Shown: piece by piece, positions 1 through 48,695 of the stretch
How positions within the stretch are numbered: the stretch's first letter is position 1
Layout of the letters: the number at the start of each line of letters is the position of its first letter
Assembly: GCA_949498175.1 (NCBI GenBank)
Contig: CATDDF010000043.1
Location: 1 to 48,695 of the forward strand
Source: Alphaproteobacteria bacterium
Lineage (GTDB): Bacteria > Pseudomonadota > Alphaproteobacteria > RS24
Direction of reading: 5' to 3'
DNA: 48,695 nt
The notes under the pieces: model-generated
Database searches by the model: none
What the model was told of the DNA's origin: nothing
Seen by the model: only the letters and a program-made list of their open reading frames with translations
Translations under genes and position numbers: made by a program

Positions 1-35
1 TTTGGAACAACGCGGATTATGATAAATTTTCAAAC

Positions 36-1082
36 TCATTTTGCGTCCTCTACATCACGGCCAATCGCCTCTTCAATATGGGTAAATCCGTCAGCGCGCA
101 AGCGCGCCGCCAAATCGCGTTTCATGCGGGTGACCAGCCCCGGCCCTTCATACACCAGACCGGTATAAAGCTGCACCAATGAGGCACCGGCGCGGATTTT
201 TTTATAGGCCTCAGCCGCCGACGACACGCCGCCGACGCCGATAAGGGTCAGCTTGCCGCCAGTAGCGCGGTAAACGGCGCGCAGCATATCGGTTGACGCA
301 TCGAAAAGCGGCGCACCCGATACGCCGCCCGCCTCATCGGCATATTTTGCGCCCGCCACACCATCGCGCGCCAGCGTCGTATTGGAAATAATCAACCCGT
401 CAATATTTTCGGCCAGTGCCGATTCGGCCAAGCCGATGGCGTCGTCATGGCGCATATCGGGTGCTATTTTGACCAGCACCGGAATGTCGGGCGCAGCGGC
501 GCGCACGCGGCGCATAATCTCGCCCGCCGCTTCACCGCTTTGCAAATCACGCAAGCCCGGCGTATTGGGCGATGAAATATTGACGGTCAGATAATCGGCA
601 ATAGCGGCAAACCGCGCCGCGCCGGCTTCGTAATCGGCAATGCGGTCTTCGGCCTTCTTATTGGCGCCGATATTGATGCCAACGGGTCGCGCAAATGTCA
701 TGCTCTCCAGCCTTTTTGACGCCGCCATTTGGCCCTGATTGTTGAAGCCCAAGCGATTGATGAGCGCACCGTGTTGCGGCAAACGAAACACGCGCGGGCT
801 TGGATTGCCGGGCTGCGGCAAGGGCGTCAGCGTGCCTATTTCGGCAAAACCGAAACCGATGCGATGAACGCCTTGTATCGCCACCCCGTCTTTGTCAAAA
901 CCCGCTGCCATGCCGAACGGATTGGCAAAATCAAGGCCGAGAATATGTTGCGCCAAAATCGCCTCATCTTGCGGCGGTGCGCCTAAGCGTCCAAGCATTT
1001 GCAGGCTGCTTAAAGTCAGCCCATGCGCCGTTTCGGGCGGCAGGGCGAACAGCAGAGGACGCAGCAAACGATATAGGCTCAT
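36..1082 (-). CDS. pyrD: Dihydroorotate dehydrogenase (quinone), class 2
   Basis: ORF 348 aa; motifs NPFGMAAGFDKDG, NRLGFNNQG, NISSPNTPGLRDLQ, LIGVGGVSSAAEAYKKIRAGASLVQLYTG typical of PyrD class 2. Confidence 0.96.
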   Translation of the reverse strand: MSLYRLLRPLLFALPPETAHGLTLSSLQMLGRLGAPPQDEAILAQHILGLDFANPFGMAAGFDKDGVAIQGVHRIGFGFAEIGTLTPLPQPGNPSPRVFRLPQHGALINRLGFNNQGQMAASKRLESMTFARPVGINIGANKKAEDRIADYEAGAARFAAIADYLTVNISSPNTPGLRDLQSGEAAGEIMRRVRAAAPDIPVLVKIAPDMRHDDAIGLAESALAENIDGLIISNTTLARDGVAGAKYADEAGGVSGAPLFDASTDMLRAVYRATGGKLTLIGVGGVSSAAEAYKKIRAGASLVQLYTGLVYEGPGLVTRMKRDLAARLRADGFTHIEEAIGRDVEDAK

Positions 1083-1429
1083 GCCACTGCTCCATTTAAA
1101 AAATCGCTCAGGCCGTCGCGTGCCGCATTTAATTTAAACCGCGCGGCCACCATATCTTTACTGAGCAGCGCATAAAGATGGGGGAACAAAGCCCCGTCGC
1201 GCGATGGCTCCCAGCGCAAGGCCGCGCCGCAAGCCGCTGCGTCCACGGCCAAAATCATCAAATCATCATGGCCTGAAAAATGCGCATCCAAAGTCGCCTC
1301 CAATTGCGCGGCATCGGAAAAATGGACATAGCCGTCCGCCGCATCAATACCCGTGAGTGTGAGGCTGGCATCGCGCTGCAATTGCGCATCGGCCTCAACG
1401 GTCAAGATTTTGTAAATCATCTGCGCCAT
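1079..1429 (-). CDS. DUF952 family protein
   Basis: 116 aa, IYKILT...DGYVHFSDAAQLEATLDAHF...LRWEPSRDGALFPHLYA pattern of DUF952; overlaps pyrD start by 4 nt. Confidence 0.8.
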   Translation of the reverse strand: MAQMIYKILTVEADAQLQRDASLTLTGIDAADGYVHFSDAAQLEATLDAHFSGHDDLMILAVDAAACGAALRWEPSRDGALFPHLYALLSKDMVAARFKLNAARDGLSDFLNGAVA

Positions 1430-1450
1430 AGAGCAGGGATAGCAGGATTC

Positions 1451-3031
1451 CTAAGCCGACAGCAATTTGCCGTCGCGCCCCGCCGCGACAAGCGCACAGG
1501 TTTTTTTCAAGCCGTAAAGCGCGGCAAAAGAACCAAAGCGCGGGCCCTGGCTTTGCCCCAAGAGAATTTCATAAAGCGCTTGAAACCAGCCGCGCAAATT
1601 TTCATCAAAATGCGCTTTGCCGGTGGCGTAAACTTCCGTCTGAATGGTTTCGCCATCCGCGTCATGAGGCAGGGCTTCAAGGCGCGCCAGCAAATCATCC
1701 AAAGCGGTTTTTTCCGCCTCACTGGCAGCACGATAGGTTTTATTGGGCGCGACAAAATCGCGATAATAGGCCAAAGCATAATCGGTCAGGCGGTCGAGAA
1801 ACGGATGCGTCTCCGCCGTTATTCCCGGCGCGTAAGTGTCGATAAATCCCCATAATACATCCTTGTTTTCGGCATTGGAGGCCGACACCAGATTGAGCAA
1901 AAGCGCGAAAGACACCGGCGAAGCACTTTCCGGCACATCGCCATTGTGGATATGAAAAGCCGGATTGGTCAGCTTTTGCGCCTCATCCATGACGGCAAAT
2001 TTGTCTACAAAAGCAACATATTCATCGACCGCTTTCGGGATGACATCAAAATAAAGCCGTTTGGCTTTGCGCGGCGCTTGGAACATATAAAGCGACAGGC
2101 TTTCTTGCGGCGCATAGGTCAGCCATTCCTCAATGGTCAGGCCATTGCCTTTTGACTTGGATATTTTCTCGCTTTTTTCATCGAGGAAAAGCTCATAGGA
2201 AAAGCCCTCGGGCGGGGTATGGCCCAGCGCTTTGGTGATGCGTGACGATAATTTGACCGATTCCGACAAATCCTTACCGGCCATTTCATAATCGACTTCA
2301 AGCGCCGCCCAACGCATCGCCCAATCGGCTTTCCATTGCAGCTTGCATGCCCCGCCAGTGACGCGCGTTTCCATTTCAACACCACTGTCGGGATGGGTGT
2401 AACGCACCATCCCGGCCGCCACATTGACGGGCTCAATCGCCACCATCAACACTTTGCCGCTGGTCGGACAAATCGGCAAAAACGGCGAATAGGTCTGGCG
2501 GCGTTCTTCGCCCAAAGTCGGCAAGATAATGTCTTGAACAGCCTGATAGTTTTCCAGCACTTTCAACAAAGTCGCGTCAAACGCACCGCTTTGATAATGC
2601 GCCGTGGCCGAGACAAATTCATAATCAAAGCCGAAACTGTCGAGAAAGGCTTGCAGCCGTGCATTATTGTGATGCGCAAAGCTGTCATATTTTTCAAACG
2701 GGTCAGGCACGGCGGTCAGCGGCTTTTCGAGATGCTCGGCCAATAAATCGCCATTGGGAATATTGTCGGGCACTTTGCGCAAGCCGTCCATATCGTCAGA
2801 AAAACAGATGAGGCGGCTTTTTTTCTCCGGCGCCAGTAAGTGAAAGGCTTGGCGCACCATTGTGGTGCGCGCCACTTCGCCAAATGTGCCGATATGCGGC
2901 AAGCCGGAAGGGCCATAGCCGGTTTCGAAGATGACCTCATCGCGGCCCAGCTTTTCGGCACGCGCCAGCACTTTGCGGGCTTCTTCAAACACCCAGGCTT
3001 TTGATGAATTGGCCGCTTCGCGCATTGACAT
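1451..3031 (-). CDS. lysK: Lysine--tRNA ligase, class I
   Basis: [21 protein letters not shown] (HIGH-like) and KISKSKGNG (KMSKS) motifs; start placed at internal Met ([18 protein letters not shown]). Confidence 0.93.
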
Positions 3032-3154
3032 GACAGTTCCTCTATTGCGTCGGAAACTATCAGCCCATTTCACAAAATCAAGGCGCAATGTGAAATTGCC
3101 GCAATCCGCCTTTGTCGGCTTGCCAAGCGTCCCCGCCACCGTCATATATCAGAC

Positions 3155-3580
3155 ATGAGTGATAAATCTTTTACGGCCAAACTTTTGCCACCAGACGCTG
3201 CCATGGTGGCGCTTTGCGTGGCGCAAAAACTGAGCGGCTGCGATGAGCGTGCACTGCACGATTTTCTTGACGGGGAGAAAGCCATCGGGCAGGCACCGCG
3301 CAATGAAGCTTTGGCGCTGACCCGAGACATACTCGACGCGCCGCAAGGTTTTGACACTTTGCTTGATATGCTGGCGGCCAGCCTATCGGCCGCGCAAAGC
3401 CCGACCGTTTATATGCTGTGCGCCGATTTCATTGCACAACACGGCACTGTCTCACCGGAAGAAATGCGTTTTCTCGACCGCTTGGGCGAAGCACTGATGA
3501 TTGACCGTCTGAGCCGTGCCGCTTTTGACCGCGCGGCGCAGGCGCGCGCTGCGCCGCTTACGGGAGACGATAATGGCTGA
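3155..3580 (+). CDS. TerB-like (tellurite resistance TerB family) hypothetical protein
   Basis: 141 aa; C-terminal ADFIAQHGTVSPEEMRFLDRLGEALMIDR resembles TerB-like helical domain; stop overlaps next start. Confidence 0.55.
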   Translation: MSDKSFTAKLLPPDAAMVALCVAQKLSGCDERALHDFLDGEKAIGQAPRNEALALTRDILDAPQGFDTLLDMLAASLSAAQSPTVYMLCADFIAQHGTVSPEEMRFLDRLGEALMIDRLSRAAFDRAAQARAAPLTGDDNG

Positions 3581-4361
3581 GTTTGCCGATTTCATCAGCG
3601 CCCATGAAGCGGCTTTGCGTGGCGGCGTCATGCTGACGCTTTTGGTTTTGTTTTTCGGGCTGGAGCGCGCTTTGCCACGCCGCCGACAAAACATCGCGCC
3701 GAGCCATGCGGCGGGCAATCTCTTTATCGGTGTCATTAATGCCGGGCTGGTGCGTCTTATCGTGCCGGGGGGCTTGGTGGCTTTGGCTTTGTGGAATTCG
3801 GGCGGCGGCTTGCTCGGCCTCGTCCATGCGCCTGATTGGCTGATTTTTCCGGCCAGCCTTATCTTGCTTGATTTGGTGCTTTATTGGCACCACCGCCTGT
3901 TTCACGAAATCCCTTTTTTATGGCGCTGGCATGGGGCCCATCACAGTGACCGCACCCTCAATGTCACCTCCGGCTTGCGCTTTCACCCCGGCGAGGCACT
4001 TATCAGCACCGCCATTAAAGCAATGGCCGTGCTGCTTATCGGTGCGCCCGCATTGGCGGTGATTTGTTTTGAAATCCTGCTCAATGGCGCATCTTTGTTC
4101 AATCATGCCAATTGGCGCTTGGGGCGGCTTGACGGCATATTACAAAAACTCATTGTGACGCCCGATATGCACCGCTTGCACCATTCACGCCTGCCACAAG
4201 AAAGCCGTATGAATTACGGTTTCTTTTTATCGCTCTGGGATCGTATTTTCGGCACCTATAAGTGCCGGCCCGCACAAGCACATGAAATGATTGAGCTGGG
4301 ATTGGCGGAAGCTGAAAATGACAATTTCATCGCCGCCTTAATGCATCCGTTCAAACGTTAA
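3573..4361 (+). CDS. Sterol desaturase / fatty acid hydroxylase family protein
   Basis: Histidine boxes HHRLFH, HGAHHSD, HRLHHS; hydrophobic N-terminus; start placed at MAEFADF. Confidence 0.88.
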   Translation: MAEFADFISAHEAALRGGVMLTLLVLFFGLERALPRRRQNIAPSHAAGNLFIGVINAGLVRLIVPGGLVALALWNSGGGLLGLVHAPDWLIFPASLILLDLVLYWHHRLFHEIPFLWRWHGAHHSDRTLNVTSGLRFHPGEALISTAIKAMAVLLIGAPALAVICFEILLNGASLFNHANWRLGRLDGILQKLIVTPDMHRLHHSRLPQESRMNYGFFLSLWDRIFGTYKCRPAQAHEMIELGLAEAENDNFIAALMHPFKR

Positions 4362-4462
4362 ATGTGGAAAAGACCTCGCTTTGATATTTCTAGGCGAGTC
4401 ATTTTTTACTTCTCAATCTGCACTTGCTGGTCTTTTGAGGCGAACTCCCAAAAGCTGGTCTC

Positions 4463-5906
4463 ATGTCTGATTCGCATCATCAAATTTATCGCAACATGCA
4501 ACAGGCCGGTGCGCACATAGGCTTGGGCGGCGCGCTTACCGACCGCCAAAATGAAATTCCGCCGCCGCACGCACAAAGCCCCTTCATGGTGTTTTCCATT
4601 GCCCCAATCTTGACGCTTTTGGGTTTCGGCTTTGCGACCGCCCCGGCACTGACGCTGATGGTGCTGACCACTATTGTCGGGCTGGGCTGGCTGGTCGTTT
4701 GCATCGGCCCTGCGAAATCCCTGCGCGCCCGAGCCGAGCCCGTTCCCAGCCTTGCCGATAAGGCGCTGCCCAGCATCACGATTTTGCTGCCGCTTTATAA
4801 TGAGGCCAATATGCTACATCAATGGGGCCGAAATGTTGCGGCGCATTGATTATCCGCCGACGCTGATTGACTGTCTCGTTCTTTTGGAAGCCGATGACCG
4901 CGCCACGACGATGGCTGCCGTCCACACAAATTGGCCGGATTTTGTGCGTATCGTCTCCGTGCCTGACGGCCAGCCGCGCACTAAAGGCCGCGCCTGCAAT
5001 TACGGCCTGTATCGCTCGACCGGTGAGTTGGTGGTGATTTTCGATGCTGAAGATAAGCCGCATCCGCAGCAAATGCGCGAGGCCGCCGAAAAATTTGTTG
5101 CCGCCAATGAGCGCTTGGCATGCCTGCAAGCGCCTTTGCATATTGTGCCGCAAGAAAACAAATGGCTGCAATGGCAATTCGCCTTTGAATATCGGGTGCT
5201 TTTTCAATTCAAATTGCCGCATTTGGACGCGGCGTTGGCCTGTTTGCCGCTTGGCGGCTCGTCCAATTATTTCCGCCGCACCGCACTTTTAAAGGTCGGT
5301 GCAAGGGATGCGCACAATCTCACCGAAGATGCCGATTTGGCTCTGCGCTTGGCCGGATATGGCTATCGCATCGGCACATTGCGGCATGAAACGCTGGAAA
5401 ATGCGCCCGATAGCTGGCGCATATGGTTTCCCCAACGCACGCGCTGGCATTCCGGTCATATTCAAATTATGCATGCCTATGCAATGTGGAGCCTGCGCCA
5501 TGGACGCGGCGGTCCGCACGGTTTTCAGTGGCGGCTCGCCATGCTGGCCTGTATGGCGGTTTTGGCGGCGCGTTTGTTGAGCGGCGTTTTGTTTTTGGCC
5601 AGCCTCATCATTCTTATTGGCGGCTTCAATATCAACCTGCCACCGTTTTTTGCCGATGCGAGTTGGGGTCTCAGCCTGCTTTATTGTGGCATTTTGTTGC
5701 GCTATGCGCCGGCTGATCATTGGTTTGACAATCTGATTCTTATCATCAGCCATCCAATTTATTGGATGATGACTGTCGCGGCGCTATGCAATGCCGCAAA
5801 ACGCATGGCGTTCGGGCAGTTGGATTGGCTGAAATCAAACCACCAACCCTATGCGGTCGCTATTAAATCTGACGGCGGCGCACCATATCAGGGCTCAGCT
5901 GGTTAA
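4463..5906 (+). pseudogene. Glycosyltransferase family 2 membrane protein, interrupted by a 1-nt frameshift (ORFs 4463-4849 and the frame of 4674-5906)
   Basis: N part ends ...ITILLPLYNEANMLHQ; the other frame resumes AEMLRRIDYPPTLIDCLVLLEADD...GGSSNYFRR...LTEDADLALRLA...QRTRWHSG; frame restored by removing one G from GGGG at 4824-4827. Confidence 0.8.
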
Positions 5907-7023
5907 GCGAAGAAATACCCATCAGCTTCATGCCGCGCTCAATTTCACTTTGCAAATTGGACAGGGCTCTTTCCACCCCTGCCTGCCCGGCCGCTGCCAG
6001 TGCGTATAAATAAAGCCGCCCGCCCGAACACGCCGTTGCGCCCAATGCCATGGCTTTCAAAATATGGGTGCCGCGGCGAATGCCGCCATCGCATATCACC
6101 TCAATCTCGCCACCCACCTCATTGAGAATTTCTTCCAATTGGTCAAATGGCGACCGACCGCCATCCAATTGCCGCCCGCCATGATTGGAAATCATAATCG
6201 CATCGGCGCCCATATTGACGGCGCGGCGGGCATCGGCTGGGCTCATCACGCCCTTTAGGCAAAACTTGCCGCCCCAAGCGGCGCGCAGATCAGCGGCATC
6301 TTGCCAATCCATATTTTGGTCGAGCATGGTCGAAAAATAATCACCGACCGAAATGGCGATATTCGAGCCTTCCCCGACATGGTCTTTCAATTGTGACAAT
6401 TCAAATTTCGAGCGCAAAAAATAATTCAGCGCCCAGCTTGGCTTGCTGGCAAATTGCCAAACACTGGACGGCGTTAAGCGCGGCGGTGTGGTGAAGCCGG
6501 TGCGCAAATCGCGCTCGCGATTGCCGCCGGTAATGGTGTCGACCGTCAATGTCAAAATCTCAAAATTCGCCGCTTTGGCCATATCCAACATGGCGGCATT
6601 GAGCGCACGGTCTTTGTGAAAATAAAATTGAAACATTTTCGGCGTGGCAATCAGCGCGCCGATTTCGGCGAGAGAAACCGTGCCCAATGATGACACGCCA
6701 AATAGGGTGCCGAATTTTTCTGCCGCGCGCGCCACGGCGCGCTCGCCTTCATGATGAAACAGGCGCTGCAAAGCGGTCGGCGAACAAAAAAGCGGCATAT
6801 CCAATTTTGCCCCCATCACCTCGACCGACATATCCACTTCAGCAACCCCGGCCAATATATTGGGCACCAAATCAACCGCCTCATAGGCCTCGCTATTACG
6901 CTTATAGGTCACCTCATCATCGGCGGCACCATCAATATAATGAAATATCGGGCCAGGCAGACGCCGTCGCGCCAAATCGCGCAAATCTTCAACATTGTGA
7001 CAATCCGAAAGACGGTGTGGCAT
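5863..7023 (-). CDS. lldD: FMN-dependent alpha-hydroxy-acid oxidizing protein (L-lactate dehydrogenase-like)
   Basis: DLRDLARRRLPGPIFHYIDGAADDEVT; ISNHGGRQLDGGRSPFDQL; CDGGIRRGTHILKAMALGA. Confidence 0.9.
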   Translation of the reverse strand: MPHRLSDCHNVEDLRDLARRRLPGPIFHYIDGAADDEVTYKRNSEAYEAVDLVPNILAGVAEVDMSVEVMGAKLDMPLFCSPTALQRLFHHEGERAVARAAEKFGTLFGVSSLGTVSLAEIGALIATPKMFQFYFHKDRALNAAMLDMAKAANFEILTLTVDTITGGNRERDLRTGFTTPPRLTPSSVWQFASKPSWALNYFLRSKFELSQLKDHVGEGSNIAISVGDYFSTMLDQNMDWQDAADLRAAWGGKFCLKGVMSPADARRAVNMGADAIMISNHGGRQLDGGRSPFDQLEEILNEVGGEIEVICDGGIRRGTHILKAMALGATACSGGRLYLYALAAAGQAGVERALSNLQSEIERGMKLMGISSLNQLSPDMVRRRQI

Positions 7024-7026
7024 GGT

Positions 7027-8208
7027 TTAATCCTGCTTGAAATGCTTGGACAGTTTCAGCCCTTGCGCCTGATAATTTGAATTGAGGTCGGCGCCGTAAA
7101 GCGTTTGCGGCACATCGGTCAGGCGCTCATAAACCAAGCGCCCGATAATTTGCCCATGCTCCAAAATAAATGGCACTTCGCGCGAGCGCACTTCCAAGAC
7201 GGCGCGCGCGCCGCCTTTGCCGTCGGGGCCCTTACCACCGGCCTGCGAAGCGCCAAAACCGGGGTCAAAAAAACCGGCATAATGAACACGGAACTCACCG
7301 ACCAGCGGATTGAAGGGGACCATTTCGGCGGCATGGGTCGGCGGAATGGTCACCGCCTCGCGCGAGGCGAGAATGTAAAACTCATCCGGGTCGAGAATAA
7401 TCTCATTGCCGGCATCGCGATAAACCGGCTCCCAATATTGTGCGATCGGCAAAACCCCCGGCTTGTCAACATCAATAAGTCCGGCATGGCGTTTGCCGCG
7501 CCAGCCGACAAGACCGCTTTTGGCATCGCCCAAAAGGTCAATCGACAGGCCCAGACCGCCATCAATATTGGCCGTGCCGTCGACCAGACCGGTTTCCTCA
7601 TGCAGCCGCTTCAGTTCGGTATCACTATGCGTCGGGGCGCCGCGGCGAAAGCGCAATTGCGACAGGCGCGAGCCTTGGCGCACCAATATGGGGAAGGTGC
7701 GCGGGCATACTTCCAAATATAAATGCCCCTTATAACCGGCCGGCACTTTATCAAATTCCGTGCCGAAATCGGTAATCAAACGGGTGAAGACGTCAATGCG
7801 TCCGGTTGAACTTTTCGGGTTGGCAAAACCGGTCGTGCGTTCCGGCAAGCTGACCGCTTCCATAAGCGGCACCAGATACACACATCCGGTTTCCAAAACC
7901 GCGCCATGCGACAGATCGATTTTGTGATAAGCGCGCGCCGCCAACTTATCGGCCACCGTGCCTTTTTCACCGGGCAGAAAACTGGCGCGGATGCGATAGG
8001 CGATATCGCCGAGGCGCAAATCGAGACTGGCCGGTTGTATTTGGTCATCCAGCACCCCGCCCGGCGCCCAGATTTGCTTTTCGCGCACCATGTTTTGAAT
8101 GCCATGCGCCGGCAAAATGCCAACCGCATGGGTTTGACCCTTAGCCGTGACCGGCTCTTGGCCGCCCTCTTCGGGAAACAGTGCACCGGTTTCTGCCGCT
8201 TCACTCAT
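7027..8208 (-). CDS. dcd: 2'-deoxycytidine 5'-triphosphate deaminase, long form
   Basis: LDDQIQPASLDLRLGD, NPKSSTGRIDVFTRLI, two-domain ~390 aa architecture typical of alphaproteobacteria. Confidence 0.88.
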   Translation of the reverse strand: MSEAAETGALFPEEGGQEPVTAKGQTHAVGILPAHGIQNMVREKQIWAPGGVLDDQIQPASLDLRLGDIAYRIRASFLPGEKGTVADKLAARAYHKIDLSHGAVLETGCVYLVPLMEAVSLPERTTGFANPKSSTGRIDVFTRLITDFGTEFDKVPAGYKGHLYLEVCPRTFPILVRQGSRLSQLRFRRGAPTHSDTELKRLHEETGLVDGTANIDGGLGLSIDLLGDAKSGLVGWRGKRHAGLIDVDKPGVLPIAQYWEPVYRDAGNEIILDPDEFYILASREAVTIPPTHAAEMVPFNPLVGEFRVHYAGFFDPGFGASQAGGKGPDGKGGARAVLEVRSREVPFILEHGQIIGRLVYERLTDVPQTLYGADLNSNYQAQGLKLSKHFKQD

Positions 8209-8332
8209 CGCCGCTCCGTCTCGCTTGATATATGACGAATCTCAAACATGGGCCGAGTTTACGCGCAAATCATCATCATGTCTTGACGTAATGTCTTGAC
8301 GGCGCGCGCATTTTTCGACATCTTCTCTCAAA

Positions 8333-8390
8333 TTGAGGTGATTTGAGCCGGCTGGCTTGCGGCCTCGTTAAATAAACAGCTAAAACTGCC
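8333..8390 (+). ncRNA. SAM-II riboswitch
   Basis: GAGGTGATTT-gagccggct-GGCTTGC-ggCCTCGTTAAATAAACAGCTAAA; P1 GAGG/CCTC plus the conserved SAM-II pseudoknot string, ~70 nt upstream of metZ. Confidence 0.92.
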
Positions 8391-8396
8391 GGATGG

Positions 8397-8421
8397 ACCC
8401 GGCCCTATGGTCGGTTTTTTT
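8397..8421 (+). terminator. Intrinsic terminator between SAM-II aptamer and metZ
   Basis: ACC(C)GGCC-CTAT-GGTCGGT hairpin (one bulge, one G-T) followed by T run. Confidence 0.7.
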
Positions 8422-8456
8422 ATGCCGGCGCAATAAAGGTCACGCAGGAGAACATT

Positions 8457-9644
8457 ATGACCGAGACAAAAAACTGGCAAGCGCAGACACGCATGGTGCA
8501 TGAAGGGCAAAACCGCTCAGCTCATGGAGAAACGGCGGAGGCGCTCTATCTCACCTCCGGCTATGTCTATGACAGCGCCGAACAGGCCGAGGCGCGCTTC
8601 AAGGAAGAAGAAGACGGCTATATTTATTCGCGTTTCGGCAATCCGACCGTGCGCGCTTTTGAAGAGCGCATGATGGCTTTGGAAGGGGCGCAAGATGCAC
8701 GCGCCACCGCCACCGGCATGGCGGCAGTAACGGCCTGCATGATGAGCCAATTGCAGACGGGCGACCATATTGTCGCTGCCCGCGCGCTGTTCGGGTCGTG
8801 CCGCTATGTGGTGGAAACTTTAATGCCGCGCTTTGGCGTTGCCTGCACTTTGGTTGACGGGCGCGACCTTGAGGCTTGGCAAGCCGCCTTGCGGCCCGAG
8901 ACGAAACTGCTGTTTCTAGAAACTCCGTCCAATCCGGTATTGGAGATCATCGATGTTCAGGCGGTCGCTGATATTGCCCATAATCATGGCGCCCGGCTGA
9001 TCGTCGACAATGTATTCGCTACGCCGATTTTGCAAAAACCGATGGCTTTAGGAGCGGATATCACCATTTATTCGGCGACCAAGCATATTGACGGGCAAGG
9101 GCGGTGCCTTGGCGGCATTATTTTGGGCGATGGTGATTATATCAAAAACGAGCTGGCCAATTTCATTCGCCAGACCGGGCCCAGCCTCGCACCGTTTAAT
9201 GCATGGGTCATGCTGAAAGCATTGGAGACGCTGCATATGCGTGTCGACCGGCATTGCGACAATGCCGAGAAATTGGCAGAAATGCTGGTTGCACATGACA
9301 AAATTGAACGGGTTTATTATCCCGGCCATAAAAGCCATCCACAATATGATCTTGCCCAAAAACAAATGACGCGCGGCTCAAACCTGATTGCGTTTGACAT
9401 GAAAGGCGGTAAGACAGCGGCCTTTAAGCTGGCCAATCGTCTTGAGATTGCCCATATTTCCAACAATCTCGGCGACGCCAAAACCTTGATTACCCATCCG
9501 GCAACAACCACCCATGCTAAGCTGAGCGATGCGGCAAAGGCCGAATTGGCCATTCGGGACGGCACATTGCGGCTATCCGTCGGGCTTGAAGACAGCGCCG
9601 ATTTGCTCAATGATTTCGAGCACGCATTGGCCGAATTGGGATAA
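8457..9644 (+). CDS. metZ: O-succinylhomoserine sulfhydrylase
   Basis: Cys/Met PLP enzyme: YIYSRFGNPTV, ATGMAAV, VDNVFATPILQKP, YSATKHIDGQGRCLGG. Confidence 0.94.
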   Translation: MTETKNWQAQTRMVHEGQNRSAHGETAEALYLTSGYVYDSAEQAEARFKEEEDGYIYSRFGNPTVRAFEERMMALEGAQDARATATGMAAVTACMMSQLQTGDHIVAARALFGSCRYVVETLMPRFGVACTLVDGRDLEAWQAALRPETKLLFLETPSNPVLEIIDVQAVADIAHNHGARLIVDNVFATPILQKPMALGADITIYSATKHIDGQGRCLGGIILGDGDYIKNELANFIRQTGPSLAPFNAWVMLKALETLHMRVDRHCDNAEKLAEMLVAHDKIERVYYPGHKSHPQYDLAQKQMTRGSNLIAFDMKGGKTAAFKLANRLEIAHISNNLGDAKTLITHPATTTHAKLSDAAKAELAIRDGTLRLSVGLEDSADLLNDFEHALAELG

Positions 9645-9672
9645 ACTGCCAAGCGGAGGTAGCGTGCAATTC

Positions 9673-10065
9673 ATGCAACAGGCAATCACCCGCAATATTG
9701 CGGTTTCCGTGGAAACCCGCTTTCTGGAAGGCGATAGCGATCCGGACGAACAATATTTTGTCTGGGCCTATCGCATCACCATTGAAAATCACGGCGACGA
9801 AACCGTGCAATTATTGACCCGCCATTGGCAAATCACCGACTCGCAAGGGCGCTTGAAGGAAGTGCGCGGCGATGGCGTGGTCGGCGAGCAGCCGGTGCTC
9901 GAACCAGGTGCCCATTTCACCTATGCCTCAGGCACGCCCTTATCCACTGCGTCGGGTTTCATGCGCGGCAGTTATGGCATGCAGACCGAGGCCGGCGAAA
10001 ACTTTGATATTGATGTGCCGGCTTTTTCACTGGACAGTCCGCATGAAAGCGGGAACATAAATTGA
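9673..10065 (+). CDS. apaG: Co2+/Mg2+ efflux protein ApaG
   Basis: ITRNIAVSVETRFLEGDSDPDEQYFVWAYRITIENHGDETVQLLTRHWQITDSQG; start ATG 9673 (GTG 9664 also possible). Confidence 0.93.
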   Translation: MQQAITRNIAVSVETRFLEGDSDPDEQYFVWAYRITIENHGDETVQLLTRHWQITDSQGRLKEVRGDGVVGEQPVLEPGAHFTYASGTPLSTASGFMRGSYGMQTEAGENFDIDVPAFSLDSPHESGNIN

Positions 10066-10068
10066 GCC

Positions 10069-11514
10069 ATGAGCGACAACCGCACCATATTCTTCATCAT
10101 TGGCCTGCTTTTGGGGGCGGTAGCCGGCGGCATGTTATTGCCGGCCATGGCCGATGCCACAATCGGCCATAAGGATTGGCAGGTCTTCGTCGCCAGCGCT
10201 TTGGTGACAGGATTTATTGCCGGCGCTTTGGTTTTGACCAATCGCGGAAAATTGCCGCCGCTTTCCGTCAAACAAGCCTTCACCCTGACCAGCCTGTCAT
10301 GGCTGGCCCTGACCGGCTTTGCCGCTTTGCCCTTTGCTTTTGGTGAATTGGATATGAGCTATACGGATGCGTTTTTTGAAGCCATGTCGGGGCTAACGAC
10401 GACGGGCGCGACAGTGATTACCAATCTCGACAGCGCCCCGCCCGGCATTCTTTTATGGCGGGCGCTTTTGCAATGGTTTGGCGGTATCGGCATTATCGTA
10501 ATGGCCATCTCAGTATTGCCAATGTTGAATATTGGCGGCATGCAATTATTTCGCCTCGAAAGTTCAGACACATCGGAAAAAATCCTACCGCGCACGGCGC
10601 AGATTGCCGGGTCGATCATGCGGCTTTATTGCGGCATTACGCTGACTTGCGTGTTGGGCTATTTGGCCGCCGGTATGGGCATGTTCGATGCCGTGGCGCA
10701 TGCCATGACGACCATCGCAACAGGCGGATTTTCGACCCGCAATGACAGTTTCGGCGCGTTTGGCGCACCCGTCTCTGTTGTCGCGATATTTTTCATGTTG
10801 GTGTCGGCCGTGCCCTTTGTCGCCTATTTGCAATTGGTCAATCGCAAATTCGACAAATTTGTCCGTGATGAGCAAATCCGCACCTTTTTCCTGCTAGCCT
10901 TCATCGCCGCCGCTACCATGTGGGTTTATCAATTATCCGTGCTCGACCAGCCTGCCGCACCGGCATTTTTATCGGCCGCTTTCAACACCACCTCCATTCT
11001 TACCGGCACCGGCTATGCGACCACGGATTACGGTGCATGGGGGCCGTTTGCCGTCGCGCTGTTTTTCATTTTGACCTTTATCGGCGGCTGCGCCGGATCG
11101 ACGGCTTGTGGGCTGAAGATTTTTCGTCTGCAAGTCATTGTCAAAGCGGGCTGGCGCTATATTCGACAATTGACGCGCCCCAATGGGGTTTTTGTCATTC
11201 GCTATAATGGCCGCTTGCTGGATGATGATGTCGCCAATTCAGTGGTCGCCTTTGTGTTGATCTTCATTTTGTCTTTTTCCGCCATTGCCGTGGCCTTGAG
11301 CCTGATGGGGCTGGACCCGCTGACCGCATTGTCGGCCTCGGCCGCCGCCATTGCCAATGTCGGCCCCGGTTTGGGCCCTGAAATCGGCCCATCGGGCACT
11401 TATGCCGGATTGCCAACACAAGCCAAATGGGTGCTCGCTTTTGGCATGCTCTTGGGGCGGTTGGAGTTTTTGACCGTGCTGGTTTTATTCGCGCCCAGCT
11501 TCTGGCGTCGCTGA
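10069..11514 (+). CDS. trkH: Trk-type potassium uptake membrane protein
   Basis: MSGLTTTGATV, MTTIATGGFSTRN, GTGYATTDYGAWG, FIGGCAGSTACGLKIFR selectivity-filter repeats. Confidence 0.95.
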   Translation: MSDNRTIFFIIGLLLGAVAGGMLLPAMADATIGHKDWQVFVASALVTGFIAGALVLTNRGKLPPLSVKQAFTLTSLSWLALTGFAALPFAFGELDMSYTDAFFEAMSGLTTTGATVITNLDSAPPGILLWRALLQWFGGIGIIVMAISVLPMLNIGGMQLFRLESSDTSEKILPRTAQIAGSIMRLYCGITLTCVLGYLAAGMGMFDAVAHAMTTIATGGFSTRNDSFGAFGAPVSVVAIFFMLVSAVPFVAYLQLVNRKFDKFVRDEQIRTFFLLAFIAAATMWVYQLSVLDQPAAPAFLSAAFNTTSILTGTGYATTDYGAWGPFAVALFFILTFIGGCAGSTACGLKIFRLQVIVKAGWRYIRQLTRPNGVFVIRYNGRLLDDDVANSVVAFVLIFILSFSAIAVALSLMGLDPLTALSASAAAIANVGPGLGPEIGPSGTYAGLPTQAKWVLAFGMLLGRLEFLTVLVLFAPSFWRR

Positions 11515-14500
11515 GGGCTGATAGCTGATCGGCTCTTGCGGCATGCCGCGCCAACGCCCGACCAAATGGCGAATATCCTCTTGAATGCCCAAAACGCTGG
11601 GCACCAAAAACAGCACAATCAGGCTGGCAAAGCCCAGCCCCCAGGCAATGGTGATGACCATGGGCAGCAAGAATTGCGCCTGCACGCTGGTCTCAAACAA
11701 GAGCGGGGCCAATCCTAAAACCGTGGTCAGTGAGGTAAGAGTGACGGCGCGCAAACGGTCGCAAATGCCGTTAATCACCGCCATGCGTAAATCCTCGCCC
11801 TCGCTTTGGCGTTCATCAATGCGGCTGATGAGAATAATCGAATTATTGACCAATATGCCCGACAGGCCCAGCAGGCCGACAAGGCTCAAAAAGGTCAGGT
11901 CAAAGCCTTGCACATAATGCCCCGTCACCATGCCGATAAGGCCGAAGGGAATGACTGACATAATGATAATCGGGCGCGAATAGCTGGCAAAAACAAAAGC
12001 CAGAACAATGTAAATCAAGGACAGGCCGACCACTGCACCGACCCGCAAGCCGCCCATTGTTTCGGCTTGCTCTTGATTGCGACCGCCAAAACTGAAGCTG
12101 ATATTATATTTCGCCGCCACTTGCGGCAGCGTCGTCGCGGCCATGTTTTGCAGCACATCATTCGGGTCGCCCGCATCATCATCATAATCGGCAATCACCG
12201 ATACCGCTACTTGGCCATCGGTGCGGCGCACGGAATCAAAGCCGGGTTTTTCGATAATATCCACCACCGCCGTGAGCGGCACATAGCGCGGGGTGCCATT
12301 GGCCGTCATGCTGCCCGGCACGGGCAGGTCAATATCAGCCAATTGTTTAGGGCTTGAGCCATCGCGCGGTTGCAAGACGCGCAAAGTGACTTCCTCATCA
12401 CCGCGGGCAAAACGTTTAGCAATCGCGCCTTCCAAATTGGCGCGGGTCAGATTGCCGACCATGGCATTGGTGAAGCCCAAAGCCGCGCCTCGGCGGTTCA
12501 CTTCCAGCAATAATTCTTGCTTATTATAATGTAAATTATCGCGCGCGCGCGAAATGCCGTCATATTCTTGCAGCTTCTGGCGCACTTCCAAGGCGGCTTT
12601 TTTCAATGTTTCCGGATCGGCATTGGCCAGACGAATATCAATATCGCGCCCGGGCGGGCCACCGCGTTGTTCGCGGATGAACACATAACGCAGCCCCGCA
12701 ATATCGGGCACTAAATCTTCCCATTGTTTAACAATGTCTTTGGTGCGAATGCTGCGCGCCTCGCTGGCTGTCAGTTCGGCTGTGATAAGGGCGCGTTCCT
12801 CTCCGGTTGATGTGCCGGTGCGCCCGATTTGCGTAAAGATGACGGAAATCAATTTTTCCTCAGCCTCAGGCCCGGCTTGGGCCAGCAGCTTGGCCTCGGC
12901 GTCATAAAGCGCCTTTTCAATCAGCTTGGTGTTTTTATGCGTTTCGGCGCGTTTGGTGCCGGGCTGGAAAAACACATAAGCATTCACCACCTCGCCCTCG
13001 GGCGATGGGAAGAAGCGGAACGGCACACGCCCGCCCGCCAACAGACCGACGCAAATAATCAATATTGCGAGGCCCGCCGCCGCCGTTGTGTAGCGATTAT
13101 CATAAACCGCGGTCACAAAACGCTTAAAGCGATTGGCGCGAAAATGCTCAAACCGGTCGAGAAACGCCTTGCGGATGCCGCGCCGCTCTTTGCGCGGTTT
13201 TTTCAGCGCATGGCTCAAATGACCGGGCAATACGAAAAAACATTCAATCAGGCTTGCCACCAAAACGCTGAATAATACCAGCGGAATGGCGCGCACAAAT
13301 TGCCCCATCACACCGGTGATAAGCAGCATGGGAATAAACGCTGCCAAAGTGGTCAGCGCAGCCGCCGTTATCGGCAGCATCATACGCAAGGCTCCGCCCT
13401 CGGCGGCGGTTTGGGCATCAGCCCCACGCTCGGTCAGCGTAGCCGAATGTTCACCAACCACAATCGCATCATCGACAATAATCCCAATGGTCATAATCAG
13501 CGCGAAAAGCGACAGCATGTTAATCGTCATGCCGAGATATAACATGACGCCGAAAGTCGCCATTAAGGAAGCGGGAATGCCCGCCGCCACCCAAAAGGCA
13601 ATGCGGCCATTGAGGAAAAGAAACAAAATGCACAACACCAAAAACATGCCGCCCAGCCCATTAATCAGCAGCACATTAATGCGCTGGCGAATCTTATCGG
13701 CATTCACATCAAAAATTTCGACTTTCAATGTCGGCGGCAAAGAGGGCAGCGTCTCGGCAATATAGGCGCGCACCGCATCGGTCATTTCCAGCGCATCGCC
13801 GTTTTTCGTGCGCTGCATGGTCAGGCGAATGGCGCGATCTTCGCCCCGCCAGCCCTCGACCGCATTGGCGTCAAATGTCTCATAGACACGCGCCACATCA
13901 CCGACCTTAATTTGGCGGCCATCGGCTGAACTGAGAAGGCTAATCTCGCGCACATCGCTGGCGGTTTGTGCCAAGCCGACGGCGCGCACTTGGCGTTCAA
14001 CCTCGCCGCGCAAAATACCGCCCGGCACATCCAGCGATGAGCCGGCCAGCTTATCGGCAATATCTTGCGCCGTCATATTATAGCGGCGCAATTGTGCGGC
14101 CTGCGCTTCGACCCAAATTTCTTCGTCGCGAAATCCGTTCATGACAACTTTATCAATACCCACATTCAGCAAGCCATCGCGCAATTGCTTGGCATGGGCG
14201 CGCAAAGCGCGCTCCTCAAACGGGCCGGAAAGCAGCACAGAGACGACCGGCTCAAAAAAAGTGGTCTGCGAGATAATCGGTTTTTCCGCATCCTTGGGCA
14301 ATGTGGTGATGGCATTGACCGCCGCTTCGACATCACCGACGGCTTTTTGAATATCGGCTTCGGGGTAAAACTCAACCGTGATGGCGGCAAAGCCGGTGCG
14401 CGAGATGGATTTAAATTCCTTCACGCCATCGATAAAGCGCACTTCCGGTTGAATTGTGGCGACGATATTTTTATCGACATCCTGCGCCGTCGCGCCCGGC

Positions 14501-14664
14501 CAAGGCACATTAATATTGACGATTTTAATTTCCGTGGTCGGGAAAAACTGCGTGTTCAATCCCGACAGGCCAAAAAAACCGAACATAATCATCGAGATAA
14601 AAAGCAGATTGGCGGCATTGCGATGCCGCGAAAACAGCTCAACAATGGCGCGCATCGGGTTCAT
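11485..14664 (-). CDS. Efflux RND transporter permease (AcrB family)
   Basis: 1059 aa; GIIVDDAIVVGE, FVRAIPLVLFSVLVASLIECFFVLPGHL, VGLLGLSGILVNNSIILI. Confidence 0.95.
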   Translation of the reverse strand: MNPMRAIVELFSRHRNAANLLFISMIMFGFFGLSGLNTQFFPTTEIKIVNINVPWPGATAQDVDKNIVATIQPEVRFIDGVKEFKSISRTGFAAITVEFYPEADIQKAVGDVEAAVNAITTLPKDAEKPIISQTTFFEPVVSVLLSGPFEERALRAHAKQLRDGLLNVGIDKVVMNGFRDEEIWVEAQAAQLRRYNMTAQDIADKLAGSSLDVPGGILRGEVERQVRAVGLAQTASDVREISLLSSADGRQIKVGDVARVYETFDANAVEGWRGEDRAIRLTMQRTKNGDALEMTDAVRAYIAETLPSLPPTLKVEIFDVNADKIRQRINVLLINGLGGMFLVLCILFLFLNGRIAFWVAAGIPASLMATFGVMLYLGMTINMLSLFALIMTIGIIVDDAIVVGEHSATLTERGADAQTAAEGGALRMMLPITAAALTTLAAFIPMLLITGVMGQFVRAIPLVLFSVLVASLIECFFVLPGHLSHALKKPRKERRGIRKAFLDRFEHFRANRFKRFVTAVYDNRYTTAAAGLAILIICVGLLAGGRVPFRFFPSPEGEVVNAYVFFQPGTKRAETHKNTKLIEKALYDAEAKLLAQAGPEAEEKLISVIFTQIGRTGTSTGEERALITAELTASEARSIRTKDIVKQWEDLVPDIAGLRYVFIREQRGGPPGRDIDIRLANADPETLKKAALEVRQKLQEYDGISRARDNLHYNKQELLLEVNRRGAALGFTNAMVGNLTRANLEGAIAKRFARGDEEVTLRVLQPRDGSSPKQLADIDLPVPGSMTANGTPRYVPLTAVVDIIEKPGFDSVRRTDGQVAVSVIADYDDDAGDPNDVLQNMAATTLPQVAAKYNISFSFGGRNQEQAETMGGLRVGAVVGLSLIYIVLAFVFASYSRPIIIMSVIPFGLIGMVTGHYVQGFDLTFLSLVGLLGLSGILVNNSIILISRIDERQSEGEDLRMAVINGICDRLRAVTLTSLTTVLGLAPLLFETSVQAQFLLPMVITIAWGLGFASLIVLFLVPSVLGIQEDIRHLVGRWRGMPQEPISYQPSATPEAGRE

Positions 14665-15897
14665 TTAAGGCTGCTCCACTACTTTCACCGCAACACCCGG
14701 CGCGGCCTCATTAAAGCGCGTCATCAGCACCATATCACCGATAGAGAGACCGCTTCTGAGCAGAACCTGCGCCCCATCATCAATGAAATCATCAAGCGTT
14801 TTGCGAGCCAAGCGCCCGTTCTCAACCAGATAAACCATATTGCCGCCATAGAGCGCATTTTTGGAAATCGCCATCACATCGGGCACGGGCTGGGCCAGCA
14901 ATTCAACCGTCACAAATGCCCCGCCGCGTAAATTAGAGGGCAGCTTGCCGTTCACCCGCGCATAAACATCAACGCCGCGTGTCGCTTGGCTGATTTGCGC
15001 CCCGACCCGCTCAATCTCGGCGCGCAATTCAATACGCTCGCCACCCAGTTGCCAAACCACATTGACCGGCCGCCCGACAACCTCGCTATTGCGTTCCAAA
15101 AAGCGCCCATATTCAGCATCCGATAAATTGAACACGACATCAAAATTATCGCTGTCGAGCAAGGTGCCGACCTGATCATTGGGATTGAGCACACGCCCCT
15201 CGCGCGCATTAATATTGGCCAAATAGCCGCTAAACGGGGCGACCACTTTGGTATTGGCCAAATCACGCTTGGCTTTTTTCACCTGCACATTAATGCGGTC
15301 CACCGCCGATTGCTGCTGCTCGGCGCGCGCCGCTTTAATCGTCGCATCCGTGGTTTTATCGTCCACTGTCTTTTGCGACACAGTGCCTTTTTTGAATAAT
15401 TTCTCGGCCCGGGCTTTTTCTTGACGCGCCAATTTGGCTCCGGCTTGGCGTTCTTTCAACACCGCTTCGGCGCCTTTCAGTTGCGCACGCGCATCGGCCA
15501 ATTGGTTTTCATAGGTAAACGGGTCAATCTCCAGCAGCACATCGCCCTTATTGACGCGCGCGCCATCCTCAAAACCGGCACTGGTGGCAATCACCTCGCC
15601 CGAGACCAGTGCGCGCAAATTGACTTCGCGGCGCGGCCTTAATTCCCCAAAAGCTGAAATCCGCGGCTGATAGACGCCATAAGCGACTTTTTGCGCCGCC
15701 ACTGACCAAATAATCTCGCTATTTTCGGCGGGTTTGGTTTGCGGCTTGGTGGCCACCAGCATGGAAAAGCCGAAAACCCCGCCCATTAACACGAGCAGGG
15801 GCATGACTATTTTTCTTAGCCTGCCGCTCGAAGCCGGACGCAGTTTATGGGATTGCGCGCGCATCCATGCTCCCAAATTGTTCAAAACCTGTTTCAT
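14665..15897 (-). CDS. Efflux RND transporter periplasmic adaptor subunit (MFP/HlyD)
   Basis: Downstream partner of RND permease; RREVNLRALVSGEVIATSAGFEDGARVNKGDVLLEIDP lipoyl-type domain and coiled coil. Confidence 0.92.
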   Translation of the reverse strand: MKQVLNNLGAWMRAQSHKLRPASSGRLRKIVMPLLVLMGGVFGFSMLVATKPQTKPAENSEIIWSVAAQKVAYGVYQPRISAFGELRPRREVNLRALVSGEVIATSAGFEDGARVNKGDVLLEIDPFTYENQLADARAQLKGAEAVLKERQAGAKLARQEKARAEKLFKKGTVSQKTVDDKTTDATIKAARAEQQQSAVDRINVQVKKAKRDLANTKVVAPFSGYLANINAREGRVLNPNDQVGTLLDSDNFDVVFNLSDAEYGRFLERNSEVVGRPVNVVWQLGGERIELRAEIERVGAQISQATRGVDVYARVNGKLPSNLRGGAFVTVELLAQPVPDVMAISKNALYGGNMVYLVENGRLARKTLDDFIDDGAQVLLRSGLSIGDMVLMTRFNEAAPGVAVKVVEQP

Positions 15898-15980
15898 GCT
15901 GCCTCTGCCGGCACCCTTTGACGCAAAATAACGCTTAACTCTGTCCTAGTTATAACGCGTCCAGCGCTCTAAACCAGTCA

Positions 15981-16036
15981 CTTCATTTATACGGCGGAAA
16001 ACGCCACACTTCACTTATACGGCGGAAAACGCCTCA
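15981..16036. repeat. Imperfect 28-bp tandem direct repeat (2 copies) covering the hslO 3' end
   Basis: CTTCATTTATACGGCGGAAAACGCCACA / CTTCACTTATACGGCGGAAAACGCCTCA, 26/28 identical. Confidence 0.95.
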
Positions 16037-16956
16037 TCAGGCGCGAATACATAATTTTCATTACAAAATTCGCAGCGCACTTCAACATTGTCTTGCGCCT
16101 GCATTTCCGCGCGGTCGGTTTCAGATAAACCAGCCAGCATATTCAATACGCGTTGGCGGGTGCACGGGCAAGCAAATGAAAGGGCGCGCGGCTCAAACAC
16201 CCGCACCCCATCCTCATGAAACAAGCGATAGGCCAGAGCCTCGCCGCTCACATCACTATCCAGTAATTCGCTATCCTCAGTGGTCTGCAACAAGATTTCG
16301 AGCCGATTCCAATCATCATCAACCCGCTCAGGGTCGCCTTCGGGCGGGGTCTCAATATCCACCACGCCGCCGGTCGCCGCCATTTGTTGCACCACAATGC
16401 CGCCGGCGCGCCATTCGGTTTTGCCGCCGGGCAATAAAAGCGGTGCCGCCGCCAGTTTCAACGCCGTGCCGATTTGCTCGGAGCGTTCAAAATATCCCAA
16501 TGCCGCATCGGCCAGCGTGTCGCCCTCTAGCGGCACAATGCCCTGATAGCGTTCCATATCCGCGCCTTGGTCAACGGTGAAAGCCATGTGCGCCTTATCG
16601 CCCAGCAAAGCCATAGGCGGCGCGCCCGCTTTTAAGGCCGCCGCCAGCGCCGCCTCGTCAAATTGCGCGAAACCTCGCAACCCGCCCAGGCCGTTTTCTT
16701 CCGGCGTATAATCGGCCATTAACATGGAAATCGGCCCGCTGCCCTGCAATTGCAAAATAAACCGCCCGTCAAATTTCAGCATTGTGCCCAACATGGCGGC
16801 CAATACCAGCGCCTCGCCCAAAAGCCGGTTGACCGCGTCGGGATAGTCATGACGCAATAAAACTTCCGAGGCCAAAGCGTTCAGCTTGACGACGCGGCCA
16901 TTGACGTTTTGCCCTTCAATACGAAACGGCAAAGCATAATCGCTATGCGCCGCCAT
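16015..16956 (-). CDS. hslO: Hsp33 family molecular chaperone
   Basis: Redox zinc motif CPCTRQRV...CEFCNENYVF; start Met overlaps argF stop (TAATG). Confidence 0.93.
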   Translation of the reverse strand: MAAHSDYALPFRIEGQNVNGRVVKLNALASEVLLRHDYPDAVNRLLGEALVLAAMLGTMLKFDGRFILQLQGSGPISMLMADYTPEENGLGGLRGFAQFDEAALAAALKAGAPPMALLGDKAHMAFTVDQGADMERYQGIVPLEGDTLADAALGYFERSEQIGTALKLAAAPLLLPGGKTEWRAGGIVVQQMAATGGVVDIETPPEGDPERVDDDWNRLEILLQTTEDSELLDSDVSGEALAYRLFHEDGVRVFEPRALSFACPCTRQRVLNMLAGLSETDRAEMQAQDNVEVRCEFCNENYVFAPDEAFSAV

Positions 16957-17900
16957 TAGCCGCGCCCCAAACAATGCAACATAATAGCTTTTTGCGCATG
17001 GGCGCGGTTTTCCGCCTCGTCAAACACCACGGAGCGCGGCCCGTCAATCACCTCACCCGTCACTTCGCTGTCGCGATAAGCGGGCAGGCAATGCATGAAA
17101 ATCGGGTCATCGCCCATATCCATCAAGCTTTGGGTGACCTGATAAGGGCGGAAGGCTTGGGCGCGCGCTTCAGCCTCTTGCGGGTCATCGCTCATCGACA
17201 CCCAGCAATCGGTAATCAACGCCGCCGCGCCTTGCGCCGCTTCTTCGGCCGAGGCGCAAACGGTAATTTTGGCGCCCTTATCGCGCGCCATAGCAATCTC
17301 ATCATCAGCGATTGAAAAATCATTCGGTGTCGCCAAAGCCAACTCAAAATCGACTTGCGCCGCAGCATGGACAAAAGACAGGGCGACATTATTGCCATCG
17401 CCGAGCCATGCCAGCTTCTGCCCGGCCAAGGCGCCTTTATGTTCTTCAAAAGTCATTAAATCGGCAACGATTTGGCACGGATGGCTATAGGCGGTCAGGC
17501 CGTTTATCACCGGCACATGGGCATGCGCCGCCAAGTCGCACAGCGTCTCATGGGGGCCGGTGCGCAGCATGGCCATATCGGCAAAGCGCGAAAGGACTTG
17601 GGCCGTATCGGCAATCGATTCACCGCGCCCCAATTGCATATCGCTTTGGTTCAAAATCACCGTCTGGCCGCCCAATTGGCGCATCCCCATATCAAAAGAC
17701 AGCCTTGTGCGGGTGGACGGTTTTTCAAACACCATGGCCAGCAAATGACCGGCGAGCGGCGCATCTTGGTCCACCGTGCCTTTGGGCAATCCCATGCGAG
17801 CGGCTTTTCTGGTCGCCGCCGCATCCAATAATTGGCGCAATTGGCCATCGGCCAAATCGGCAAGGTCAAGAAAATGATTGTGGTGGTCTGCCAAGCTCAT
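16956..17900 (-). CDS. argF: Ornithine carbamoyltransferase
   Basis: FEKPSTRTRLSFDMGMRQLGG, GDGNNVALSF, FMHCLPAYRDSEVT. Confidence 0.96.
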   Translation of the reverse strand: MSLADHHNHFLDLADLADGQLRQLLDAAATRKAARMGLPKGTVDQDAPLAGHLLAMVFEKPSTRTRLSFDMGMRQLGGQTVILNQSDMQLGRGESIADTAQVLSRFADMAMLRTGPHETLCDLAAHAHVPVINGLTAYSHPCQIVADLMTFEEHKGALAGQKLAWLGDGNNVALSFVHAAAQVDFELALATPNDFSIADDEIAMARDKGAKITVCASAEEAAQGAAALITDCWVSMSDDPQEAEARAQAFRPYQVTQSLMDMGDDPIFMHCLPAYRDSEVTGEVIDGPRSVVFDEAENRAHAQKAIMLHCLGRG

Positions 17901-17903
17901 AAT

Positions 17904-19091
17904 TTATGCTCCCGCGCGTAATTTGGCGCAGGCCTTTTCTAAAGCCGCAATCGCCGTGTCGATTTCGTCTTGCGTGACATTGAGCGGCGGTAAAATGCGC
18001 AGCACATTGTCACCGGCCCCGACGGTCAGTAGGTTTTCATCGCGCAAGGCGGCAACAACATCATTATTGGCGATTTTGCATTGCATGCCAATCATCAGGC
18101 CACGGCCTCTTAAATCGGCGAAAATATCGCTATTTTCGTCAAGCAGCCGCGCCAGATTCTGTCGGAAATAAACCGCATTATCTTGCACTTGCGCGAGAAA
18201 GCCATCGCGCGTCACTTCTTGCAAAACCGCACTGCCGACCGCACAAGCCAAGGGATTGCCGCCATAGGTCGACCCATGGGTGCCGGCTTGCATAACCGCG
18301 CCAACGGCTTTTGTGGTCAAAACCGCACCGAGCGGAAAACCGCCGCCAATGCCTTTGGCAATGGCCATGACATCGGGCGTTACCTCGGCCCATTCATGGG
18401 CAAACAGCTTACCGGTGCGGCCCACGCCGCATTGCACTTCATCAAAGCCGAGTAAAATGCCCTTTTCATCGCATAAGGCGCGCAAAGCACGCAAAAATGC
18501 GGTGCCGACATCGCGCACCCCGCCCTCGCCCTGCACCGGCTCAATGAGAATGCCGGCTGTTGTCTCATCAATCAGCTTTTCAACCGCCTCAATCGTCAAG
18601 GCGGGGCATTGCACAAAGCCCTGCGGCGGCGGGCCGAAACCCTCGAGATAGGCTTGATTGCCGGCGGCCGCCAAGGCCGCCAAAGTGCGGCCATGAAACG
18701 CCCCGTCAAAGCCGATCAGCGTGACTTTTTCGGGAGCGCCATGAACCGCATGATATTTGCGCATCGCCTTAATCATGCCCTCCGCGGCTTCAGCACCGGA
18801 ATTGGTGAAAAACACCAAGTCGGCAAAGCTCGCCGCGCATAATCTGTCGGCCAGTTTTTCTTGCTCGGCTATCTGATAAAGATTGGAGACGTGCCACAGT
18901 TTTTCGGATTGCGCTTGCAAGGCCTGATTGAGCTTCGGGTGCGCATGACCCAATGTGTTGACCGCAATGCCGGAGCCGAAATCGAGATATTTCTCGCCCG
19001 CCTCGGTTTCTAGCCACGCGCCGTCGCCCCGCACAAACCGTAAATCGGCGCGGTTGTAAGTCGGCATAATGTGGCTGTCGCCGGCGCTCAT
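17904..19091 (-). CDS. argD: Acetylornithine aminotransferase
   Basis: FGSGIAVNTLGHAHP, FFTNSGAEAAEGMIKAMRKYH, FDEVQCGVGRTGKLFAHE; strong SD (GGAGAGGAG) upstream. Confidence 0.95.
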   Translation of the reverse strand: MSAGDSHIMPTYNRADLRFVRGDGAWLETEAGEKYLDFGSGIAVNTLGHAHPKLNQALQAQSEKLWHVSNLYQIAEQEKLADRLCAASFADLVFFTNSGAEAAEGMIKAMRKYHAVHGAPEKVTLIGFDGAFHGRTLAALAAAGNQAYLEGFGPPPQGFVQCPALTIEAVEKLIDETTAGILIEPVQGEGGVRDVGTAFLRALRALCDEKGILLGFDEVQCGVGRTGKLFAHEWAEVTPDVMAIAKGIGGGFPLGAVLTTKAVGAVMQAGTHGSTYGGNPLACAVGSAVLQEVTRDGFLAQVQDNAVYFRQNLARLLDENSDIFADLRGRGLMIGMQCKIANNDVVAALRDENLLTVGAGDNVLRILPPLNVTQDEIDTAIAALEKACAKLRAGA

Positions 19092-19125
19092 ATTTCACTC
19101 CTCTCCGTTTTTCAAAACGGAATAG

Positions 19126-19154
19126 AAAAAGCCGCCATTCAGCGAAGGCGGCTT
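19126..19154 (-). terminator. Intrinsic terminator (minus strand) between ABC permease gene and argD
   Basis: Minus strand AAGCCGCC-TTCGCTGAAT-GGCGGCTT followed by TTT run. Confidence 0.8.
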
Positions 19155-19199
19155 GCTGAGGATGAGTTTTACCCCAAAAGCGGGTTTTTAAGCAAGGGG

Positions 19200-20057
19200 T
19201 CAGCTTTTCAAACGCCAACCGCGCGCCAACACATATTGGCAGATGATGGATGAGATGAGGGTCAAAGCCAAGAGCAGACCCGCACCAAACCAAAGCGAGC
19301 CTTCCGCATGACCGGTCAGCGCATAGCGAAAACCGTCAATCATGTAAAAAAACGGATTATATTGGGTCACTTGATAGGCAAAGCCGGGCAATTGTGTGAC
19401 CGAGTAAAACGTGCCCGATAAAAACGCCAAAGGGGTGATGACAAAATTGGTAATGGTCGCCAAATGGTCAAACTTATCGGCCCAAATACCGCCAATCAGT
19501 CCGATTTGCCCCAATAAGAGAGAGGCAATGGCGGCATAAAAAAGCGCTACGGCAAAACTGTGCACAGTGAAATCGACAAAAAACGACATGGCGGTAAATG
19601 TGCCGGCACCGACGAACAGGCCGCGTGTCAACCCCCCAAAAGTAATGCCGATATTCAACTCTAATGACGATAGCGGCGGCATTAGGAAATCCACTACATT
19701 GCCCTGCACTTTGGCGACCAGCAGCGATGATGAGCTATTGGCAAAAGCATTTTGCACAATCGACATCATAATCAGCCCGGGGGCGAGAAAATTGATAAAC
19801 GGGACGCCGTTAATATCAGGGCGCAAACCGGCCAAAGCGAGGGAAAAAATCGCCAAAAACAGCAGGGTCGTCACAATCGGTGCCATTAAGGTTTGCATCC
19901 ACACTTTGGTGAAGCGGCGCACTTCTTTCAAATAGAGTGTCCATAGACCGAGCCAGTTAAACCGGCCGAATTGGCGTACCCCCAAAGCCGGATAATCGAC
20001 CCCAATAGCGTCTGATTCGCTGATTTTCGGCTTTGATACTGATTCTGTATGTTGCAT
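19200..20057 (-). CDS. ABC-2 type transporter permease
   Basis: WTLYLKEVRRFTKVWMQTLMAPIVTTLLFLAIF..., six-TM ABC-2 pattern, FLSGTFYSVTQLPGFAYQVTQYNPFFYMIDGFR. Confidence 0.9.
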   Translation of the reverse strand: MQHTESVSKPKISESDAIGVDYPALGVRQFGRFNWLGLWTLYLKEVRRFTKVWMQTLMAPIVTTLLFLAIFSLALAGLRPDINGVPFINFLAPGLIMMSIVQNAFANSSSSLLVAKVQGNVVDFLMPPLSSLELNIGITFGGLTRGLFVGAGTFTAMSFFVDFTVHSFAVALFYAAIASLLLGQIGLIGGIWADKFDHLATITNFVITPLAFLSGTFYSVTQLPGFAYQVTQYNPFFYMIDGFRYALTGHAEGSLWFGAGLLLALTLISSIICQYVLARGWRLKS

Positions 20058-20142
20058 GGCGCAGACAATAGGCCAAAATCCGGCCCATTCAAGGCAAAAT
20101 TATCGCTCTCACTGATTCGATTCATGTGGATAAGCGCGAATC
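20014..20142. promoter_or_regulatory. Cluster of five GANTC (CcrM) sites upstream of gcrA
   Basis: GATTC at 20014, 20041, 20114, 20119 and GAATC at 20138. Confidence 0.7.
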
Positions 20143-20235
20143 AGACTTTCCCTTTAGCCACTATATTTAGTAGAAAATAAGTGTAAGACCACTAAATGTG
20201 GTGGTTAGAAAAAGCAAATTTGGAGGGCAAAAGCC

Positions 20236-20718
20236 ATGGCATGGACTGAAGAGCGTGTTGAAATGCTGAAACAATTATGGACGGATGGGCTCTCGGCCAG
20301 CCAGATTGCCCGCAAAATGGGCGGTGTGACCCGCAATGCGGTCATTGGCAAAGTGCATCGGCTCGGTCTGTCGGGCCGAGCGACGCCGGCACGGGTATCA
20401 ACGGCGCGCATATCCGCCGGATCGGGGCGCGCGCAACCATCGACCCCGTCGCTATCGGGCAGTGCGCGGTTTCGCGCCAATGAGCTTGACGAGATTAAAG
20501 ACCAAGTCGTGCCTGAGCCGATTTTGAGCCCTGAAGAGCGCGCCAGTGTGCTTCACTTGACCGAACATACCTGCAAATGGCCGATTGGCGACCCCGGTAC
20601 GACGGACTTCCATTTCTGCGGCGCACGCGCCAAAAGCGGCAGCCCCTATTGCACCACCCATGCAGCGCAGGCCTATCAACCGCTGGAGCGGCGACGCAAG
20701 AAAAAAGCGGCGCGCTAA
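20236..20718 (+). CDS. gcrA: GcrA cell cycle regulator
   Basis: MAWTEERVEMLKQLWTDGLSASQIARKMGGVTRNAVIGKVHRLGLSGR; C-terminal CKWPIGDP...FHFCGA...YCTTHA. Confidence 0.97.
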   Translation: MAWTEERVEMLKQLWTDGLSASQIARKMGGVTRNAVIGKVHRLGLSGRATPARVSTARISAGSGRAQPSTPSLSGSARFRANELDEIKDQVVPEPILSPEERASVLHLTEHTCKWPIGDPGTTDFHFCGARAKSGSPYCTTHAAQAYQPLERRRKKKAAR

Positions 20719-20734
20719 CACCGCCGCCTTTCAT

Positions 20735-20769
20735 GCCCCGCCGGATAATCAGATCTGGCGGGGCTTTTT
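20735..20769 (+). terminator. Intrinsic terminator downstream of gcrA
   Basis: GCCCCGCC-ggataatcagatct-GGCGGGGC-TTTTT. Confidence 0.92.
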
Positions 20770-20821
20770 ACTGGCTTTTTGCGCTCGTCTCGGCGAGAAT
20801 AACCGCCATTGGGAGGGTATT

Positions 20822-21649
20822 ATGCGTCATTTCAAAGAAAAAATCTGTGTCATTACCGGGGCCGGCAGCGGCATTGGTGCGGCCTGCGCACAGGCCATGG
20901 CGCGTGAGGGTGCGCTCATAATCGGCACGGATTTGCGGAAAGATATGCTGGCCGAGACCAAGGCGCGCATTGAGGCGGCCGGTGGCGCTATGGAAAATTT
21001 CATGGTCGATGTCGCCGATCGCGATGCCATGTTTGACCTGGCGGCGACGGTCGAGAAACAATATGGCGCGGCCGATTTGATTTTGAACAATGCCGGGGTC
21101 GCTTGCGGCGGGCCGGTCAATGAAATGCAAATCGACGACTTTAAATGGCTGATGGATATTAATTTCTGGGGCGTGGTTCATGGCACGCAAGCCTTTCTGC
21201 CCCATTTCATCAGCAAGGGCAGCGGCCATGTCGCCAATATTTCATCCATATTCGGCCTGATCAGCGTGCCGACCCAAAGCGCCTATAATGCGGCCAAATA
21301 TGGCGTGCTCGGATTTACCGATGCGCTGCGCCACGAAATGCGTGGCACCGACATCAATGTCAGCACCATTCATCCGGGCGGCATCAATACCAATATTGTG
21401 CGCCATGCGCGCATCCAGCAAGGCCCTGATGCCGAAGCCGAACATGAAGAAGCGATTGAACGCTTCGCACAATTCACCATGACGCAGCCCGACGGCGCGG
21501 CGAAAGTGATTATGAAAGGCATCCGCAAAAATAAGGCGCGTATTCTCATCGGGCCTGACGCGCATTTTGTCGATTGGGTGAAACGGATTTTTCCGAGCCA
21601 TTATTTGCGGCTTTTGCCGATGTTGGATATTGGCCGCGACGCGGATTAA
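20822..21649 (+). CDS. SDR family NAD(P)-dependent oxidoreductase
   Basis: TGAGSGIGAA, LNNAGVA, SAYNAAKYGV; start placed at MRHFKEK. Confidence 0.92.
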   Translation: MRHFKEKICVITGAGSGIGAACAQAMAREGALIIGTDLRKDMLAETKARIEAAGGAMENFMVDVADRDAMFDLAATVEKQYGAADLILNNAGVACGGPVNEMQIDDFKWLMDINFWGVVHGTQAFLPHFISKGSGHVANISSIFGLISVPTQSAYNAAKYGVLGFTDALRHEMRGTDINVSTIHPGGINTNIVRHARIQQGPDAEAEHEEAIERFAQFTMTQPDGAAKVIMKGIRKNKARILIGPDAHFVDWVKRIFPSHYLRLLPMLDIGRDAD

Positions 21650-21695
21650 GACACAGACAAAGCCTATTGACTCGCTCGCGCCATCGCAGTAAGAC

Positions 21696-21720
21696 GCAAT
21701 TAATAATCATTCTTAATTGC
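21696..21720. promoter_or_regulatory. 25-bp near-perfect palindrome, candidate iron-regulator (Fur-like) operator
   Basis: GCAATTAATAATCATTCTTAATTGC, 11 of 12 pairs complementary, 13 bp upstream of the substrate-binding protein ATG. Confidence 0.65.
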
Positions 21721-21733
21721 AAGAGGGACACGC

Positions 21734-22777
21734 ATGCCCGTGCCGCGCTCCATCATATACACCAGCCTCGTCTTTGGCTTATTGGCGCCGGGGGTGACCG
21801 CCTTTGCCGTATCTGACAAAGCGGCCCCTGAGGTCAATGTTTATTCCTATCGCCAACCGTTTTTGGTAGCACCGCTTTTTGAAAAATTCACCGCCCAAAC
21901 CGGCATTGAGGTAAACGTTATTTTCGCCAAAAAGGGTTTGATTGAGCGCATCACAACGGAAGGTGCGCGCTCGCCGGCCGATGTTATTTTGACCGTCGAT
22001 ATTGGCCGTCTGCAGGCCGCGCGCGCGGTCGCGCAAGCGGTCTCATCGCCGCTTTTAAAAGCTCATATTCCAACGGCGGCACGTGGGCAAGACGATAAAT
22101 GGTTCGGCCTGACCTGGCGTGCGCGCATTGCCTATGCCGCCAAAGACCGGGTGCAGGAAAAAACGCTTGCCTTTGCCGATTTGGCCGAACCGGCCTATCG
22201 CGGACGCATATGTCTGCGCTCCGGCCAGCACCCTTATAATGTCGCTTTATTTGCCGCTTTGCTCGATCATATGGGCGAGGCCAAGTTTAAAAACTGGCTG
22301 ACGGGTTTGAAAGCCAATTTGGCCGCCAAACCGTCGGGCAATGATCGTGCTCAAGTGCGCAAAGTCTATGGCGGAGCCTGCGATATTGCCATTGGTAATA
22401 CTTATTATATGGGCAAAATGCAGACCAATGAGAAAAAGCCTGAACAAAAAGACTGGGCCAAATCGGTCAAACTGATTTTCCCGACCATGCCGCGCGGCGG
22501 CGCGCATATGAATGTGTCGGGCATGGCCATGGCCAAACACGCCCCCAATCGCGCCCATGCACAAAAACTGATGGAATTTTTGGTCTCGCGCGAGGCACAG
22601 GAAATTTATGCCGAGGTCAATTTCGAATATCCGATTCGCCAAGATGTAGCGGCGTCTGAACGGGTCAAAAGCTGGGGCAGTTTCACGCCCGACACAATAT
22701 CGCTCGACACCATTGCCGCATTGCGCAAACGGGCCAGTGAACTGGTCGACGAAGTTTCCTTTAATGACGGGCCGTAA
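21734..22777 (+). CDS. Fe(3+) ABC transporter substrate-binding protein (FbpA/FutA-like)
   Basis: Signal peptide; VNVYSYRQPFLVAPLFEKFTAQTGIEVNVIFAKKGLIERI; ICLRSGQHPYNVAL; IAIGNTYYMGKM. Confidence 0.9.
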   Translation: MPVPRSIIYTSLVFGLLAPGVTAFAVSDKAAPEVNVYSYRQPFLVAPLFEKFTAQTGIEVNVIFAKKGLIERITTEGARSPADVILTVDIGRLQAARAVAQAVSSPLLKAHIPTAARGQDDKWFGLTWRARIAYAAKDRVQEKTLAFADLAEPAYRGRICLRSGQHPYNVALFAALLDHMGEAKFKNWLTGLKANLAAKPSGNDRAQVRKVYGGACDIAIGNTYYMGKMQTNEKKPEQKDWAKSVKLIFPTMPRGGAHMNVSGMAMAKHAPNRAHAQKLMEFLVSREAQEIYAEVNFEYPIRQDVAASERVKSWGSFTPDTISLDTIAALRKRASELVDEVSFNDGP

Positions 22778-22815
22778 TATGGCAAGATTGTCTCCTGAAA
22801 GCGGGAGGATGAATC

Positions 22816-23223
22816 ATGTCGTTCACTGGAAGCTGCTATTGCGGCAAAATTAAATATAAAGCCGATGGCGATGCATTGATGAAATTGCAATGTCATTGTC
22901 GTGAATGCACCTATATCACCGGCGGCGCAGCCAATTTGACTATGGGCGTTGCCGAAGCCGGCTTCAAATATACAAAAGGTACGCCATCAAGTTACAAGCG
23001 CGATGATATTGACGGCGCCGTGACGCGCGAATTTTGCGGCGATTGCGGCACGCCACTATTGAGCCGGGCCCCCGGCGCACCCGGTGCCGTTTTGTTGAAA
23101 ATCGGTTCGCTCGACAATCCGGCCGATTTTGTCGGCCCCGATGTCGCGATTTACACTGATGAGAAACATGATTTTCATGTCCTTGCCGACGGCATCGCCC
23201 AATTCGGCAAATTGCCGGGCTAA
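22816..23223 (+). CDS. GFA family (glutathione-dependent formaldehyde-activating enzyme-like) protein
   Basis: GSCYCGKIKY, CHCRECT, FCGDCGTPLLSR. Confidence 0.9.
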   Translation: MSFTGSCYCGKIKYKADGDALMKLQCHCRECTYITGGAANLTMGVAEAGFKYTKGTPSSYKRDDIDGAVTREFCGDCGTPLLSRAPGAPGAVLLKIGSLDNPADFVGPDVAIYTDEKHDFHVLADGIAQFGKLPG

Positions 23224-23227
23224 AGGC

Positions 23228-23261
23228 AAAAAAACCCCCGGCAGATGGTCCTGCCGGGGGT
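23228..23261 (-). terminator. Strong intrinsic terminator for amtB (minus strand)
   Basis: ACCCCCGGCAG-loop-CTGCCGGGGGT perfect 11-bp stem; T7 run on minus strand. Confidence 0.93.
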
Positions 23262-23279
23262 CACGCTCACTAGGGGATA

Positions 23280-24590
23280 TTAAGTGCGCGAGAACTCAGG
23301 ATAGGCTTCAATGCCGAGCTCGGATTTGTCGAGACCCAGCAACTCGCCGTCATCTTCGACGCGAATACCCATCACCGCTTTCAGTATTGACCAGAGAATA
23401 CCGCTGGCAACCATAGTGAAGATACCGACTGAGATAACGCCGATGAATTGCACGCCGTAAGACGCATCACCATTGGTCAGTGGTACAATCATGGTGCCCC
23501 AAATGCCGCACACAAGGTGCGCCGGAATGGCACCGACCACATCGTCGATTTTCAGCTTGTCGAGCATCGGCACGGCCAAGACGACCAGCACGCCACCGAC
23601 AGCGCCGATAAAGGCAGCGGCCGGAATGGACGGGGTCAGCGGCTCAGCCGTGATTGACACGAGACCGCCAATGGCACCATTGAGCGCCATGGTCAGATCG
23701 ATTTTGCCATAAAGCGCATTGGACGCGACCATGGCAGCCACAACACCGGCTGCAGCAGCCATATTGGTGTTGATGAAGATGTTTGAAATCGCTGCCGCAT
23801 CAGCACCTGAACCCAGCGCCAATTGCGAACCGCCATTAAAGCCGAACCAGCCGAGCCACAGCACGAATGTGCCGAGTGTTGCCAAAGGCATGCTGGACCC
23901 CGGAATCGGTGTTACTTCACCATTGGGGCCATATTTGCCGGCGCGGGCGCCGAGAATAATGGCACCGGCCAGCGCTGCCCAACCACCGGTTGAGTGCACC
24001 AGTGTAGAACCGGCAAAGTCAGAAAAGCCCATAGCGTCGAGCCAGCCTGTGCCCCATTCCCAGCTGCCGACGATCGGATAGATAAATCCGGTCAGGAACA
24101 AGGTGAAGATGAGGAACGGCCACAGCTTCATACGCTCGGCAATGGTACCGGATACGATAGAAGCGGTGGTGGCGCAAAACACCATTTGGAAGTACCAGTC
24201 AGAACCGGCTGCATAGCCGCCTGAAAAATCAGGTGCTTCACCGGCAATGGCACTGTCATCAGCAGACCATACGGAGAAGAGCTCGCCAATATAGCCGCCT
24301 TCCTCAATGCCATACATCAAGTTATAGCCAACCAACCAATACATCAGACCGGCGATCGAGAATAATGAGATGTTTTTCAGGCAAATGGTTGCCACATTTT
24401 TCGACCGCACCATGCCGCTTTCGAGCATGGCAAAGCCGGCGGCCATAAACATGACCAGAAAACCGCAGACCAGAAACAGGAATGTGTTAAACACATAGGC
24501 CGTTTCGGGGCTGACTTCGGCCAGGGCCGGGCCGGCTGCCAAAGACAAAGCCGAACCCAGTCCCAAGATTTTTAGAGTATTTTTCAACAT
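23280..24590 (-). CDS. amtB: Ammonium transporter
   Basis: GSWEWGTGWLDAMGFSDFAGSTLVHSTGGWAALAG, FGFNGGSQ, AIPAHLVCGIWGT. Confidence 0.97.
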   Translation of the reverse strand: MLKNTLKILGLGSALSLAAGPALAEVSPETAYVFNTFLFLVCGFLVMFMAAGFAMLESGMVRSKNVATICLKNISLFSIAGLMYWLVGYNLMYGIEEGGYIGELFSVWSADDSAIAGEAPDFSGGYAAGSDWYFQMVFCATTASIVSGTIAERMKLWPFLIFTLFLTGFIYPIVGSWEWGTGWLDAMGFSDFAGSTLVHSTGGWAALAGAIILGARAGKYGPNGEVTPIPGSSMPLATLGTFVLWLGWFGFNGGSQLALGSGADAAAISNIFINTNMAAAAGVVAAMVASNALYGKIDLTMALNGAIGGLVSITAEPLTPSIPAAAFIGAVGGVLVVLAVPMLDKLKIDDVVGAIPAHLVCGIWGTMIVPLTNGDASYGVQFIGVISVGIFTMVASGILWSILKAVMGIRVEDDGELLGLDKSELGIEAYPEFSRT

Positions 24591-24602
24591 AGGTGGATTC
24601 CT

Positions 24603-24956
<354 letters not shown>

Positions 24957-24966
24957 CTAATCAAGC

Positions 24967-25635
24967 TTAAAATTCAGCGCCCCAGCTAATGATGGCGCGC
25001 GTATCGTCGTCTTCATTGCCGGAGATTGTCATGGTCATATCGCCTTTGGAAATCGAAATGGCCGTGTCGTCATTATCAGCATACTCGTCGCTTTCTTCGC
25101 CATAGGTCTGTGAACCATAGTGCAAGCCGATAGAGATATCGTCGCTGAGCGCATATTCATAATCCAATGACAGGTAAGATTCTTCAGCGTCTTCATAAGC
25201 ATCATCTTCCGCACCGGCATTCATGTAGTAAGTGATAGAAATGCCCGCAACGCTTGTGCCGATATAAATGTCTGAGAAATCATTACCGGAATCGGCTACG
25301 CCGGGATACATATATGAGATGTAACCGACTTCCAAGGGCAACCCGCCAACCTCAGTTGAGTAGCTGGCATACAAATCCAATTCATAGTTGGCATCCGTTG
25401 CAGATGCGCCCAGTGAACCGACCCAAGTGCCGATCGCGAGGCCGTTACCAAGATCGGCATCAAAGCCGCCTGACAGGCTGGCATCGCCGGCAGCTTGTGT
25501 GTCACCGCGCCAGATATAATCGGTGGTCGCACCGACATTGGCGGTAATTTCAGCGGCCGATGCAACACCGGTCAGCGCTGTCCCCGAAACCAGCAAGGCT
25601 GCCAGAGTGCGGGTTGTTTTCGTAAATTTTTGCAT
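24967..25635 (-). CDS. TorF family putative porin
   Basis: Signal peptide MQKFTKTTRTLAALLVSGTALTGVASA; AEITANVGATTDYIWRGDTQ; beta-barrel ending WGAEF; start moved to internal Met. Confidence 0.85.
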   Translation of the reverse strand: MQKFTKTTRTLAALLVSGTALTGVASAAEITANVGATTDYIWRGDTQAAGDASLSGGFDADLGNGLAIGTWVGSLGASATDANYELDLYASYSTEVGGLPLEVGYISYMYPGVADSGNDFSDIYIGTSVAGISITYYMNAGAEDDAYEDAEESYLSLDYEYALSDDISIGLHYGSQTYGEESDEYADNDDTAISISKGDMTMTISGNEDDDTRAIISWGAEF

Positions 25636-25672
25636 AATTAAACTCCTTTTAGACTTACGCCCACCCAGACTA

Positions 25673-25688
25673 TGCAAGATTCGTGCCA
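25673..25688 (-). promoter_or_regulatory. Sigma-54 (RpoN) promoter
   Basis: Minus strand TGGCACG-AATC-TTGCA, exact match to TGGCAC-N5-TTGC. Confidence 0.9.
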
Positions 25689-25761
25689 ATGCAAAATATG
25701 CGTAATAAAACCGAAATACGCCACGCCTGCTCAATATCGCGACGCATTCGTCTCAATTTAC

Positions 25762-25816
25762 TGCCTATTAAATAGGCATAAGTTTAATATTTGGGTATAT
25801 GCCTAATTATTAGGCA
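25762..25816. promoter_or_regulatory. Two NtrC-like palindromes upstream of the sigma-54 promoter
   Basis: TGCCTA-TTAAA-TAGGCA (25762-25778) and TGCCTA-ATTAT-TAGGCA (25800-25816), same arms, same N5 spacer. Confidence 0.7.
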
Positions 25817-26175
25817 CTATTAATGCGCTTTTGCGGCACACCGGCAGCGTCCAATGCGGGTCCCAGCTGTCCGGTGATGAACAGAAAATACATTTTAAAA
25901 TCGCCAAACAGCGACCAGAGCGGATAGGTGAAGGTAGCAGGCTTGTTTTTTTCGATAAAAAAATGCCCGACCCAGGCGAAAAAATAGCCGACAATCGGCA
26001 TCAACCAAAGATAGACGGGCTCGCCCGCATAAACCACATAGGCGAGAATGGCCAGCCCGAGGCTGGTGCCAATATAATGCAAAGCGCGACAGGTCGGATG
26101 CGCGTGTTCGCGCAAATAATACGGAAAGAAGCTCTGAAAATCGGTCGGCGGCTGCGCCTCATATTTATCGGCCAT
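25810..26175 (-). CDS. Mpo1-like (DUF962) membrane protein
   Basis: FQSFFPYYLREHAHPTCRALHYIGTSLGL...GHFFIEKNKPATFTYPLWSLFGDFKMY. Confidence 0.85.
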   Translation of the reverse strand: MADKYEAQPPTDFQSFFPYYLREHAHPTCRALHYIGTSLGLAILAYVVYAGEPVYLWLMPIVGYFFAWVGHFFIEKNKPATFTYPLWSLFGDFKMYFLFITGQLGPALDAAGVPQKRINSA

Positions 26176-26320
26176 GAAAAACTCCCTGTTTGACACAAAA
26201 GTTTAAGCCAGTGCGGACGCCGCCGCAAGCCTATCCGGCGCGGCCGATAATATGCGCGATTGACAGCGTGACGGCCAAATTGTTCAATATTGCCTTAATC
26301 ATCTGCTTTGGGAGAAAGAA

Positions 26321-27091
26321 ATGAGTGACACGCAGGAAGTAATCATTGATGTCGCCGACGGCGTCATGACCATCACCATGAACCGGCCGGAAGCCAAAAA
26401 CGCCATGAATAAATCCATGGCAGAAGGCATGTCAGCGGCGTTTGACCAATTTGAGGCCGATAGCGATATTCGTGTCGCCGTGCTGACCGGTAGCGGCGGC
26501 ACTTTCTGTTCGGGCATGGATTTGAAGGGCTTTTTGAAAGGTGAATCGCCATCCGTCAAAGATCGCGGCTTTGGGGGGCTGAGCCATTATGTGCCGGCCA
26601 AGCCGTTAATTGCGGCAACCGAGGGCTATGCGCTGGCTGGCGGCTTTGAGCTGGTTTTGTCATGCGATATGGTCGTTGCCTCGCGCGCCACCAAATTCGG
26701 CCTGCCCGAAGTGAAGCGCTCTCTTGTCGCCGGGGCCGGTGGCGTGTTCCGCCTGCCGCAGCAAATTCCTGAGCGCATCGCCATGGAAATGGTGATGACG
26801 GGTGACCATTATTCGGCCGAGCGCATGTATGAATGCGGTCTCGTCAATGCGCTGACCGATGAAGGCAAGGCGCTGGACGGGGCCAAAGAATTGGCGGCGC
26901 GCATTGCCGTTAACGGCCCGCTGGCAACCGCCGCATCGAAAAAAATCATGAAGGAATATAAAACGTGGCCGCATGATGAAATTTGGGCGCGCCAGCAGGA
27001 GATTATGAATCCGGTTTTCGCTTCCGACGATGCCCGCGAAGGGGCCACCGCTTTTGCCGAAAAACGCGCACCGGTGTGGAGAGGCAAATAA
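26321..27091 (+). CDS. Enoyl-CoA hydratase/crotonase family protein
   Basis: TMNRPEAKNAMNKSM, LTGSGGTFCSGMDL, AATEGYALAGGFELVLSCDMVVASRATKFGLPEVKRSL. Confidence 0.92.
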   Translation: MSDTQEVIIDVADGVMTITMNRPEAKNAMNKSMAEGMSAAFDQFEADSDIRVAVLTGSGGTFCSGMDLKGFLKGESPSVKDRGFGGLSHYVPAKPLIAATEGYALAGGFELVLSCDMVVASRATKFGLPEVKRSLVAGAGGVFRLPQQIPERIAMEMVMTGDHYSAERMYECGLVNALTDEGKALDGAKELAARIAVNGPLATAASKKIMKEYKTWPHDEIWARQQEIMNPVFASDDAREGATAFAEKRAPVWRGK

Positions 27092-27114
27092 GCCTGACCC
27101 GAGCGAAACATGAA

Positions 27115-27140
27115 GGGGCGCATCTCGCGCCCCTTTTTTT
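27115..27140 (+). terminator. Intrinsic terminator downstream of enoyl-CoA hydratase
   Basis: GGGGCGC-ATCTC-GCGCCCC-TTTTTTT. Confidence 0.93.
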
Positions 27141-27383
27141 GCACGCTTATTTCGCCGCGCCCAGCAAGACAGCGAGACCGAAGCCGATGGCGATATTCGC
27201 GAAGATGATATCAGCGGCAGCACGGTTTCCTATTTGCTGCTTGGCGGTGCCCTATCGCCGAAATTGAATAATGTGTTCTTCACGCTCAATCATCAATCCA
27301 ATGAAACCGACAGCAATATTATCGGCTTCAGCCAAGAGCGCAATTTTGTGTCAGCGCGAGTCAATTACAGCTATCGTTTTTAA
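27141..27383 (+). pseudogene. Truncated C-terminal fragment of an outer-membrane beta-barrel protein
   Basis: Open frame without start codon: ...GSTVSYLLLGGALSPKLNNVFFTLNHQSNETDSNIIGFSQERNFVSARVNYSYRF*; terminal Phe/beta-strand signature. Confidence 0.65.
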
Positions 27384-28330
27384 ACTTGTAGGAGCGGGCT
27401 GAAAAAACCGAGCCAAAGGGAGACGGTGAGGGCCGACAAAACCGTGGTAACGGTGATGGCACTGGACGCTTCATCTTCCGCGGTTTGATATTGCCCGGCA
27501 AACACAGCGGCAAAAACGCCGGTCGGCATGGCCGATAAAAGCGTCAATGTGGCGACATAAAGCGGCGGCAGGGCGAATAAATAATGCGCGCTTGCGTAAA
27601 CGCCAAGCGGCAAGAGCGCCAATTTGAACACACCGATATAAAGCGAGGGCCATAAATTATCGCCGATTTTGATAAAGGCGAGGCGACCGCCCACCGCAAT
27701 CAGGGCCACCGGAATGGCGGCGCTGCCCAATAATTCAAGAAATCGGTCAACCGGCAAGGCCAGACCGAGACCGGTAAAATTCCAAATCACCCCCGCGGCC
27801 AGCGCCATGACAACGGCTTGGTCGCGCATCGCCACGACCAGCTTGGGCGGCAAATCGGCGAGCCGTAAATCGGCATTGGTCGCCGCTTCCAGACAGATTA
27901 AGGCAACGGTAAAAACCAATAGGCCGTGAAAAGCGAGAATGAGGAATAGCGGCAGGCCGGCATCCGGCCCGAAAGCGGTGAGAATGATGGGAATGCCCAG
28001 CATCACCGTATTGGAAAAGCCCGCACCGAAACCGAAAATCACATATTCCGAGCTGGCGCGCCCTCCAAACACAAACCGTGCGGCAATAAACGCCAAAGCC
28101 ATAATGACCAGCATGGGCGCGTAATAGGCGAGCCATAGACCGATAGACAGGGTTTCGGGAAATTCTGTCAGGGCAACATTGCGGAACAATAAAGCCGGCG
28201 CAGCGAGAACAAACACAAAGCGATTGAGTGTTGCCACATGATCTTGGCTGAACACATCGCGCCGCGCCGCCATATAACCCAGTGCGATAATGGCGATAAT
28301 CGGCGCGACAACGGAAAATGCAATCGGCAT
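27380..28330 (-). CDS. AEC family transporter (auxin efflux carrier-like)
   Basis: Ten hydrophobic segments; ALGYMAARRDVFS...LNRFVFVLAAPALLFRN; GFSNTVMLGIPI. Confidence 0.88.
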   Translation of the reverse strand: MPIAFSVVAPIIAIIALGYMAARRDVFSQDHVATLNRFVFVLAAPALLFRNVALTEFPETLSIGLWLAYYAPMLVIMALAFIAARFVFGGRASSEYVIFGFGAGFSNTVMLGIPIILTAFGPDAGLPLFLILAFHGLLVFTVALICLEAATNADLRLADLPPKLVVAMRDQAVVMALAAGVIWNFTGLGLALPVDRFLELLGSAAIPVALIAVGGRLAFIKIGDNLWPSLYIGVFKLALLPLGVYASAHYLFALPPLYVATLTLLSAMPTGVFAAVFAGQYQTAEDEASSAITVTTVLSALTVSLWLGFFSPLLQV

Positions 28331-28368
28331 GAGCCCCTCTTTCTGCTGCACAGCCTATAGCAGAAATT

Positions 28369-29229
28369 ATGTCGCAGCGCGAAATTTCAGCGCGGGCTGG
28401 ACTTCGTGCCGAGCGGCGCTACCTCTTCGACATGCAGCAAGAACCGAAACAATTTGCCGAACGCGCCGCTTTGATTGCCCATGTCAAAAACATCTCACCC
28501 ATGCTGGCCGATCATATGGGCGCAGAGGCAAGCCCAATAAAAGGCGGACGCGCCGCCGCCGAGGCGGCTTTGGCCAATATCGACCCCATCGCTTATGGCC
28601 ATAGTCGCAATTATCTTGACGGCGCGGTGACGCGGCTATCGTCCTATATCCGCCACGGTATTTTGAGCCTTAATGAAGTGCGCAATCACGCGCTGGAATT
28701 GGGTGACGGTAAAGCGATTGAAAAATTCATTCAGGAATTGGGCTGGCGCGATTTTTGGCAGCGCATTTATGCGCAAAACCCCGATTGGCTGTGGCGCGAT
28801 ATTGAGGAATATAAAACCGGCTTTTGTGCTGATGATTATGCCGATGCACTGCCTGACGATATTGCCGCGGGCGAGACCGAGAGTGCGGCGATGAATCATT
28901 TTATTGCCGAGCTGAAAAATACCGGCTATTTGCACAATCATGCACGCATGTATTTGGCCGCCTATATGGTGCATTGGCGGCGCGTCAAATGGCAGGCCGG
29001 CGCGGTTTTTTTTCTTGAACATTTGCTCGACGGCGATGCCGCATCCAATAATTTATCCTTTCAATGGGTGGCCAGCACATTTGCCAATAAGCCGTATTTT
29101 TTCAATCTCGACAATTTGCAGAAATTCGCCGCCATGCACGCACCTTGTGATTATCGCGACAATAAATGTTTTGCCGGCACTTATGATGATGTCGCGATGC
29201 GCTTGTTCCCCAATATGGAGGCGCTGTAA
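28369..29229 (+). CDS. Photolyase/cryptochrome FAD-binding domain protein (lacks N-terminal photolyase domain)
   Basis: TRLSSYIRHGILS, FIQELGWRDFWQRI, TGYLHNHARMYLAAYMVHW, LLDGDAASNNLSFQWVASTFANKPYFFN. Confidence 0.85.
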   Translation: MSQREISARAGLRAERRYLFDMQQEPKQFAERAALIAHVKNISPMLADHMGAEASPIKGGRAAAEAALANIDPIAYGHSRNYLDGAVTRLSSYIRHGILSLNEVRNHALELGDGKAIEKFIQELGWRDFWQRIYAQNPDWLWRDIEEYKTGFCADDYADALPDDIAAGETESAAMNHFIAELKNTGYLHNHARMYLAAYMVHWRRVKWQAGAVFFLEHLLDGDAASNNLSFQWVASTFANKPYFFNLDNLQKFAAMHAPCDYRDNKCFAGTYDDVAMRLFPNMEAL

Positions 29230-29651
29230 TGACAAAGCTTATTTGGCTGCACGAAGATTGTCTGCGCGCCTCGCATAATGTGTTTTCCCACGCGCCCGAC
29301 GCGCAAGCGGTTTTTATTTGGGACGACGCCCATATGGCCGCCATGCATTTCGGCCTGAAACGCCGCGTGTTTATTTATGAGAGCTTGTGCCAATTACCGG
29401 TTGAGATTTATGTCGGGGACACGGTATCCGCGCTCATGCAATTGGCCGATCGGGGGCAAGAAATTGTCACCGGCAAGAGCCCCAATTCGGCGCTGAAAAA
29501 CATCATGCAGGCGCTGCGCGAAACCATAAAGGTCAGCGCCATTGCCGATGACCCGTTTGTGCAAATGGACAGCCCGCCGGATCTGCGTCGCTTTTTCAAA
29601 TATTGGAACAAAGCGAAAAAACACGCTTTTTCATATGACGGACGGTCCTAA
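29229..29651 (+). CDS. Small photolyase-N-domain-like alpha/beta protein
   Basis: MTKLIWLHEDCLRASHN...VFIWDDAH...LKRRVFIYESLCQLPVEIYVGDT, similar in layout to photolyase LVWFR.DLR / R..FI.e.L..L / GD; start overlaps stop of preceding gene. Confidence 0.55.
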   Translation: MTKLIWLHEDCLRASHNVFSHAPDAQAVFIWDDAHMAAMHFGLKRRVFIYESLCQLPVEIYVGDTVSALMQLADRGQEIVTGKSPNSALKNIMQALRETIKVSAIADDPFVQMDSPPDLRRFFKYWNKAKKHAFSYDGRS

Positions 29652-29653
29652 GC

Positions 29654-30187
29654 TCAGCCTTGCGGCAACACCGCTTCCACGGCGCGCAATAATTTTTTTG
29701 CCTGCGGTTTGGTCAGCGATGAAAAATCGCGCACCGCACGACCATTGGGGGCAATGAGAAATTTATGGAAATTCCATTTCGGCGCGGCACCGGTCTCGGC
29801 CTCCAGCCATTTGTATAACGGATGCGCGCCTTGACCCTTGACCGTCAATTTATCGCTCATCGGAAAATCGATGGCGAAATTGACTGTGCAAAACTCCTTA
29901 ATCTCACTTTTGCTGCCCGGTTCTTGCGCGCCGAAATCATTGCTCGGCACACCCAGCACAATTAACCCCTTATCGCGATAATTTTGCCACAATGCCTGCA
30001 AGCCGTCATATTGCTTGGTGAAACCGCAATAGGAGGCCGTATTGACAACCAATATGGCCTTGCCGCGATAATCGGCCAAATTGAGGCGTGTGCCGTCAAT
30101 GGCGGGCAAGGAAAAGTCATGCGCGGTCAGGGGTTGCGCCGCCAGCGGTGTCGCCAGAAAAACCATAAAAGCCAATATAAGTCTCAT
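29654..30187 (-). CDS. Glutathione peroxidase family protein, exported
   Basis: Signal peptide; VNTASYCGFTKQYDGLQALW, GVPSNDFGAQEPGS, PKWNFHKFLI. Confidence 0.92.
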   Translation of the reverse strand: MRLILAFMVFLATPLAAQPLTAHDFSLPAIDGTRLNLADYRGKAILVVNTASYCGFTKQYDGLQALWQNYRDKGLIVLGVPSNDFGAQEPGSKSEIKEFCTVNFAIDFPMSDKLTVKGQGAHPLYKWLEAETGAAPKWNFHKFLIAPNGRAVRDFSSLTKPQAKKLLRAVEAVLPQG

Positions 30188-30291
30188 GCAGCTAAATTAG
30201 CGCCATGCCGTGCCGTTTCAATGGTGCGCGCAATAATATTTGAACTTTGCGGCAAGCCGGTTCTAAACTGTCGGTAAAGGTAGCGTTAATT

Positions 30292-30717
30292 ATGTTTTTG
30301 TATCAGTCAGAAACCGACAGCCATTTCGAATGTCCGCAATGCGGCCAACACGGCACTGTGCCGACGGCGCATTTGGATGAAGTATTGGCGCGCAATGAAC
30401 ACGCCGTCATTAGCTGTACCAAATGCATGACCCGCTTTGCCCCGCACGCCCCGACCGCCAATCGATTGCGCGCCACCGAGCCGGTGCATGACGAAGATAT
30501 TGACGCGCCGCAAATGGCGCTGGAAGAAGCCGGTGATGAAGGCAGCGATGACGAGGCAGCGATAAATGCTCATGCGGCTTTGCCGGAATTACACGATCAC
30601 TGGCAAATTCATCAAAAAGACCCGTTGGCCATGCCGCCATCACCCGAAGAAATGCGCGAACAGACAAAAAGTGCTTTGCCGATTTGGCTCCAACCGCCAA
30701 GTGACAAAAAAGATTAG
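30292..30717 (+). CDS. Zinc-ribbon-containing acidic hypothetical protein
   Basis: FECPQCGQHGTV...ISCTKCMTRF double CxxC; acidic middle region; start at internal Met. Confidence 0.6.
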   Translation: MFLYQSETDSHFECPQCGQHGTVPTAHLDEVLARNEHAVISCTKCMTRFAPHAPTANRLRATEPVHDEDIDAPQMALEEAGDEGSDDEAAINAHAALPELHDHWQIHQKDPLAMPPSPEEMREQTKSALPIWLQPPSDKKD

Positions 30718-31154
30718 AGCCAGCGCCGCACACGCATTTTATAATTGCGGTAAATCTGCCCGAACTCGGTTTCAAGATTTTCTTCTTCTTTGACAATCCA
30801 GATTTGCTGCACCAACAGCACAAATACGGGCACGACCAAAAGCGTCCAAACATGACCAAAGGCAAGGCCCGAACCGATAAGCAGCACCGCCATAGCGACA
30901 TAAATCGGATTGCGCGAATAGGCGAACAGGCCGGTTTCCATAAGTGCCGAGGGCTGCCCGTCAGGAATAATCGTGGTTTCGTGTTTGCTGAAACTGCGCG
31001 CTACGAGCAAAATCGTGCCAAAGCCCAGCACCATGAGCGCCATGCCGATATATTGCCATGTCGCGCTCAATAGGGGCTCGACCGGCGCGACATAGCCGAT
31101 AAGCAATTGCGTGATAATGCCGGCCAGCACCATAAGCGGGGGATAGATTTTCAT
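30714..31154 (-). CDS. Isoprenylcysteine carboxyl methyltransferase (ICMT)-like family protein
   Basis: LFAYSRNPIYVAMAVLLIG...VKEEENLETEFGQIYRNYKMRVRRWL. Confidence 0.85.
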   Translation of the reverse strand: MKIYPPLMVLAGIITQLLIGYVAPVEPLLSATWQYIGMALMVLGFGTILLVARSFSKHETTIIPDGQPSALMETGLFAYSRNPIYVAMAVLLIGSGLAFGHVWTLLVVPVFVLLVQQIWIVKEEENLETEFGQIYRNYKMRVRRWL

Positions 31155-31166
31155 ATGCCTTCTCCT

Positions 31167-32351
31167 TTAGGCTGAGACGGAAAGAGGTTGCCAAATATCG
31201 CAAATACGACGGCCGTCAAAAATCGCAATTTTGGGAAATTGCAAAAATATCGCCTCGCTTTGCGTGGGACGCAAAAACACGAAATCATCAACTTTGAGAG
31301 GCGTTTTTTTCGGCCCCTCAAGAAACTCCTGGTTGGAAGAACGACCGAATAGCGGGCTTGTTTTCAGCCCTTTCGGCCATATGGGGTTGGCCATCCAATA
31401 GCCGCCATGAATGAAAATGCCGGTGCCTTTTTGGGGGCGACCGACAATATTTTCGCCATATTCCCAAGCGGCAATGGCCAGCTCATCGGAAATTTTTAAC
31501 GCCGGCGTAGCGATAAAGGCGGCCGCTTCAAAATCCTTCAATATCGGCATATCGAAATCGCTCGGCTTGACCAAAGCCGATCCTGCTGCCAACTCATTGG
31601 CCAGTTCGGTGTTTTTATAAAGACCGAAAGTCGGGCTACCGGCCATATTGCGCACCATGGTCTCAATATGCGCCGCGCTGAAATGCGCGCGCCCTTGCCG
31701 CAATGCTTGCCCATAGGCTTTTTGCGCGCCCTTTTTGGCGCGGCTACGCCACCCGTCCAATGTCGGGATTTTGGTCAAATGCGGCTCATAGCCCAAATAA
31801 CCGGCCAGTATCAAATGCTCTGAGGCGGCCAAAAAACGCAAGGCCGTTTCAAGCGTGTCGCCCGGCATCAGGCCACCACGATGCAATCCGACATCGACCT
31901 CAAAATTGATGCGCAATTTCAGCCCCAGTTTTTTGGCCAATGCCTCATATTGTTTGAGGCGTTGCGGCGTATCGATAAGCCATTGGATACGCTTTGCCGC
32001 CTGCTTGCCTTTGACCGCGGGTAGCGCATCAAACAAGTCGGCCGCCGCAGCGACCGGCAAGGGCTTGCCCAAAAGCTGGTCGGCGCGCGGCAAGGCGGTC
32101 AATAATTGCCGGCTCATTTCGCGGTTGAAACTCATCACGCGGTCGGTTTTTGCCGCTTTGGCGATATGCGCGAGCAAGGGCGCGCAAGGCAGGGATTTGG
32201 CGACAATGCGATAGGCCATATTGCGCGGCAGCATATGTTTTAATTGCTTTATGTTTTCATCGAGCTTGCGGCGATCAATCAGCAAAACCGGCTCGGCCAG
32301 ACCGGCCGCACCCAGTGCTTTTTGCAGCTTGGCGAAATAGGCCTGCATCAT
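31167..32351 (-). CDS. DSD1 / alanine racemase N-terminal domain family PLP-dependent enzyme
   Basis: PVLLIDRRKLDENIKQL, YRIVAKSLPCAPLL, FEVDVGLHRGGL, GSALVKPSDFD; C-terminal metal-type domain. Confidence 0.75.
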   Translation of the reverse strand: MMQAYFAKLQKALGAAGLAEPVLLIDRRKLDENIKQLKHMLPRNMAYRIVAKSLPCAPLLAHIAKAAKTDRVMSFNREMSRQLLTALPRADQLLGKPLPVAAAADLFDALPAVKGKQAAKRIQWLIDTPQRLKQYEALAKKLGLKLRINFEVDVGLHRGGLMPGDTLETALRFLAASEHLILAGYLGYEPHLTKIPTLDGWRSRAKKGAQKAYGQALRQGRAHFSAAHIETMVRNMAGSPTFGLYKNTELANELAAGSALVKPSDFDMPILKDFEAAAFIATPALKISDELAIAAWEYGENIVGRPQKGTGIFIHGGYWMANPIWPKGLKTSPLFGRSSNQEFLEGPKKTPLKVDDFVFLRPTQSEAIFLQFPKIAIFDGRRICDIWQPLSVSA

Positions 32352-33706
32352 GCGGCCTCGAATAAATCGCGCAAATAGGGATTTAACAGCCGTCCTTGCG
32401 GGTCAAGCGCGGCGCGCAATTTGGCAAAATCATCAAATTTCGGATAGGCGACGCGCATATCATCGCCGGTAAAGCGATTGAGCTTGCCCCAATGCGGCCG
32501 CCCACCATAACGGCGGAAAATCGGCTCAATCTCGGTGAATAAAAATTCATATTCATCGGGCGCATATGTGTGCACGGCAATTGAAATGCGCGGGCCGTCA
32601 TGAAACGGCGACAGCCAGGCCTTATCTTGTGCCGTCATGCGGCACTCAAACGGAAAAAACACATCGCGGCGATGGCGTTCAATATGCGCGCGCACTTCTT
32701 CCAATGCAGCCAAGCCTTTATCGAGCGGCAAGTGAAACTCCATTTCATTGAAATGCACATTGCGCGCGCTTGACAATAATTGCCAGCTTTCGCCGACCAC
32801 ATCTTCTTCCGGCGCATCGGCAATGGCGGCAGCCAGCAATTTCTTTCTAAGATAGGGAAACCAGCCCAACCAATCACGCAAGGCTTTAAGCTGCATGACC
32901 CCATCATCGCTTTCATCATGCCGGCGCGGCGTGTCATCGGCCTCGGTGATATTATGAGTGATGCACATGGCTTGGCCGGAAAACGGCAAATAGAAAAATT
33001 CAAAATTGCGATTATCGCGCCATAATTGCTCGGCATCGGCCAGAACCTGAGCATAGGGCGCAAACCAGACGCGTCGATGCAGCTTATGGCGCGCCACTAA
33101 TTGCATTTGAATTTCGGTAAAAATACCCAGCGCCCCCAGCGCCACTTGCGCGGCCGGCAATAAATCTGGGTTTTTTTCGGCGCTGATTTCCATATCCTCG
33201 CCGGCGCCGGTGACCATGCGCAGGCCGCGAATTTCAGCCGCCAGACAGGGTAAGTCGCGCCCCGTGCCATGCGTCGCCGTGCTGGTCGCTCCGGCCAGGC
33301 TTTGCACATCAATATCGCCGAGATTGCGGAACGCCAAGCCATGCGCCGCCAAGGCGGGTGACAAATCCTTAAGCCGCGCACCGGCGCCGAGCCAGGCGGT
33401 TTGCGCCTGCGCGTCGACCGCCCCAATGCCGTTGAAATGATCGAGCTTTACAATCGCCCCATCGCACGGCACAAGGCCGGTCCAACTATGACCGGAGCCG
33501 ACCGGACGCACCCCGCCCTCGGCTTCGCCAAGCAGTTTTTTGAGCGCTGCCGCATCGCGCGGCACGGCAATCTCAGCATTTTGCGGCGCAATGGATTGCG
33601 ACCAGTTTTGCCAGCCTTTTGCGGTTTCCGCCCCATCCATTTCTTTGGCCTGAACCGGCATTAGCACGCTCGCCCCCATTGCGGCCAGAAGGGTTCGTCT
33701 CTTCAT
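32348..33706 (-). CDS. FAD-linked oxidase, D-arabinono-1,4-lactone oxidase family
   Basis: MKRRTLLAAMGASVLMPVQA leader; VRPVGSGHSWTGLVPCDGAIVKLDHFNG; ATSTATHGTGRDLPCLAAEIRGLRMV; RPHWGKLNRF. Confidence 0.88.
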   Translation of the reverse strand: MKRRTLLAAMGASVLMPVQAKEMDGAETAKGWQNWSQSIAPQNAEIAVPRDAAALKKLLGEAEGGVRPVGSGHSWTGLVPCDGAIVKLDHFNGIGAVDAQAQTAWLGAGARLKDLSPALAAHGLAFRNLGDIDVQSLAGATSTATHGTGRDLPCLAAEIRGLRMVTGAGEDMEISAEKNPDLLPAAQVALGALGIFTEIQMQLVARHKLHRRVWFAPYAQVLADAEQLWRDNRNFEFFYLPFSGQAMCITHNITEADDTPRRHDESDDGVMQLKALRDWLGWFPYLRKKLLAAAIADAPEEDVVGESWQLLSSARNVHFNEMEFHLPLDKGLAALEEVRAHIERHRRDVFFPFECRMTAQDKAWLSPFHDGPRISIAVHTYAPDEYEFLFTEIEPIFRRYGGRPHWGKLNRFTGDDMRVAYPKFDDFAKLRAALDPQGRLLNPYLRDLFEAA

Positions 33707-33792
33707 ATGGCCTTCCCTCATTTAAAGAAAAGGCTATAAGCGTGTCTCGCACTTGGCAAGCACTAAGCGCCGTCGCTTTAACGGCCCTGAGT

Positions 33793-34239
33793 TTAGCCGA
33801 GGAAATTGCGAATGGCGTAATTGGTTGTGGTTTGCGCCACCAAAGTGCCGTTTTCATCTTTCAAATCAGCGACCAAAGTGAAGTCAAAACGCCCGTCTTT
33901 TTCCAATGCCGCATTCATCTCATCGGCTTGCGCCTGGCTGAACACGGTCTCTGCCGTCACCGAACTCATGGCCGGTGCTTTAAACTCAATCTTTAAATCG
34001 CGCACCACCGGTTGGAATTTCTCAGGCTTGGCAAGATGACGCATTGGCACCAGCCCGCCGAGAAACTCACCGCCGGCAAACAAATAGGCCGCGTGCATCA
34101 TATGCACGTGATTTTCGGTTTCCGGATTTAATTCGACTTTCACTTTGAAAGTTTCGTCGGCTTGCAAAATCTGCAATCCGGCATTGCCATAAAGCGAATA
34201 ATTCTCGCAAATATTGGCAGATAGGGCTTTCAAATCCAT
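33793..34239 (-). CDS. Hotdog-fold thioesterase-like (DUF4442) protein
   Basis: NHVHMMHAAYLFAGGEFLGGL; IEFKAPAMSSVTAE; start placed at MDLKALS. Confidence 0.7.
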   Translation of the reverse strand: MDLKALSANICENYSLYGNAGLQILQADETFKVKVELNPETENHVHMMHAAYLFAGGEFLGGLVPMRHLAKPEKFQPVVRDLKIEFKAPAMSSVTAETVFSQAQADEMNAALEKDGRFDFTLVADLKDENGTLVAQTTTNYAIRNFLG

Positions 34240-34262
34240 ATTTTTCTCCCGCTGTGCCGCCA

Positions 34263-35159
34263 TCAGACCTGTGGCGCCTGAGGGCTGAAAAATTGATGTG
34301 CTTTAGCGATAAGAAAAGGCAGCAGCGCGACAATTGCAAGCCCGAATAATGTCCCGAACCCATATTGCACCAGCGCATTGTCATCGGATAGAGCCCGCGG
34401 CAGGCGCGTCATGGCAAGCATCAACACAAAACTGACACCGGTTAAAGCCGCCGCCAATAGGGCTTGCACCAATATCGGGCCGGGCAAATGCACCTCTTCA
34501 TGGCCACGCAAATAGCGGCCAAGCAGCCAGCCCGTGCTTAGGCCGATAAACCAATAGGGCGCGTCATGGCCGATATGGGTCGGATAAAAAGCAATGTAAA
34601 AACCTTGCAACACAATCAGTACGAGCAATATTTGCGGCAGGGACGCCGCCGCCAGACGGGTGCGGCTTGCGGCATGGCGTTCAACACCGATATAGGCCAT
34701 GAGGCAAAATACGCCGAAAACAAAGCCTGAAAGAACATCGCCCAAATCGTGCACGCCCAAATAAAGCCGCGAAAAGCCTTGCAGGACGATAAAAATGGCG
34801 GCTGCCGCATAAGCCCAATTTTGCCGCATGGTATGGGCCAGATAGCCCCAAAGAACGACGGCGATTTGCGTATGCCCGCTGGGCCAGCCATAACTGTCGC
34901 CGACGCGACCGTCGAGTGCATAAAGCATATCGGGGCGCGGATCTTGTCCGAAATCCTTGAGCCAACTATTCAAAAGACCGGCCGCCATGAGCAGCATGGC
35001 GGTGTGAAAAAAACGTTTTGAGCCGAGCGCGAAATAGCCGAAGCACAAAAACATGATGAGAAATAGCGGATAGCCGGCCAAGGTAATCAGTTCGAAAAAC
35101 CCGTTTAAAAAAGGTGTCCGCAAAGGCAACACCCAATCCATTATATTCCATAGCGACAT
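34263..35159 (-). CDS. PAP2 family phosphatase
   Basis: KDFGQDPRPDM, YGWPSGHTQIA, SRLYLGVHDLGDVLSGF. Confidence 0.9.
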   Translation of the reverse strand: MSLWNIMDWVLPLRTPFLNGFFELITLAGYPLFLIMFLCFGYFALGSKRFFHTAMLLMAAGLLNSWLKDFGQDPRPDMLYALDGRVGDSYGWPSGHTQIAVVLWGYLAHTMRQNWAYAAAAIFIVLQGFSRLYLGVHDLGDVLSGFVFGVFCLMAYIGVERHAASRTRLAAASLPQILLVLIVLQGFYIAFYPTHIGHDAPYWFIGLSTGWLLGRYLRGHEEVHLPGPILVQALLAAALTGVSFVLMLAMTRLPRALSDDNALVQYGFGTLFGLAIVALLPFLIAKAHQFFSPQAPQV

Positions 35160-35299
35160 GCAAATCCCCCTCTCATGTCTGGTGAAACTAGCATTGCCGC
35201 CGACCCGCAACAAGCCGGGGCGCAAGCCTGATGTGAGGCACTCGACATTTGCGATTTAGGCTTTACCCTTTACAACCACATAAGCACAGGTAACGGGTC

Positions 35300-36481
35300 A
35301 TGAAGATAATCATTTCCGGCGGTGGTATTGGCGGTCTGACGGCTGCGCTTTGCGCCCTTCACTTCGGCCATCAGGTGACGGTTCTCGAACGTGCTCCCGC
35401 TTTGGGCGCGGTCGGAGCCGGTATTCAAGTGCCACCCAATGCGATGAAAATTTTTGCCGCCTTAAAACTTGATGCGGCACTGACCGATATCGGCTTTTTG
35501 CCGCACGCCATTGAAACCCGCATGGGCGTATCGGGACGGCAAATTTTCACCATTCCGCTGGGTGCTCAGGCCGTTGCGCGCTGGGGGGCGCCCTATCTGC
35601 ATATTCACCGAGCCGATTATATCGCGGTTCTGCAAAACGCTTTGCGCGCGCAGCAGGCAGATGCTTTGCGGCTCAATGCCGAGGTCAAGGCCTATCGTCA
35701 AACCGCCAATGGCGTGTGCGCCCATTTGGCCGATGGCAGCGAGATGGAGGGCGATGTTTTGCTGGCCGGCGACGGCATTCACTCGCCCCTGCGCACGCAA
35801 ATGCTGGGCGCGCAAAAGCCTATTTTTACCGGCAATGTCGCTTGGCGCGCCGTCGTGCCGATGGACAGGCTGGGCGATGATGCACCGCGCCCGACCGCCT
35901 GCGCCTGGATGGGAGCGGGCAAGCATTGCGTTACCTATCGCTTGCGGCGCGGCCGTTTGGCGAATTTTGTCGGCGTCGTCTCGCGCGATGATTGGACCGT
36001 CGAGAGTTGGACCGAACAAGGCACGAAGCAAGAGGCTTTGGCCGATTTTGACGGCTGGCACCCGACCATTTGTCGGATTTTGGACGCCGCCGATACGCAT
36101 TATCGTTGGGCTTTGTTTGACCGCGCACCGCTTGAAAATTGGGTCGATGGCCGAGTTGCCCTTTTGGGCGATGCCGCCCATCCTATGCTGCCCTTTATGG
36201 CACAAGGCGCGGCAATGGCGGTAGAAGACGGCTGGGCGGTCATGCAAGCCCTGGCGCAAGGCGACAGCGTGACTGAGGCATTGCAAAATTATCAGGCACG
36301 CCGCTTGCGCCGCACCAGCCGCGCGCAAGCCGTCTCGCGCGCCAATGGCACGACATTTCACCAAAGCACGCGGCTCGGTCAAATCGCTACCTATGCGCCT
36401 TTATATATGGTCGGCAAATTTGCGCCGAAACTCATCCATGCGCGGCAGGATTGGCTATACGGCCATGACGAGACGCGATAA
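35300..36481 (+). CDS. FAD-dependent monooxygenase (salicylate hydroxylase-like)
   Basis: IIISGGGIGGLTAALCALHFGHQVTVLERAP; LLAGDGIHSPLR; VALLGDAAHPMLPFMAQGAAMAVEDGW. Confidence 0.93.
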   Translation: MKIIISGGGIGGLTAALCALHFGHQVTVLERAPALGAVGAGIQVPPNAMKIFAALKLDAALTDIGFLPHAIETRMGVSGRQIFTIPLGAQAVARWGAPYLHIHRADYIAVLQNALRAQQADALRLNAEVKAYRQTANGVCAHLADGSEMEGDVLLAGDGIHSPLRTQMLGAQKPIFTGNVAWRAVVPMDRLGDDAPRPTACAWMGAGKHCVTYRLRRGRLANFVGVVSRDDWTVESWTEQGTKQEALADFDGWHPTICRILDAADTHYRWALFDRAPLENWVDGRVALLGDAAHPMLPFMAQGAAMAVEDGWAVMQALAQGDSVTEALQNYQARRLRRTSRAQAVSRANGTTFHQSTRLGQIATYAPLYMVGKFAPKLIHARQDWLYGHDETR

Positions 36482-36691
36482 AGGGGGAAATGGCGCACAG
36501 AGATGGTTTCGATGCCTACCCCAGGCCCCTGGCAAGCCTTGACCTTCAATAATGTCAATAGGTCAGCATTTTTGCAGGCGCGTGCGAATTCCATTCATGG
36601 CCATCCATATGGCCCAGCAAGCAAAGATCCGAGTTCCGGGTCACACGGTGCGCGAAACAAGGTGCTTGGGGGTTGCTGAAGCAGCATTTCT

Positions 36692-36715
36692 GATATCTTA
36701 AAAATTTCAGATATC
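36692..36715. promoter_or_regulatory. 24-bp palindrome upstream of arsC, candidate repressor operator
   Basis: GATATCTTAAAAATTTCAGATATC, 10 of 12 pairs complementary. Confidence 0.55.
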
Positions 36716-36784
36716 GAGCGTTTGGCCGAGAACTGAAGAAGCTTATTCTTACACAAAACTGCAATAAGAGTATTTTACCCAGCA

Positions 36785-37213
36785 ATGATGAGGAATATTC
36801 TTATTTTGTGCACGGGCAATAGTTGCCGGTCGGTTTTGGCCGAGGCCTATATCAATCATATTAGCGATGAGTGGCAGGCCTTTTCGGCAGGCTCGCACCC
36901 GACCGGCGAGGTGCATCCTCTAGCTATAGAAACATTAAAGTCATTGGGAATTGACGCAAGCGATGCGAAGTCGAAAAACTGGCATGAATTTGCTGGCGCC
37001 GATGCCCCGATTATGGATGTGATTGTGACGGTTTGCGACAGTGCCGCCGGCGAAACCTGTCCCGTTTGGCCGGGTCAACCGACTGCTTATCATTGGCCGT
37101 TTCCCGACCCGGCGAAATTTTCAGGTTCAGATGAAGAAACCCGCGCCCATTTCCGGGAAGTCTTCGCCATGATAAAAAAGCGGATAGATAATTTTTTGAC
37201 AAATAAGGGATGA
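36785..37213 (+). CDS. arsC: Arsenate reductase (low-molecular-weight phosphatase fold)
   Basis: ILILCTGNSCRSVLAEAYIN P-loop; FSAGSHPTGEVHP; VTVCDSAAGETCPVWPGQP; HWPFPDPA. Confidence 0.93.
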   Translation: MMRNILILCTGNSCRSVLAEAYINHISDEWQAFSAGSHPTGEVHPLAIETLKSLGIDASDAKSKNWHEFAGADAPIMDVIVTVCDSAAGETCPVWPGQPTAYHWPFPDPAKFSGSDEETRAHFREVFAMIKKRIDNFLTNKG

Positions 37214-37875
37214 TGATGGGGAGGAAATTGGCGGCGGAAGCCCTAGGGACGCTACTACTGGTTTGCACGGTGGTTGGCTCAGGCATTATGGCAGTCAATC
37301 TGGCGGAGGGAAATGACGCCGTCGCACTGCTCGGCAATACGATTGCCACAGGTGCCATTCTTTATGTTTTGATCACTATTTTCGGTCCGGTCTCGGGCGC
37401 CCATTTCAATCCCGCCGTTTCCTTGGTTTTCCGCTTGAGGGGTGAACTCGGTAACAGTGATTTTTTGGCCTATATTGGGGCGCAGCTTATTGGTGGCTTA
37501 CTCGGCACGGCCCTGGCACACGCCATGTTTGAATTGGCCTTGTTTACCCCATCGGTCAATATCCGCACCGGCCACGGTCAGTTCCTTGCTGAAACGGTCG
37601 CCAGTTTCGGCTTGGTGATGACCATTTTGGGCGGCTTGAAATATCGCGCCGAGGCTGTTCCCATGCTGGTCGGGCTTTACATTACGGCCGGTTATTGGTT
37701 TACCGCATCGACCAGTTTTGCCAATCCCGCCGTTACTTTGGCGCGCGGCTTTACCGACAGCTTCTCCGGCATTCGGCCGACCGATATGCCGCTTTTTTGG
37801 TTGGCCCAATTTATCGGCGCTGTCTTAGCCCTCATCGCAATGCGCGCAGTTTTGGGGGATGATGAGCCGTCATAA
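37210..37875 (+). CDS. aqpS: MIP/aquaporin family channel (AqpS-like, adjacent to arsC)
   Basis: AEALGTLLLVCTVVGSGIMA; SGAHFNPAVSL; TSFANPAVTLARGFTDSFSGIRPTDM. Confidence 0.88.
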   Translation: MMMGRKLAAEALGTLLLVCTVVGSGIMAVNLAEGNDAVALLGNTIATGAILYVLITIFGPVSGAHFNPAVSLVFRLRGELGNSDFLAYIGAQLIGGLLGTALAHAMFELALFTPSVNIRTGHGQFLAETVASFGLVMTILGGLKYRAEAVPMLVGLYITAGYWFTASTSFANPAVTLARGFTDSFSGIRPTDMPLFWLAQFIGAVLALIAMRAVLGDDEPS

Positions 37876-37895
37876 ACGCGTCATGCCTGCGTAAC
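37867..37895 (+). promoter_or_regulatory. Pho-box-like element, three 7-mers at 11-bp period
   Basis: CCGTCAT-AAAC-GCGTCAT-GCCT-GCGTAAC, 62 nt upstream of the metallophosphoesterase ATG. Confidence 0.65.
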
Positions 37896-37957
37896 AAAAG
37901 AGCAATGGAACGCGGTCACTCCTCACATAAAGGTTTCCACCGTAAGTGAGATGACAA

Positions 37958-38806
37958 ATGAACGGCAGCTCTTTGAACAACACAAAAAGCGACGTCAAAA
38001 ACTATAAAACCATTTTCATTTCCGATATTCACCTCGGATCAAAGGCTTGTCAGGCAGAGCTTTTGCTGGATTTTCTGAAACATAATGACAGTGAGAAGCT
38101 GTATCTGGTCGGCGATATTGTCGATGGCTGGCGCTTGAAACGCAAATGGTATTGGCCGCAAAGCCATAATGATGTCGTGCAGAAAATTTTGCGCAAAGCG
38201 CGCAAAGGCACGGAAATTATCTATGTTCCCGGCAATCATGATGAGGGATTGCGCCGTTATATCGGCACACATTTCGGCGGCATTGAAGTCAGACCGACAG
38301 ATATTTATGAAGCGGTTAATGGCGATAAATATCTGGTGCTGCACGGCGACAGTTTCGACAATGTCATGCTTTATGCGCGTTGGTTGGCCTATGTCGGTGA
38401 CCACGCTTATGATTTGGTGTTGCGCTTGAACACGGTGTTCAACGGGCTGCGCCGGTTGATGGGGCTGCGTTATTGGTCCTTGTCATCTTATTTGAAAATC
38501 AAGGTCAAAAACGCTGTTCAATTCATCAGTGAATTTGAGCGCGTTTTGGCGAACGAGGCACAAAAAGCAGGCGTCCAGGGCGTGATTTGCGGCCACATCC
38601 ACCATGCCGAAATGAAGCAATATGGCGATGTTATTTACATGAATGACGGCGATTGGGTGGAAAGTTGCACCGCTCTGGTCGAACATTTTGACGGCACTTG
38701 GGAAATTGTTTTCTGGGCCGATATTGTGGCGAAACGGGGCACGAATTTTGACAAGGACGTCGCTGACGGGACGACGGAGAAACCGTTTGTCGAGGCTGCC
38801 GAATGA
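37958..38806 (+). CDS. Metallophosphoesterase (LpxH-like / PlcP-like phospholipase C family)
   Basis: FISDIHLGSKACQAELLLDFLK, LVGDIVDGWRL, YVPGNHDEGLR, LHGDSFD, CGHIHHAEM. Confidence 0.9.
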   Translation: MNGSSLNNTKSDVKNYKTIFISDIHLGSKACQAELLLDFLKHNDSEKLYLVGDIVDGWRLKRKWYWPQSHNDVVQKILRKARKGTEIIYVPGNHDEGLRRYIGTHFGGIEVRPTDIYEAVNGDKYLVLHGDSFDNVMLYARWLAYVGDHAYDLVLRLNTVFNGLRRLMGLRYWSLSSYLKIKVKNAVQFISEFERVLANEAQKAGVQGVICGHIHHAEMKQYGDVIYMNDGDWVESCTALVEHFDGTWEIVFWADIVAKRGTNFDKDVADGTTEKPFVEAAE

Positions 38807-39801
38807 CAAGAATATTGATCGTGAGCGATGCTTGGGCACCGCAGGTCAATGGGGTGGTCACGACATTGCAGACCGTTATCGGCCATTTGCGCCAGGCGGG
38901 GCATGAGGTCAAAGTCATTTCACCGGATATGTTCAATACCGTGCCCTTGCCGGTCTATCCGGAAATCAAACTCGCCGTCCTACCCAAACGAAAAATGGCT
39001 CGGTTGATTGATATGTTTGCACCCGAGAGAGTCCATATCGCCACAGAAGGGCCACTGGGCTGGGCAGCGCGCGCCATTTGTTTGAAACGGGGCTGGCGTT
39101 TTTCGACCAGCTATCACACAAAATTTCCCGAATACGCTTTTGAGACCGCGCGCATCCCCCTGAAACTTGGTTATGGCATTGTGAAACGTTTTCACGGTAA
39201 ATCCGCTGCCATGATGGTGGCGACCCGATCTTTAGAAGATGATTTGAAAGCGCGCGGCTTTCCCAATGCCGTCACTTGGACGCGCGGGGTCGATACAGAA
39301 TTATACAATCGGCGACGCAAACCGGCGCTGAAATTGGACGCACCGGTCATGGTCTATGTCGGGCGGGTATCGGCCGAAAAAAACATTGAAGCGTTTTTGG
39401 GTCTCGATTTGCCGGGCACCAAGCTGGTGGTCGGCGGCGGCCCGCAATTGGAAAAATTAAAGTCTAAATATCCCGGTGTCACTTTTACCGGCCCGAAATT
39501 CGGCGAAGAATTGGCGGCGCATTATCGCAGTGGCGATGTTTTCGTTTTTCCGAGCAAAACCGACACATTCGGTTTGGTGATGCTGGAAGCCATGGCTTGC
39601 GGACTGCCGGTGGCTGCCTATCCGGTCACCGGACCGCTCGATGTATTGGCCGGATGCCAAGCCGGCGAAATGAATGAAGATTTGGCCAAAGCCGTGAAAC
39701 AGGCATTAAAAGCTGACCCGAAAGCGGCGCGTGACCATGCGTTGAAATTTTCTTGGGAAGCATGTGCCAAAATATTCCTGTCCAATCTCACGCCATTATA
39801 G
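38803..39801 (+). CDS. GT4 family glycosyltransferase (Agt-like candidate)
   Basis: ILIVSDAWAPQVNGVVTTLQTVIGHLRQAGHEV; YVGRVSAEKNIEAFL; VFPSKTDTFGLVMLEAMACGLPVAAYPVTGPLDV; overlaps upstream gene by 4 nt. Confidence 0.92.
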   Translation: MTRILIVSDAWAPQVNGVVTTLQTVIGHLRQAGHEVKVISPDMFNTVPLPVYPEIKLAVLPKRKMARLIDMFAPERVHIATEGPLGWAARAICLKRGWRFSTSYHTKFPEYAFETARIPLKLGYGIVKRFHGKSAAMMVATRSLEDDLKARGFPNAVTWTRGVDTELYNRRRKPALKLDAPVMVYVGRVSAEKNIEAFLGLDLPGTKLVVGGGPQLEKLKSKYPGVTFTGPKFGEELAAHYRSGDVFVFPSKTDTFGLVMLEAMACGLPVAAYPVTGPLDVLAGCQAGEMNEDLAKAVKQALKADPKAARDHALKFSWEACAKIFLSNLTPL

Positions 39802-39811
39802 AAGAGTCAAA

Positions 39812-40207
39812 ATGGCGCGACTGACCGGTAAAATTCAAGGCAAACCCGAACAAGGCAAAACCACCTCGATTTTGCGGATTTGGCATGCTTTTTTGTTCTC
39901 TGTTGACGGATTGCGATATATCGCCGCCAAGGAAACTGCTTTCAAGCAGCAAATTATTATCGGCGTTTTCTTGATGGGACTGGCATATTATTTGGCCGAA
40001 ACCACCTTGGAAATATTGGCGCTTATTTCGCCCATTCTCTTGTGTTGGCTGATCGAAATCATCAACACATCGATTGAAGCCGTCGCTGACGCCATATCTG
40101 AAGAGTTTGATGCCAATATCAAAATTGCCAAGGACCTCGGGTCTCTAGCCGTTTTGACCGGTTTCGGCATTCTTGCATTTGTATGGAGCGCCGTGCTCAT
40201 TTTCTAA
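39812..40207 (+). CDS. dgkA: Diacylglycerol kinase (prokaryotic DgkA family)
   Basis: SVDGLRYIAAKETAFKQQ; LIEIINTSIEAVADAISEEFDANIKIAKDLGSLAVL; small three-TM protein. Confidence 0.9.
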   Translation: MARLTGKIQGKPEQGKTTSILRIWHAFLFSVDGLRYIAAKETAFKQQIIIGVFLMGLAYYLAETTLEILALISPILLCWLIEIINTSIEAVADAISEEFDANIKIAKDLGSLAVLTGFGILAFVWSAVLIF

Positions 40208-40346
40208 AATCCGGATGACCCGCTAAAACCCGGTCGGAAATGTCGTAGTTTGGTCTACCATAGAAACCATGATCTCGTCTCCTCAAACAAATATGCTTGA
40301 AGATCAATGGCTTGAGCCGCGTGACACGGTGCTTGAAACTTGGGAG

Positions 40347-40423
40347 TGGCGCACCGGGGAAGATTCGAACTCCCGACCCCTTGATTCGTAGTCAAGTACT
40401 CTATCCAGCTGAGCTACCGGTGC
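40347..40423 (-). tRNA. tRNA-Arg (anticodon ACG), CCA encoded
   Basis: Minus strand GCACCGGTAGCTCAGCTGGATAGAGTACTTGACTACGAATCAAGGGGTCGGGAGTTCGAATCTTCCCCGGTGCGCCA; full cloverleaf by eye. Confidence 0.97.
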
Positions 40424-40476
40424 GTCGCTCAGCGTTTTACTGGCTGACCTGTTTGAATGCAAGGGGCGATTGCAAT

Positions 40477-41502
40477 TTACCGGTCAAAACGGTCGCGATA
40501 GGCTCGCGCATCGCCCAAACTTGCCGCCTCAAAAACCCCGCGCGCCACGGCGCGGCTCACGCAATCCGCCGCCAAAGCACCCAATTCGGCAAGTGCAAAG
40601 GGGCGTGCTTCATCCGCTTCGGCCAATTTTTCAGCCCCCGTGGCGAGGACAAAAATCGTATCGCCGTCAAACGGCGTATGCACGGCGCGAATGGCGCGCG
40701 CCAAGCCGTCTTGCGCCATAATGGCGACGCGCTTGGCTTCGGCCACAGTCAAATCGGCGGCGACGGCGACCGCACCGATCGTGGTATTGCCGAGGGCCGC
40801 TGCCAATTTACTGCCGGTCATGGGATGTGACGTCGCATCGGCCGCTTGGCCGATAAGCGCCGGCAAACCAAACTCCGGCGCTCCGTTCATTTCAAGCGCT
40901 TTCGCTTGCGCCCAAAACCGCCCTGCCGCATCAACCACACTGCCGAGCGAATTGACCGCCATCAGGGCACCGACTTTGGCCGTGCCGTCAATCGCCACAG
41001 AAGCGCTGCCCAGCCCGCCCTTCAACTGACCGGCTTGGGCACCATATCCGGCACCCATATTGCCAAGCGCGAAATCACGCGACAGCGCGCCATAAGCATC
41101 GCGCCCCAATTGCTGATAAGGCGGTGTGTCGCCCCAATCCTTATCGCCGCCATTGGCGACATCGAATAAAATCGCAGCCGGCACAATCGGTGACGGCTTG
41201 GGGGCACCGGTTTGAAAACCACGCCCGTCAGCCCCCATGGCGGCGGTCACGCCGGAGGCCGCATCAAGCCCGTAAACCGAGCCGCCTGCCAAGACCACCG
41301 CATGCGCCTCGTTGACCAATGTTTCGGGTTTGAGTGCATCGGTTTCGCGCGTGCCCGGCCCACCGCCGAGACTGCTGGCGGCAATCACCGCCGGTGCATC
41401 GGGCACAATGACGCTGACGCCGCTGCGCGTCGCTTCATTAACCGCATGGCCGACTTTAATGCCGGCAATATCGGTAATCAGGTTTTTTGCTCCGGGGGTC
41501 AT
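40477..41502 (-). CDS. P1 family peptidase (DmpA/S58, L-aminopeptidase/D-esterase-like)
   Basis: ITDIAGIKVGHA, GGGPGTRETDALKPE, VVLAGGSVYGLDAASGV, NTTIGAVAVAADLTVAEAKRVA. Confidence 0.92.
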   Translation of the reverse strand: MTPGAKNLITDIAGIKVGHAVNEATRSGVSVIVPDAPAVIAASSLGGGPGTRETDALKPETLVNEAHAVVLAGGSVYGLDAASGVTAAMGADGRGFQTGAPKPSPIVPAAILFDVANGGDKDWGDTPPYQQLGRDAYGALSRDFALGNMGAGYGAQAGQLKGGLGSASVAIDGTAKVGALMAVNSLGSVVDAAGRFWAQAKALEMNGAPEFGLPALIGQAADATSHPMTGSKLAAALGNTTIGAVAVAADLTVAEAKRVAIMAQDGLARAIRAVHTPFDGDTIFVLATGAEKLAEADEARPFALAELGALAADCVSRAVARGVFEAASLGDARAYRDRFDR

Positions 41503-41546
41503 TGGCTTCTCCCTTTGCGCGACGCTAGCCGTGCCTTAAGACGCGG

Positions 41547-43028
41547 TCAAGCGTCTGCTGGCAGTGCTTTGGGCGCGTCGACAGAAACCGCATTTTCGCC
41601 ATCGGCCTCATCGCGCGGCGCGCCGGGGGCTTGGTGCGGTAAGGTGATTTGAAATTGTGTGCCATGGCCATCACTGTGAATAATGTCCAAACGGCCGCCA
41701 TGCCAGCTGACCAAATCGGTGACGATTTTAAGCCCCAAACCGGTGCCGTCAGGTTGGCGCGCACCGGCCATATGCGGCATTAAAAGCGAGCCGCGCCCTT
41801 CGCCGGGCAAGCCCGGGCCACTATCGCTCACGCGAATAATGCAAGCCTGTTCATTATTTGAGGCGCGCATGCGGATTTGCCGCAATGTCTCTTGACCTTT
41901 CATCGCCTGCACGGCGTTGAGCGCCAAATTATAAAGAATGCGGAACATTAAAGTGCGCTCGGCCACCACTTCCACATTGGCCAAACAATCATTGACCAAT
42001 TGCACGCGCCGTCGCGGGTCATGCAAGCGCACGAAATTCAACGCATCGTCGATAATCGGTCGCAGGGGCTGACGCTGCACATCCAAATGGTCACGTTTAT
42101 CGCTGGTATAAAGCGCCGCCCACTCGACCAGAGACAGGCTTTGTTCAATGGCCGTCGCCAATCTTTTGCCGATGCGCTGCTCTTTTTCGCCGGGCAATTG
42201 CATTAATTGTTCGGCGTTCAATTGCAGGCTGGCCAGCAAATTGCGAATGTCATGAGCCAGAAAACTGGCGCCTGCCCCCAAAGCGGCAAGGCGGGCTAGC
42301 TCATCAACATGCAGACGCATGCGGTCTTGAAACGCATCCAGCGAGGCCAATAAGGATTGCGCGTCATCGGCATCTGAAAAGCCCATCGCCGCACTGCCAT
42401 AAAGCCGAATGAACAAATCATCCAGCGATTGCAGCATCAGGCGGCGGAAGAACACGCTGAAGAAAATGGTGAACAAGATGCAAATGCCGAGAAAGGCGAT
42501 GAAAATGCGAATATATATGCCCAGCATATATTCTTGCCAAACACCGGCTGTCGCGATGGCGCGCACTTCCCGCGCTTTACCCATTGTTCCATTGTAAATG
42601 GCAAATTGCGATTCCGACGGGGTGACCATTAACCATAATAATGTGCGAATACCGTCAAACACCCCGGTTTGGGTCAAATCGATGGTTCGACTGATCGGCC
42701 CGGGCTGGGGGCTGACCACCAGCCAAGTCAATTTTCCTTTGTCCTCTCCGGGCGCTCTGACTTCAATACCCGACATACGCAAAGAGCGGGTTTCATACAT
42801 GGCCTGCCAGTCCATATCAGACTGCGTTGCGGCCAATTTAACCATAAATTCAGCCAGCCCATGCGTTTCCGACATATTGCGGTTCAACCATTCAGCGTAA
42901 ATATACGGCATGACGAAAAACAAGCCGGCTGAAAAAAGGCCAATAGCGAGGAAAATCACCTGCCGCGGCAGGGTCGGCAGACGCACCGCGTGTCCGGCTT
43001 TTCGAAACATACGCAAATCACTCATCAT
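41547..43028 (-). CDS. Sensor histidine kinase, membrane-bound
   Basis: Two TM segments; H-box FLAHDIRNLLASLQLNAEQL; N-box LALNAVQAM; G-boxes DSGPGLPGEG, GTGLGLKIV. Confidence 0.92.
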   Translation of the reverse strand: MMSDLRMFRKAGHAVRLPTLPRQVIFLAIGLFSAGLFFVMPYIYAEWLNRNMSETHGLAEFMVKLAATQSDMDWQAMYETRSLRMSGIEVRAPGEDKGKLTWLVVSPQPGPISRTIDLTQTGVFDGIRTLLWLMVTPSESQFAIYNGTMGKAREVRAIATAGVWQEYMLGIYIRIFIAFLGICILFTIFFSVFFRRLMLQSLDDLFIRLYGSAAMGFSDADDAQSLLASLDAFQDRMRLHVDELARLAALGAGASFLAHDIRNLLASLQLNAEQLMQLPGEKEQRIGKRLATAIEQSLSLVEWAALYTSDKRDHLDVQRQPLRPIIDDALNFVRLHDPRRRVQLVNDCLANVEVVAERTLMFRILYNLALNAVQAMKGQETLRQIRMRASNNEQACIIRVSDSGPGLPGEGRGSLLMPHMAGARQPDGTGLGLKIVTDLVSWHGGRLDIIHSDGHGTQFQITLPHQAPGAPRDEADGENAVSVDAPKALPADA

Positions 43029-43059
43029 TAACCTTTAGCCCATAAAGCTTAACAAAAGG

Positions 43060-44499
43060 TTAACGGCGCAACAAAGCCAAAAGCCCCACTATTTTGCGGG
43101 TGCGCGGACCGAATAGGGTTGGCGTATAATAATCACCGGCGGCACGTTTGGAGGCTTCGCCGCGTGTCGGATAGGGCGCAATCACTCCTGCCATAGCCGA
43201 TATCGGCAAGCCCTGTGCCAGCGCCATGGTCCACGGCGCCAGCAAATCACCGGCTCCTTTGCCGACAATCGATGCCCCCAAAATACGGCCATTGCGCGTC
43301 GTCACCACTTTCACCATACCGCGCATATCGCGCTCGGCGCGGGCCCGGTCATTTTCTTCAAACGGCCAGCGCAGCACTTTAACGGCCGCATATTTTTCCC
43401 GCGCCTCGGCTTCGCTCAAACCGACCGAAGCCAATTCAGGATTGGTATAGGTGACGCGCGGCAGAGCCGTGAAATTGACTTTGGCAGGCAGAAAAAACAA
43501 AATATTGCGAATGACCAAACCGGCTTGATAGCCCGCCGCATGGGTGAATTGCGGCCCCCCATTGACATCGCCAATGGCAAATATTTTCTTATTGCTGCTG
43601 CGCAATCTTTTATCGACAAGAATATGCGGTGCCGGCCCGTCGCTGGCGGCGACCCCTGCCTTGTCCAAATCCAAAGCCGCCAAATTGGGCTTACGGCCGG
43701 CCGCGACCAATAAGGCATCGCCCGTTACTTGCGCGCCATTTTGCAATGAAACGGTAATCTTTGTTCCCGCGCCTTTGCCACTGCCGGCGACCGCCGCAAT
43801 GCGCGCACGCTCCATCAAGCTCACACCGTCTTCCAGCAATTGACTTTTTACATGGGCGGCGGTTTCAGGGTCGTCGCGCCCCAAAAAGCGGTCAGCTTCC
43901 AAAACCGTCACCTGAGTGCCGAGGCGGCAAAAGGCTTGCGCCATTTCAGCGCCGATCGGCCCACCGCCGATAATCAGCAAATGTTTGGGCTGGCGCGTCA
44001 GCTTGAAAACCGTCTCATTGGTCAGATAGGGCACGGATTTCAGGCCGCGAATATTGGGCACGCTGGCGGTTGAGCCTGTCGCGATAACAAAGCGCTTGGC
44101 ACGAATAATCGCATTGCCTGCCTTTAAGGTTTTGGCGTCGATAAATTTACCCGTCGCCTCAATGACACGAACGCCGAGACCGGAAAACCGCTCCACACTA
44201 TCGACCGGCTCAATCGCTTCAATGGTCTCGCGCACATGCGCCATGACGGCTTTGAAATCGACTTTCGGCTTGGTCGCGGCAATGCCGAAGGGCTTATTGG
44301 AGCGCCCCATATGGGCACGCTCGGCCGCCGCCAGCAGCGCCTTTGACGGCACACAGCCATAATTCAGGCAATCGCCGCCCATTTTATGCCCCTCGACCAG
44401 AACCACTTGTGCGCCCATTTGCGCCGCCCCGGCGGCAACGGAAAGGCCGCCCGAGCCGCCGCCAATAACGCAAATATCGGTTTGAATGTGCTCAGCCAT
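43060..44499 (-). CDS. Dihydrolipoamide dehydrogenase/mercuric reductase-like FAD-NAD(P)-disulfide oxidoreductase
   Basis: GGGSGGLSVAAGAAQMGA, GGDCLNYGCVPSKALL redox disulfide, IIGGGPIGAEMAQAFCRLG, IFAIGDVNGGPQFTHAA. Confidence 0.92.
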   Translation of the reverse strand: MAEHIQTDICVIGGGSGGLSVAAGAAQMGAQVVLVEGHKMGGDCLNYGCVPSKALLAAAERAHMGRSNKPFGIAATKPKVDFKAVMAHVRETIEAIEPVDSVERFSGLGVRVIEATGKFIDAKTLKAGNAIIRAKRFVIATGSTASVPNIRGLKSVPYLTNETVFKLTRQPKHLLIIGGGPIGAEMAQAFCRLGTQVTVLEADRFLGRDDPETAAHVKSQLLEDGVSLMERARIAAVAGSGKGAGTKITVSLQNGAQVTGDALLVAAGRKPNLAALDLDKAGVAASDGPAPHILVDKRLRSSNKKIFAIGDVNGGPQFTHAAGYQAGLVIRNILFFLPAKVNFTALPRVTYTNPELASVGLSEAEAREKYAAVKVLRWPFEENDRARAERDMRGMVKVVTTRNGRILGASIVGKGAGDLLAPWTMALAQGLPISAMAGVIAPYPTRGEASKRAAGDYYTPTLFGPRTRKIVGLLALLRR

Positions 44500-45223
44500 T
44501 TTTCGTCCCCTTCAAACGGCGCCATAAAATCGGCGCCAATGACAAAATTGCCAGCGCCAGAAGCGGCCCCAAAATTTCAGGGCTTTGCATGACGCTTAAA
44601 TCCGGCCGTTCACCGGCTTGTAACAGAACTGATATGCCATTGCCGATAGAGGCAAAAACAAAAGTCCCCGGCATAATGCCGAAAAAAGTAGTCAGCAAAA
44701 AGACCAGAAAACGCACACCGACCAGCGCCGCCCCCAAATTAACAATGAAAAACGGAAATATCGGCAATAGCCGCAAAACCAGCATATAAGACCAGGCATC
44801 GCGGTTAAAAGCGGCTTCGAATTTTTGCAAAGCCGGACCGGCGCGCGCGCGCAATGTGTCGCCGATAATATAGCGCGCCGCGACAAACAAACCGCTGGCC
44901 CCCAAAGTCGCTGAGATAACGATAATCACCCCGCCAGCCCAAGTGCCGAACATCAAACCGCCGGCCAGGCTGAGCCATAAAGCGCCGGGCAAGGAAAAAG
45001 CGACGGCGGTAATGTAAACCGCCATATAGGCCAAAATGGTGACGGCGAGATTATCGGCCACAGCGCGTTTCAACGTCGCTTCGTTCTCAGCCAGCCCTTG
45101 ATAACTCACCAGCGCATCCAAATCGAAAATGAAAAAACCCAGCAAGAGTGCAGCAAACAGCCCGATAAGAACGATTTTTTTGCGCCCCGATGCAGCGTTT
45201 ATATTGTCATTGTTTTTATTCAT
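44492..45223 (-). CDS. TVP38/TMEM64 family membrane protein (VTT domain)
   Basis: LPGALWLSLAGGLMFGTWAGGVIIVISATLGASGLFVAARYIIGDTLR; LRLLPIFPFFIVNLGAALVGV. Confidence 0.9.
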   Translation of the reverse strand: MNKNNDNINAASGRKKIVLIGLFAALLLGFFIFDLDALVSYQGLAENEATLKRAVADNLAVTILAYMAVYITAVAFSLPGALWLSLAGGLMFGTWAGGVIIVISATLGASGLFVAARYIIGDTLRARAGPALQKFEAAFNRDAWSYMLVLRLLPIFPFFIVNLGAALVGVRFLVFLLTTFFGIMPGTFVFASIGNGISVLLQAGERPDLSVMQSPEILGPLLALAILSLAPILWRRLKGTKNG

Positions 45224-45367
45224 TTGACCATGCCTCCCCCGCATAAAACCGCGCTGCGTAAAGCCAAGAAGATTGACTTTAACGCCGTTTTTAGCTAAAT
45301 CCGCCCGAGATATAAACGGAACTCAGCAGAAACACACTATTTTTCTGTGACGTAAGGAGTGGGTCAG

Positions 45368-45502
45368 GTGAAAAGAACTTTCCAACCAAGCAATCTGGTG
45401 CGCAAACGCCGCCACGGTTTCCGTTCCCGCATGGCCACCAAAAACGGTCGTCTGGTATTGGCGCGCCGTCGTGCCCGCGGCCGCAAAACCCTGTCTGCCT
45501 AA
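45368..45502 (+). CDS. rpmH: 50S ribosomal protein L34 (GTG start; absent from supplied ORF track)
   Basis: Translated directly: (M)[43 protein letters not shown], 44 aa, SD GGAG upstream. Confidence 0.97.
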
Positions 45503-45511
45503 GACGTTTTC

Positions 45512-45892
45512 ATGACACGCACAGGTCACGCGCTGTCAAGCTTGCGCGTCCGGCGCTTGTTTCTGGCTGCCGCCAAGGCCGATAAAGAGGTGCGGCGCGG
45601 CTTGATTGTGCAGGCGCGCATGCGCGACAAGGATGAAGCCTCGCCGACACCGGTGCGCTATGGGCTGACGGCGAGCAAGAAAATCGGCAGTGCGGTAGCG
45701 CGCAATCGGGCACGCCGTCGATTACGCGCTTTGGCGCAAGAAATTTTGCCGCTGGAAGGTAAGGCCGGTTTCGACTATGTGATGATAGGTCGTGTGCATA
45801 CGGCACCGCGGCCCTGGCATAAGCTGAAAAGCGATTTGCGCTCTGCTTTGAAAACACTGCATGGAAAAGCGCCGAAGGATAGTAAAGCATGA
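45512..45892 (+). CDS. rnpA: Ribonuclease P protein component
   Basis: RYGLTASKKIGSAVARNRARRRLRAL; position between rpmH and yidC. Confidence 0.95.
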   Translation: MTRTGHALSSLRVRRLFLAAAKADKEVRRGLIVQARMRDKDEASPTPVRYGLTASKKIGSAVARNRARRRLRALAQEILPLEGKAGFDYVMIGRVHTAPRPWHKLKSDLRSALKTLHGKAPKDSKA

Positions 45893-47701
45893 ATGATCAA
45901 AATAATTTCTTAATGGCCATTATTTTGAGCCTTGCGGTTTTGTTGGGCTGGCAGTTTTTCGTTACCGAGCCGCGCCTTGCCGAAGAGCGCGCGCGCCAGC
46001 AAGCCCAAGCCGATGCAACGCAACAAGCCGATAATGCGCCGCTGCGCGCTGATGGGCTGGCTGCCGATTTGGCACCACAAGCAGGCAATGCGGGGGCACA
46101 ACCGCAAGTGGCAGCGCGTGTCACTGACGGGTTTGCCGAAGCCCCGCGTGTGGCCATTGAGACACCGCAATTGACCGGTTCAATCGCGCTCATGGGCGCG
46201 CGCTTTGATGATTTGGTGCTGAAAGCCTATGGCGCGACAGCAGCCGAAAATGCGCCGCGTCAGATTTTGCTGCAACGCGAAGGCCAAAAGGGCCATTGGC
46301 AAGCGCAGCATGGCTTTGTTGCCGCGCCCGACAGCAAGGTCACATTGCCGGATGAAAAAACCGTCTGGCAAGCCAGCGGCGACGGCCGTTTGACCCCTAG
46401 CGCGCCGGTGACGCTGCGCCATGTCACGCCGGAAGGTTTGGTGTTGTCGCAAACCATAAGCGTCGATGATAATTTCATGTTTACCATCACCCAGCGCGCT
46501 CAAAACGCAACCGGCGAAACGCTGACGCTCTACCCGTTCGGGCAAATTGCGCGCACCGGCACGCCGCGCCTTACCGATTTGTTTATTCTGCACGAAGGGC
46601 CGATTGGCTTTTTTGGCGAAGAAGGCCTCAATGAAATCGATTATGATGATTTGCTGAGCGACGGGCCGGTCAAGCAAAGCGCCACAGGTGGCTGGCTTGG
46701 CATGACAGATAAATATTGGGCCGCTGCGCTCATCCCGCCTCAAGAGCAAGCCTTTACCGGTCGCTTTACCGGCCATGCAGATGGCCAAATGGGCGGCCAA
46801 AGCGCGCCCGTCTATCGCAGCGATTTTCTGCTCGCGGGAACGACATTGGCGCCCGGCCAAAGCCTTGAAAGCACGAGCCGGTTTTTCGCCGGCGCCAAGC
46901 GCGTCGATGTGATTGACGCTTATGCCGATAGCGGCATTACCCGGTTTGACTTGCTGATCGATTGGGGTTGGTTTTACTTCCTGACCAAGCCCATGTTCAA
47001 CGCGCTGGCGCTTTTTTACGCCTTTTTCGGCAATTACGGCATTGCCATTTTGCTGGTCACCGTGCTCATCAAATTGGCCTTTTTCCCACTCGCCAATCGC
47101 TCTTATGAAACCATGGCGAAAATGAAAAAATTGCAGCCGCGCATGTTGCAAATCCGCGAAGTCCATAAGGACGACCGACAAGCGCAGCAGCAGGAATTGA
47201 TGAAGATTTACCGCGAAGAAAAGCTCAATCCGCTGGCCGGTTGTCTGCCCATTCTCATTCAAATTCCGGTGTTTTTCTCCATTTATAAAGTGCTGTTTGT
47301 GACCATTGATATGCGTCACCAGCCTTTCTTTGGTTGGATTCAAGACTTGTCGGCACCCGACCCGACCTCGCTCTTCAATCTGTTCGGGCTCTTGCCTTAT
47401 GATGTGCCGAGCTTTCTGCTCATCGGCATATGGCCGGTCTTAATGGGCCTCACCATGTATGTGCAAATGCAGATGAACCCGCCACCGCCCGACCCGATAC
47501 AAGCGCGCATGTTCCAAATCCTGCCGATTTTCTTCACCTTTATTCTTGCCGGTTTTCCGGCCGGTTTGGTGATTTATTGGGCATGGAACAATTTTCTCTC
47601 GCTATTGCAGCAGGGCTATATTATGCGCCGTCACGGCGTCGAGATTGAACTGTTCAAAAATCTCGGCCTCCGCCGCAAAGCCGCACAGCAAGGCGACGAT
47701 C

Positions 47702-47721
<20 letters not shown>
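45889..47721 (+). CDS. yidC: Membrane protein insertase YidC
   Basis: FFVTEPRL N-terminus; YGIAILLVTVLIKLAFFPLANRSYETMAKMKKLQP; NPLAGCLPILIQIPVFFSIYKVLFV. Confidence 0.97.

Positions 47722-48695
<974 letters not shown>

Follow-up and report, generated by a model that had tools for sequence, protein, structure and literature searches.

A probable two-subunit photolyase of reversed domain order in an alphaproteobacterium

Several photolyase groups depart from the familiar order of alpha/beta domain first and FAD-binding domain second. A reversed layout has been published for some cyanobacteria only, marine Synechococcus and Cyanobium, both as a two-gene system, phr4/phr5, and as a fused gene, phr6 (PMC9426592). 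Synechococcus survives UV-C less well when phr4 is disrupted, and Escherichia coli is protected by phr4/phr5, with a light dependence that is not significant (PMC9426592). The two products were proposed either to form a heterodimer or to be joined by frameshifting, a +1 frameshift being put forward for Synechococcus on account of its strongly conserved junction (PMC9426592). Another family, NewPHL (Emmerich et al., 2020), repairs CPDs in single-stranded DNA and has an inverted domain topology (as described in PMC13274461). Since short photolyases, or SPL proteins, lack the alpha/beta domain, it has been suggested that the whole photolyase/cryptochrome family may descend from them (view reported in PMC9498864 and PMC9649867).

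A related arrangement is found in the window, a stretch of 48,695 nucleotides from a marine alphaproteobacterium of the RS24 lineage (contig CATDDF010000043.1). The upstream gene (28369-29229, + strand), of SPL/Phr4 type, encodes a 286-aa photolyase FAD-binding catalytic domain without an N-terminal alpha/beta domain. The downstream gene (29229-29651, +), of Phr5 type, encodes a predicted stand-alone photolyase alpha/beta (N-domain) subunit of 140 aa. The positions and the stop/start overlap given for these ORFs in the original prediction are exact: base 29229 is common to the TAA (29227-29229) and the ATG (29229-29231), forming a TAATG overlap (29227-29231, +) of the type usual in translational coupling. 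The start of the FAD ORF is ambiguous, lying at either 28369 or 28432. A Shine-Dalgarno-like GGAGG (29217-29221, +), identified from the sequence and by comparison with relatives, precedes the ATG of the 140-aa gene by 7 nt. In alphaproteobacterial relatives the junction overlaps are TGATG or of ATGA type and vary between species, and most of these relatives have an own start for the second ORF with a Shine-Dalgarno-like site 7-9 nt 5′ of it. The neighbours, a Mem_trans permease (27380-28351) and a glutathione peroxidase (29654-30187), lie on the opposite strand, so the pair is a free-standing two-gene unit.

The 286-aa protein matches PF03441 (FAD_binding_7) in Pfam with an E-value of 1.8e-19, and the same search found no match to PF00875 in it, in agreement with the earlier claim of a photolyase FAD domain that lacks the N-terminal alpha/beta domain. 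The PDB sequences that it matches are class I photolyases, in their catalytic part, and a profile built from 30 relatives likewise reaches class I photolyases (4e-28) in the catalytic domain only. Its fold matches those of the Thermus and Anacystis photolyases.

In the alignment, the catalytic residues E, W, N, M, D, D and N are retained. E123 and W126 (28735-28746, +) align with E283 and W286 of the A. nidulans enzyme, positions in the lesion pocket. N190 and M194 (28936-28950, +) align with N349 and M353 and mark a CPD-type pocket, unlike the His/His of eukaryotic 6-4 enzymes. The segment DGDAASNNLSFQW (29029-29067, +) keeps the FAD-contact Asp/Asn residues and W233, and has F231 at the position of A. 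nidulans W390. By the residue roles of class I photolyases, D221, D223 and N227/N228 contact the FAD, and E123, W126, N190, M194 and W233 make up a class I CPD pocket. The flavin-proximal Trp position (29059-29061) is Phe in all seven window-family members of the tree and Trp in all other rows; because of this substitution the usual photoreduction chain is altered in the window family, where photoreduction may follow another route. At the Fe-S cysteine loop only a remnant is left (29146-29169, +), with C260 and C267 but without a CxxC, and Ala stands at the TGxxC position. Most cyanobacterial, Chloroflexota and Deinococcus relatives in the alignment retain all four Fe-S cysteines, in the majority with a spacing of 85, 3 and 6, and the 19-row clade of the window has lost them. 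Among SPL proteins at large, Xu et al. in 2021 are said to have noted Fe-S cysteines in some members only.

Elsewhere among the SPL proteins, Glu and Met of the lesion pocket (E283 and M353 in A. nidulans) are jointly replaced by Gln and Leu in several separate lineages, including Caulobacterales and Gloeomargarita (loci L013-L015, L017-L019, L021, L022, L035, L038, L039, L112 and L159). L105 is the only FAD protein with Gln plus Met. The switch is a possible shift of substrate. Its treatment as correlated evolution was abandoned, the independent events on the tree being too few for a test.

Taken alone, the 140-aa protein matches PF00875 in Pfam with an E-value of 0.26, which is not significant, so family-level evidence is needed for reading it as an N-domain; DUF5639 scores 0.063, and an NCBIfam search gave no match. 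In a family alignment of 34 members, 23 match PF00875 at E <= 0.1, the best at 5.4e-5. A profile of this small (ND) family, searched against PDB sequences, retrieved 20 chains, 18 of them photolyase or cryptochrome N-domains. Aligned by hhalign with canonical N-domains cut out of full-length photolyases, the family gave a probability of 97.8% (E 7e-13, 117 columns), against at most 1.15% in 60 column shuffles and 0.4% for the reversed alignment. An AlphaFold (AF2) model of the protein (pLDDT 89.6) has alternating strands and helices in N-domain order. Foldseek places photolyase N-domains at the top, with TM scores up to 0.63 (2j07) and no match below an E-value of 0.001; phosphopantetheine adenylyltransferases, USPs and other HUP-like folds score close to the photolyases. 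Across 192 alphaproteobacterial genomes, everything else that the ND profile matches is the N-terminal part of a full-length photolyase frame (468-509 aa). On these comparisons the 140-aa family is a homologue of the N-terminal alpha/beta domain of photolyases. The N-domain likeness that had been noticed is thus upheld, since the profile match with its clean controls and the fold matches agree, and a structural match to the photolyase N-domain was found by profile and by Foldseek.

The two genes also travel together. The small gene is present in all 11 other genomes of the window's genus, truncated in one of them by the end of its contig. A search with only the FAD protein retrieved 38 loci. 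At 35 of these the small gene follows just downstream in the same orientation, including the cyanobacterial locus L033, where it lies 1.3 kb away; the three loci without it all end at a contig edge. With such counts, the two-gene arrangement is not a product of chance. In the Alphaproteobacteria sample an SPL-type FAD gene, called at more than 350 bits for the FAD protein (next best 159), occurs in seven genomes, and the small gene occurs in the same seven. The same holds for 25 genomes in the Cyanobacteria sample and four in the Chloroflexota sample, giving 36/36 SPL genomes with the partner gene, a count given without a p-value because the three samples are phylogenetically non-independent. 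Co-conservation, on which the original prediction also depended, is therefore found in each sample.

In 8 of the 25 cyanobacteria the two genes are not adjacent. Four of these genomes (G296, G321, G283 and G323) have them on the same contig of 2.6-6.8 Mb, with about 0.48, 0.54, 2.4 and 4.9 Mb between them, and the remaining four have them on separate contigs. Because co-occurrence persists where the genes lie apart, it is more than operon inheritance and suggests that the two serve a common function. In G447, a Chloroflexota genome, the small gene (L208:3563-4024, - strand) occurs without an SPL-type FAD gene; this lone gene could be a relic, reflect an incomplete assembly or serve another use. 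The conserved C-terminal RFxxYW motif is altered in its product.

Natural fusions provide another view of the pair. On three Deinococcus plasmids a single chain of 456-472 aa carries the FAD domain followed by the small domain, again the reversed order, and its ND part scores 120-129 bits; a fourth has two ORFs that overlap by 4 bp. A Persicobacter plasmid and one cyanobacterial genome encode reversed fusions whose C-terminal part is ND-like by eye and falls below the ND-profile threshold. The former, on Persicobacter psychrovividus pPP1 (L207:2378-3553, +), is directly followed by a second, canonical-looking photolyase/cryptochrome gene of 507 aa. A 502-aa frame at L053 was rejected as a natural fusion, being a GC-rich overlap of two reading frames. 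No two-gene system turned up in the phage collection, whose matches were distant FAD domains of canonical type that span no more than 65% of the query.

A maximum likelihood tree of the FAD domain (82 rows) unites the SPL/ND two-gene systems, the reversed fusions and the NewPHL-like proteins in one group against the canonical photolyases (100/100), with the NewPHL-like proteins, identified by architecture and similarity, in a clade of their own (100/99). Long branches separate the main groups, so the deep placements are provisional. The Deinococcus fusions fall among the two-gene members, which suggests that they arose by re-fusion. The ND profile matches the NewPHL-like C-terminal domain with a probability of 88% (E 3e-6; shuffles at most 26%), and canonical N-domains and NewPHL-like C-domains gave no match when their profiles were compared directly; the link between these two domains therefore rests on the ND family as intermediate. 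The pair is better described as a split member of a reversed-topology group than as a canonical photolyase that was divided and rearranged.

These observations make it quite likely that the pair is a two-subunit, reversed-order flavin photolyase, as originally suggested; N-domain homology and co-conservation support this reading, and judging by its residues the enzyme is probably of CPD type. We infer physical association, the flavin redox cycle, CPD specificity, and any single-stranded DNA preference or antenna. Both chains would be made from one mRNA, their translation coupled through the Shine-Dalgarno site and TAATG. The upstream product would bind FAD and the DNA lesion, and the downstream product would supply the photolyase alpha/beta domain as its own chain. 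This small chain may sit on the catalytic chain much as its C-terminal counterpart does in the natural fusions, a position in which it would cover the FAD site and might carry an antenna. FADH- excited by light would then split pyrimidine dimers.

The 1.7-Mb genome of the window encodes two more photolyase-family genes, one of full-length class I type (G000:C84:41090-41545) and one DPRP of bacterial 6-4 type (G000:C100:3113-3775). Three such genes form a large repair set for so small a genome. A search of the same genome for the F420/FO synthase CofH gave no match over the cut-off, which speaks against an 8-HDF antenna. The pair is thus probably the third photolyase of its genome, predicted to work without 8-HDF; the small subunit perhaps holds MTHF.

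Other readings of the pair bear on the small protein, on the catalytic protein or on the way in which the two are joined. It is hardly credible that the 140-aa protein belongs to some unrelated HUP-fold family, such as the universal-stress or adenylyltransferase proteins, and only happens to lie beside a photolyase. Such proteins do come near in Foldseek, where nothing reaches an E-value of 0.001, and the single-sequence match to PF00875 is insignificant; however, the profile-profile match is specific for photolyase N-domains, 18 of the 20 PDB matches are photolyase or cryptochrome N-domains, and neither co-occurrence at unlinked loci nor in-frame fusion in Deinococcus suits a mere neighbour. 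This reading is largely refuted. More room is left for a self-sufficient SPL protein, with which the small alpha/beta protein associates loosely or transiently as an antenna loader, stability factor or regulator, though we regard this too as unlikely. The catalytic residues all lie within the FAD domain, and the distance between the genes in some cyanobacteria makes strict co-translation unnecessary. Moreover, the Rhodococcus SPL of Xu et al. in 2021 reportedly repairs CPDs alone, so the small subunit may be dispensable. Against this stand the partner gene in every one of the SPL genomes sampled and the natural covalent fusions, the reversed NewPHL-like group being always fused in this sample.

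How the two ORFs are joined is a separate matter. Programmed frameshifting could yield a single Phr6-like polypeptide, as the fused homologues in Deinococcus and the +1 frameshift proposed for Synechococcus phr4/phr5 (PMC9426592) would have it. The second ORF, however, has its own start and Shine-Dalgarno-like site, the overlaps vary between species, and a fusion by frameshifting cannot be required where the genes are non-adjacent, as in the eight cyanobacteria; we consider it very improbable. There is a modest chance, on the whole against expectation, that the catalytic protein acts on 6-4 lesions or senses light and is no CPD photolyase. A 6-4 activity of Phr4/Phr5 has been argued from the Fe-S cysteines and the UV-C phenotype (PMC9426592), and the Phe in place of the proximal Trp in the window's family fits such a departure. 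Yet the window protein is without these cysteines, its pocket is of the N/M/E kind typical of class I CPD enzymes and not His/His, and its genome already holds the DPRP and a full-length class I type enzyme.

If the two-subunit photolyase is real, its meaning reaches beyond one genome. Short photolyases across phyla may be the catalytic halves of enzymes that require two chains, the alpha/beta half being encoded by a separate and often unlinked gene, which would link the canonical N-domain to the NewPHL C-terminal domain; we see this as evenly balanced between true and false. Were it true, domain order would have changed once, with fission and re-fusion inside the reversed lineage, and photolyase history would be one of domain relocation, fission and fusion, testable by biochemistry and phylogeny. 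The argument for SPL proteins as ancestors would fail if a partner gene provides the missing domain in every case, and the two-chain reading weakens the case that short photolyases are ancestral. A natural two-chain photolyase would also be a naturally split light-activated flavoenzyme, whose halves could be titrated separately to show the role of the alpha/beta domain. New here are the alphaproteobacterial variant without Fe-S cysteines, the unlinked co-occurrence, the start signals of the second gene's own, the fusions in Deinococcus and a profile link that ties the N-domain to the NewPHL-like C-domain; no earlier report of these points was found in the papers compared, in which NewPHL and SPL proteins are covered by secondary accounts.

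Compared with class I/III CPD photolyases (1owl, 1tez, 1dnp and 4u63), the pair draws on the same catalytic and alpha/beta domain families, but in reversed order, in two genes, and with both the alpha/beta (140 aa) and the catalytic domain shorter; the canonical class I layout, an N-terminal alpha/beta and a C-terminal FAD domain in one chain, is not that of the pair. NewPHL resembles it in having the catalytic domain first and the small domain second, and NewPHL-like proteins group with SPL/ND in the tree. They differ in being one chain of about 380-450 aa in a separate clade, whereas the window has two chains. The 286-aa protein, a catalytic domain alone, belongs with the SPL proteins by architecture and similarity. 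These were described (Xu et al., 2021, cited in PMC9178010 and PMC9649867) as simply being without the alpha/beta domain, whereas here a partner gene encodes it in all SPL genomes sampled. Closest of all is Phr4/Phr5, in which, as here, a FAD gene without alpha/beta domain is followed at once by a photolyase-domain gene on the same strand. The cysteine spacing in most relatives of the window protein also equals that of RS9916 Phr4, C169/C254/C257/C263 (PMC9426592). The reversed two-gene layout is real, but not new in kind, since phr4/phr5 and phr6 are published (PMC9426592). The window differs in its alphaproteobacterial lineage, its lost Fe-S cysteines, its Phe for the flavin-proximal Trp, and its junction, a Shine-Dalgarno site and TAATG where Phr4/Phr5 has a conserved seven-G/C spacer and a proposed frameshift. 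Because it does not carry the four Fe-S cysteines, the pair is classed as a variant of Phr4/Phr5.
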